Below the pieces are notes generated by a model. It was not told the origin of the DNA and ran no database searches. It was given only the letters and a program-made list of their open reading frames with translations. A DNA stretch of 44,383 nucleotides from Bacteroidales bacterium (GTDB lineage: Bacteria; Bacteroidota; Bacteroidia; Bacteroidales; WCHB1-69), in contig JAFZZT010000022.1 of assembly GCA_017615595.1 (NCBI GenBank), forward strand, positions 1 to 44,383. Direction: 5' to 3'. Of this stretch, positions 1 to 44,383 are shown one piece after another. The translations under genes and the position numbers were made by a program. Position 1 is the stretch's first letter. Each line of letters starts with the position of its first letter.

Positions 1-1
1 G

Positions 2-283
2 AGGCATGTGGACTGCCAAGGGGCAGGGAACGAGTGCCTGACTTCCTCCCGTGTGGCGCTGCAGGAGGTGGAGGGCGGCTACACCATGACCACGCTGGAC
101 ACCCTCGGGCTTACTTCCGAAGACTTTTGCAACATGCCGGCCCGCTCGCTGCAGTGTCCAGAAGAGGTTGGGTTCGCCTATCTGAACATCCCAGCGCAGC
201 TGGTTTTCCGCGATACCGTAACCCTCCAGTTTACCTTCACCGGACTCACCTTCACCGAAGAGCCGGCGTATAGTAATGAGTAA
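2..283 (+). CDS. C-terminal end of an unknown protein (5' truncated by window edge)
   Basis: The frame is open from the first bases of the window to the TAA at 281-283, so this is the last 93 residues of a longer protein. A GTG at 8 could in theory start it, but codons before it are also open and there is no convincing start signal. The visible part has no signal peptide, no T9SS sorting domain and no motif I recognise; it is fairly polar with several Cys and Thr residues and ends in EEPAYSNE. Its last 22 residues plus stop are repeated at 2700-2768 with only synonymous changes. Family unknown. Confidence 0.6.
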   Translation, partial: RHVDCQGAGNECLTSSRVALQEVEGGYTMTTLDTLGLTSEDFCNMPARSLQCPEEVGFAYLNIPAQLVFRDTVTLQFTFTGLTFTEEPAYSNE

Positions 284-291
284 ATTATTCG

Positions 292-320
292 TTGACAATA
301 TTCTACACCAAGAGTATAAA
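292..320 (+). promoter_or_regulatory. sigma70-like promoter (TTGACA-17-TATAAA)
   Basis: TTGACA at 292-297 and TATAAA at 315-320 are separated by exactly 17 bp and lie just upstream of the ATG at 353. This is the enterobacterial-style consensus, unlike the TAnnTTTG boxes in front of most other genes in this window. It may drive the AT-rich pair 353-2642. A chance match in AT-rich DNA cannot be excluded. Confidence 0.4.
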
Positions 321-352
321 AACATTGTTTTATTCTTAAATTGTTATTCGTT

Positions 353-2032
353 ATGAAAAAAAAGTACTTGTTTCTTTTATTGTTCACATTGTATTTTTTC
401 TGCGGTCATGCTCAATCGTATTTTCATGAGCAAGTATTGAGCGAGAGTGATAATCCTCTTCAGGTTGAGTCTGGTTTTTATGATACCGTTCTGATAAATC
501 AATTTTTAACTAAAAATGAAGTGCAAAACTTTTTAAATTGTATAGATTCCCTGGGAATACATAACAATGCTACATATAATATACTTGAAATACCTAATGA
601 TACAATCCTTTCGTTGTTGTATGACACGCTTATTTTTTATTCTCAAAAGGTTGATTCGTTAATAAACAATGCGCAAGATTATTTAATCTTCCAGGTTGAG
701 GATAGTTTTCCAAACAATCCTATACTTTATGTTTTCAATGCCTACTTAAATTTTTCTTCACTCCGAAGTAAAATCGAAGCAGAACTATTAACCTTAGAGC
801 ACAGAAGTGGCGTAAATCTCCTCTACAATCCTGATTATCATCATATAGTTTCAGATTATATGAGGAGTTTTCTTAACACAAACAATGCCATTGTAATTGA
901 TAACAACATATATCTATATGGAGAAGAACAACAAATTGTCATACCCAATAAAAACTTTAATAATTTAAGTTCCGTCCTATCTTTCTGGTATAACTTTGGA
1001 GAATTTCACGGCACGTTTAAAGCTTTTAAGGAAAACATTGCCAGACCTATTATTGAAAGCAAATCTGTCGAAGATCTTGACAACGACGAAAATCCATGTG
1101 ATTACATGCGATTGATTGTGGACATGGTAGACGATCATTGTCCACGGACCTTTTATTTTGATGTACTTTCACATCTTGGGAGTATAGAGTCCATATATTG
1201 GGATTTTGGCGATCAAACGACATCTTCAGACTTAACTCCAACTCACGAATATGAGTCGTCCGGATTATATAACATAGAGGCGATCATCAGTTTGAGAAAC
1301 GGAGATGTCTTACAATGTTCTTATAGTATAAGAGTGTCAGATTGTATTGTGTTTTTTTCACAGCCAGTTTCAACAACAACCGATGATGGGTTACTTTGTG
1401 AATTTGGTTTATATCCTCATCACTGCGATGAAGATGCGGAGATTGTGAGTTATAATTGGTCTTTTGGGAATGGGGAGACCTCTCAAGAGGCAGAACCAAC
1501 AGTGTTGTTTGAGAATGATGGGCGTTTCAACGTTAACGTAACCATACAATATTCTGATGGTTGTGTTGCGACCAATTCGATGATTATGCCTGTCTCAGGC
1601 ACAGGTAATTGTTGCAAAAACTTCTCAAAGGACACAATGACGGTCATATCTTTGGATAATGAATATAAAATCACTCATACTTTTTCAACATATAATATCT
1701 GGCCTTTTCATCGAATAGTAGTAAAAACGATTCATTATAAAAAGAAACTAAGTGGTAATTGGAAAAGAGAAAAAGCTTCATTTATTGAAAATTCTTTTGG
1801 TGGTGTTATTACACATAGCACAAATCGTTTATGTGATAATTTTGAGCATATTTATCCTAATGGACTTACTGTATATAATAAGAAAGTCAATAATTACGAT
1901 TATGGTGTTGGAGAGAGATTTAGAATTAGGAAAAATGACCTTTATTCAATATACAACGTTAAATCCAATGATATGACGGAAGCGCGGGGTTCTGATGACG
2001 CTTTATACCTACATAATAGAAACTGTCAATAA
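353..2032 (+). CDS. secreted PKD-domain protein, function unknown
   Basis: 559 residues from the ATG at 353, chosen because MKKKYLFLLLF begins a good signal peptide (about residues 1-21, ending HAQ); an ATG at 341 only adds MLFV. About 240 residues of unrecognised, mainly helical-looking sequence follow. Then come two PKD-type beta-sandwich repeats: about 264-330 with WDFGD near 283, and about 350-415 with NWSFGNGE near 368. The last about 140 residues, starting near a CC pair, are basic and aromatic and match no family I know. No T9SS type A or CHU_C sorting domain is visible at the C-terminus, unusual for such a protein. Base composition is clearly more AT-rich than the neighbours, suggesting recent acquisition. 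Likely cotranscribed with the barrel gene 34 bp downstream. Role could be adhesin or effector; inference only. Confidence 0.75.
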   Translation: MKKKYLFLLLFTLYFFCGHAQSYFHEQVLSESDNPLQVESGFYDTVLINQFLTKNEVQNFLNCIDSLGIHNNATYNILEIPNDTILSLLYDTLIFYSQKVDSLINNAQDYLIFQVEDSFPNNPILYVFNAYLNFSSLRSKIEAELLTLEHRSGVNLLYNPDYHHIVSDYMRSFLNTNNAIVIDNNIYLYGEEQQIVIPNKNFNNLSSVLSFWYNFGEFHGTFKAFKENIARPIIESKSVEDLDNDENPCDYMRLIVDMVDDHCPRTFYFDVLSHLGSIESIYWDFGDQTTSSDLTPTHEYESSGLYNIEAIISLRNGDVLQCSYSIRVSDCIVFFSQPVSTTTDDGLLCEFGLYPHHCDEDAEIVSYNWSFGNGETSQEAEPTVLFENDGRFNVNVTIQYSDGCVATNSMIMPVSGTGNCCKNFSKDTMTVISLDNEYKITHTFSTYNIWPFHRIVVKTIHYKKKLSGNWKREKASFIENSFGGVITHSTNRLCDNFEHIYPNGLTVYNKKVNNYDYGVGERFRIRKNDLYSIYNVKSNDMTEARGSDDALYLHNRNCQ

Positions 2033-2066
2033 ATAGACAAATAACATTCTAATCTCTAGGACTAAC

Positions 2067-2642
2067 ATGAAAAGAAGTGCTTTTATCTTGACGATGGTCT
2101 CCTTTGTGTTGATTTTGCAGGCACAAGAGGCAGATACCATTTCCTTAAAGACGCATGCCTACCATGCTGTCGAGTTGGATGGTCTGTTTAACTTTAACTC
2201 CAACAGATTCGGAGCCGGAATCGGCATCCATGAGGTGTATGGGAAGCAGTTCAATCCTCACCTGATTTTGGGTGGCGGACTAAGTTTCGACTATTTGGAT
2301 TATAGAGGAGTGGAACACTTTGCCAATTATGACGAGTTTTTTAATGTTGATGAGTTCTTTTTCCGTCTATATGTCAATTTCCGTTACATTATTATGGCCA
2401 AGACCAAATGGAGTCCATTGCTTATGCTCAGTGCTGGAGCAATATGCATTCTAGATGTTCCTCAAAGCTACAGAGGGTGTCAACCTATACAAATGTCATC
2501 CGATTTCGGAGTTTTTGCTTCCTTTTTTGCGGGTGTCAATTACAAACTGACAGAAAAGCATTGTTTATATGGAGGGTTCAGTTATGGTATGGATGTGCCG
2601 TTGCTTACGGGTTTCACATTCAAGCTTGGTGTTAGCTTTTAA
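2067..2642 (+). CDS. small outer-membrane beta-barrel-like protein
   Basis: 191 residues with a signal peptide (MKRSAFILTMVSFVLILQAQ). The rest alternates polar and aromatic residues in strand-like stretches (GAGIGIHEVYGKQF, LILGGGLSFDYLDY, FRLYVNFRYII) and ends in Phe (FKLGVSF), as expected for the terminal strand of a BAM-inserted barrel. Its size fits an 8-strand barrel of the OmpA/porin-family (outer membrane protein beta-barrel domain) type. It follows the PKD protein by 34 bp in the same AT-rich block, so the two probably form one unit; the barrel could anchor or assist the secreted partner, which is inference. Confidence 0.7.
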   Translation: MKRSAFILTMVSFVLILQAQEADTISLKTHAYHAVELDGLFNFNSNRFGAGIGIHEVYGKQFNPHLILGGGLSFDYLDYRGVEHFANYDEFFNVDEFFFRLYVNFRYIIMAKTKWSPLLMLSAGAICILDVPQSYRGCQPIQMSSDFGVFASFFAGVNYKLTEKHCLYGGFSYGMDVPLLTGFTFKLGVSF

Positions 2643-2699
2643 AATGTTTTACTGGCATAAAAATAGATAAAAAACGAAGAATTGGAAAGAACCCGAGCC

Positions 2700-2768
2700 A
2701 CCGTAACCCTCCAGTTCACCTTCACAGGACTCACCTTCACCGAAGAGCCGGCGTATAGCAATGAGTGA
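2700..2768 (+). pseudogene. orphan gene-end fragment, duplicate of 215-283
   Basis: 69 bp matching the last 23 codons (stop included) of the gene that ends at 283. There are four differences, all synonymous (TTT/TTC, ACC/ACA, AGT/AGC, TAA/TGA). Similarity starts and stops abruptly: the upstream frame carries a TAG at 2664-2666, and sequence after the stop is unrelated. It is therefore a displaced 3' end left by duplication, recombination or insertion of the AT-rich block. Confidence 0.8.
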
Positions 2769-2803
2769 GAAAAAATTCTTATTATTGCAACCCGAATTTT
2801 TTA

Positions 2804-2876
2804 AAGTTAAGAAACTAAGAAGTTAAGAAGCCAACGGCTAACAGCCAACAACTAATAGCTAATGGCTAACAGCTAA
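2804..2876 (+). repeat. short imperfect tandem repeats in an intergenic gap
   Basis: The gap before the gene at 2904 holds repeated words: AAGTTAAG twice (2804-2811, 2820-2827) and GGCTAACAGC twice (2836-2845, 2864-2873), interleaved with variants of the CTAAYAGC type. The style resembles the tandem heptamer tract at 5588-5726. Function unknown. Confidence 0.6.
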
Positions 2877-2903
2877 AGTCAAATCTTATAAAAACGCATC
2901 ACA

Positions 2904-3962
2904 ATGAAAACGACAGAATCCAAGACCGCAAAAATGCACTGGCTGATGACAGCCCTGCTGCTGACAGTGACTCTCTTCGCCGCCGCCCAGAACACATCCT
3001 GGTTGCTTTCAGGCAACTCGGACGCCACCTCGTCCAGTTTTGTGGGCACCACGAATGCTGTCCCTCTCCTGTTCGGCACCAATAACACTGTCCGGATGGC
3101 GTTGCTTCACGACAATCCCTATTTAGGTGTCGGAACCACGTCACCCGTCTCAAACCTGCACATTCATGGTTCGCAATCAGCCAATCCGAGACCCGTTCCC
3201 ACCACCTTCCAGATGACGAACCCCTCAACGGGCAGCACGACCACTGACGGGTTCAAGATTTTCCAGTCCTCCCTGGCAGTCACCATCTCACAGTTGGAAA
3301 AGGCCAACCTGAACGTCTTCAACAACGGCAACGGCTTTGTGGTGGACACAAACGGGTATGTGGGGTTCAACACCCAGTACCCCAAGCAGAAGATCCATGT
3401 GGTGGACCACAACATCTTGATAACCAAGACCTCCTCGCGGGCGCCAGGCTCCACCAACGGTTCCATATTGTTTGGTTCCGCCGCCAGCGACACCGACCCG
3501 GCAGGTTCGTGGGGGATCGAGTACTGCAACACTGAGAACGAGGGCTACGGCTTGAATTTCTGGAAAACATGGGAGACGGGCTACAACGGTTTCAACAACG
3601 CCCTGTTTCTTTCCAATGACGGCAACGTGGGCATCGGGACGAACACCCCGCAGGAGAAGTTGACGGTGAACGGGACGGTGTGCGCCAAGGAGGTGCGGGT
3701 GTCGTTGAGCGGAAGCCCATGCTGGCCCGACTATGTGTTCGGCAAAGAATACGACCTGATGACTCTGAAGGATCTTGGCAGCTATGTGGACGAGAACAGA
3801 CATCTGCCCGACATCCCATCCGCAGAGGAGGTGCAGCAGAACGGAGTGGAACTGGGCGAAATGAACGCCCTGCTATTACAGAAGATCGAGGAGCTCACGC
3901 TCTACATCCTAGACCTTCAAAAGCAGATTGACGAACTGAAAACGGAAGGAGGAGAGAGATGA
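2904..3962 (+). CDS. secreted fibre-like protein with S74-like C-terminal region and coiled coil
   Basis: 352 residues. The signal peptide ends near residue 29 (FAAAQ). Glycine-rich beta repeats of the VGxGTTSP / VGIGTNTP kind occur near 75-82 and 242-249, the second followed by QEKLTVNG, typical of bacterial and phage tail-fibre-like proteins. The C-terminal 90 residues hold WPDYVF (274-279), ENRHLPDIPSAEEV (297-310) and a predicted coiled coil (317-347), a layout I know from many Bacteroidota proteins related to the S74 endosialidase-chaperone region. It is probably a trimeric surface or secreted fibre. No lysis or packaging genes are nearby, so this is not evidence of a prophage. It is first in a four-gene run, overlapping the next gene by 4 nt (ATGA). 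Confidence 0.75.
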   Translation: MKTTESKTAKMHWLMTALLLTVTLFAAAQNTSWLLSGNSDATSSSFVGTTNAVPLLFGTNNTVRMALLHDNPYLGVGTTSPVSNLHIHGSQSANPRPVPTTFQMTNPSTGSTTTDGFKIFQSSLAVTISQLEKANLNVFNNGNGFVVDTNGYVGFNTQYPKQKIHVVDHNILITKTSSRAPGSTNGSILFGSAASDTDPAGSWGIEYCNTENEGYGLNFWKTWETGYNGFNNALFLSNDGNVGIGTNTPQEKLTVNGTVCAKEVRVSLSGSPCWPDYVFGKEYDLMTLKDLGSYVDENRHLPDIPSAEEVQQNGVELGEMNALLLQKIEELTLYILDLQKQIDELKTEGGER

Positions 3963-4462
3963 AAAAGATCTTATTGCTGGGGTGCATAATATTGTTTTCA
4001 ACACTATTGTTCTCACAGACAAACAGCGAAGACTTGCCCGGAGTGACGCTGACGCACCGGCATGGGAACTTGTATAATGCATCCACTCTGAAGAAGCTGG
4101 ATGTGCCCGCTCTGGGCAGCATGCTCACCAAGGATTCGTTCTTCACCTATTGCAAAGCACGCGCGGAATACACGGCCTCCATTTCCATGTGGGCGATCTT
4201 CGGAGCGGGAGCTATCGCATCTTTATCCATAGCAATGGCAGAGCATAGAAATATGCCAAATTACTCGCTAATGGCTTCTACTTTTTATTATACTCCCTTT
4301 ATATGCACGTTTGCCTTAACAGCAGTGGCGCTGATACCAGCAGTGGTCCTCACAGTCGACAGCCACATGAAGCTGAACCGAGTGGCGACAGGATACAACA
4401 ACGGCAGATCCCTTTCCCTAGGCCTAAATGGGCACGGGCTTGGTTTAACCTTGAAATTCTGA
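3959..4462 (+). CDS. small exported membrane protein, paralog of the next gene
   Basis: 167 residues with an N-terminal signal (MKKILLLGCIILFSTLLFSQ), a short soluble part with HRHGNLYN, a motif of the form KARxEYxxxIxxWA (KARAEYTASISMWA), then two hydrophobic segments (after SISMWA and around TAVALIPAVVLTV), and a Gly/Leu-rich end (GLGLTLKF). It starts inside the stop of the fibre gene (ATGA), implying translational coupling. Length, motifs and end align with the protein at 4468-5013, so this is a tandem duplicate. Family name not recognised; function unknown. Confidence 0.75.
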   Translation: MKKILLLGCIILFSTLLFSQTNSEDLPGVTLTHRHGNLYNASTLKKLDVPALGSMLTKDSFFTYCKARAEYTASISMWAIFGAGAIASLSIAMAEHRNMPNYSLMASTFYYTPFICTFALTAVALIPAVVLTVDSHMKLNRVATGYNNGRSLSLGLNGHGLGLTLKF

Positions 4463-4467
4463 AAAAC

Positions 4468-5013
4468 ATGAAAAAGACAGTATTCACACTTACCATCATA
4501 GCGTTTGCTTTGATGTTGAACGCTCAAGAGTCAGATAGTACAGGTGCTTATCCCATGCAACTGGCAAGACACCATGGGCATCTTTGTGATATGCACAGTT
4601 TGGAAAAAATTTCCTTGCAGTCATCATTATATATCCTTTCACCGGAGAACTTCAACATGTACTATAAGGCCCGTCGGGAATATGTATCGGCCATCACTTT
4701 GTGGGCCGTAGGAGGAGTCGTGACAACCTGTTTTATGGGATACGCTTGCGGAACTTTAATAGTGTCCGCCCTGCATCCGCCACACAATCCAGAAGGGCAT
4801 GAAGTGGTGGATATGAGCCCTGTTTTTGCCAAGATTTCTGCTGGAATCGCCGTGGGCTCTGCCATCCTTTTTTTCACCCCCGCCCTTGTATTAACCCTGG
4901 ATAGCCATAAAAAAATTGACCGCATTGTGGCTGATTACAATCAGAAATCTAACTCGCCATCCCTGTCTTTCGGCCCCACCCGGTACGGAGTCGGTGTGTC
5001 TCTAAACTTTTGA
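4468..5013 (+). CDS. small exported membrane protein, paralog of the previous gene
   Basis: 181 residues from the ATG at 4468, 5 bp after the previous stop; a longer frame from 4303 lies mostly inside the previous gene and is rejected because MKKTVFTLTIIAFALMLNAQ is an obvious signal peptide. It shares RHHGHL, the KARREYVSAITLWA motif, two transmembrane stretches, a TLDSHKKIDRIVADYN segment and a GVGVSLNF end with the upstream paralog. Divergence is substantial, so the duplication is not recent. Function unknown; its place suggests it works with the fibre-like protein. Confidence 0.75.
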   Translation: MKKTVFTLTIIAFALMLNAQESDSTGAYPMQLARHHGHLCDMHSLEKISLQSSLYILSPENFNMYYKARREYVSAITLWAVGGVVTTCFMGYACGTLIVSALHPPHNPEGHEVVDMSPVFAKISAGIAVGSAILFFTPALVLTLDSHKKIDRIVADYNQKSNSPSLSFGPTRYGVGVSLNF

Positions 5014-5018
5014 ACATC

Positions 5019-5561
5019 ATGAAAAAATTCTTTTACACACTGTCATTTCTCTGTTCCTGTGTTGTGCTTTTCGCACAAGTTCCCGCATCCTTGTCGGATT
5101 GAGACACTTCGGAATATGTGGCACACAGGGAGATAGTATTGCAACCTGGTTTCACCGCAGAGAGCGGAAGTGTGTTCACCGCCAAAATCGAACCCTGCGC
5201 TTCGTGTGACGAAAACAATGGCTCCCGTTCCCTCCCGGTTCAAAGAAAACCTGTGGACTTGGCAAATCAACCTAGTGATCCTATGCGGGATATGGAAGGT
5301 GTTACGCTGCATAATATAGAAAACTCTGGACTTTCCCTATATCCCAACCCCACGGACGGCACCGTGACCGTGGAGTCCACAGGGGGTGTGCTAATAGAAA
5401 TAATCATGGTTTACGACTCCTTCGGGCGCATTGTGGCCACATACGAAATCAATGATCTCCTCGGCACCTTCGACATGCATAGTCTCCACGGCGGCCTCTA
5501 CCTCCTCCGTGCACAGATGTCAGACGGCACCGTGCAGTCGGGAAAGGTGATGAAGCTATGA
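5019..5561 (+). pseudogene. T9SS type A sorting-domain protein interrupted by in-frame TGA
   Basis: The ATG at 5019, 5 bp after the previous stop, opens a signal peptide (MKKFFYTLSFLCSCVVLFAQ) that meets TGA at 5100-5102 after 27 codons. The same frame continues without shift into DTSEYVAHREIVLQPGF, AESGSVFTAKI and a type A C-terminal sorting domain (LYPNPTDGTVTV ... GGLYLLRAQMSDG ... GKVMKL) ending at 5561. Repaired, the protein would be about 180 residues. The segment EIVLQPGFTAESGSVFTAKIE is common just before T9SS domains in this phylum. A GTG at 5118 could restart translation, but without a signal peptide it could not reach the T9SS. Nonsense mutation, sequencing error or readthrough are the options. 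Confidence 0.75.
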
Positions 5562-5587
5562 TGCTAAGAGGGGGTAAAGGGTTGAAA

Positions 5588-5726
5588 GTTTACGGTTTAC
5601 CGTTTACCGTTTACCGATGAGGCGATTAGAGGAGAAAGAGGAGAAGGGAGGAGAAGGGAGGAGCAGGGAGGAGAACTTCTAACTCCAAACTTCTAACTCC
5701 TAACTGACAACTGACAACTGACAACT
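5588..5726 (+). repeat. cluster of tandem heptamer, decamer and 13-mer repeats
   Basis: Between the broken T9SS gene and mutB lie four units of GTTTACS (5588-5615), three to four of GAGAAGGGAG (5641-5674), two copies of AACTTCTAACTCC (5674-5686, 5688-5700) and three of AACTGAC (5702-5722). Each tract has a different unit, which argues for an active repeat-generating process rather than one element. No ORF of note overlaps. Confidence 0.85.
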
Positions 5727-5792
5727 CTTCACTATTATCTCCTCCTGGTTGGCCAAAAACTTTCGCACTGAGAAATCGTACCATTTTTTTTG

Positions 5793-5800
5793 TATTTTTG
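5793..5800 (+). promoter_or_regulatory. -7 box of mutB promoter (TATTTTTG)
   Basis: TATTTTTG fits the Bacteroidota -7 consensus TAnnTTTG and lies 31 bp before the mutB ATG. A good -33 TTTG at the usual distance is not evident. Confidence 0.55.
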
Positions 5801-5830
5801 CGCTCTAAAACAAGAAAGTGCAATTAGATT

Positions 5831-7981
5831 ATGCGTTGTGATTTTAGTAATGTAGATTTCAAGCAAACTACAAGAGAAAAGAAAGACTTCCGCGAGTGGG
5901 AGAAAGAGCATGGCATCTCCACGGATTGGCTGACTTCCGAGCAGATTCCCGTCAAGCAGGTGTATGGTGAGGATGACCTTTTAGGCATGGAGCATCTGAA
6001 CTATGCTGCGGGTATCCCGCCGTTCCTCCATGGTCCCTACTCCATGATGTATGCGTTCCGCCCTTGGACTATCCGTCAATATGCGGGTTTCTCCACCGCC
6101 GAAGAGTCCAATGCCTTCTACCGCCGCAACTTGGCCGCGGGCCAGAAGGGTCTGTCCATCGCCTTCGACTTGGCGACCCACAGAGGCTACGACTCGGACC
6201 ATCCGCGCGTGGTGGGTGATGTGGGCAAAGCAGGTGTGGCCGTGGATTCCATCCTCGACATGCGCATCCTCTTCGACCAGATCCCGTTGGACAAGATGTC
6301 CGTCTCCATGACGATGAACGGCGCCGTGCTGCCCATCCTGGCCTTCTACATCCTCGCCGCCGAGGAGCAGGGCGTCAGCATGGACAAGCTGTCGGGCACC
6401 ATCCAGAACGACATCTTGAAGGAGTTCATGGTGCGTAACACCTACATCTATCCTCCGTTGCCATCCATGAAGATCATCGCCGACATCTTCGAGTTCACCT
6501 CCAAGAACATGCCCAAGTTCAACTCCATCTCCATCTCCGGTTATCATATGCAGGAGGCCGGCGCCACGGACGACATCGAGTTGGCCTACACGTTGGCCGA
6601 CGGTCTGGAGTACCTCCGCGCCGGTGTCAACGCAGGTATGAGTGTGGACGACTTCGCGCCGCGCTTGTCCTTCTTCTGGGGTATCGGCATGAACCACTTC
6701 ATGGAGATTGCCAAGATGCGCGCTGCCCGTATGCTGTGGGCCAAGATCGTGAAACAGTTCAACCCGCAGAATCCGAAGTCTATGGCGCTGCGTACGCATA
6801 GCCAGACCTCCGGCTGGTCGCTCACCGAACAGGATCCTTTCAACAACGTATGCCGTACCTGTGTGGAGGCTATGGGCGCCGCCCTGGGCCACACCCAGTC
6901 GCTGCACACCAACGCGTTGGACGAGGCCATCGCCCTGCCGACCGACTTCTCCGCCCGTATCGCCCGTAACACGCAGATCTATATCCAAGAAGAGACCAAG
7001 ATATGTAAGTCCATCGACCCGTGGGCTGGCTCCTACTATGTGGAGAGCCTCACCCATCAGATTGCCCACCGTGCCTGGAAACACCTCCAGGAGATTGAAT
7101 CCCTGGGCGGCATGGCCAAGGCTATCGAGACTGGCGTGCCGAAGATGCGTATCGAAGAGGCCTCTGCCCGCAAGCAGGCCCGTATCGACTCCGGCAAGGA
7201 GGCCATCATCGGCGTCAGCAAGTACAAACTCGACAAAGAGTCTCCCATCGAGACCCTCGAGGTGGACAACACCACCGTGCGCGAAGCACAGCTCAAGCGT
7301 CTGGCTGAGTTGCGCGCCAACCGTAACGATGACGAGGTAAAGGCAGCCTTGAACGCCCTGACCGAGTGCGCCCGCACCGGCGAAGGCAACCTGCTCGACC
7401 TCTCCATCAAGGCCGCCCGTGCCCGCTGCTCCTTAGGTGAAATTTCCGACGCCCTCGAAGTGGTGTTCGGCCGTTATAAAGCAAAAATAAATCTGATTTC
7501 AGGCGTGTATAGTGCAGAACAACAAAGCAACGAAGCCTTCAAGAAGGCTTGCAAGATGTGCGACGAGTTCGCCAAGAAAGAGGGCCGTCGCCCCAGAGTA
7601 ATGGTAGCCAAGATGGGCCAGGACGGCCATGACCGTGGTGCCAAGGTGGTAGCCACCGGCTATGCCGACATCGGCTTCGACGTGGATATGGGACCGCTGT
7701 TCCAGACTCCGGCAGAGGCTGCCAAACAGGCTGTCGAGAACGACGTCCACATCCTCGGCGTCTCCTCCCTGGCCGCCGGTCACAAGACCCTCGTTCCGCA
7801 AGTGATCGAGGAGCTCAAGAAGCTGGGCCGCGAGGACATCATCATCACCGTGGGTGGCGTCATCCCTCCGCAAGACTATCAGTTCCTGTACGACTGCGGC
7901 GTGGCGGCCATCTTCGGACCGGGAACACCCATCGCCACCTCCGCCATCGCCATGCTGGAACTGCTCATGGCAGAGGAGTAA
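5831..7981 (+). CDS. mutB: methylmalonyl-CoA mutase, large catalytic subunit
   Basis: 716 residues, full length for the large subunit. It interconverts succinyl-CoA and (R)-methylmalonyl-CoA using adenosylcobalamin, in the cytosolic propionate pathway. The N-terminal TIM barrel shows [33 protein letters not shown] and [19 protein letters not shown]; the C-terminal cobalamin domain has DGHDRG at 598-603, with His600 as the lower axial cobalt ligand, and later GVSSLAAGH and GGVIPPQDY. It stands alone: the small subunit gene mutA, normally just upstream in this phylum, is absent, and the upstream neighbour is unrelated. It has its own promoter and terminator. The assignment is very secure. Confidence 0.97.
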
Positions 7982-8002
7982 TCGGACAAGACACTCATAC
8001 GG

Positions 8003-8035
8003 AAAGAGCTTCGGATTCCCGAGGCTCTTTTTTTT
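8003..8035 (+). terminator. rho-independent terminator of mutB
   Basis: A 12-bp stem (AAAGAGCTTCGG with the complementary CCGAGGCTCTTT, one G-U pair, 4-nt loop) is followed by a run of T to 8035. It starts 22 bp after the mutB stop and separates it from the convergent receptor gene. Confidence 0.9.
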
Positions 8036-8049
8036 CTCCCTATCGTGGA

Positions 8050-10143
8050 TTAGTGAAACTGATAATACATCTTGAGGCGGAAGCCGGATCCCTGCATCGG
8101 ATAGTTGCGCACAATCTCATAGTTGCGGTCGGAGAGATTCAACAACTCAAACTTGAAGCCGAGGGTGTGGCCCTTGATGAGAGACTCGTGCTGGATGGAC
8201 AGGCTGTGGTCTGCATAGCCCGCCACCAGATTGGCCGGAATGTTCTCCCCCAAGGCATAGCGATCCCCGCAGAGCATCAACGCATAGGAGACGGTGACGA
8301 AAGGCAGATGGATGGTGGCAGACACCGACCCGGACCAGCGCGGGGTGTAGGGTATCTGATGCCCGTAGGTAGGATACCCCGGATCGGTGCGGTCCACCGC
8401 ATACTGATAGGTACAGCTGCCATGGATGATCAGCAGATAGTCACGCTTGATCGTATATATGGCATTGAGGGTCATCTCGGCACCGGCAATATGCACCAGC
8501 CCGTAGTTGAGCATACTCCACGAGAAGAGGTTGTGCGTGGGGAAGGCCACGATCTTGTCCCTTACAATATTATAATACCCATCCAACGTGACCGCCATAT
8601 TGAAGGTGCCGCGCCACAGCTTGGGCGTCTCCACGATGAGGCCAAGGTCCCACTGCTGCGTCTTCTCCGGCTTCAGCCACAGGTTGCCGACCTCCCGATA
8701 GTAAAGGTCGTTGAATGTCGGCATCCGGAAGATGTCCTTGTAGAAAGCACGCAGCTGGATGTGCTTGTGGGCTCGCCAAGAGATGCTCAAGGCCGGCGAG
8801 AGATGCAAGAAAGCCTTTCCGACCGCGGTGTCCTGCGCCATGTTGTTGACCGTGGTAAAGAGCAGGTTTCCGTTGATGGTCACCGGCCGACTGTCGTAAC
8901 GCGCACTCAAGGCGGTCAGCGTGGTGAAACGGGCAGGATGCTCGTAGTCGATATTGGCGGACTCCAGCTGGTTGTAGAACAGGTCGTTGGCCAGACCTAA
9001 GTGAAGGTCGTGGCGCAACACCCGACCCGGCTCTTCCCCTTTTTGGTGCAAGGGGGCGAAGCTGACCGCATTGGAGACGTATCCCTCGTATTGCTGATAG
9101 GTGTTATCCAGACAGTGGGCCTCGTTGAGATAGGCAGAGTCCACATAATGGGTGTAGTCGGAATTGAACTTGGCATTGAGCAGGTAGCTCCATCGGCTGT
9201 TGAACCATTTCCGGTAGGTCATCTGCCCGAAATAATTGAAGTTGTGCAATCGCTGTTTGGCATCGAGATTATAGAAGATGGTCGCATTGGGCAGACCAAG
9301 GTCGGAGTCATAGCCGTAAACCTTGAAAGAGAGCTGTTCCCCTTGTTTCAACTGTACCAGCACATTGGCCTCCACATCCCAGGTCTTGATGTCCGTATTC
9401 TGCCTCTCCTCGTGCGAGATGCTGTCGGTAACCCCGCCATAGTGCAGGAGATAGGGATAGTCTCCGCGAGACCTCAAAAAACGACCGCTCAGATTCCACA
9501 ACACATATCGCTGGGGGTTCTTTTCACTCGGCATCAAACTGGTGAGTTGAAAGAACGGGGACACCAGTCCATAAGAGCCTGTGACGCAAGAGGCTTTGAC
9601 TTGAATACGCTCATCCGGGTCGGGAAGGGTATGGAAAGTGGTCAGTTTGAGGAGGTTGCTGTATGAGTGCACCCGCGCCGGCAGAAGGATCTGCTCGTCA
9701 GTGCCAACGGTCAGCGCGATAGAGCCGAGTTTTTCCAAGGAATACTTTCCCAAATCAATTTGGCCTGTCTGGCAGTCGGTGAGCGGGACGCCGTCATAGA
9801 GCACGCCGGTGTGCTGGGAGCCCAACCCGCGCACCGAGACGGTCTTCATGCCGCCGATGCCGCCGTAATCCTTGACCACCACGCCTGACATGAACTTCAG
9901 CGCATCAGAGAGCTGAAGGGTGGGCAGGTGCTGGATCTCTTTGGCCGACAGTGTCTGGATGGCTGCCGTGGAGAATTGGGCCAGCGACCCCTGGCTCCCC
10001 TCGCCCTGGATGAGCACCTCGTTGAGTTGCTTCGACTGGGTGCTGTCCAGCTGAGCCAATGCCCCGAACGACATGACAAACAAGAGAACGCCAAGAGACA
10101 GCATCCTCTTCAAAAACCGATATGGGAAAGTACCCCAATGCAT
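8050..10143 (-). CDS. TonB-dependent outer-membrane receptor
   Basis: 697 residues. The signal peptide ends near FGALAQ (residue 31). A plug domain follows (QLNEVLIQG; LSDALKFMSGVVVKDYGGIGGMKTVSVRG; VLYDGVPLTDCQTGQIDL) and then a long barrel ending in FRLKMYYQFH, with a terminal aromatic region. There is no N-terminal carboxypeptidase-like domain and no SusD partner, so it is not a glycan-utilisation SusC. BtuB-like receptors have this length, and it faces the B12-dependent mutase, but no cobalamin riboswitch is seen and it sits 17 bp behind the GDP-mannose gene, so substrate is unresolved. A Met at codon 14 is an alternative start. Confidence 0.88.
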   Translation of the reverse strand: MHWGTFPYRFLKRMLSLGVLLFVMSFGALAQLDSTQSKQLNEVLIQGEGSQGSLAQFSTAAIQTLSAKEIQHLPTLQLSDALKFMSGVVVKDYGGIGGMKTVSVRGLGSQHTGVLYDGVPLTDCQTGQIDLGKYSLEKLGSIALTVGTDEQILLPARVHSYSNLLKLTTFHTLPDPDERIQVKASCVTGSYGLVSPFFQLTSLMPSEKNPQRYVLWNLSGRFLRSRGDYPYLLHYGGVTDSISHEERQNTDIKTWDVEANVLVQLKQGEQLSFKVYGYDSDLGLPNATIFYNLDAKQRLHNFNYFGQMTYRKWFNSRWSYLLNAKFNSDYTHYVDSAYLNEAHCLDNTYQQYEGYVSNAVSFAPLHQKGEEPGRVLRHDLHLGLANDLFYNQLESANIDYEHPARFTTLTALSARYDSRPVTINGNLLFTTVNNMAQDTAVGKAFLHLSPALSISWRAHKHIQLRAFYKDIFRMPTFNDLYYREVGNLWLKPEKTQQWDLGLIVETPKLWRGTFNMAVTLDGYYNIVRDKIVAFPTHNLFSWSMLNYGLVHIAGAEMTLNAIYTIKRDYLLIIHGSCTYQYAVDRTDPGYPTYGHQIPYTPRWSGSVSATIHLPFVTVSYALMLCGDRYALGENIPANLVAGYADHSLSIQHESLIKGHTLGFKFELLNLSDRNYEIVRNYPMQGSGFRLKMYYQFH

Positions 10144-10160
10144 CGGAAACCTATTGGTGT

Positions 10161-11255
10161 TTAGACATACTTATTGCCGAAGTCGGTCTGCACATCCGTG
10201 ACAAACTGCCGGATCTGCTGTTCGTCCGATTTCTGACATATCAAGAGCACCTCATCCGTGTCCACGACAATATAATCTTCCAATCCTTGGATGACGGCCA
10301 CCTTCTTGTCTGCCATCTGGATGATGCACTTGGAGGTATCATAGAGGCGAACACGCGACCCCTTGACACTATTAAGATTGGTATCCTTTTTGCTCAGCTC
10401 GTACAGAGAGCCCCAGGTGCCCACATCCGACCAGCCGAAATCCGCGGCATAGACGCGCACGTTGCTGGCTTTCTCCATAATGCCGTAGTCGATAGAGATA
10501 TTGCGGCAGACCTGATAGATCCGGTCGATGAACTCCTCCTCTTCCGGGGTGTTGTAGATTCCTTCCCCCTCTTTGAACAAATCGTCGATATCGGGCAGAA
10601 ATTCCTCGAACTGCTTTTGGATGGTAGGCAGAGACCACATGAAGATGCCAGCATTCCAGAGGAAATCACCGCTCTCGATGAAGCTCTTGGCCATCTCCAA
10701 AGCCGGTTTTTCGGTAAAGGTCTTGACTTTGTATATAGAATTATTGCGTGGATATACCTGTTCCTCATCATATTGGATATAGCCGTAACCGGTATTAGGA
10801 GACGATGGACGGATGCCGATGGTGAGCAGACACTGGTCTTCGGTGGCCGCCTGCATACCTTTCAACACCACATCTTTAAAGACATCTTCTATGAGAATAA
10901 GATGGTCAGAAGGGGCCACCACAATGGTAGCATTAGGGTTCTTGGATCTGATTTTGTAGTTGGCGTAAGCGATGCAGGGAGCGGTATTGCGGCGATAGGG
11001 TTCCAGCAGGATACGGTCCTCCGAGACCAAGGGCAATTGCTCCTGGACCAGGTGCTTATAGGCTTTGCTGGTGACGATGTAAATATTTTCGGGCGGACAT
11101 ATCTGGACAAAACGGTTGAATGTCTTTTGAATCATCGTGGAACCGTCACCAAAGATGTCCAGGAATTGTTTGGGAAGAGCGCTGGAACTCATGGGCCAGA
11201 AGCGGGCTCCAATGCCGCCAGCCATGATCACACAATAATAATTCGGATTGAGCAT
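10161..11255 (-). CDS. manC: mannose-1-phosphate guanylyltransferase
   Basis: 364 residues. It makes GDP-mannose from mannose-1-phosphate and GTP for surface glycans. The nucleotidyltransferase signature is at the N-terminus (MAGGIGARFWPMS, 11-23, then PKQF), followed by LEPYRRNTAPCIAYA, VVAPSDHLI, the GYGYIQY segment, KTFTEKP and NAGIFMW, all typical of GDP-mannose pyrophosphorylases. It lacks the C-terminal isomerase cupin of long bifunctional enzymes. First gene of a two-gene unit with the receptor; a TATTTTTG box lies about 76 bp upstream with a hairpin in the leader. Confidence 0.93.
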   Translation of the reverse strand: MLNPNYYCVIMAGGIGARFWPMSSSALPKQFLDIFGDGSTMIQKTFNRFVQICPPENIYIVTSKAYKHLVQEQLPLVSEDRILLEPYRRNTAPCIAYANYKIRSKNPNATIVVAPSDHLILIEDVFKDVVLKGMQAATEDQCLLTIGIRPSSPNTGYGYIQYDEEQVYPRNNSIYKVKTFTEKPALEMAKSFIESGDFLWNAGIFMWSLPTIQKQFEEFLPDIDDLFKEGEGIYNTPEEEEFIDRIYQVCRNISIDYGIMEKASNVRVYAADFGWSDVGTWGSLYELSKKDTNLNSVKGSRVRLYDTSKCIIQMADKKVAVIQGLEDYIVVDTDEVLLICQKSDEQQIRQFVTDVQTDFGNKYV

Positions 11256-11287
11256 AAGCTTTCTAAATAGTTCAACAATAACAAATT

Positions 11288-11321
11288 AGCGTCCGCCATC
11301 ATCGCAATGGCGGAGCGCTTT
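11288..11321 (-). other. hairpin in the manC leader; rest of 11256-11558 without genes
   Basis: AGCGTCCGCCAT and ATGGCGGAGCGCT pair over 11 bp with one bulge and a 7-nt loop. Because the -7 box at 11331-11338 lies upstream on the minus strand, this stem falls inside the manC 5' leader. No U-tract follows in the manC direction, so it is not an evident terminator. In the remainder of the 303-bp gap (11339-11558) I see only AT-rich sequence and nothing assignable. Confidence 0.5.
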
Positions 11322-11330
11322 AATTTTTGG

Positions 11331-11338
11331 CAAAAATA
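11331..11338 (-). promoter_or_regulatory. -7 box of manC promoter (TATTTTTG)
   Basis: On the minus strand this reads TATTTTTGCC, a match to TAnnTTTG. It is embedded in an 18-bp stretch (11330-11347) identical to the one before lgt at 33470-33487. Confidence 0.6.
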
Positions 11339-11558
11339 CGTTTTTTTCGGGAATAAATGGCAGGCGAAAAAGAAGGAAATGCCGCAGAAACCATTCCATT
11401 ATTTTTTATTTTTTGTCATGTACTAATCAGACTGCCTTGTAATGGATTTGAGAAGGGGAAAAACGGAGTGGATTTCGGAGAATTTTTCAAAAAAATGAGT
11501 TTTGTGCGCAAATGAATATCGGGAACAAAACACCCTGAGCAAAGATGATTCTAACGAT

Positions 11559-12485
11559 TTAATTAACAACAACTTTTGTGGCATAGTCGTCCGCGCGGAC
11601 AACATAGAATCCCTTTTGCAATGGGATGAAATGCTTGCCTGAGGACATTCTTCCGCCATATACCGTTTGGCCTAACATATTCACCACCTCAACATTGCTG
11701 AAATCCGAGATGGCCGTTACATATAATCCGCCAGGTGCATTTTGTACGGTAAAATTGGGATTCTTGGCTTCGTGAACGCCCACATTCCCTGGCAGAATTT
11801 CCAAAAACTCCGTCACAATTCCCCCGCCCGCTGTCACTATGGACAGACTGTCAGGATTGAAATACGCTCCTTCTGGGATGGCGATATGGCTGTCTATCAG
11901 TTGGAATCCTGAAATATGACCAATGCATCTGGTGGCAGTGACTACAAGCCTGCTATTGTCTATAACCAACGTTGTTGTGTCTCCTGTTCCCACGTTTGTT
12001 ATTGGGCAAAAAATTCCTGTTGTGTATTGGGAACTCATGCATATTCTGACGTCAGCGCCTTGGCATATTCTGATAGAGGTGGTGCCTAAATCGCCACATA
12101 TCCCCCAGCATTGTCCATTGAGAGTCAAAGAACCCGGTCCTTTGATGTCAAAATCTCCTTCCAGAAACGCAATGGGGACCAATCCGACAACCACGTTGTC
12201 GCCGATCAATTCAATGGTGAATCTCTGGTTCCTGCCGCTTATATATATCGAACGTCCACCATCAATGTAGTCGGGAGGAGATACATATTCGCTGATGTAA
12301 GCGTTTTGCAGCGTGAGCGTGCGCGTTGTGGAGTCGTAGCGGACAGTCCCGGAGATATAGTCGCTGGTGATGTTGTCCTGATTGTCAGGCGACACCTGCA
12401 CATCGGCAATTTGGATAAATGGATACTGGGCAAGTGCTCCCAATCCCAGAGACATTAACATGAAAAACGTAACTATTCTTTTCAT
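11559..12485 (-). CDS. T9SS-secreted protein with type A C-terminal sorting domain
   Basis: 308 residues. The signal peptide ends at ALAQ (residue 19). The middle is beta-rich with GTVRYDSTTRTLTLQNAYI, GPGSLTLNG and GICGDLG, a repeat style I associate with secreted Bacteroidales proteins of parallel-beta character. The last about 80 residues form a type A sorting domain: FTVQNAPGGLYV, VEVVNMLGQTVYGG, KGFYVVRADDYATKVVVN. So it is probably exported through the T9SS and attached to the cell surface or released. No catalytic motif is evident. Monocistronic: gaps of about 300 bp and 900 bp on either side. Confidence 0.85.
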   Translation of the reverse strand: MKRIVTFFMLMSLGLGALAQYPFIQIADVQVSPDNQDNITSDYISGTVRYDSTTRTLTLQNAYISEYVSPPDYIDGGRSIYISGRNQRFTIELIGDNVVVGLVPIAFLEGDFDIKGPGSLTLNGQCWGICGDLGTTSIRICQGADVRICMSSQYTTGIFCPITNVGTGDTTTLVIDNSRLVVTATRCIGHISGFQLIDSHIAIPEGAYFNPDSLSIVTAGGGIVTEFLEILPGNVGVHEAKNPNFTVQNAPGGLYVTAISDFSNVEVVNMLGQTVYGGRMSSGKHFIPLQKGFYVVRADDYATKVVVN

Positions 12486-12611
12486 ATCTTGTTGATTTTA
12501 TAGTGAATAATAATTTTCCAAAACAATTATCCTCGATCCTCTCAATTGTTTTCATACTCCAGCACGCTGTTCTTGCAATTTATTATGCTTGTTGTCTGCC
12601 GTATTTGGCGG

Positions 12612-12619
12612 CAAAGATA
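12612..12619 (-). promoter_or_regulatory. -7 box (TATCTTTG) for the T9SS cargo gene
   Basis: The minus strand reads TATCTTTGCC, matching TAnnTTTG, 126 bp before the ATG at 12485. This predicts a leader of about 120 nt. No clear -33 element was found. Confidence 0.5.
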
Positions 12620-12675
12620 CTATCTTTCTCTGAATATTTTTATACACCATCCCAGAAATATGTTGCTTCATTCCT

Positions 12676-12700
12676 AAAATATGACGATTCGCCATATTTT
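12676..12700. repeat. hairpin, 8-bp arms (AAAATATG / CATATTTT)
   Basis: Perfect 8-bp arms enclose a 9-nt centre that can add two more pairs (CG/CG). It lies 12 bp from the 28-bp palindrome. Confidence 0.6.
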
Positions 12701-12712
12701 TCTGAACGTCAT

Positions 12713-12740
12713 GTAGAGACGTTCCATGGAACGTCTCTAC
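12713..12740. repeat. perfect 28-bp palindrome (GTAGAGACGTTCC arms)
   Basis: GTAGAGACGTTCCA is followed directly by its exact reverse complement, with no spacer. A closely similar palindrome (GTAGAGACGTTGCA with its complement) is, to my knowledge, a common dispersed element in cyanobacterial genomes and similar words occur in uncultured Bacteroidota. It is probably a dispersed REP-like element or remnant of one, not a local regulator. Confidence 0.85.
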
Positions 12741-12906
12741 GAACCCCTCCGTCTTGCCAACAATTCAACGCGCCATTTCTCATTGGGACTTATATACTTG
12801 ATGGCGTCCAGTATGGTTATGACTCAATGTGTTTCGCAAATTGATAATTGCTTGGTAGAAGAAGGGAAAAGCATCTTGGCAATTGACTCCCCAAAATATA
12901 ATTCTC

Positions 12907-12932
12907 CAACTTTTCTCTTGATAGAAAAGTTG
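12907..12932. repeat. hairpin, perfect 10-bp arms (CAACTTTTCT / AGAAAAGTTG)
   Basis: The arms enclose a 6-nt loop. It sits 12 bp outside the larger inverted-repeat element at 12945-13124 and may belong to the same unit. Confidence 0.7.
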
Positions 12933-12944
12933 ACAAAAGATCAA

Positions 12945-13124
12945 GCCGACATGAATGCCGCCCGCTCTGTCCGCCCTCTGACAGCGGCGGCAAACGTGAA
13001 CAAAAATGCAGCATATAGCAAAAGGGAAGTCACACGGAAGGCATGCATTTTTGTAAACGCAAGCGCCTTTGCACGCCGCTGTCAGAGGCCGGACATTCAC
13101 GCCGCGTCCGCACCGCATGTCGGC
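12945..13124. mobile_element. MITE-like element, 180 bp, imperfect inverted repeat
   Basis: Termini are GCCGACATG (12945-12953) and CATGTCGGC (13116-13124). Inside, 12969-12989 pairs with 13074-13094 at 20 of 21 positions, GCAAA (12990) pairs with TTTGC (13068), and CAAAAATGCA (13001-13010) pairs with TGCATTTTTG (13044-13053). Nested collinear complementarity over most of its length, with no coding capacity, is the form of a miniature inverted-repeat element or long structured repeat. No target-site duplication is obvious. Confidence 0.6.
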
Positions 13125-13279
13125 ATCCCCACCCGCGTGCTCTATGGGCAGGTGTTTCGGTAAAGCATTGTGAGATTAAAGAAGAACTGTTGATTTTGCC
13201 GTTGGCCTCATCTTTGTTGTGCCATCATGTATATAAGTACCTTTATTTTTTCCGCAAAAACTGGTGCTTATATCATAAT

Positions 13280-13313
13280 AACGGCACCTGAAACAGAAGC
13301 TCCAGGTGCCGTT
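13280..13313 (-). terminator. possible terminator hairpin after the 288-aa lipoprotein gene
   Basis: AACGGCACCTG and CAGGTGCCGTT form a perfect 11-bp stem with a 12-nt loop, 67 bp past the stop at 13381. The following minus-strand bases (ATTATGATAT) make only a weak U-tract. Confidence 0.5.
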
Positions 13314-13380
13314 GTGTGGGGTTTACCAATAAAGATGGTATTTTGTCAGAAACCTTCAAAGGTTCCCTATAGAAACCGGA

Positions 13381-14247
13381 TTAGTTCTTGTATTCAAACT
13401 CCGTTACGGTTGTTTGATTGTTGCTTATCAACTTGCGGCTTACAGGGTATTTTCCTTCGTAGCTGTATTCATAATTGGCCAACGAGGTGGCAGTCTGACC
13501 GGCAGAGGTCACCATAGACTCCATTAAAACGATGTTGTTCTGAGAGAAGTAGCCGTTCGCGATATTGTTTTCAAAGAAGATCTCCGTCATGGCTCCGTAG
13601 AAAGGATTGGCCATCTTGTCATACTCAGCCTTCAGGGTGATGGTTTGGTCGGAACTGGTATTGGTTCTCAACAATTTAACAAGGTTGTTTTTATCCCAGG
13701 TCAGTTCGTAATTGGAGGTAACCGTTGACTTAGGATTCTCACAAGGATAAGCTTGGGAAATGGCATCCACCATCGTGATGATCTCGTTGGGAAGAACATA
13801 TTGCAAAGGATTGATCATAATATCAACGGCATCCTTGCCAGCGAAATAGGTATCGGTGATGCGGGAGATTTTACCATTCTCGTAGGTGAAGGAATAGGTG
13901 TCAATCAAATTTCCGTTGCTGTACAGCGCCACCTCTTTCAACTGGTTTCCCTGGTATGTATAGTCAACATAAAGATTGGAAGAATAGACATTCATACGCA
14001 CCAGTCTTTTCTTTTCGTAGGAGAAATTGAGGGTGTAGGCCAGGGCGCCGTCTGAATAATAGTCGATCTTGTCTAAGGTGTTGTCGCTGTTCCAGCTCCA
14101 ACTTTCCTCCAGATTGCGGGCTCCATTAGCATCGGTAAAATAAATCTTGCTGATTTTCTTGGCAGGATTGTAAACACCTTCTTTTTCACAAGAAACAAAA
14201 AGCATGGCTACACATGCGATGACGAGAATTGATAAGATTTTTTTCAT
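13381..14247 (-). CDS. predicted lipoprotein with YD/RHS-like beta repeats, unknown function
   Basis: 288 residues. The N-terminal signal ends in a lipobox (LFVSC, Cys20), so it should be lipidated and envelope-bound. The body is a series of short beta hairpins such as NTLDKIDYYSDGALAYTLNF and NQLKEVALYSNGNLIDTYSF, resembling YD-repeat sequence. No catalytic motif. Starts 39 bp after plsC ends, with no promoter seen between, so probably expressed from the plsC promoter. Confidence 0.75.
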   Translation of the reverse strand: MKKILSILVIACVAMLFVSCEKEGVYNPAKKISKIYFTDANGARNLEESWSWNSDNTLDKIDYYSDGALAYTLNFSYEKKRLVRMNVYSSNLYVDYTYQGNQLKEVALYSNGNLIDTYSFTYENGKISRITDTYFAGKDAVDIMINPLQYVLPNEIITMVDAISQAYPCENPKSTVTSNYELTWDKNNLVKLLRTNTSSDQTITLKAEYDKMANPFYGAMTEIFFENNIANGYFSQNNIVLMESMVTSAGQTATSLANYEYSYEGKYPVSRKLISNNQTTVTEFEYKN

Positions 14248-14286
14248 AATGATTTTAATTTAAGATGAACGTTATAGATTATTTTG

Positions 14287-14868
14287 TTATTTCTTCTTCA
14301 ACCACTCGGGGTGAGCGTAGGGTTTGTCCTCCAGATTGAACTTGCCCTTGTTCCAGCCTTTCATGCCGTAATAGTATTGCAGGATTTCTTCAATATCTTT
14401 GTCATAATCTCCTGTAGGGTAGAAGATTTTGCCCACGCCCATCGTGCGGCTCACATAGTCGATATGGCTGCAGAAAATGGGTACGCCGGCACCCAAGGCA
14501 ATATAGTAGAAGCCCTTTTTCCAGGTCTCCACCCGTTTGCGGGTGCCTTCCGGACAGATCAGGAAGGCCACCTCGTCGCGACTGTTGATGAGATCGACAG
14601 CATACGACACAAAGTTGGTGGCATGTTTGCGGTCCACCGGCACACAACCGATGCGTTTCAAGATTCCCTTGAGGGGAAACACGAAAAACTCCTTCTTCAT
14701 CACCATGGCCATCTTCAGACGCAGCCAGCGGATGCAGATCATGCCGTAGAAGAAGTCGATAATACTGGTATGCGGTGCCATGATGATGACACACTTCTTG
14801 ACGGGTATCTGCTCGTAGCCCACAGGACGAAAGCGGAACAGCCACATTAGAAAACGGTAGAATTTCAT
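14287..14868 (-). CDS. PlsC-like 1-acylglycerol-3-phosphate acyltransferase family protein
   Basis: 193 residues. It shows the acyltransferase box HTSIIDFF (HxxxxD, the catalytic pair), GCVPVDR, and CPEGTRKR (EGTR substrate box) in the usual order. The family transfers acyl chains to lysophosphatidate or related lipids at the inner membrane; at this short length with little N-terminal membrane anchor the exact acceptor is open. Its own TAnnTTTG box lies just upstream, separating it from truB. Confidence 0.88.
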   Translation of the reverse strand: MKFYRFLMWLFRFRPVGYEQIPVKKCVIIMAPHTSIIDFFYGMICIRWLRLKMAMVMKKEFFVFPLKGILKRIGCVPVDRKHATNFVSYAVDLINSRDEVAFLICPEGTRKRVETWKKGFYYIALGAGVPIFCSHIDYVSRTMGVGKIFYPTGDYDKDIEEILQYYYGMKGWNKGKFNLEDKPYAHPEWLKKK

Positions 14869-14887
14869 GTCAGTAGGTTTTAATCAG

Positions 14888-14895
14888 CAAACATA
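14888..14895 (-). promoter_or_regulatory. -7 box (TATGTTTG) for the plsC-like gene
   Basis: The minus strand reads TATGTTTG, an exact TAnnTTTG match, 20 bp before the ATG at 14868, in the 57-bp gap after truB. Confidence 0.55.
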
Positions 14896-14925
14896 TATAA
14901 TTTTTCTGTATGCCATAACAGAAAA

Positions 14926-15636
14926 TCATAGCAAAACGGGTTTGATGGCATTATCCACATGATAATCACCAATCATAGTACGTCGGAGGGCGGTGAGATG
15001 AGCGCCGGAGTCAAGCGCTGCCCCGAAATCGCGGGCGACAGAGCGGATGTAGGTACCTTTGGAGCAGCGGATGCGGAAATCGATGTCGGGCAGGGCAAAG
15101 CGCGTCAGCTCAAAGTCATAGATGGTGATCTTCTTGGTCTCCAGCTGGGCCTCCTCACCCTTACGGGCAAAGATATAAGCGCGGTGGCCGTTGTGGCGGA
15201 CGGCGGAGAAGATGGGTGGCACCTGATCCAGCTCGCCCGTGAAGCGCTGGGCTGTCTCCCTCGCCAGCTCTTCCGTGATATGCTCGTATGGATAGGTGGC
15301 GTCCACCGGATGCTCCAGGTCGAAGCTGGGCGTGGTGGCCCCCAGGCGGAAAGTGCCGGTGTATTCCTTGACCTGCTGCTGAATCTGGTCAATCCGTTTC
15401 GTCATCTTGCCCACACAGATAATGAGCAGGCCGGTGGCCAGCGGGTCGAGGGTGCCGGCATGGCCGACCTTTACTTTGCGATTGGCTTTGCGTTGTACGA
15501 TGCCGCGGACCTTGCCCACCATATCGAAGGAGGTGCACTGATAGGGTTTGTCGAAGAGCAGGATATCCTCCTCCACGTTGACTTCCAAGTCGGGGAGCTG
15601 GAAGACGGCGGCGTGAACGATCGGATTCTTTAGCAT
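14926..15636 (-). CDS. truB: tRNA pseudouridine55 synthase
   Basis: 236 residues from the ATG at 15636; a longer frame to 15732 lies inside uppP and is rejected, since MLKNPIV starts in an overlap with the uppP stop (ATGCTAA) typical of coupled genes. It isomerises U55 in the T-loop of tRNAs. Motif KVGHAGTLDPLATG carries the catalytic Asp64; then VKEYTGTFRLGATT, PPIFSAVRHNGHRAY and the CSKGTYIRSVARDFG segment appear. Last gene of the ftsX-DUF3098-uppP-truB operon. Confidence 0.95.
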   Translation of the reverse strand: MLKNPIVHAAVFQLPDLEVNVEEDILLFDKPYQCTSFDMVGKVRGIVQRKANRKVKVGHAGTLDPLATGLLIICVGKMTKRIDQIQQQVKEYTGTFRLGATTPSFDLEHPVDATYPYEHITEELARETAQRFTGELDQVPPIFSAVRHNGHRAYIFARKGEEAQLETKKITIYDFELTRFALPDIDFRIRCSKGTYIRSVARDFGAALDSGAHLTALRRTMIGDYHVDNAIKPVLL

Positions 15637-16424
15637 AAGCCGAAGATAATGGCGATGATACCGACTATGGCGCAATAGAGGGAGAACCAGGCCAGGTTGG
15701 CTTTCTTCACGACGGCGATCATAAAGCGGCAAGCGAGCACGCCACTGACGTATGCGGCGAGAAAGCCACAGAGGATGGCCCCTGCCGACAATCCGCTTTG
15801 TGCGAAGGAGAAATCACCTCCCACCAGGTCGAGGAAAGCCTCTCCGAGGATGGGGATGATGACCATCAAGAAAGAGAACTGGGCAACCTCTTCCTTACGC
15901 ACGCCACACAGAAGGCCGGTGGCGATGGTGGAACCGGAGCGGGACAATCCCGGCAGGACGGCCATCGCCTGCGCACAGCCGATGATAAAAGCACGGCCGA
16001 AGGTGAGCGGCTTGTTCTCTTTGAAACGGACAAAACGGGTGAGCGCCAGCAACAGCGCCGTGACCAGCAACATGCAGCCCACCAGCACCAGTCCCTCGCC
16101 AAACAACGACTCCACCGTATCTTTGAGGAATACGCCCACGATGAGGACTGGAATCATGGAGACCAAAATCTTGCAGATATACTGGGTCTCCTCATTCCAT
16201 TGGAACTTGAAAAATTTGGCAAAAAGGTTGACGATCTCCTTCCAGAAGACTGTCAGCGTGCTCAGGACGGTAGCGGCGTGAACCAGCACCTCAAAGGTGA
16301 CGTTTTCCGCCACGCCCACGCCCGAAATCTCGCGGCCCATGATCAGATGGCCGCTACTGCTGACTGGCAAAAATTCAGTGAGGCCCTGAATGATTCCCAG
16401 TATTAAGGCTTGTAACCAGGTCAT
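15630..16424 (-). CDS. uppP: undecaprenyl-diphosphatase (UppP/BacA)
   Basis: 264 residues, multi-spanning inner-membrane enzyme that dephosphorylates undecaprenyl pyrophosphate to recycle the carrier for peptidoglycan and surface glycans. It has both family signatures: QGLTEFLPVSSSGHL near the N-terminus and LPGLSRSGSTIATGLLCG in the second half. It overlaps DUF3098 by one base (TAATG) and truB by seven, so the operon is translationally coupled. Confidence 0.96.
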   Translation of the reverse strand: MTWLQALILGIIQGLTEFLPVSSSGHLIMGREISGVGVAENVTFEVLVHAATVLSTLTVFWKEIVNLFAKFFKFQWNEETQYICKILVSMIPVLIVGVFLKDTVESLFGEGLVLVGCMLLVTALLLALTRFVRFKENKPLTFGRAFIIGCAQAMAVLPGLSRSGSTIATGLLCGVRKEEVAQFSFLMVIIPILGEAFLDLVGGDFSFAQSGLSAGAILCGFLAAYVSGVLACRFMIAVVKKANLAWFSLYCAIVGIIAIIFGLC

Positions 16425-16714
16425 TATGCTTCAGATTCTGATTTTTTACGAGGATGCCACATGATGGCCACCGCTTCCATGACAATACCCAAAAACATCA
16501 GAATCGGGGAGACCACCAGGCGGCGGGTATTGAAGATTTCACCATCGAAGGTATTCGGATCGGCCACCTGTCCGCCACGGAGCAGGAGGTAGCCCAACAG
16601 CAACAAAACCAATCCCACTGCCATCAAAATGTAGTTGGTGGTCCGGAAAAGAGGCGCCTTGCCTTCCTTATTTTCTTTCTGTTCTAATTTCATATTTCTA
16701 TCGTTATAATTCAA
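16424..16714 (-). CDS. DUF3098 small membrane protein
   Basis: 96 residues: a short polar N-terminus, a first transmembrane helix (ILMAVGLVLLLLGYLLL), a loop with FNTRRLVVSPILMFLG leading into the second helix, and a basic tail. This matches the DUF3098 family, which in Bacteroidota sits between ftsX and uppP exactly as here. Function unknown; likely envelope or division related by context. MKLEQKEN at codon 8 is an alternative start. Confidence 0.88.
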   Translation of the reverse strand: MNYNDRNMKLEQKENKEGKAPLFRTTNYILMAVGLVLLLLGYLLLRGGQVADPNTFDGEIFNTRRLVVSPILMFLGIVMEAVAIMWHPRKKSESEA

Positions 16715-17599
16715 TTACAAATACAAACGCTCATCTTTGATTCGGATGTAACGGTTCACCGACAAAGAGGAGATGATGATGGAGAAAAAGATGCTGAATA
16801 CCAGCACCGCGCCCAGGATGATGGCCACATACGCCATCTGGGAGAAGTCCACCAGATCAGGGATCGCCTTATTGCCAAAGTAGAGCACCAAGGCAATCAA
16901 GATCACGGCGATGATGCCGCCCCAGATACCCTGCACCAGTCCTTTCATCACAAACGGCCTGCGGACAAAGCGCGGGGTGGCACCCACCAGCAACATACTC
17001 TTGATGTTGAAGCGTTGCGCATAGATATTCAGTCTTATATTATTGGCAATCAGGATCATGGATATCAACATAAAGACTCCGCAGATGCCCAGGACAATCC
17101 ATTGTATCTTATGAAAATTATTGCTTAAGGATTTGACAATGACGTCCGGGTAATCCACATCCTGCACGATCTCATTGCGTTTCAGCTCGCGGGAGATCAT
17201 GTTCAGGGAGTCGGTATTGGCATATTCGGGGGAGACGCTAAGCATGATGGACGCGTTGATCGGATTCGTGATGATGTCCGTGTAATTGCTGCCGATAATC
17301 TTCTTGGCGATGGCCGTATTCTCCTCTTTGGAAGAAACGCGGGACGAGGTGATGTAGGGTTTCAGCTTCAGCTGTTGCTCCAGCGCGTTGATGTCCGCCT
17401 CTTTCACATCGCTGTAAAACAAGACTTCCATCTCGATGTTCTGGGACAGGTTGCGGACAAACCGGGTCGTGAAGAAAGCGAAAAAGACGAGCGTGCCAAT
17501 AAAAAACATCGTCAGGGCGATGCTCATCACAGAGCCGAAGGCGGAGAGGCGAAGCCGAGCTTTGGTAATGCTGTCAATGGTATCGGGATAATTTGCCAT
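16715..17599 (-). CDS. ftsX: cell-division permease-like protein FtsX
   Basis: 294 residues: an N-terminal cytoplasmic stub and helix (SVMSIALTMFFIGTLVFFAFF), a periplasmic domain of about 120 residues, and three C-terminal helices with NIKSMLLVGATPRFVRRPF, the FtsX cytoplasmic loop. With FtsE it couples ATP use to activation of peptidoglycan hydrolases at the septum. ftsE is not adjacent, as usual in this phylum. It leads an operon with DUF3098 (no gap), uppP and truB. Confidence 0.93.
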   Translation of the reverse strand: MANYPDTIDSITKARLRLSAFGSVMSIALTMFFIGTLVFFAFFTTRFVRNLSQNIEMEVLFYSDVKEADINALEQQLKLKPYITSSRVSSKEENTAIAKKIIGSNYTDIITNPINASIMLSVSPEYANTDSLNMISRELKRNEIVQDVDYPDVIVKSLSNNFHKIQWIVLGICGVFMLISMILIANNIRLNIYAQRFNIKSMLLVGATPRFVRRPFVMKGLVQGIWGGIIAVILIALVLYFGNKAIPDLVDFSQMAYVAIILGAVLVFSIFFSIIISSLSVNRYIRIKDERLYL

Positions 17600-17617
17600 A
17601 TTGAAAATTTAACGCGG

Positions 17618-17625
17618 CAAAGATA
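17618..17625 (-). promoter_or_regulatory. -7 box (TATCTTTG) for the ftsX operon
   Basis: Minus-strand TATCTTTG, 19 bp before the ftsX start. It lies only 12 bp from the oppositely directed box of the exporter gene. Confidence 0.6.
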
Positions 17626-17637
17626 GACTATTTTTCG

Positions 17638-17645
17638 TAATTTTG
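17638..17645 (+). promoter_or_regulatory. -7 box (TAATTTTG) for the MsbA-like gene
   Basis: TAATTTTG followed by CACCG, 17 bp before the ATG at 17662; predicts a leader of about 10 nt. Confidence 0.6.
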
Positions 17646-17661
17646 CACCGATTTTTTTACG

Positions 17662-19500
17662 ATGAATCTTCTCAAGCGGTTATTGCGATATCTGACGAGC
17701 TACAAAGGTCTTATCATGCTGGTAGTGATGGCGAACTTGCTGTACGCGGTTTTTTCCATCTTCACCCTGTCGATGGTGATTCCTTTCCTGACGGTGCTTT
17801 TTGACCAGGTGACGCCTGTGACGACCCGTCCGGCCTTTGCGCTGACCTCCCGTTTTTTCATCGACACGTTCTACTATTACATGGGACAGGTGGTGGCCGC
17901 GCACGGACCCCATGCGGCCCTGTTCTTCATCGCCGCGGTGATGGTGGTGCTGTCGCTGCTCTCGAACCTCTGTCGCTACCTGAGTTTTTACTGGCTCGCG
18001 CCCATCCGCGCCGGCATCCTGCACGACCTCCGCAACGACCTCTACAGCCGGATTCTGATTCTGCCCCTATCCTTCTATTCCAGATTCAAGAAGGGCGACA
18101 TACTCAGTCGCATGGGCTCTGACGTACTGGAGGTGGAGTGGTCCATCTTCTCATCGCTGCAGTCTTTGTGCCGCGACCCTTTCCTCATCATCGTTTTCGT
18201 CATCACCCTTTTCTCCATCAGCGCCAAGCTGACGCTTATAGCACTGGTCATCTTACCCGCGATAGGCTATCTGCTAGGAGTCATCGGCAAGAAGATCTCC
18301 GCCTCTTCCCTGAAGATGCAGCAACTGTTGGGCAACATCAGCGCTTTGTTTGAGGAAGCTGTCGGCGGGCTGCGTGTCATCCAGGGCTACAATGCCGAAG
18401 AATATGCGGAAGAGAAGTTTGGCAAGCAGAACCATCGTTTCTACCAGCTGCACAAGCGTATCTTCCGTATCAACGAGTTAGGCTCCCCGCTGGTGGAGTT
18501 CCTGTGCATCGTAGCCATTTTGCTCATCACCCTCATCGCCTTGTGGCTGATACCGTCGTTGATGCTGCGCACGAGCGCCCTGTTTCTGCTCTACTTTGTC
18601 GTCTTCGCCCGTCTGATCGTGCCGGCGAAGGCGCTGGTCTCCACCTACTACACCCTGCAGAAGGGCCTCACCGCCGCGCAACGCGTGTACGAGGTCATCG
18701 ATGCCGAAGAGGAGATCGTGGAGTGTGACAATCCTCTGCCGCTCTCTGAACTGCAGCATGAGATCCGTTTCCAAGATGTCTCCTTCTCCTACCATCCCGT
18801 GGATAACGCCGACCAGTGCGATGTGCTGCGCTATCTCAACCTGACCATCCGGAAAGGCGAGACGGTGGCCATCGTGGGTCCCTCGGGAGGCGGCAAGTCC
18901 ACCCTGATGGACCTGCTGTCACGCTTCTACGACCTCACTTACGGAGAGATCCTCCTGGACGGCGTGCCACATCATCGCTATTTCATCCGGGATCTGCGCG
19001 CGCTCTTCGGCGTGGTGTCGCAAGATGTGATCCTCTTCAACGACACGGTATACCAGAACATCGTCATGGGGCACCCCGAAGCGACAGAAGAGCAGGTCGT
19101 GGAGGCTGCGAAGATGGCCCAGGCCCACCACTTCATCTTGGAGCTGGAAGATGGCTACAACACGATACTTGGAGACCGCGGCATGCGGCTTTCAGGTGGC
19201 CAGCGGCAACGCATCAGCATCGCGCGCACGCTCCTGCGCAACCCTCAGGTGCTGGTCCTGGACGAAGCCACCTCCGCGCTCGACAACGAATCTGAATACC
19301 TCTTCCAGGAAGCCCTGGCACCCCTCCTCAAAGAGCGCACCGCCATCATCATCGCCCACAGGCTGAGCACGATACGGCTGGCCGACACAATCTGCTTCCT
19401 GCAAGACGGGACCATCGTGGAACAAGGATCCCACGAGGAACTGATGGCGTGCAAAGGGCATTATTACCAGTTCTACACCACCCAAAAAGGCGAGAACTAA
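17662..19500 (+). CDS. MsbA-like ABC exporter (fused membrane and ATPase domains)
   Basis: 612 residues. The N-terminal half has six hydrophobic segments of a type-1 exporter; the C-terminal ATPase has Walker [10 protein letters not shown] at about 406-414, [16 protein letters not shown] from 510, Walker [13 protein letters not shown] from 530 and the switch [10 protein letters not shown]. It is a homodimer half-transporter. Closest in layout to MsbA-type lipid A-core flippases or multidrug exporters; in this envelope-rich context lipid export is plausible, but the substrate is not proven. Its stop overlaps the convergent mltD-like stop by 4 nt. Confidence 0.9.
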
Positions 19501-21098
19501 CGAGGAATCTTGATTTTCTGTCCTACCTGGATGGCGTTCACATTGGAAATCTTATTGTATTTGGCGATCTCGGCAGCGGTCTTGCCGTATTTCCGGCCAA
19601 TAGAAGAGAGCGTGTCTCCCTTCTTGATCACATAGGTGATGTAACCGCCCGTCTGTGTGGAATTGGGCTTGGGCGTCTGCACCGTGGGCGCGGGGGCTTG
19701 TGCGGGTGTCTGCACTGTGTCTTGGGCTGCAACCGATGAGGAGTCTTTGGCAGTGGCGGCATTGTCGCTAACGGCAGGTGTAGGCGCAGGCTTCACAACC
19801 GTGGTGCCCTTCTTGACCAGCAACTTTTGGCCTATCCGAAGATTGGTGCTCCGCAGATGGTTCAACGCTTTGAGGTTGTTGACGGTCGTGCCATATTTGG
19901 CAGCTATCTTCGAGAGCGTCTCTCCCTTCCTGACGGTATGATACTTGTTGGGGGTCACCTGCACAATCTCGCCGTTGGCATTGGCGGTGGCCGTATTCAG
20001 GTTCTTGGTAGGATTGAAGTACTCGTCATAGTGATACTTCTGGATCGTATCCTGGAGCGCGATGAAACGAATGACGTCATGAGGCTGCAGACGCAACGGA
20101 CAACGCACGCCGTTGAAGGCCGGGATGATGGACTTTTTGTATTGCGGGTTCAAAGAGGTAATCTCCTCCATACTGATATTCAAAATGTTAGCTATCTGCT
20201 CAAAATGCAGTTCCTTGCTGACCATGACCGTATCCACATTGAGAGGGATGGTGATGTTGGCCGGCTGGATGCCGTAGAGGTTGTGATAGGTCATCATGTA
20301 GAGCGCCCCGATATAGGCAGGAAAGTAGTTCTGGGTCTCGCGGGGCAGATAAGGGGAGACGCCCCAGAAGTCGGTCTTGCCGCCGGAGCGCTGGATGGCC
20401 TTGCGCACATTCCCGGCGCCGCAGTTGTAGGCGGAGATAGCCAACCCCCAGTCGTTGAAGATGTTGTACAGGTCGCGCAGATGGCGGGCGGCGGCGTCCG
20501 TGGCCTTGTAGGGGTCGCGGCGGTCGTCCACATACGTGTTCACCTCCAGGCCATACAGCTTGCCCGTGCCATACATGAACTGCCAGATGCCCGTGGCGCC
20601 GGCAGGAGAGACCGCCAACGGGTTCAACGCCGACTCGATGATCGTGATATACACCAACTCCTCCGGCACATCATACTTGTCGAAGATCTCTTTCATCCAA
20701 GGATAGTAATACTGCGCCAACCCCAAGATGACAGAGGAGGAGCGCTTTCTCTGAACAGAATACAACTCTATGAACCGTTTCACGCGGTCGTTGTAAGCCA
20801 AGGGCACCGCCGTGACGATCTTGGACAACCGTTTGAAAATCAACGAGTCGTTATTATCATACACCGTAGTATCATCATGCAGTTTGGAGAGTACGGATTT
20901 GCCTGCATGCAACTCCTTTTGGACATACCAGAGGGACATCATCGAATCCATTTTTCTAACTTCTTCGTTGACGACCACATAAAGACCCGTGGTGTCGTCA
21001 GTAGCAGGACGCGGGACGCTGACAATGGTATTTTGGGCACAAACCGAGGTTAGTGTACTAAAAAGAATAGCCAAGACAAATAGGTGACAATATCTCAT
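19497..21098 (-). CDS. membrane-bound lytic murein transglycosylase (MltD-like) with two LysM domains
   Basis: 533 residues from the ATG at 21098, where [13 protein letters not shown] begins a signal peptide ending SVCAQ; the frame extends upstream to 21161 without support. An SLT domain follows, with catalytic Glu155 in [15 protein letters not shown] (168-176) and [12 protein letters not shown]. Two C-terminal LysM domains ([18 protein letters not shown] and [17 protein letters not shown]) are joined by a Pro/Thr/Ala-rich linker. It cleaves glycan strands to 1,6-anhydro products in the periplasm. Single gene. Confidence 0.94.
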
Positions 21099-21213
21099 AG
21101 GTTTTTCGTTAGCTGTTAATAAAAAAGCTTTTTCAGAAGTGGAAACAAGCCCAGTCTTCATAGGTTGGTGGCGGACACACTATTGGGCAGCCGATGTACA
21201 AACTGAAAAAAAC

Positions 21214-22758
21214 TTATTTTATTGTATAATCGTTCCATTTTATTTCTCTTCCATCTTTAAACAATGTGGTGAGCAGGGTGTGACCTTCATCATCGAAGAA
21301 AGTCCATTGACCATCCTGCAATCCTTTATTGTATTTTCCCAAGGTCTTGACGGCGCCATTCTCCCAATAGGCGGTATATTTGCCATCGCGGACATCTTGG
21401 TCATAGCGAATTTCAAAAGCGACATGGTCTTTGTCGAAGGTGGTGATCCACAGACCCTCCTTCTTGCCGCCGTCGTATTTACCTGTCTCTTCGGAGGTTC
21501 CGTTGCGATACAGCCACTCCCCTTCTTCATAGCCAGCCACATACTCCCCCTTCACGAAGGGCACGCCTTGTTCATCGTATTCGGCATAATAGCCGTCCAG
21601 CTCGCCATCATCATAATGGGCAATAGTCATGGTGTCACCCGTGGGGTAGAACCACACCCACTCGCCGTCCTTGCGGCCCTTGGCGCTATAGGCTCCGGTG
21701 ATCTCCACGGTCTGATCGGGGAAATAGAACTTCCAGTTGCCGACGGTCTTGGAGTCTTTATATTTGCCTTTGGAGCGCAGTTCTCCGGTCGGGTAATACT
21801 CTTTCCAGATGCCTTGTCGCAGGCCGTTCTCGTCTGTGATGCCCTCATAGCGCATCCAGCCGTCCTCATAGAGATAGCCTTTAATGATTTTGCCGGTGGT
21901 GTCGTATTCGCGGCGCACCCCGTCTGGCACGTTGCGGCAGTAAGAGGCCTCCACCGCCACCTTGCCATTGGGATGGAACGACACACGCTTGTCCATCTGC
22001 TTGGTCTCCTTGGCATCGACCACCAGCACGCCATGGTCATATTTCTCCACATAGAGGAAATCGCCGGCCGCGTCATAGTATTTGAAGAAGCCGTGCTTGT
22101 TATCGTTGAGGTAGCTGCCTTCCGCCCGCATGTTGCCATTGGGCCAGAAGAGCTTCCAGTTTCCCTGTTTCAGGCCTTGCTTGTCGGTACGGTTGATGCG
22201 CTCGCGGCGGCTCTGGACGCCCCGGTAATACTTGGTGACGGCGATCACCAGTCCCGTGTCATTATACTCTTTGGCCAGTCCGTGGGGTTTGCCGTTCTCA
22301 TAGGGAACGCTCATTTTCAGCCACCCGTGCGTGTCGTAGGTGAGCACCTGTCCGATGATGGTGTCCGCGTGCCATTGGGAGACGGCATACTCATCGGCCC
22401 TGTACACTATCTGCTCGCCCTCTTTGAGGCCCTGACGATAGTGGGTGGTCATCACCTTTTTGCCATCGTCATTGTAAAAAGTCCAGAGGCTGTCCAGGAG
22501 AAAATTGCGGCGATTGCCTTCCGAAATCAGCACGCCGGCTGTATTGTACGACTTCCACCACCCTTCCGGCTTGCCATCCACGAGCTGGCCCTCGCTAGAC
22601 TTCTCACCGGTAGGATAATAGAAAATGACATGTCCGTCTGTGGGTATCGTATCTTGAGCATGGGTATAGGGGATGATGCCGACCAGCCATAGCGCCAGCA
22701 GCAGCACCCTGTCAAGAATCCGGGTTTTTGTCCGTGTCTTCCATAGAATCTCACACAT
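21214..22758 (-). CDS. exported MORN-repeat (MORN_2/YwqK-like) protein
   Basis: 514 residues from the ATG at 22758. An earlier in-frame ATG at 22779 lies upstream of the -7 box at 22768-22775, so it is unlikely. A hydrophobic segment (LLLALWLVGIIPYTHAQ) acts as signal peptide. The rest is more than ten MORN_2-type repeats of the form GxxxGxWxxYYPxGxxxxxGxY, e.g. RQGIWKEYYPTGELRSKGKY. Such proteins are often labelled antitoxin YwqK, but no toxin is near and repeats alone do not show that role. Probably a secreted or periplasmic beta scaffold; function unknown. Confidence 0.85.
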   Translation of the reverse strand: MCEILWKTRTKTRILDRVLLLALWLVGIIPYTHAQDTIPTDGHVIFYYPTGEKSSEGQLVDGKPEGWWKSYNTAGVLISEGNRRNFLLDSLWTFYNDDGKKVMTTHYRQGLKEGEQIVYRADEYAVSQWHADTIIGQVLTYDTHGWLKMSVPYENGKPHGLAKEYNDTGLVIAVTKYYRGVQSRRERINRTDKQGLKQGNWKLFWPNGNMRAEGSYLNDNKHGFFKYYDAAGDFLYVEKYDHGVLVVDAKETKQMDKRVSFHPNGKVAVEASYCRNVPDGVRREYDTTGKIIKGYLYEDGWMRYEGITDENGLRQGIWKEYYPTGELRSKGKYKDSKTVGNWKFYFPDQTVEITGAYSAKGRKDGEWVWFYPTGDTMTIAHYDDGELDGYYAEYDEQGVPFVKGEYVAGYEEGEWLYRNGTSEETGKYDGGKKEGLWITTFDKDHVAFEIRYDQDVRDGKYTAYWENGAVKTLGKYNKGLQDGQWTFFDDEGHTLLTTLFKDGREIKWNDYTIK

Positions 22759-22767
22759 ACGAGGCGG

Positions 22768-22775
22768 CAAATATA
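22768..22775 (-). promoter_or_regulatory. -7 box (TATATTTG) for the MORN gene
   Basis: Minus-strand TATATTTG, 9 bp before the ATG at 22758, predicting a leader of only a few nucleotides. It decides against the ATG at 22779. Confidence 0.5.
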
Positions 22776-22809
22776 GCATTTTTCTGCGAGACAGCCGCCG
22801 TTAAATCAA

Positions 22810-22843
22810 AGAGGGCCTTGACAGCCAAGCGTCAAAGCCCTCT
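22810..22843 (-). terminator. terminator of the 149-aa lipoprotein gene
   Basis: On the minus strand AGAGGGCTTTGAC pairs with GTCAAGGCCCTCT (13 bp, one G-U) around an 8-nt loop, followed by TTTGATTT. It begins 25 bp after the stop at 22869. Confidence 0.8.
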
Positions 22844-22868
22844 CTGGAAAGTCTGAAAAACGGCTCTG

Positions 22869-23318
22869 CTATTTGCTTCCGTTGAACTCGATGATCTTGA
22901 TGTAAGAATTCAGCAAGTCGTTCAGCAGCGCCACTTTGTACTGGATAATCAGGTTGAGATTATTGCCGTCAACGGTAGCAATGACCTCAATATTCTGAAT
23001 CTGTTCAGAAGCGGTATTGATGTAATTGTTGGCACCTGCGATGGAGTTGAGAATCGTGGTCATATACTCCACATTGTCGCTGTTAGCCTTATAGACGCCA
23101 GGGGTATAATAGTCCAGCGGAAGGCAGGCATACAGAAGCAATCCATTGGTGGACAGGGGGTTTTGCGTCAATCTCACGCTACCATCCTTGGTAGTGTTGC
23201 TGGATATGAACTTGAAAGTGCCGAGGTATTTGCCGGCATACTGGGCAGCTTCATTGGTCGTACAGGCAGCAAAACCGAGAATCATCAATACGATTAAGGG
23301 GAATAATGTCTTTTTCAT
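22869..23318 (-). CDS. small predicted lipoprotein, unknown function
   Basis: 149 residues from the ATG at 23318. The frame extends to 23435, but MKKTLFPLIVLMILGFAAC is a clear lipoprotein signal (Cys19) and the promoter box is at 23361-23368. The mature part (YAGKYLGTFKF ... NNLNLIIQYKVALLNDLLNSYIKI) looks like a small beta domain of the type seen in DUF4840-like Bacteroidales lipoproteins; that link is only a suggestion. Flanked by its own promoter and terminator, so monocistronic. Confidence 0.78.
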   Translation of the reverse strand: MKKTLFPLIVLMILGFAACTTNEAAQYAGKYLGTFKFISSNTTKDGSVRLTQNPLSTNGLLLYACLPLDYYTPGVYKANSDNVEYMTTILNSIAGANNYINTASEQIQNIEVIATVDGNNLNLIIQYKVALLNDLLNSYIKIIEFNGSK

Positions 23319-23360
23319 TGTTTGGGATTTATTGAATATGTTATGATAAATTACAGATGG

Positions 23361-23368
23361 CAAAAGTA
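23361..23368 (-). promoter_or_regulatory. -7 box (TACTTTTG) for the small lipoprotein
   Basis: Minus-strand TACTTTTG matches TAnnTTTG, 42 bp before the ATG at 23318. A minus-strand TTTG at 23390-23393 is 21 bp upstream, a fair -33 element. Confidence 0.6.
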
Positions 23369-23380
23369 AAAAAAATATTG

Positions 23381-23410
23381 TTTGTCGGGCAAAAAAAACT
23401 CTTACCTTTG
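23381..23410 (+). promoter_or_regulatory. promoter of the symporter-like gene (TTTG-18-TACCTTTG)
   Basis: TTTG at 23381-23384 and TACCTTTG at 23403-23410 are 18 bp apart, a complete Bacteroidota-type promoter, 23 bp before the ATG at 23434. It interleaves with the divergent promoter of the lipoprotein gene. Confidence 0.65.
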
Positions 23411-23433
23411 CCGCCCGAAAAACGACCGCCGTC

Positions 23434-24378
23434 ATGCTGATGAAAATAAGGAGTTATGTGTTGCCTGCCGCTATCCTGCTGGGACTGCTGCTGCATAAGC
23501 TGTGGGCCACGATCGCTTTCCTGGCCCCCTATTTCATCTTCGTCATCCTGCTGCTCAACTTCGTGGCGGTGGATCTCCGCAAGCTGCACTTCTCCCGCCT
23601 GCAATGGTGGATTCTGGCTTTCCAGGTGGTGGTGAGCATCGGCTCTTACTATCTCGTCAGCATATTGACACACAACGCCTTGCTGGCACAGGGCATCCTC
23701 ATCGGCATCCTCTGTCCTGTGGCCTCCTCCGTGGTGGTCATCGCCTGTCTGCTGGGTGCCGACCGCCAGACGGTGACGGCCTACACGGTCATCGGCAACC
23801 TGGCCATTGCCATCGCGGCGCCGCTCTATTTCTCCTTCATCGGGGTCCATCAGGAGATGGGTGTCTGGGCCTCTTTCTGGCTCATCCTCAAGCGCGTGGG
23901 CCCGACCATCGGTCTGCCCTTTTTTGTGGCCCTGTTGCTGCAGCTCTGCTGGCCCCGCGCCAACGACGCCCTCGCCCGCCTCAAAGACTACACCTTCTAT
24001 ATCTGGGCCTTTCTGCTCACACTCACCTTGGGCCAAACCATCGACTTCATCTTCCTCCACGGGGAAGGCAATGGTCTCAACATCCTGTGGTTAGGCATCG
24101 CCTCGGTGACAATCTGCGCCATCCAGTTCGGGGTGGGCAAGTGGATTGGCCGGCACTACGGCGACAGCATCGCGGGGGCTCAGATGTTAGGACAGAAAAA
24201 CACCGCCATGGGTATCTGGATGGCCAACACCTATCTGATACCGTTGGCTTCGGTCTTTTTAGCTTTCTATTCTATCTGGCAAAATATCTTCAATAGCTGG
24301 CGGATCTGGCGTCACGACCATCAGATGCCTACTTCTGCGCCATCTTCAGCAACACAATCGTCACCGCCAGAAAGATAA
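23434..24378 (+). CDS. bile acid:sodium symporter (BASS/SBF)-like membrane carrier
   Basis: 314 residues with about nine to ten hydrophobic helices. Features that fit the BASS/SBF-like fold are the GILIGILCPVASSVVVIACLLGADRQTVTAYTVIGN stretch in the first half and the GQKNTAMGIWMANTYLIP crossover motif in the second. The family uses Na+ to import organic anions, but many bacterial members have unknown substrates. The last 50 bp overlap the 3' end of the lptG-like gene on the other strand; the Ser/Pro-rich tail is coded there. Confidence 0.85.
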   Translation: MLMKIRSYVLPAAILLGLLLHKLWATIAFLAPYFIFVILLLNFVAVDLRKLHFSRLQWWILAFQVVVSIGSYYLVSILTHNALLAQGILIGILCPVASSVVVIACLLGADRQTVTAYTVIGNLAIAIAAPLYFSFIGVHQEMGVWASFWLILKRVGPTIGLPFFVALLLQLCWPRANDALARLKDYTFYIWAFLLTLTLGQTIDFIFLHGEGNGLNILWLGIASVTICAIQFGVGKWIGRHYGDSIAGAQMLGQKNTAMGIWMANTYLIPLASVFLAFYSIWQNIFNSWRIWRHDHQMPTSAPSSATQSSPPER

Positions 24379-25459
24379 TGTTGGGAATCCAGGTGCCCAA
24401 CACCGGGGGCAGGCCGCCCGACACGGAGAAGACGGTGGATACCTGCTGGAGGAAGATGAAGGTGAAGGCCAATCCCATGCCTATGAAGATGTGCACGCCC
24501 ACACCGCGGGCATTCTTGCGCGAGGAGACGCTCACCCCCAGGAAGGTCATAATGATGATGCCCAACGGGTTGGAGACACGCTTGTGCGCCTCTATCTGAT
24601 AGCTGGCCACCAGGTTGGAACCCCGCCGTTTCTCTTCCCGGATGAACTGACGCAGCTCCTTGTATGGCATGGTCTCACTATAGAAGACATCCTGACTGAA
24701 ATTCACCGGCAACACATTGAAGGTGGTATCCAGATAATCACCGGTGGTCACATATTCCACCCCATCGACAATCTGGCGGCGCACATATTTGTGCAACAAC
24801 CAATGACCTGTATTTTCATCATAGCGCATCGTCTGGGCCGTAATCTTGTCCACCACCTGATTCTGACTAAAGGCCTCGTAGGTCGCGAAGTAGCCTTGGT
24901 CCTGACGCCGGTCCCAACGCTCCACAAAGATATAGCTGTGGCTGTCGTTCTTCACATGGATATTGGTGGTGGAGATGGCCGCCCGACCGAAATAGGCATA
25001 TTTGAACTCATTGAGCCGGGCGTTGGTGTGCGGCACCACCAGGTTGGCTAACAACAACGACACCAGCATGATGATGATGGATCCCACCAGGTAGGGTCGC
25101 AAAAACCGTTGGAAAGAGATGCCATTGCCCAGGATGGAGATGATCTCGTTGTGGGAAGACAGCTTGGAGGTGAACCAAATGACGCTGATGAAGGTGAACA
25201 ACGGGATGAAGAGGTTGATGAAATAGGGGATGAAGTTGAAATAGTAGCCCGTGATGATCTGCCCCACGGGAACCCCTTTGTCCATGAACCGCTGGATATT
25301 CTCCGACAGGTCGAAGATGACGACTATGGTCATCAGCAGGGCGATAGCATAAACCACCGAGCCGAGAAATTTCCTCAGCAGGTAGGAATCCAGGATCTTC
25401 CACCCTGTCGCCTCGCGGAAGAACTCCAAAAATCTATGCCATTGTTCCCTTATCTTCAT
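24329..25459 (-). CDS. LptF/LptG-family (YjgP/YjgQ) lipopolysaccharide transport permease
   Basis: 376 residues. N-terminal DSYLLRKFLGSVVYAIALLMTIVVIFDLSENI and two further helices, a central periplasmic beta-jellyroll of about 170 residues, and C-terminal helices with HKRVSNPLGIIIMTFLGVSVSS, the coupling-helix region, are typical of YjgP/YjgQ permeases. With LptB it extracts LPS from the inner membrane. Which paralog (F or G) is not certain; the partner is not in the window. It lies 23 bp after the peptidase gene and may share its promoter. Confidence 0.92.
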   Translation of the reverse strand: MKIREQWHRFLEFFREATGWKILDSYLLRKFLGSVVYAIALLMTIVVIFDLSENIQRFMDKGVPVGQIITGYYFNFIPYFINLFIPLFTFISVIWFTSKLSSHNEIISILGNGISFQRFLRPYLVGSIIIMLVSLLLANLVVPHTNARLNEFKYAYFGRAAISTTNIHVKNDSHSYIFVERWDRRQDQGYFATYEAFSQNQVVDKITAQTMRYDENTGHWLLHKYVRRQIVDGVEYVTTGDYLDTTFNVLPVNFSQDVFYSETMPYKELRQFIREEKRRGSNLVASYQIEAHKRVSNPLGIIIMTFLGVSVSSRKNARGVGVHIFIGMGLAFTFIFLQQVSTVFSVSGGLPPVLGTWIPNIIFLAVTIVLLKMAQK

Positions 25460-25482
25460 AGCTCAACAATCAAAGTTCAATA

Positions 25483-27600
25483 TCAACGACCCTCCTTCAG
25501 CCATTGGTCGAGCCAGCGGAAGAACTCGCGTTGCCAGAGCATGGCGTTCTGGGGTTTGCTCACGAAGTGGCACTCGTCCGGGAAGAAGAGGAAACGGCTG
25601 GGGATTCCCTTCATCTGGGCCACATCGAAGGCCTGCATGCCCTCGGTGTAGGGGATGCGGAAGTCGTTGCCGCCATGGATGACGAGGATGGGCGTGTCCC
25701 AGTTGCCCATGAAGCGATGCGGGGAGAATGCGTAGCTGCTCTGGGCGGGGAATTTCTGGTTGGCATAGTCAGGCGTGTCCCAATAGTTGCCTTCGAGGTC
25801 GTGGTTGGCGAAGAAGAGCTCCTCGGTGGTGCCGTACCAGCTCTCGAAGTTGAACATGCCGCAGTGGGCGATGAAGGCCTTGAAGCGTTTCTCGTGGTGA
25901 CCGGCGAGCCAATAGACGGAGAAGCCGCCGAAGCTGGCGCCCACGCACCCGAGCCGGTTCTCATCGACGTAGGGCTCCTTCGCCACGTCATCGATGGCGG
26001 AGAGATAGTCCTTCATGCACTGGCCGCCGTAGTCGCCGCTGATCTGGTCGTTCCACTCGTGGCCGAAGCCGGGCAGGCCGCGCCGGTTGGGAGCCACGAT
26101 GATGTAGTCGTGCGCCGCCATCATCTGGAAGTTCCAGCGGTATGAGAAGAACTGGCTCACCGACGACTGCGGGCCGCCCTGACAGTAGAGCAACGCCGGG
26201 TAGGTCTTGGTGGAGTCAAAGTTTGGGGGCAGGATGACCCAAACCAACATGTCCTTGCCGTCAGTGGTCTTCACCCAACGCTTCTCGGTACGCGCCGGTA
26301 CAATCTGATCCAGCACCTCCTTGTTGATGAAGCTCAGCTGTTTCACGCTCTTGTCCTTCAAGTTCACGGTGTAGATCTCGGAGGGCTCCGCGTGCGTGGT
26401 GCGCGTCACGATGAGCTGGTCGCCGCACACCTGCAGGGTGTTGTAGTCGTAGTCGCCATCGGTAATCTGCTCAAACTGCCGGGTGGCCAGGTCCAGACCG
26501 TAGATCTGGTAGGTGGCCTCCTGACAGGTGGTGAAATAGATCTTGCCGCCGTCAGCGCTCCAGCCGAAGTTGGTGGCGTCCTGGTCGAAATCGACGCTGT
26601 AGTCGGTGGCCTTCTGGGTGGTGAAGTCATAGACCATCAGACTGTGCTTCTCCGACTCGAAGCCGTCCGTCTTCATGTTCCACCACACCAGCTTGGTGCC
26701 GTCAGGAGAATAGACGGGGTCCATATCGTAGCCTTTGTTGTCTTCGGTCAGGTTGACGGTCTTTTGGGAGGCCAGGTCATAGAGATAGAGGTCGGTGTTG
26801 GTGCTCTCGGCGAAGGCCTTGCCGGTGAGCTTCTTGCAGCAATAAACCAGCTGTTTGCCATCCGGACGCCAGGCCACCTCCTCCATGCCACCGAAGGGCG
26901 GTTTGGGGGCGTGGAACTTCTGACCCTCCAGCAGATCGACAGGGTTTTTCATCCTGGGATAGTCGGCCACGAAGAGATGGCTGTAGGTGCCGTCGGCCCA
27001 GTAGTTCCAGTGACGGTACATGAGGTCGTCGTAGATCATGGCGTTGGCATTGGGGAGGTCGGGGTAGCGCTGCTCGATGGTGGGCTCCAGGCGCACATTC
27101 ATGGCGTAGCAGACATGCTTCATGTCGGGGGCATAGCTGAAGGCGTTGATGTCGCCATCCACATGGGTGAGCTGCTTGACTTTGGAGCCGTCCGGGTTGC
27201 ACTCGAAGACCTGCAGGCCCTTGTCATCCGGGTAGAGGTAGGCGATCTTCTTGCCGTCTGGGCGCCAGATGGGCTGGGCCTCATCAGCCGCCGTGGTGGT
27301 GATACGGGTCGGCTCGCCGCCCTCCACCGGCATGGTGTATAACTCCGCATTGCCCTTGTTGGCCCGATAGTCGTAGTATTTCACGCTGTAGAGGATCATC
27401 TTGCCGTCGGGCGACACCTGCACGTCCGACAGTCGCCCCAGATACCAGAGGATCTTCTCGTCCATCACATGTCTGGAAAAGTCAGGCGTTTCGCGGTTTT
27501 CTTTCGTGATGATATCCTTGTTTTTTTTCTCCGCTTTGTTGTCGTGACAGCTGCAAAGGGTCATAATGAGGAGGGTTAAAATGATGAGATTCCGTTTCAT
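25483..27600 (-). CDS. S9 serine peptidase, DPP5-like
   Basis: 705 residues. Lipoprotein signal with LCSC near residue 18. A seven-bladed beta-propeller (VQVSPDGKMILYSV, PIWRPDGKKIAYLY, PVYSPDGTKLVWW) precedes an alpha/beta hydrolase domain with Ser556 in GASFGG, Asp646 in HGGNDFRIP and His678 in DECHFVSKP. The size and motifs match periplasmic dipeptidyl-peptidase 5 of Porphyromonas and relatives, which removes dipeptides from peptides taken up for amino-acid fermentation. This fits a proteolytic or propionate-forming lifestyle together with mutB. It has its own promoter. Confidence 0.93.
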   Translation of the reverse strand: MKRNLIILTLLIMTLCSCHDNKAEKKNKDIITKENRETPDFSRHVMDEKILWYLGRLSDVQVSPDGKMILYSVKYYDYRANKGNAELYTMPVEGGEPTRITTTAADEAQPIWRPDGKKIAYLYPDDKGLQVFECNPDGSKVKQLTHVDGDINAFSYAPDMKHVCYAMNVRLEPTIEQRYPDLPNANAMIYDDLMYRHWNYWADGTYSHLFVADYPRMKNPVDLLEGQKFHAPKPPFGGMEEVAWRPDGKQLVYCCKKLTGKAFAESTNTDLYLYDLASQKTVNLTEDNKGYDMDPVYSPDGTKLVWWNMKTDGFESEKHSLMVYDFTTQKATDYSVDFDQDATNFGWSADGGKIYFTTCQEATYQIYGLDLATRQFEQITDGDYDYNTLQVCGDQLIVTRTTHAEPSEIYTVNLKDKSVKQLSFINKEVLDQIVPARTEKRWVKTTDGKDMLVWVILPPNFDSTKTYPALLYCQGGPQSSVSQFFSYRWNFQMMAAHDYIIVAPNRRGLPGFGHEWNDQISGDYGGQCMKDYLSAIDDVAKEPYVDENRLGCVGASFGGFSVYWLAGHHEKRFKAFIAHCGMFNFESWYGTTEELFFANHDLEGNYWDTPDYANQKFPAQSSYAFSPHRFMGNWDTPILVIHGGNDFRIPYTEGMQAFDVAQMKGIPSRFLFFPDECHFVSKPQNAMLWQREFFRWLDQWLKEGR

Positions 27601-27643
27601 AACGAGATTATTTTAAAAAATGCAAATCTGGATTTTGCAGCCG

Positions 27644-27651
27644 CAAAAATA
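27644..27651 (-). promoter_or_regulatory. -7 box (TATTTTTG) for the DPP5-like gene
   Basis: Minus-strand TATTTTTGCGG, 43 bp before the ATG at 27600. Confidence 0.55.
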
Positions 27652-27689
27652 ATAAAAAATGGGATGTATGGAATGATTTGCTCAACTTG

Positions 27690-27719
27690 TTGGAGACGTA
27701 GAGTTTTTTTGTATCTTTG
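27690..27719 (+). promoter_or_regulatory. promoter (TTG-19-TATCTTTG) for the type-B T9SS protein
   Basis: TTG at 27690-27692 and TATCTTTG at 27712-27719 are 19 bp apart; the predicted leader to the ATG at 27788 is about 60 nt. Confidence 0.65.
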
Positions 27720-27787
27720 CCCACTTTTTGAGGTGTAATAAGGGTGGGGTTTAGTTCGTCTTACAGACGTGTTCGAAATATTAAAAT

Positions 27788-30469
27788 ATGTTTAAATACA
27801 TTTGGAAAAGAATCGTGTTGATGGTGCTGCTGGCTTGCGCCACGATGTCCTATGCCCAGATCGACAACCTGTTCTGGTTCGCGGCGCCATATATCTCCCC
27901 AAATCACGCCCACGACCCCATCACCTTCTGCTTCACCTCTTTCAGCAACCCGGCCACGGTGACCATCTCGCAGCCGGCCAACCCGAGCTTCACACCCGTC
28001 ACCGTCAACCTGAACCCTTACAGTCTCTATACCTTGAACCTGACGAGCCAGGAGAACATCGTCCAGACAAATCCGCCCAACACGGTCTGCAACTACGGTT
28101 TCAAAATCCAGTCCACCGCCAACATCACGACCTACTATCAGTTGGGTGCCAATAACAGCGAGATCTATACCTTGAAGGGACGCAATGGCTTGGGCACCGA
28201 CTTCATCGTGCCGATGCAGAACTATCTGGTGGACGGTCCTCCCTCAGACGCCCGCAACAGCATCGAGATTGTGGCCACCGAAAACAATACAGTGGTGACC
28301 ATCGTGCCATCCCGGCCTTTGACAGGCGGCGCGCCTGCCGGGATGCCCATCATCATCACGCTCAACGAGGGTCAGTCGTATTGTATCAAGTCCGCCGACC
28401 AGACTGCCAACGGACATCTGACCAACACGCGCATCACCTCCAACAAACCCATCGCGGTCAACTCCACCGACGACTCCGTGGCCAGCAATCAGGTGTCGGG
28501 CTATTCCGGACAGGACCTGGTGGGCGAGCAGCTGGTCCCCATCGACTATGCCGGCGATCTCTTCATCGCCATGTACAACAACCGACAGTTTGAGAATCTC
28601 TGTATCATCCCCACGCAGGACACCACGCATGTCTATATCAACGGCAACACGACCCCTGCGGCCACGTTGAATCTGGGGCAGAGTTACACCTATATGCCCA
28701 GCAACTCGCCGACCATCGCCACGATGATCACCGCTGACAAGCCCATCCAGGTCTTCCAGCTCACCGGCTCAGATGGCGAGGCTGGCGGCACACAGCTGCC
28801 CGCCTTGGGCTGCACCGGCTCCCAAGAGGTCGTCTATGCCCGCCCCTCGTACTCCACCCACCTGCGGCTCTCCATCCTGGTGCCCACCGCATACGTCAAC
28901 GGCTTCACGATGACTTGCGGCAACAACAACATCCCATTACCCGCCTCCTCTTTCACCCAGGTCCCCTACAACCCCACCTGGTCCTATTGCTACCAAGATT
29001 TCTCCAGCCAGGTGCCTACCCAGACGGTCATGATCCTCAAAAACAACCTCGGCCCGTTCCACCTGGGTATCCTTGACTACTACACGGGCATGTCCTCCTC
29101 GCTGGGCTACTTCAGCGACTACAGCAATAACGGCCGCATCACCTTGATGATGAATGATGTCTATTGTCTGCACGACAGCCTCCCCTTCCACTATGTCACG
29201 GAGAATGTGGACTCCATCCGGCTGATCACGCCCGCGGGCGACACGCTGACCCAGGAGCCGTATGTGCTGCAGGATATCTCGCTTGCCGATGAGGGCCTCT
29301 ACTACGTCATCGCCCACAGCACCACGGGATGCGACGGCGCCTGGGTGCATGACAGCATCCAGATCCGGGTGGTCAACTCCTACAAACCCGACCTCGGCCC
29401 CGACCGCTATCTCTGCAACGGCGAGTATATCTATATCGGCACCAACTACACCGACTCCACCGCCAACTATCTATGGAACACCGGCGATGAAGACTCCACC
29501 ATCATGGTGCTGGCCTCCGGCGAATACATCCTCAACATCACGCTGGAAAACACCGGCACAGACATGCCCTGCCAATCTTCCGACACGGTGCAGATCTTCT
29601 ACTATCCACAGCCTTACGCCCATTTCGAGGCCAACACGACCTCGGGATGCTCCCCCTTGACCATCCACTTCACCAATCTGACCACACCCGACACCTTGTC
29701 CTTTACCAGCGTGTGGACCGTTTGGAACGAAAACGAAGAGATGGTCTATTCCTCCGTGGAGTCGTCTCCTACCTGGGAGTTCAACGACAACGGCACCTTT
29801 ACCGTCAAGTTGCTGGTGTTCTCGCAAGACGGCTGTGTGGACTCCCTCATCCGATGGGACTATATCCACGTCTATCCCCAGCCTGAGTTGGACTTCGCCT
29901 CCGACCCCGAGATCTCCATGATGAGCGACCATGGCGGCACGGTGCAGTTCACCTCTTACCTCTCCGGCAATGTCATCGGCAACCCATCCAACCATCTCAC
30001 TTGGGACTTTGGGGACGGTGAGACGGAAGAGGAAGACTATAACCCCTCGCATACCTACGCCACATGGGGAGATTATGTCGTGACGCTGACACTCTCCACA
30101 GACGGGGACTGTTCCGACCAGGTGAGCCACATCGTGGTTCTTGAAGACGAGCTGATCTTCCCGAATGTCATCACCCCCAATGGCGACGGCATCAACGATG
30201 TGTGGGCCATCGGCAACCTGAGCACCCTCATCAACCCGGAAGACCCTGATGAATACCGCACCAACAAGCTGTTCATCTACAACCGGTGGGGCAAGCTCGT
30301 CTTCAAAGCGGAGAACTACGACACTTACGCCCGGGACGGACAAGTCTTCCTAGGTGACAACCCGTTCAGCGGCGAGGAGCTGTCTGACGGGGTCTATTAT
30401 TACACTTTCTATTATAAGGGGAAAGCCAAGGTGACGCAGTACCATGGCTCGCTGACCATTATTCGATAG
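27788..30469 (+). CDS. large T9SS type B surface protein (IgGFc-binding-like, PKD, CHU_C)
   Basis: 893 residues. After the signal peptide (to about residue 24, SYAQ) comes a region of about 400 residues whose pattern (FWFAAPYISPNHAHDPI, VTIVPSRPL, ADQTANGHLTNTRITSNKPIAVNSTDDS, DLVGEQLVPI, QVFQLTGSDGEAGG) fits the IgGFc-binding N-terminal domain family. Ig-like and PKD repeats follow (WDFGDGETEEEDYNPSHTY), then a CHU_C gliding-motility-associated C-terminal domain (FPNVITPNGDGINDVWAI ... YNRWGKLVF ... GVYYYTFYYKGK ... GSLTIIR), the type B T9SS signal. Likely an adhesin or surface matrix protein. Its last 11 bp overlap truA on the opposite strand. Confidence 0.9.
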   Translation: MFKYIWKRIVLMVLLACATMSYAQIDNLFWFAAPYISPNHAHDPITFCFTSFSNPATVTISQPANPSFTPVTVNLNPYSLYTLNLTSQENIVQTNPPNTVCNYGFKIQSTANITTYYQLGANNSEIYTLKGRNGLGTDFIVPMQNYLVDGPPSDARNSIEIVATENNTVVTIVPSRPLTGGAPAGMPIIITLNEGQSYCIKSADQTANGHLTNTRITSNKPIAVNSTDDSVASNQVSGYSGQDLVGEQLVPIDYAGDLFIAMYNNRQFENLCIIPTQDTTHVYINGNTTPAATLNLGQSYTYMPSNSPTIATMITADKPIQVFQLTGSDGEAGGTQLPALGCTGSQEVVYARPSYSTHLRLSILVPTAYVNGFTMTCGNNNIPLPASSFTQVPYNPTWSYCYQDFSSQVPTQTVMILKNNLGPFHLGILDYYTGMSSSLGYFSDYSNNGRITLMMNDVYCLHDSLPFHYVTENVDSIRLITPAGDTLTQEPYVLQDISLADEGLYYVIAHSTTGCDGAWVHDSIQIRVVNSYKPDLGPDRYLCNGEYIYIGTNYTDSTANYLWNTGDEDSTIMVLASGEYILNITLENTGTDMPCQSSDTVQIFYYPQPYAHFEANTTSGCSPLTIHFTNLTTPDTLSFTSVWTVWNENEEMVYSSVESSPTWEFNDNGTFTVKLLVFSQDGCVDSLIRWDYIHVYPQPELDFASDPEISMMSDHGGTVQFTSYLSGNVIGNPSNHLTWDFGDGETEEEDYNPSHTYATWGDYVVTLTLSTDGDCSDQVSHIVVLEDELIFPNVITPNGDGINDVWAIGNLSTLINPEDPDEYRTNKLFIYNRWGKLVFKAENYDTYARDGQVFLGDNPFSGEELSDGVYYYTFYYKGKAKVTQYHGSLTIIR

Positions 30470-31232
30470 CCAGCATCTCAGCCCACGGATAGCGCACATC
30501 CGTGAGGAACAGCGCTTGCGCAGGCATGGAGATACCTGCGGCGCAACGGTCTCTTTGCGCGATGACCTGTCCAAACTCCTCCACACTCATCTTGCCCAAG
30601 CCTACCTCCAGCAAGGTACCCACCACCGCTCGCACCATATTGCGCAGAAAGCGGTTGGCCGTGATGGTGAAGACTAGCTCGTGCCCCCGCTCCGTCCATT
30701 CCGCCTTGGTGACGTGGCAGATGAAGTTGTTGACCTGTGTATGCACTTTGCTGAAGCTGGTGAAGTCCTCGTGTCGCAAAAGCAGCGCAGCAGCCTCGTT
30801 CATCTTGGCCACGTCCGGTTTTCGATAGCTGAAATAGCGGAGAGGTGCCAAGAAAGGATCTTTCCGGATAGTGATGAAGTACTGATACGTCCGCTCTATG
30901 GCATCAAAGCGGGCATGGGCTCGCCCATTGACGGGGAAGATGCGGAAGATGACGATGTCGGAAGAGAGGAAGTTGTTGAATTTGTCGGTGAACTGGTCGC
31001 AGTCGCCGATGCTCACGCCCTCGGGCAGGTCGAAGTGGGCATAGTAGCAGGAACTATGCACGCCCGTGTCGGTGCGCCCGCAGCCGGTGATGGGGATACG
31101 GTCGCAGTGCAGCAACAACGACAGCCCGCGCTCCAGCGTCTCCTGCACTGAGGGATGGTTCGGCTGTATCTGCCACCCGAAAAAAGGGGCGCCATTGTAG
31201 GCCAGATGCATGAAATAGCGTCTCGACTCCAT
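30459..31232 (-). CDS. truA: tRNA pseudouridine38-40 synthase
   Basis: 257 residues from the ATG at 31232 (MESRRYFMHLAYNG), 4 bp after the degT stop; the frame stays open through degT to 31568, but that part is a shadow. It modifies U38-U40 in the tRNA anticodon arm. Motifs: GWQIQPNHPSVQETLE, CGRTDTGVHS with catalytic Asp55, RFDAIERTYQY, and FLRNMVRAVVGTLLEVG. Last gene of the lgt-degT-truA operon. Confidence 0.95.
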   Translation of the reverse strand: MESRRYFMHLAYNGAPFFGWQIQPNHPSVQETLERGLSLLLHCDRIPITGCGRTDTGVHSSCYYAHFDLPEGVSIGDCDQFTDKFNNFLSSDIVIFRIFPVNGRAHARFDAIERTYQYFITIRKDPFLAPLRYFSYRKPDVAKMNEAAALLLRHEDFTSFSKVHTQVNNFICHVTKAEWTERGHELVFTITANRFLRNMVRAVVGTLLEVGLGKMSVEEFGQVIAQRDRCAAGISMPAQALFLTDVRYPWAEMLAIE

Positions 31233-31236
31233 GGCG

Positions 31237-32484
31237 TTAGAGGATTGCTTCTCGGATAGAGTCCACGATGTAGGCGGCATCTTCCTCGCTGACACAAGGG
31301 CCGCTGGGGAGGCAGAGTCCCTGTTTGAAGAGCGCTTCCGAGACGCCGTTTTCGTAGGCGGGACAACCGGAGAAGACCGGTTGCAGATGCATGGGCTTCC
31401 AGAGAGGACGAGCCTCGATGCCTTTAGCATCCAAGAAGACGCGCATAGCCTCGACGTTGGGGTTGGGCTCGCAGGCAGTGTGCGTGTCGGCGGCAGCGTG
31501 GACCACGCCGCCCGCGCCTCCCACCGCGCCCTGCACACCCGTCTGGTAGGCCTTCTCCTGGCCGGCAACCTTCAGCGTGGGATCCAAGAGAAGGGTGTTG
31601 AGCCAGAAGTTGGACGCATAGCTACGGTCAGGTTCGCCATGCACGGTGATGCCCTCCACAGAGCGCAACAACTCGGAGTAGAGCTCATAAAGACGGCGGT
31701 GGTGGGCGATATGCTCCGCGGCCACCGTCATCTGTCCACGCCCGATGCCCGCACAGACGTTGCTCATGCGGTAGTTGTAGCCGATATGCTCATGCTGATA
31801 GTAGGGATATGCCTCGCGAGCCTGCGTGGCATAGAACATCACCTCGCGCCAGGCCTCCTCATCCGGACAGATGAGCGCGCCGCCGCCAGAGGTGGTGATC
31901 ATCTTGTTACCGTTGAAACTCAACACCCCGTAGCGTCCGAAGGTGCCCAGGACTTGGCCATCCACCCGGGAGCCAAAGCCCTCGGCGGCATCTTCGATGA
32001 CGGGGATGTCGTAACGCTCCGCGATGGTCATGATACGCCGGATGTCGTAGGGCATGCCGTACAATGCCACCGGGATGATGGCCTTGGGCTTGCTGCCCGT
32101 GCGTTCCATCCTGTCGATGATGGCCTTCTCCAGCAAGACCGGGTCCATATTCCAGCTGTGCGGCTCGCTGTCGATGAAGACCGGCACGGCACCCAGGTAG
32201 GTCACGGGGTTGGCGGAAGCACAGAAGGTGAAGCTCTGCACCAGCACCTCGTCACCGGGCTGGACGCCGCAGGCAATCAAGGCGAGGTGTACCGCCGCCG
32301 TTCCAGACGACAACGCCACCACGCGCTTGCCCTGCCCCACGAATTCCTCCAGGTCTTTTTCAAATCCATTCACATTGGGGCCTAACGGAACCACCCAGTT
32401 GGTGTCAAAAGCCTCCTTGACATACTTTTGTTCCATACCAGCCTCACTCATGTGGGCCAAACACAGGTAGATTCTTTTATCCAT
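31237..32484 (-). CDS. DegT/DnrJ/EryC1/StrS-family aminotransferase
   Basis: 415 residues, a PLP-dependent sugar aminotransferase fold of the PglE/EpsN kind, making amino sugars for surface glycans. SSGTAAVHLAL (59-69), VIEDAAEGFG (162-171) and FNGNKMITTSGGG with Lys194 as the Schiff-base lysine are visible, then GYNYRMSNVCAGIG. Residues about 305-342 form a Gly/Ala/His-rich stretch between NFWLNTLLLD and NPNVEAMRVFL that is longer than in most members I know. The end (GIEARPLWKPMHLQP) is standard. Lies 60 bp after lgt. Confidence 0.92.
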   Translation of the reverse strand: MDKRIYLCLAHMSEAGMEQKYVKEAFDTNWVVPLGPNVNGFEKDLEEFVGQGKRVVALSSGTAAVHLALIACGVQPGDEVLVQSFTFCASANPVTYLGAVPVFIDSEPHSWNMDPVLLEKAIIDRMERTGSKPKAIIPVALYGMPYDIRRIMTIAERYDIPVIEDAAEGFGSRVDGQVLGTFGRYGVLSFNGNKMITTSGGGALICPDEEAWREVMFYATQAREAYPYYQHEHIGYNYRMSNVCAGIGRGQMTVAAEHIAHHRRLYELYSELLRSVEGITVHGEPDRSYASNFWLNTLLLDPTLKVAGQEKAYQTGVQGAVGGAGGVVHAAADTHTACEPNPNVEAMRVFLDAKGIEARPLWKPMHLQPVFSGCPAYENGVSEALFKQGLCLPSGPCVSEEDAAYIVDSIREAIL

Positions 32485-32544
32485 AGCAATCCTAATTATC
32501 GTTTTGAGCGTATCGTTATCACTTCCGAAGGATAACCAGCGCTC

Positions 32545-33450
32545 TTATTCCTTGGGTTTCTTCTCCGATGTTTTCTTCTCATCCAGCTCCTCCGGATAAG
32601 GGCAGACCGGGTAGCTCGGCTTGGCAAACGAATAGATGAGTAACGCCAAGCCCAAGACAATCGCGGGGATGCTGAGCCATTGGCCGTTGTTCAGCACATG
32701 GCCCACCTCGCTCTCCACCTGCACCTCTTTGAAAAACTCGATGATGAAGCGCGCCACGAAGATGACCGTCAGCGTGATGCCGGAGGTTCTGCCTGCCGCC
32801 ACTTTACCCTTGGCATACTTGAAATAGTAGATGGTCAGGCAGGCGAAGAGGGTCAGATAGACTATCGCCTCGTAGATCTGGGCAGGATGGCGGAAAGTGC
32901 CCGCGATGCCGAAGCCGCCCATGGTGAAATCAAATGCCCACGGCACATCGGTGATCTTGCCCACTATCTCGTGATTCATCAGGTTGCCGCAACGCACCAA
33001 GCCTGCCGCGATGGGCACGGCAATGGCCAGACGGTCCAGCAACCACAAGAAGTTGATCTTGTGCCGCCAGGTATAATAGATGACAAACAAGATGATGGCG
33101 ATGACGCCGCCATGGCTGGCTAACCCCTGATAGCCCACAAACTGGCCGTCATGGAAGGGCAGGATGATCTCTAACGGATCGGTGATGAACATCTTCGGCT
33201 CGTAGAAGAGAAAATGCCCCAGGCGCAAGCCTACAATGGTCCAGAGGATTGTCCAGAAAGAGATCTTGTCGAGCAACGTCTGGGAGAGATGCTCCGTCTT
33301 GAAGATACGCTGCAGCGTGTAATACGCCAGCAAAAAGCCCGTGGCCAACAAGATGCCATACCAACGGACCTCCATAGAGCCTATGTGAAAGGCTATCGGG
33401 TTGACCGTCCAGGTGACCGTAGCCATGATGTGATTCAGAACACTATTCAT
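32545..33450 (-). CDS. lgt: prolipoprotein diacylglyceryl transferase
   Basis: 301 residues, about seven transmembrane helices. It transfers diacylglycerol from phosphatidylglycerol to the lipobox Cys of prolipoproteins, so it serves the several lipoproteins coded in this window. RWYGILLATGFLLAY, GYQGLASHGG, the signature GLVRCGNLMNHEIVG and HPAQIYE are present in the right order; the C-terminus is a Lys/Glu tail. MATVTWTVNP at codon 9 is an alternative start. First gene of an operon with degT and truA. Confidence 0.95.
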   Translation of the reverse strand: MNSVLNHIMATVTWTVNPIAFHIGSMEVRWYGILLATGFLLAYYTLQRIFKTEHLSQTLLDKISFWTILWTIVGLRLGHFLFYEPKMFITDPLEIILPFHDGQFVGYQGLASHGGVIAIILFVIYYTWRHKINFLWLLDRLAIAVPIAAGLVRCGNLMNHEIVGKITDVPWAFDFTMGGFGIAGTFRHPAQIYEAIVYLTLFACLTIYYFKYAKGKVAAGRTSGITLTVIFVARFIIEFFKEVQVESEVGHVLNNGQWLSIPAIVLGLALLIYSFAKPSYPVCPYPEELDEKKTSEKKPKE

Positions 33451-33470
33451 TTCTTCAAAAATTTAGGTTG

Positions 33471-33478
33471 CAAAAATA
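33471..33478 (-). promoter_or_regulatory. -7 box (TATTTTTG) for the lgt operon
   Basis: Minus-strand TATTTTTGCAAC in the 63-bp gap after the M20 gene, 20 bp before the lgt ATG. The surrounding 18 bp are identical to the manC promoter region. Confidence 0.6.
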
Positions 33479-33513
33479 CGTTTTTTTATGAAAATGGAGG
33501 AAAGGTTCAAGAA

Positions 33514-34632
33514 TCATTCCTCCTCGTTGAGCAATTGGCAGAAAAGGTCCACGCCCAAAGGGATGAGCGCATCGGGGAAGTCGAAGTCGGGATGATGGAG
33601 CGGGGGTTGTTGTTCGCCAGACCCCAGTCCGAAAAGTGCACCCGGGAAGTGTTGGGTCAGCAGTCCGAAGTCCTCGCCCCAGGAGAAGGGGGACTCCTTG
33701 GTCTGGTAGGGGTATCCGAGTGTCTTGCAGGCCGACATCAGCCGGGCGACCATCTCCGGGTGGTTGTTGGAGGCGGCGAAATACTCGCGCCAGGACACCT
33801 CCTGTCGGAGGCCTTCGCGCTGCGCCACCTCGGCCGCCATCTGCTCGATGCTGGCTTTGGTCGCTTGCAGCAAGGCGTCGTCTTTGGCGCGGATGGTGAA
33901 GCGCAGCACCCCATGGCCGGCGGTGACCCCGTAGGCGGGCTCCCCCACCCTGAACTCTATGAGGGTGGCGATGCGGTAATCGTCTCGTAGCATATCGTGC
34001 TGGCACAGCGCCAAAATCCGGTCGGTGAGCTCCTTGGCGGCGGGATAGGGCGACAGGGCCTTCAGCGGTTCGGCGGCATGGGAGGTGCGCCCGTGAAGTT
34101 CTATGTCACAGCTGACGACCGAGCAGGTGAAGCTGCCAGGCCGGCAGATGACGCTGCCCAAGGGGATGCCGGGGATATTGTGCAACGCAAAGACCTTGTC
34201 GGGCCGGTGCTGATCCAAAAAGCCAGAGGCGAGCAGTTGCGCCGCCCCCTCGCCCGTCTCCTCGGCAGCCTGGAAGAAGAGGAGCACCTTGCCCCTCGGC
34301 AATGGCTGACGCATGAGCCGCTCCGCCACGCCCAACAAGATGGTGGTGTGGCCGTCATGACCGCATTTGTGGGAGACTCCAGGGGTGTCGGCCCGATACG
34401 GCAGGTCCAGCGTCTCCTCCACCCGCACAGCATCGAAATCACCCCGCAACAGAGTCACGGGACCAGCGCCGAAGTCATACTCGGCCACCAGATGGCGGGA
34501 CTCCGGAAAAGTATGTATCCGCGTGGGATGCAGGCTCTTCAGCACCTCCAGGATATAGGCCCGGGTGCGGTCCTCGTGGTTGGAAGGCTCCGCGATACGA
34601 TGCAGATGGTGACGTATCTTTTCGTACTCCAT
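33514..34632 (-). CDS. M20-family amidohydrolase/peptidase
   Basis: 372 residues with the M20D-type (hippurate/indole-acetyl amino acid hydrolase-like) pattern: GDFDAV, HKCGHDGH (88-95, metal ligands), AAEETGEGA with the catalytic Glu125, ALHNIPGIPLGSV, a dimerisation domain starting SCDIELHGRTSHAAEP, and SWGEDFG near the end. It cleaves N-acyl amino acids or small peptides in the cytosol; exact substrate unknown. It is last in the sufC-sufD-rlmH operon, 11 bp after rlmH. Confidence 0.9.
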   Translation of the reverse strand: MEYEKIRHHLHRIAEPSNHEDRTRAYILEVLKSLHPTRIHTFPESRHLVAEYDFGAGPVTLLRGDFDAVRVEETLDLPYRADTPGVSHKCGHDGHTTILLGVAERLMRQPLPRGKVLLFFQAAEETGEGAAQLLASGFLDQHRPDKVFALHNIPGIPLGSVICRPGSFTCSVVSCDIELHGRTSHAAEPLKALSPYPAAKELTDRILALCQHDMLRDDYRIATLIEFRVGEPAYGVTAGHGVLRFTIRAKDDALLQATKASIEQMAAEVAQREGLRQEVSWREYFAASNNHPEMVARLMSACKTLGYPYQTKESPFSWGEDFGLLTQHFPGALFGLGSGEQQPPLHHPDFDFPDALIPLGVDLFCQLLNEEE

Positions 34633-34643
34633 AATTCGCAGTT

Positions 34644-35114
34644 TCAGTGATGATAGGGCTCGCCCTTCAGGATGGTGAAAGCCCGATAGAGCTGTTCGTT
34701 GAAGATGACGCGCGTCATGATGTGGGGGAAGGTGAGCTGCGACAAGGCTATCTTGGCGTTGCCTCGCGCATACACGTCACCCGAGAAGCCATAGGCCCCG
34801 CCGATGACGAAGATCAGGGTCTTGACCCCGCTGGAGAGATGCGACTGGATATAGGCGGCAAAGCCTTGCGAAGTGTACTCTTTGCCACGCTCATCCAACA
34901 ACACCACATAGTCGGAGGGCTCTATCTTCTTGAGGATCAGCTCACCCTCGCGCTTACGCTGCTCATCTTGCGACAATGACTTGGTATTCTTGAGATATGG
35001 GATGGCGACCGGCTCGTAGGGAACATAGAACCGAATCTTCTGGGCATACTCCTGGATGGCCTTGTCAAAGATGTCGCCATCAGGCTTGCCGATCCATATC
35101 AGCTTGATTTTCAT
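34644..35114 (-). CDS. rlmH: 23S rRNA pseudouridine1915 N3-methyltransferase
   Basis: 156 residues, full length for this SPOUT enzyme, which methylates pseudouridine 1915 in helix 69 of the large subunit using SAM. VVLLDERGKEYTSQGFA, FVIGGAYGFSGDVYARG (the knot SAM site), LSQLTFPHIMTRVIFNEQLYRAFTIL and the C-terminal GEPYHH are all diagnostic. Sits 8 bp after sufD. Confidence 0.97.
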   Translation of the reverse strand: MKIKLIWIGKPDGDIFDKAIQEYAQKIRFYVPYEPVAIPYLKNTKSLSQDEQRKREGELILKKIEPSDYVVLLDERGKEYTSQGFAAYIQSHLSSGVKTLIFVIGGAYGFSGDVYARGNAKIALSQLTFPHIMTRVIFNEQLYRAFTILKGEPYHH

Positions 35115-35122
35115 GTCGGATG

Positions 35123-36361
35123 TTATATTTTAGAGGGATCTATCGGGAAAACGAAGTCGCGGTTGTCGGCATCGGAGAGCATGCACTGGTCGCAGATGGT
35201 GAGTTCGCCATTGAGGCGGCGCTGCACCATGTCGCCAAGACGGTCCTGCAGGGCTTCTATCTCGACAAATTTGACAATCTCGTTGGCGAAGGCGAACATG
35301 AGCAGTTTGCGGGCGTTGTGTTCGCTGATGCCGCGGGAGCGCAGGTAGAAGAGCGCCTCGTCGTCCAGCTGGCCCACGGTGGCGCCATGGCTGCACTGCA
35401 CATCGTCGGCGTAGATCTCCAGGAACGGGGTCGTGTTCACCCTCGCCTTGTCGGTGAGGAGGATGTTGCGATTCGTCTGGAAGGCTGCCGTGCGCTGTGC
35501 GTCCGGATGCACCACGACATGTCCGTGGAATCCGGCCATCGCCTCGTCATCCATGATGCCCTTGTAGAGCTGCTTGCTGGTGCAGTCGGTTGCCCGATGG
35601 TGCACCTTGATGTGGTTGTCGCACTGCTGGCTCTTGTCCACCAGATAGAGACCGTAGAGCTGCGCATCCGCGAAGGGCTCGCTCAAGTTGACGATGATAT
35701 TGTTGCGGATGTAGCCCGCGTTGAAGGTCACGATGTTGGAGTGGAAATGGGTATAACCCTGCTGATGCACATAGAGATGGTTGAAGAGCTGGGACTCTTT
35801 CTCCTTGTTCTCCGTCTTGTAATAGTGCAGCTGGGCCCGCTCGGACAAGAAGACCTCGGTGACCACATTGAGGAAGGTGTGCCCAAAGCGGACTGAGTCA
35901 TCGCACTGTATCAGCGACATCTCAGCACCTTGGCCCACATAGATGACGTGGCGGTTCTGCACCAGCAAGTCGTCCTGGCTGTTGATGATGGAGATGATCT
36001 GGAACGGGTCCTTCATCTTCACCTCATCGGGGATGTAGAGGAAGATGCCGTCCGTATATTGCGACTCGTTCAGGGTGGTCAGCTCGTCCTTCTCGGTCTG
36101 GAGGAAAGCCTCGTGACACTTCTGGATGATGTCAGGGTACTGCTGCATGGCGGCGCGGAGGCTGCCATAGACCACCCCGTTGTCCAGACGGGTGAGGGGT
36201 TGCCGGTCGTGGACGTACCAGCCGTTCAGCATCGGCAGCGTGATGGCGTCCAGATTCCAGATCTGACACTTGAAGAGCTCCTCTATCGGGCGGTATGGAT
36301 CCGGCTCGGTCTGGAGCTGAAACTGCGAGAGCTTCTGAGCGTATGATATTTCGGATTTCAT
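35123..36361 (-). CDS. sufD: Fe-S cluster assembly scaffold protein SufD
   Basis: 412 residues. Beta-helix SufB/SufD core with NNIIVNLSEPFADAQLYGLYLVDKSQQCDNHIKVHHRA and FLEIYADDVQCSHGATVGQLDDEALFYLRSRGIS, the conserved His/Cys segment at the SufB-SufD interface. It lacks the Cys-rich N-terminal part of SufB, so SufD is the right call. It works with SufB and SufC on cluster assembly in the cytosol. Begins 6 bp after sufC. Confidence 0.95.
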   Translation of the reverse strand: MKSEISYAQKLSQFQLQTEPDPYRPIEELFKCQIWNLDAITLPMLNGWYVHDRQPLTRLDNGVVYGSLRAAMQQYPDIIQKCHEAFLQTEKDELTTLNESQYTDGIFLYIPDEVKMKDPFQIISIINSQDDLLVQNRHVIYVGQGAEMSLIQCDDSVRFGHTFLNVVTEVFLSERAQLHYYKTENKEKESQLFNHLYVHQQGYTHFHSNIVTFNAGYIRNNIIVNLSEPFADAQLYGLYLVDKSQQCDNHIKVHHRATDCTSKQLYKGIMDDEAMAGFHGHVVVHPDAQRTAAFQTNRNILLTDKARVNTTPFLEIYADDVQCSHGATVGQLDDEALFYLRSRGISEHNARKLLMFAFANEIVKFVEIEALQDRLGDMVQRRLNGELTICDQCMLSDADNRDFVFPIDPSKI

Positions 36362-36367
36362 CAGTCT

Positions 36368-37126
36368 CTATTTTGCAGATTCATACTCGTCTTTGATCCA
36401 GTCGTAGCCGCGCTTCTCGAGCTCCAGGGCCAGCTCCTTGGTGCCGGTCTTGACGATCTTGCCGTCGAAGAGCACATGCACCACGTCCGGCACGATGTAG
36501 TCGAGCAGACGCTGGTAGTGGGTGATGACGATGGTGGCGTTGTCCGGGGTCTTGAGATGGTTGACACCGTTGGCCACGATGCGCAGCGCGTCAATGTCGA
36601 GGCCGGAGTCCGTCTCGTCCAGGATGGAGAGGGTCGGCTCCAACATGGCCATCTGAAAGATCTCGTTGCGTTTCTTCTCGCCGCCGGAGAACCCTTCGTT
36701 GACAGAACGGTTGCTCAGCTTGTCGGTCAGCTCGACCACCTTCTGCTTCTCATTCATCAGGCGCAGGAACTGGGCACCGTTGAGCGGGTCCAGGCCGCGG
36801 TACTCGCGGATCTCGTTCAGCGCCGTGCGCATGAAATTGGCGATGCTCACACCCGGGATCTCCACCGGATACTGGAAACCGATGAAAATGCCCTCGCGAG
36901 CACGGTCCTCAATGGACATGCCCAAGAGATCCTTGCCTTTGTAAACAATACGTCCCTCCGTCACCTCATACCCCTCCTTGCCGGCAATGACAGAGGCCAG
37001 CGTGCTCTTGCCCGTGCCGTTGGGACCCATGATGGCATGGACCTCGCCGGCGTTTATCTGCAAATCAACACCTTTCAAAATCTCTCTTCCTTTGATGGAG
37101 ACGTGTAAGTTTTCAATTTTCAGCAT
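36368..37126 (-). CDS. sufC: Fe-S cluster assembly ATPase SufC
   Basis: 252 residues, soluble ABC ATPase. Walker A GPNGTGKST (34-42), FQYPVEIPGVS, the signature FSGGEKKRNEI and Walker B SILDETDSGLD with the SufC-specific motif DIDALRIVANGVN. It drives conformational change of the SufBCD complex. First gene of its operon here: directly upstream is a 214-bp promoter region, not sufB, which is unusual. Confidence 0.97.
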   Translation of the reverse strand: MLKIENLHVSIKGREILKGVDLQINAGEVHAIMGPNGTGKSTLASVIAGKEGYEVTEGRIVYKGKDLLGMSIEDRAREGIFIGFQYPVEIPGVSIANFMRTALNEIREYRGLDPLNGAQFLRLMNEKQKVVELTDKLSNRSVNEGFSGGEKKRNEIFQMAMLEPTLSILDETDSGLDIDALRIVANGVNHLKTPDNATIVITHYQRLLDYIVPDVVHVLFDGKIVKTGTKELALELEKRGYDWIKDEYESAK

Positions 37127-37227
37127 AATTCTCTATGTTCTGTTATATTTCTTAATGATCGTTTTTTGTATAAACAGGCATTATCAGCCGTATTACAACT
37201 CCTAATAACCCATTTTATTGAAGGCTG

Positions 37228-37235
37228 CAAAAATA
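37228..37235 (-). promoter_or_regulatory. proximal -7 box (TATTTTTG) for the suf operon
   Basis: Minus-strand TATTTTTGCAGCC, 101 bp before the sufC ATG. A second candidate box lies 28 bp further upstream. Confidence 0.5.
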
Positions 37236-37262
37236 CGAAATTTAGGTGCAGTTTTGGACAAT

Positions 37263-37270
37263 CAAAGATA
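37263..37270 (-). promoter_or_regulatory. distal -7 box (TATCTTTG) for the suf operon
   Basis: Minus-strand TATCTTTGATTG matches TAnnTTTG. Together with 37228-37235 it suggests tandem promoters for sufC; which is used cannot be told from sequence. Confidence 0.4.
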
Positions 37271-37308
37271 AAAACAATGTTGAGTCATCATTTTTCATAC
37301 AAAATAGT

Positions 37309-37316
37309 TATTTTTG
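37309..37316 (+). promoter_or_regulatory. -7 box (TATTTTTG) for the AddA-like gene
   Basis: TATTTTTGCTC, 24 bp before the ATG at 37341, diverging from the suf promoters. Confidence 0.6.
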
Positions 37317-37340
37317 CTCTCTTGATAAAAACGCATTACA

Positions 37341-40300
37341 ATGTTCACAACCTATTCCGCATCAGCGGGTTCTGGCAAAACATTCAGTCTGGTGGTTGAC
37401 TATCTGACCATCTGCTTTAAGAATCTCTGTCCGAGAACTTCTCATGACAAACATCCTTCGGCTTCTTCCCGGGAAGAGTTCCGCAAGATTCTGGCCATGA
37501 CCTTCACCAACAATGCCGCTTTAGAGATGAAAAAGCGCATCTTGGACGTACTGAATGAATTCGCCTTCACACCGACCGATCAACGTCTCCCCGAATTTAA
37601 CGATTATTATGAAAAGATCGTGAAGAAAGTCTTTGGAGAGGATGCTGACGAGCACGACCCGTCCCTACGGGAGAAGATCTGCCACGCCGCCCGGTTGCAG
37701 CTGCAGACCATCCTGTACGACTACGACCGCTTCTCCGTCACCACCATCGACAAATTCTATCAGAAGGTTATCCGCTCCTCGGCGCTCCGCCTCGGCCTCA
37801 ACCTCAACTACTCCGTGGAGATAGATCTCGGAGAATTCTACCAACTGGTGGTTGACAAGGTGATGGACGACCTGAAGAAAGGCGACCCCCTCACCGACCG
37901 CCTCCTGAAAGCCCTGAGCCAAGACATGGACGTATCAGGAAAATCCGACATCCAGCAATTCCTCCTCGACACCCTGGATCTGCTCTACAAGAATGCCGAG
38001 GACAACTATCAATTCCTGAAGAGGTTGAGAAAACTCGACAACCAAGCGTTTGAAGATCATATCAAGGAGTGGCAAAAGGATGTCTATGAAACCATTCCGG
38101 ATGCAGCAAGCAAGAAAAAGACGCTCACCGCTGAATTGCTCCAGCTTCTGGAGGAAAAAACAGGGGAACCTAAAGATGGGGTGAATCAAAATGTCTATAA
38201 GGCAGTTGGTAAATGGGTAGCTAACCCTAAACTATTCATATCCGCTGAAAATGCAGAATCCAACTATAAGAATGTCTGCAAATTAGTCAATGGTGCGTAT
38301 CTAAACAAGAACAAACATCTGGACCCGGCTACTGAAGCTGAAATCTTAAAGAAAGCCCAGGATTTGCAAGTGTGGATGAACGACGAGCTGAAACGCTATT
38401 TCAACGAACTTTTAGTCTTAAAATATGCAAACAAGCTGTTGATCATCTTTGACATCCAACAAAGAATGGATGACTTGAAAGCGTTGCGTGGGTTGTTTTT
38501 CCTATCAGAAGCCAACATCATCCTCCACGAGAATCTGTCCGCCCTGCCGCCGGGCGTGTCGCCCGAGATCTACGAGAAGCAGGGTTTCCACTACTTCTTC
38601 CTGGATGAATTCCAAGACACCTCGCTGATGCAGTGGCACAACATCAAGCCCCTGATAGAGAACAACGCCATCGCGGGAAGAGGGGATGCCTTCCTCTTTG
38701 GCGATGTCAAGCAGGCCATCTACCACTGGCGCAACGGCGATGCCGAGATTCTCCACGACCTCTCCTCCTACCCCACGCAGAACCAACACGGGCACGGCTT
38801 CCCCACCCTCGCGGAGGACAACTACCACATGGTGCCGCTCCAGACCAACTTCCGCTCCCAAGAGGCGGTCATCAAATTCAACAACGAGTTCTTCAAAGTG
38901 TGGGCGAAGGAACTTGGCTTTCATGACCAGTACAAGGATGTTGAGCAGCTCGTCCCCGACAAAGAGGACAAGCACGGCGGTCTTGTCCAGACCTACCTGC
39001 ACGGCGAAGACCCCGTCACTAAGGATAGTGTGAAATCCCTTCCCGACTCCTTCTCCAAGTTAAAAGAGTTCGTGGAGAACAACGACCCCCTCAACGCCAA
39101 ACACTTCCAGATCTTGTATGCCGTACAGGACGCACTCAACCGCGGCTATGCGTGCAAAGACATCCTTCTGCTTTTCCGCAGGAATGATTTCTTATCCGAG
39201 GTTGCCCAGCTGCTGATCAATTATGGCATGAGAGTGGAGACCAAGAAGTCGCTCTCCTTGGACCAGGCGCCCGAGGTGATGGCCATCTTAGAGACGCTGA
39301 GATTACTGTTGAACCCCCACGACAGGCTCGTGCAAGCCAAAATCATCCATGCTCTCTCGCAGATCATGGATATCGGAGACGCCTACACCAACTGGATTCT
39401 GAAATTGCAGGACGACGACAGCGACAACTTCTCTCTCTTCATCGAAGAGCACTTCGGCCAGCCTCTCGCCCTCAACGAATGGCGGAAAGAGCCTCTCTTC
39501 ATCACCATCCTGAACATCATCAAGACCTATCGTCTGGATGAGATGGGAAGTCCTTTCCTGAACGACTTCCTCGACTTTGTGTTGAACTATCTGGCCAATA
39601 GAAAAGATGATGTGGAAGACTTGTTGAACCGCTGGGATTATCTTAAAAAAAGCAAAAAGATACCCTCTGTTCAGTCTTTCGCCAAGCAGGACGCCATCAC
39701 ATTGATGACCATCCATGGCTCCAAGGGCATGCAACACCCCGTGGTGATCTATCCCATCAAACAAGAAAGGGCACAGGAAATCGGTTTCTGGACCATTGAC
39801 CCGACTGACAATTCCACTGCGGAGGAGGAAAGACGGATTGCCTATGTGAAAAGCGGGGAGAAATCCTTTTCATTCTCCGATCTCAAAGACGATCATCTTC
39901 AGAAAAAACAGGAAGTGAAAAACGACGCCTTGAACGTGGCCTATGTGGCACACACCAGAGCCGTTGACCTTCTCTACCTGATCATAGAAGCTAAAGAGAA
40001 TCCCAAGGGTACGGACCACATCTCCGTCTTACAAAATTTCGTCCTCCACGCCAAAACAAAATCCGGCGATCCCTTCTTCACAAAAGATGACGACATCCCC
40101 CATCATTTTTACGCGGGAGATGAAACTTGGACAAAACCCAAAAAGGAAGAAAAAGATAAAGAAAAGACGGTCGCAAAGATGGTCACCCCAGCCATGGGCA
40201 TCTCAGACTTCTCGCTGCAGGAATTGGTGATGCCAGAGATGATCCCAGCTGATGATCCGCGTTCCATCGGCACCAAGGTACACGATTTCCTCTCCCGCTT

Positions 40301-40649
40301 CAGCGCGTTTCCGCAGAGTGAGGAAGAGGCCAAGGAGGTCGAGCAGACCATACCGGAGGAGATACGACCTTATGTGATGAATTTCTTCCGTCAGATTCTT
40401 CAGGACGAGGAGCTGAAACGCTTTTTCGGACCTGAGGCCAAGGTCTATAACGAGGTCTCCATCCTGTTGCCCGATGGCAACACGAGGCGCCCCGACAGAG
40501 TCTCCATGCTCGAGGACAAAGTGCGGGTTTATGACTACAAAACGGGCCATGATGACGCCGACTACCAAAAACAGCTGGATGAATACTGCCAGCTGATCCG
40601 CGAGATGGGATATGAAGACGTACAGGGGCGACTGCTCTTCGTCATTTAG
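37341..40649 (+). CDS. AddA-like UvrD/REP helicase with C-terminal PD-(D/E)XK nuclease
   Basis: 1102 residues. SF1A motifs: Walker A SASAGSGKT (6-14), MTFTNNAALEMKKRI, FLDEFQDTSLMQW (Walker B near 420), GDVKQAIYHWRNGD, TNFRSQEAVI, and TIHGSKGMQHPVVI. The C-terminal nuclease shows RPDRVSMLEDKVRVYDYKTGH near 1050-1070 (D and K of PD-(D/E)XK). This is the Bacteroidota form of AddA, which processes double-strand breaks for RecA loading. Its usual AddB-like nuclease partner is not adjacent on either side. Part of the middle (about 38100-38500) is more AT-rich than the ends. Confidence 0.92.
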   Translation: MFTTYSASAGSGKTFSLVVDYLTICFKNLCPRTSHDKHPSASSREEFRKILAMTFTNNAALEMKKRILDVLNEFAFTPTDQRLPEFNDYYEKIVKKVFGEDADEHDPSLREKICHAARLQLQTILYDYDRFSVTTIDKFYQKVIRSSALRLGLNLNYSVEIDLGEFYQLVVDKVMDDLKKGDPLTDRLLKALSQDMDVSGKSDIQQFLLDTLDLLYKNAEDNYQFLKRLRKLDNQAFEDHIKEWQKDVYETIPDAASKKKTLTAELLQLLEEKTGEPKDGVNQNVYKAVGKWVANPKLFISAENAESNYKNVCKLVNGAYLNKNKHLDPATEAEILKKAQDLQVWMNDELKRYFNELLVLKYANKLLIIFDIQQRMDDLKALRGLFFLSEANIILHENLSALPPGVSPEIYEKQGFHYFFLDEFQDTSLMQWHNIKPLIENNAIAGRGDAFLFGDVKQAIYHWRNGDAEILHDLSSYPTQNQHGHGFPTLAEDNYHMVPLQTNFRSQEAVIKFNNEFFKVWAKELGFHDQYKDVEQLVPDKEDKHGGLVQTYLHGEDPVTKDSVKSLPDSFSKLKEFVENNDPLNAKHFQILYAVQDALNRGYACKDILLLFRRNDFLSEVAQLLINYGMRVETKKSLSLDQAPEVMAILETLRLLLNPHDRLVQAKIIHALSQIMDIGDAYTNWILKLQDDDSDNFSLFIEEHFGQPLALNEWRKEPLFITILNIIKTYRLDEMGSPFLNDFLDFVLNYLANRKDDVEDLLNRWDYLKKSKKIPSVQSFAKQDAITLMTIHGSKGMQHPVVIYPIKQERAQEIGFWTIDPTDNSTAEEERRIAYVKSGEKSFSFSDLKDDHLQKKQEVKNDALNVAYVAHTRAVDLLYLIIEAKENPKGTDHISVLQNFVLHAKTKSGDPFFTKDDDIPHHFYAGDETWTKPKKEEKDKEKTVAKMVTPAMGISDFSLQELVMPEMIPADDPRSIGTKVHDFLSRFSAFPQSEEEAKEVEQTIPEEIRPYVMNFFRQILQDEELKRFFGPEAKVYNEVSILLPDGNTRRPDRVSMLEDKVRVYDYKTGHDDADYQKQLDEYCQLIREMGYEDVQGRLLFVI

Positions 40650-40657
40650 CGACACGC

Positions 40658-42757
40658 CTACAGGCTCAAACGCACACCCACGAAATAGGAGCGGGGCATC
40701 AGAGGTCCATAGATATAACCGGAGTCTCTGTCGAGACCCGTATCCAGATCCTTTTGATAGGAGTTGAAGATATTCTGCACACCGGCATTCAGCTGTAGCA
40801 CGGCGGTGGTCTCTTTATGCCCCTCAGGGTTATTGCTACGGTTCCGGATGTGAAAATCATAGGATATCTTGGCTCCCAAGTCAAAGAATGTCTGGCTTTC
40901 GACCAGCACCGGAACGGACAGCTCGTGGGGCACCAGCATAGGACCGGTGAGGGTGCCGGTGACGGAGATCACAAGGTTTCGCCAAGGATTGCTCTCCACC
41001 ATCAGATGGCCATACAGATTCGGGGTGCGGAGCATGCGCTCTTCGGGAGTGGCGTCTTCATTCCAGACCACCGGCTGATTGTAGCGACTCTGCTGCCAAG
41101 TGATTCCCGCACTGGCATTAAGCCACCGCTTCCATGTGGCATTGACCTCCACATGCACCCCATAGACAAAGCCCTTGTCGGCATTGTATCTCTCTTCCCA
41201 CTCCTGTCCGTAGTCATCGGTGATGCGGCGGGTGGCAAAGATGTGGTCCAGGTAGGTGAAGAATGCCTCTCCTTCCATGTCGAGGCGCAACTGGCCAGCG
41301 TGCAGGTCATAGTCCACCGACAGTGTAGCATTGTGGGAACGCTCCTCGCGCAGGCCCTCTGCCAGGCGGCTCTGGATGCGCTCGCCCTCCGCCATCGCTA
41401 CATGCAGATCCTCATCGTACGTTTGTGGTGCCCGGAAGCCCATGCCATAGCCGAGACGCAAGGACAACGGCCGGATGGGACTGTAGCGCACACTGACGCG
41501 GGGACTCACCACGGGCGTCTGGACCAGCGTGTGCTTGTCGAGACGCGCTCCCACCAAGATGGACCACGCCTTGTTCTGCCACTCGTTTTGCAAATAGGCA
41601 CTGTAGATGTGCACCAGCTGGTCGGTGTAGCTGGCATAGCCCGGGATGGAGTCGTGGAGGATGTCGAGGTTGTACTCGACTCCGGCGGTGAGGGTCGCAG
41701 GCATAAACCAGAGTTTCTCAAAGGAGTAGGTGTAGCGTGCGCCCGCCAGCGTGGAGAAGCTATGGGTGTAGCCGTACGCCTTGAGCGCGGCGGCGACCTC
41801 CTCGGCACTGCCCTCGCCAATGCCGCCGTAGTAACTCTCCCGCCGCGTGTTCTGGACACCGGCATAGGCCTCCACACAATGTCGGCCAAGATGCAGATGG
41901 TAGTCGATTTGGCCACTGTGGATCCTATGCGCCGCACCCTCCGAGATATTCGACTCATGAGGCTGCAAATCCAGACGGTTGCCGCCACGATGCTCGTCTC
42001 GCAAAGTGTGATACTGAATGGTCAACTTGGAATAGAGCGAAGGCCTCCAATAGGCCCGAAAGCCCATGGCAAGATTCTGCAACTTGGGGATGTCGCTGTA
42101 CCCGTCCCGGTTATGATCGTACGGGTTGCGGAAGCGACTCTGCCCAAACAGATGGATGCCCGCCTTGTTGTTCGGCGTCACCAGAGAGACCGATGCGCCC
42201 GTGGTGTTGTCCAAGGCCGACAGTCCGCCGATGCCCGTGACAGTATGGCTGACCGAGGCAGCGTTTTTCAGACTCTCCTTGGTGATGATATTGATGGTGC
42301 CGCCGATGGCCGAGGCCCCGAAGAGCGCACTGCCACCACCCCGGACTATCTCCACCCGGTCGATCATCTCCACGGGCAGCTGCTCTAATCCGTAAACACC
42401 CGCCAGCGAAGAGATGACTGGCCTTGAGTCTATCAATATCTGGGTGTAGTGGCCATCCAAACCATTGATGCGCGCCTGCATAAAGCCACAATTCTGGCAG
42501 TCGTTCTCCACCCGCACACCTGTCGAGAACGCCAGCCCCTGCGCCAAACACACCGCATTGGCAATATGCATGGCCTTGACCGACAACACCTCCACCAATG
42601 TCGGGGCCTCGTGCCGCAATGTCTGTTCCCGGTTGGACGAGATCACCACCTCGTCCACATGTACCGTATCTTTCAAATCCAATTCCTGGGCCGTCATGCC
42701 CAAGACGCATATCCAAACCACAAAGGTAAGGATATACTTCAAATGTGTATATCTCAT
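40658..42757 (-). CDS. TonB-dependent receptor, probable metal or metal-chelate uptake
   Basis: 699 residues. Signal peptide to about residue 23 (GMTAQ). Plug domain with VDEVVISSNREQT, VENDCQNCGFMQARINGLDGHYTQILIDSRPVISSLAGVYGLEQLP and VRGGGSALFGASAIGGTINIIT; barrel to the C-terminus (SYFVGVRLSL). The plug carries CQNC (Cys87, Cys90), a feature of a Bacteroidota receptor group resembling HmuR/colicin I receptors. Directly behind a Cys/His-rich secreted protein (67-bp gap, same strand), which points to metal ligands. No SusD, so not a glycan transporter. Ends 8 bp from the addA-like stop. Confidence 0.9.
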   Translation of the reverse strand: MRYTHLKYILTFVVWICVLGMTAQELDLKDTVHVDEVVISSNREQTLRHEAPTLVEVLSVKAMHIANAVCLAQGLAFSTGVRVENDCQNCGFMQARINGLDGHYTQILIDSRPVISSLAGVYGLEQLPVEMIDRVEIVRGGGSALFGASAIGGTINIITKESLKNAASVSHTVTGIGGLSALDNTTGASVSLVTPNNKAGIHLFGQSRFRNPYDHNRDGYSDIPKLQNLAMGFRAYWRPSLYSKLTIQYHTLRDEHRGGNRLDLQPHESNISEGAAHRIHSGQIDYHLHLGRHCVEAYAGVQNTRRESYYGGIGEGSAEEVAAALKAYGYTHSFSTLAGARYTYSFEKLWFMPATLTAGVEYNLDILHDSIPGYASYTDQLVHIYSAYLQNEWQNKAWSILVGARLDKHTLVQTPVVSPRVSVRYSPIRPLSLRLGYGMGFRAPQTYDEDLHVAMAEGERIQSRLAEGLREERSHNATLSVDYDLHAGQLRLDMEGEAFFTYLDHIFATRRITDDYGQEWEERYNADKGFVYGVHVEVNATWKRWLNASAGITWQQSRYNQPVVWNEDATPEERMLRTPNLYGHLMVESNPWRNLVISVTGTLTGPMLVPHELSVPVLVESQTFFDLGAKISYDFHIRNRSNNPEGHKETTAVLQLNAGVQNIFNSYQKDLDTGLDRDSGYIYGPLMPRSYFVGVRLSL

Positions 42758-42824
42758 ACTTTATTAATTTCTGTTAAAAATGAATGATGAGGCATTCACA
42801 ACACCTCTTGAGAACTATCCGTTT

Positions 42825-43187
42825 TTAGCAGAAAAAAGGCGGGGCGCGCCCTTGGGGCCGTTCTCTTTCGGCAGAAAGCACCTCCGTCACAAAAAGAGAC
42901 GGACACACCCTAACACTCTGTAAGAAAGAAGTATAACAGGTGGGCGAAACGGTAACGACCTTGACAATGGTGAAATGACAAATCAGACAGTCCTCGTCAT
43001 TGCAACCTTCGTATTCGGAGATCACTGTATGATGGTTGACATGGTCGGACAAGCGCAGTCCTTCCAACGGGCAAACCACATCTTCATACACGACAGCATG
43101 ATGCTGGTGACAGGATTTCCCCACCACCATGACGCTGAAAGCCGCGCATAGAATCCAAGCTACTATGGTTGTGAACCGTTGTCTCAT
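42825..43187 (-). CDS. small Cys/His-rich exported protein
   Basis: 120 residues. N-terminal hydrophobic segment (TTIVAWILCAAFSVMVVG) is a signal or anchor. The mature part is rich in possible metal ligands: CHQHH (26-30), DHVNHH (48-53), CNDEDCLICHF (62-72). The basic C-terminal tail (ERERPQGRAPPFFC) ends in Cys. No family name recalled with certainty; similar short proteins with a DDCPICHF-like motif occur beside TonB receptors in Bacteroidales. It precedes the receptor in the same direction and may bind or sense a metal for it; inference. Confidence 0.7.
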   Translation of the reverse strand: MRQRFTTIVAWILCAAFSVMVVGKSCHQHHAVVYEDVVCPLEGLRLSDHVNHHTVISEYEGCNDEDCLICHFTIVKVVTVSPTCYTSFLQSVRVCPSLFVTEVLSAERERPQGRAPPFFC

Positions 43188-43309
43188 AAAGGGTTAGCCA
43201 TGTTTTGTCAAACTATATCCAACCGTACAATCTGGCGGCGAAAATATAAAATATCTTTACATGATGCCCACCATAGCTTCATACAAGTGGGCAAGATCGC
43301 GAAACGACC

Positions 43310-44383
<1,074 letters not shown>

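What the first reader, a model, noticed from the sequence alone, without database searches (positions are those of the whole stretch)
215..2768. AT-rich two-gene cassette bracketed by two copies of the same gene end
Seen: the last 69 bp of the gene ending at 283 recur at 2700-2768 with four synonymous differences and abrupt edges. Between them sit a PKD-domain protein and a small barrel protein in clearly AT-rich DNA with a different promoter style. Inference: the cassette arrived by recombination that duplicated the tail, or replaced the downstream part of a second paralog, leaving an orphan tail, much as displaced tails accumulate behind variable surface-protein genes. The all-synonymous pattern implies the orphan was part of a working gene until fairly recently. 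This could be a site where surface-protein cassettes are exchanged.
Basis: partly seen in the sequence, partly recalled or inferred. Interest (0 to 1): 0.7.

Follow-up and report, generated by a model that had tools for sequence, protein, structure and literature searches.

The report
Gene-swap site behind a lipoprotein gene

Summary
Window 215-283 recurs at 2700-2768 with 65 of 69 bases identical, the only strong repeat found in 44 kb. The DNA between is 35% G+C against 52% for the window.

The repeated piece is the 3' end of "gene A", about 165 codons, lipoprotein-like, without Pfam or NCBIfam match. It is hit in 33 of 40 same-genus genomes. A divergent LytTR/winged-helix regulator lies upstream of 63 of 67 copies; the first downstream ORF falls into 36 families among 56 copies.

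Orphan A tails recur in other species: 7 places, 6 distinct events; one (G013) has the window's full layout. Same-genome copies share synonymous codons in excess in the tail, not in the front. The four sister species in which both neighbours are seen lack the island.

Best reading: recombination in A's 3' part exchanges the genes behind it; displacement of the Rhs type leaves tail fragments. Exchange is well supported. How the window's own orphan arose (displacement, or deletion in a tandem array) is inferred; no strain-level comparison was possible.

The parts
2..283 (+). Gene A, 3' part (93 codons and stop; 5' half lost at the contig start): lipoprotein-like leader gene of a genus-wide family
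   Evidence: A-family HMM positions 80-172; nearest copy G024:C28, 86% over 277 bp
208..283 (+). Tail copy 1: 3' end of gene A (part of the proposed exchange hinge)
353..2032 (+). PKD-domain protein, 559 aa, AT-rich; first gene of the cassette behind A
   Evidence: PF18911 E 9.6e-19; G+C 34%, GC3 0.30
2067..2642 (+). Small predicted barrel protein, 191 aa; relatives lie beside relatives of the PKD protein in G028 and G002
   Evidence: weak barrel match
2643..2690 (+). 3' flank belonging to the barrel gene (also follows the orphan barrel tail at G000:C28 and G024:C13; that it ends about here was read by eye)
2693..2768 (+). Orphan tail of gene A (about 24 codons and stop)
   Evidence: A HMM positions 148-172, E 1.8e-8
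2769..2990 (+). Leader and signal-peptide 'head' shared with other genes (G024:C3, G060:C28, G000:C28); part of it is a dispersed intergenic repeat
   Evidence: 86%, 78% and 81% DNA identity
2904..3962 (+). Chimeric fibre-like gene: head of one gene kind joined near the signal-peptide end to the body found at the SecA-side locus of G005/G060 with another signal peptide
3959..4462 (+). Small protein of the fibre cassette (169-aa counterpart in G005/G060)
4468..5013 (+). Small protein of the fibre cassette (181-aa counterpart in G005/G060)
5019..5561 (+). Decayed last gene of the cassette: short start, early stop, then remnant pieces of a C10-peptidase/T9SS gene and of another T9SS gene end
   Evidence: Por_Secre_tail
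5628..5735 (+). Intergenic repeat; a 91% copy lies next to the regulator at the end of contig G000:C9, the presumed other side of the island
5831..7981 (+). Right-hand housekeeping neighbour (methylmalonyl-CoA mutase-like, name recalled)
   Evidence: matched in 35 of 40 genus genomes

Best explanation
Window 1 to about 5,650 is the right-hand part of a genomic island between two housekeeping genes. The island starts with a control module: a divergent LytTR/winged-helix regulator and gene A, a small lipoprotein-like gene. Variable gene cassettes follow. The last 50 or so codons of gene A act as a homology hinge: recombination between A copies inside this stretch joins one upstream half (regulator and A front) to the cassette behind another copy. 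In the window the PKD-barrel cassette was placed directly behind A, and the earlier cassette (head and fibre genes) was pushed downstream with a 76-bp fragment of A's tail still attached, as in Rhs C-terminal displacement. Shown by sequence: the modularity, the recurrent orphan tails, the homogenisation of tails but not fronts within genomes, and the island's absence from sister species. Inferred: RecA-type recombination, a circular or similar intermediate, the order of events in the window, and that the exchange serves to vary surface or secreted products.
For: (1) Of 64 A copies with at least 300 bp on both sides (2,016 pairs, not independent), 207 pairs share upstream but not downstream DNA, 47 downstream but not upstream, 39 both, 1,723 neither. 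(2) Single mosaics: G004:C17/C26 are 35-41% alike in the front, 93-100% in the last two segments, 93% downstream, with no upstream match; G008:C3/G029:C12 are 31-42% alike in the first two segments, 97% in the last, with no match within 300 bp on either side. Of 88 pairs with last segments at least 85% alike, 49 have no downstream match within 300 bp. (3) Among 1,973 pairs with dissimilar fronts, the 51 same-genome pairs have excess synonymous codon identity in codons 112-165 (+0.088, 0 of 2,000 permutations), not in codons 0-95 (+0.004, 752 of 2,000) (one search agrees). (4) Orphan tails: 10 rows held only the C-terminal part; 1 is a gene broken by Ns and 2 lie at or near contig ends, leaving 7 places, 6 distinct events. 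G013:C1 has the window's layout with a full A before it; G001:C51 has genes - A tail - genes, with no A seen before them. (5) The counterpart exists: at G062:C53 an A front stops at HMM position 135 with no tail and another gene follows. (6) In G014 two loci share 787 bp (97.5%) ending at the A tail's last codon and then differ. (7) The nearest tail to an orphan lies in the same genome in 6 of 10 rows; in the window 3 differences in 66, next best 8. (8) Regulator upstream in 63 of 67 copies; 36 families of first downstream ORF in 56 copies. (9) The island is absent at the orthologous place in G024, G061, G005 and G001. The end of contig G000:C9 has the left neighbour and then the end of a regulator, 71% identical over 66 residues to that beside A at G024:C28, the copy nearest to the window's A, which lies at another chromosomal place. 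(10) An orphan tail of the barrel gene sits upstream of SecA in G000 and G024 with the same junction.
Against: Downstream homology is not predicted significantly better by tail than by front similarity (AUC 0.71 against 0.67; 482 of 2,000 permutations reach the difference), so crossovers are old or frequent and many cannot be read. That upstream homology follows the front better (0.98 against 0.81) may partly reflect the tail being short and conserved. Without G063, G024 and G004 the tail excess shrinks to +0.049 (9 of 2,000) and codons 132-150 alone are no longer significant (+0.017, 463 of 2,000); the permutations ignore phylogeny. In one search four of ten rows have no same-genome nearest tail (one is misregistered by an indel, one cut by a contig end); three same-genome hits win by 1-3 differences, and for the two G014 orphans the nearest is the other orphan, then a full copy. 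The window's own orphan is one event in one assembly; no strains, reads or circular form were seen. No recombinase was identified, but none was searched for systematically.
Confidence: 0.6

Rival explanations
1. Tandem control units and deletion: the locus once held two complete units (regulator-A-PKD-barrel, then regulator-A-fibre genes). A deletion from behind the barrel gene into the 3' end of the second A removed the second regulator and most of A, leaving the tail.
For: Adjacent regulator-A units exist (G063:C29). In G014, G016:C32 and G019:C61 a regulator or a piece of one remains upstream of the tail. It needs no circle.
Against: It does not explain the homogenisation of tails within genomes, nor why 5 of 6 distinct orphan events begin within a 22-codon zone (P 0.0004 under uniform breaks, zone chosen after seeing the data) and the one tail-less front ends in the same zone.
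Confidence: 0.25
2. The A tail is conserved only because its protein sequence is; copies are old paralogues and the orphan is an ordinary decaying pseudogene end.
For: Parts of the tail are also the most conserved at protein level (75-78% mean identity in codons 109-120 and 133-156, but 36% in 121-132 and 49% in 157-165; 24-57% before), and synonymous identity is somewhat higher in the tail in all pairs (0.55 against 0.45).
Against: Same-genome excess at synonymous sites in the tail but not the front; near-identical tails between copies with dissimilar fronts.
Confidence: 0.08
3. The tail is kept because it works as a signal for the genes behind it (translation coupling, RNA element or promoter).
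For: The orphan tails end at an intact stop codon and are followed by other genes.
Against: The gap from A's stop to the chosen next ORF varies from 3 to 443 nt (56 copies, search limited to 450); no Rfam match at gathering score in window 1-6000; a tail-less A exists.
Confidence: 0.04
4. Assembly artefact: the contig was misjoined at a repeat.
For: The window begins inside gene A, and A copies of G024 also lie near contig ends, so the repeat does disturb assembly.
Against: The two tails differ at 4 of 69 bases. Orphan tails are found in other assemblies far inside long contigs (G013:C1, 351 kb, with the window's layout; G014:C47, 239 kb).
Confidence: 0.03

Closest known systems
Rhs C-terminal displacement (Jackson et al. 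2009, PMC2935791; passages found by term, part of the abstract among them)
   Same: A conserved gene part is decoupled from variable sequence behind it; displaced units stay downstream with a fragment of the conserved part attached; distinct composition; the authors propose homologous recombination with a circular intermediate.
   Different: Gene A is a small lipoprotein-like gene with no Rhs match. The exchanged unit is not the C-terminus of the same protein but whole genes behind its stop codon, and the hinge is the gene's own 3' part.
Neisseria maf islands (mafB named in a passage of PMC2935791; details recalled)
   Same: Intact gene followed by alternative ends and orphan pieces.
   Different: Maf cassettes are toxin C-termini and immunity genes (recalled); here the genes are PKD, fibre-like, LRR or C10/T9SS proteins, lipoprotein-like genes and a RiPP precursor.
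Bacteroidales invertible surface loci / shufflons (search listing only; details recalled)
   Same: Variation of surface-protein genes in the same order of bacteria.
   Different: The repeats here are direct, not inverted, and no invertase was identified (not searched systematically).
Helicobacter pylori bab/hom outer-membrane genes (search listing only; details recalled)
   Same: Paralogues homogenised by gene conversion in part of the gene.
   Different: Variation lies inside the protein, not in the genes behind it.

Membership tests
Rhs elements | Rhs/YD-repeat core protein | tested here: not met
   Gene A copies have no Pfam match at E up to 1 (4 of 4 tested) and no NCBIfam match (2 of 2 tested)
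Rhs elements | Conserved part decoupled from what follows it | tested here: met
   (for the genes behind A, not for its own C-terminus)
Rhs elements | Displaced unit downstream with a fragment of the conserved part | tested here: met
   window 2693-2768 and G013:C1; G001:C51 without a full A in view
Rhs elements | Circular intermediate | not testable with these tools
   no reads; a proposal in the source paper as well
Site-specific inversion shufflon | Inverted repeats around the switching segment | tested here: not met
   only one weak inverted pair of 30 nt or more, 30 kb apart, in 44 kb; shorter inverted repeats not examined
Site-specific inversion shufflon | Adjacent invertase gene | not tested
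   no systematic search for recombinases near A copies
Integron cassette array | attC-type folded site and IntI integrase | not tested
   not searched; the repeat is coding DNA of gene A
Known phage or plasmid element | Gene A carried by catalogued phages or plasmids | tested here: not met
   one copy (L068) has no tblastn match in 72,556 plasmid and 50,697 phage records at 1e-5

The most novel reading that the evidence does not exclude
Gene A with its regulator is a dedicated expression site in this genus: its 3' end is a standing recombination site through which surface-protein, secreted-enzyme and RiPP-precursor cassettes are exchanged between loci, so that one sensor/regulator comes to drive different outputs, and orphan tails mark past exchanges.
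Probability: 0.25. Interest if true: 0.8.

Novelty: new variant of a known kind. Interest (0 to 1): 0.55.

Why it matters
It points to displacement-type gene exchange outside toxin systems: the exchanged unit is a whole gene cassette behind the stop codon of an unrelated, uncharacterised lipoprotein-like gene. It gives a countable scar (orphan A tails) for surface-gene turnover in uncultured gut and rumen Bacteroidales, and links that turnover to a conserved regulator of unknown signal. My paper searches returned no account of this gene family or this behaviour (search listings only, open-licence library), which does not exclude one elsewhere.

Tried and rejected
The 2805-2880 similarity to most genus genomes is a dispersed intergenic repeat and was not counted as evidence of gene exchange. 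An excess of orphan tails over orphan fronts cannot be claimed: front fragments of 25, 35 and 50 residues are detected in only 5, 25 and 54 of 69 trials, tails in 69 of 69, and one tail-less front was found at G062:C53 when I rechecked. Other rows without a tail are at a contig end (G015:C156, G006:C43) or broken copies (G009:C74, G031:C8, G063:C29); G032:C79 holds only the middle of A (positions 59-102). That tail similarity predicts shared downstream DNA better than front similarity was tested and is not significant (482 of 2,000). A possible degraded A tail upstream of the G024:C3 head gene, seen by eye, is too degenerate to claim. In one search, 9 copies had no ORF starting within 450 bp of A and 5 had too little sequence; some of the 36 families may be chance ORFs. 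One search was meant for the left neighbour, but by a slip of strand its query held genes a few kb beyond it; one hit still led to the right contig, and carry the claim. Structure prediction of gene A's protein was tried six times and the machine was always full.
Full report
Observation. The last 69 bp of the gene ending at 283 recur at 2700-2768 with 65 identical bases. The repeat scan puts the pair at 208-281 and 2693-2766, in direct orientation, 2,485 bp apart, and it is the only strong repeat it found in the window. Read by codon, the four differences are silent. The window is contig C51 of a 2.1-Mb, 53-contig assembly and starts inside the upstream gene. The interval 284-2699 has 35.2% G+C, the window 52.4%.

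Gene A. The upstream gene belongs to a family of about 165-residue proteins whose N-termini look like lipoprotein signals (by eye). It has no Pfam match in 4 of 4 copies tested and no NCBIfam match in 2 of 2. A search with one full copy hits 33 of 40 same-genus genomes. In the order it is rare: 4 of 295 sampled genomes, three of them in this genus. One copy used as query found nothing in the plasmid and phage collections at E 1e-5. My HMM scan of the fetched stretches gave 89 rows from 33 genomes, 69 of them near full length. Of 67 copies with at least 600 bp upstream, 63 have a divergent homologue of a LytTR/winged-helix regulator.

What follows gene A is variable. The first ORF behind 56 copies falls into 36 families (some ORFs may be spurious). 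Judged by eye they include T9SS-type, fibre-like and lipoprotein-like proteins; one is a TIGR04149 RiPP precursor. Of 88 pairs of copies with last segments at least 85% alike, 49 have no downstream match within 300 bp and 39 have one. In G014 two loci share 787 bp at 97.5% identity up to the last codon of an orphan A tail and then differ.

Modularity. For 64 copies with flanks of at least 300 bp (of 70 aligned), 207 of 2,016 pairs share upstream but not downstream DNA and 47 share downstream but not upstream DNA (pairs are not independent). Upstream homology follows the front of A (AUC 0.98) more than the tail (0.81). Downstream homology follows neither clearly (0.67 front, 0.71 tail; the difference is not significant, 482 of 2,000 permutations). 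Twenty of the 2,016 pairs combine a tail at least 88% identical with a front at most 55% identical.

Homogenisation inside genomes. Among 1,973 pairs with fronts at most 55% alike, the 51 same-genome pairs have higher synonymous codon identity than the others in codons 112-165 (+0.088, 0 of 2,000 permutations) but not in codons 0-95 (+0.004, 752 of 2,000). Without G063, G024 and G004 the tail excess is +0.049 (9 of 2,000), carried mainly by codons 150-165 (+0.091, 4 of 2,000), while codons 132-150 alone are not significant (+0.017, 463 of 2,000) (one search gives the same picture for all genomes). Shared codon usage would raise both parts, so the front is an internal control; the permutations ignore phylogeny. 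This points to recombination or gene conversion centred on the 3' end.

Orphan tails elsewhere. Ten rows have only the C-terminal part of A. One (G009:C74) is a gene broken by unknown bases and two (G031:C55, G016:C25) lie at or near contig ends. The remaining seven are the window, G001:C51, G013:C1, G014:C28, G014:C47, G016:C32 and G019:C61, the two G014 cases being one event. G013:C1 has the window's layout: full A, fibre gene, small gene, a truncated gene fused in frame to an A tail, then a lipoprotein-like gene and another gene. G001:C51 also has genes, A tail, then other genes, but no A is seen before them. Five of six distinct events begin in HMM positions 127-148 (P 0.0004 under uniform breaks, zone chosen after the fact). 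On rechecking I found the counterpart: at G062:C53 a regulator and an A front that stops at position 135, no tail, then another gene, 1.1 kb from the contig end. In 6 of 10 rows the nearest tail lies in the same genome, by a clear margin in the window (3 against 8 differences) and in G014, by 1-3 differences in G013, G016:C25 and G019.

The locus in relatives. The right neighbour (recognised by eye as methylmalonyl-CoA mutase) has a match in 35 of 40 genomes; I compared eight species there. G024, G061, G005 and G001 have the left housekeeping neighbour, with or without a 188-residue protein gene, directly before it. G029 and G008 have another neighbour and no island. G060 has a head/LRR gene with a broken frame and a contig end. 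The window has its island. In the own genome the left neighbour is on contig C9, followed by a 108-bp repeat that also occurs at window 5628-5735 (91%) and, at the contig end, by the last 66-69 residues of a regulator, 71% identical to the one beside A at G024:C28. I infer that the island lies between these two neighbours, with an assembly gap across the regulator and A's front.

Further mosaicism. The fibre-gene cassette of the window (2985-4691) lies at another place, upstream of SecA (recognised by eye), in G005 and G060. There G000 instead has a head/LRR gene of the kind that G060 carries at the window's locus. The window's fibre gene joins the signal peptide of the head/LRR kind to the fibre body, with the switch near the signal-peptide end. 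At the SecA-side locus G000 and G024 share an orphan tail of the barrel gene behind a 66-codon gene. The PKD and barrel genes have distant relatives lying side by side in G028 and G002, with no A copy in the five stretches read around barrel relatives.

Interpretation. The layout A - cassette 1 - A fragment - cassette 2 is that described for Rhs loci as core - tip - core fragment - displaced tip, for which homologous recombination with a circle was proposed (PMC2935791, passages read). It works like that, but is not an Rhs element: A lacks Rhs sequence, and the exchanged unit is whole genes. Deletion in a tandem array of control units explains the window's orphan equally simply, but not the homogenisation of tails.

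Limits. No strains of the same species, reads or complete genomes were available. The comparisons are between species representatives, mostly fragmented assemblies, in some of which contigs end at these very genes. The literature search covered an open-licence library only.

Noticed in passing
window 2904-3962: The fibre-like gene is a chimera: leader and signal peptide shared with genes of G024:C3 and G000:C28, body shared with G005/G060 genes that have another signal peptide; the switch is at a short shared stretch near the signal-peptide end.
   Followed up: partly
window 5019-5561: Decayed last gene of the fibre cassette: short ORF with an early stop, then pieces of a C10-peptidase/T9SS gene and of another T9SS gene end.
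   Followed up: partly
L100 (G000:C28) 1644-1739 and L023 (G024:C13) 2101-2188: Orphan tail and 3' flank of the window's barrel gene behind a 66-codon gene upstream of SecA, with the same junction in both species.
   Followed up: yes
L316 (G062:C53) 1119-1496: A copy of gene A that lacks its tail (stops at HMM position 135) and is followed by another gene: the reverse of an orphan tail.
   Followed up: partly
L225 (G005:C5) 7062-7865 and L226 (G060:C96) 4080-4883: Transposase pieces (DUF772 in the first ORF of L225) directly before the fibre cassette at the SecA-side locus.
   Followed up: no
L291 (G002:C28) 3489-3731: A TIGR04149 rSAM-modified RiPP precursor lies behind a copy of gene A; other copies are followed by short peptides with a GG motif (by eye; one of them tested had no NCBIfam match).
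   Followed up: partly
window 2805-2880 and 5560-5735: Dispersed intergenic repeats (taacagctaac-type and gtttaccgtttacc-type) found at many places in the genus; their nature is unexplained.
   Followed up: no
L238 (G063:C29) 3017-7394: Two adjacent regulator-A units, the first A with a broken frame.
   Followed up: no
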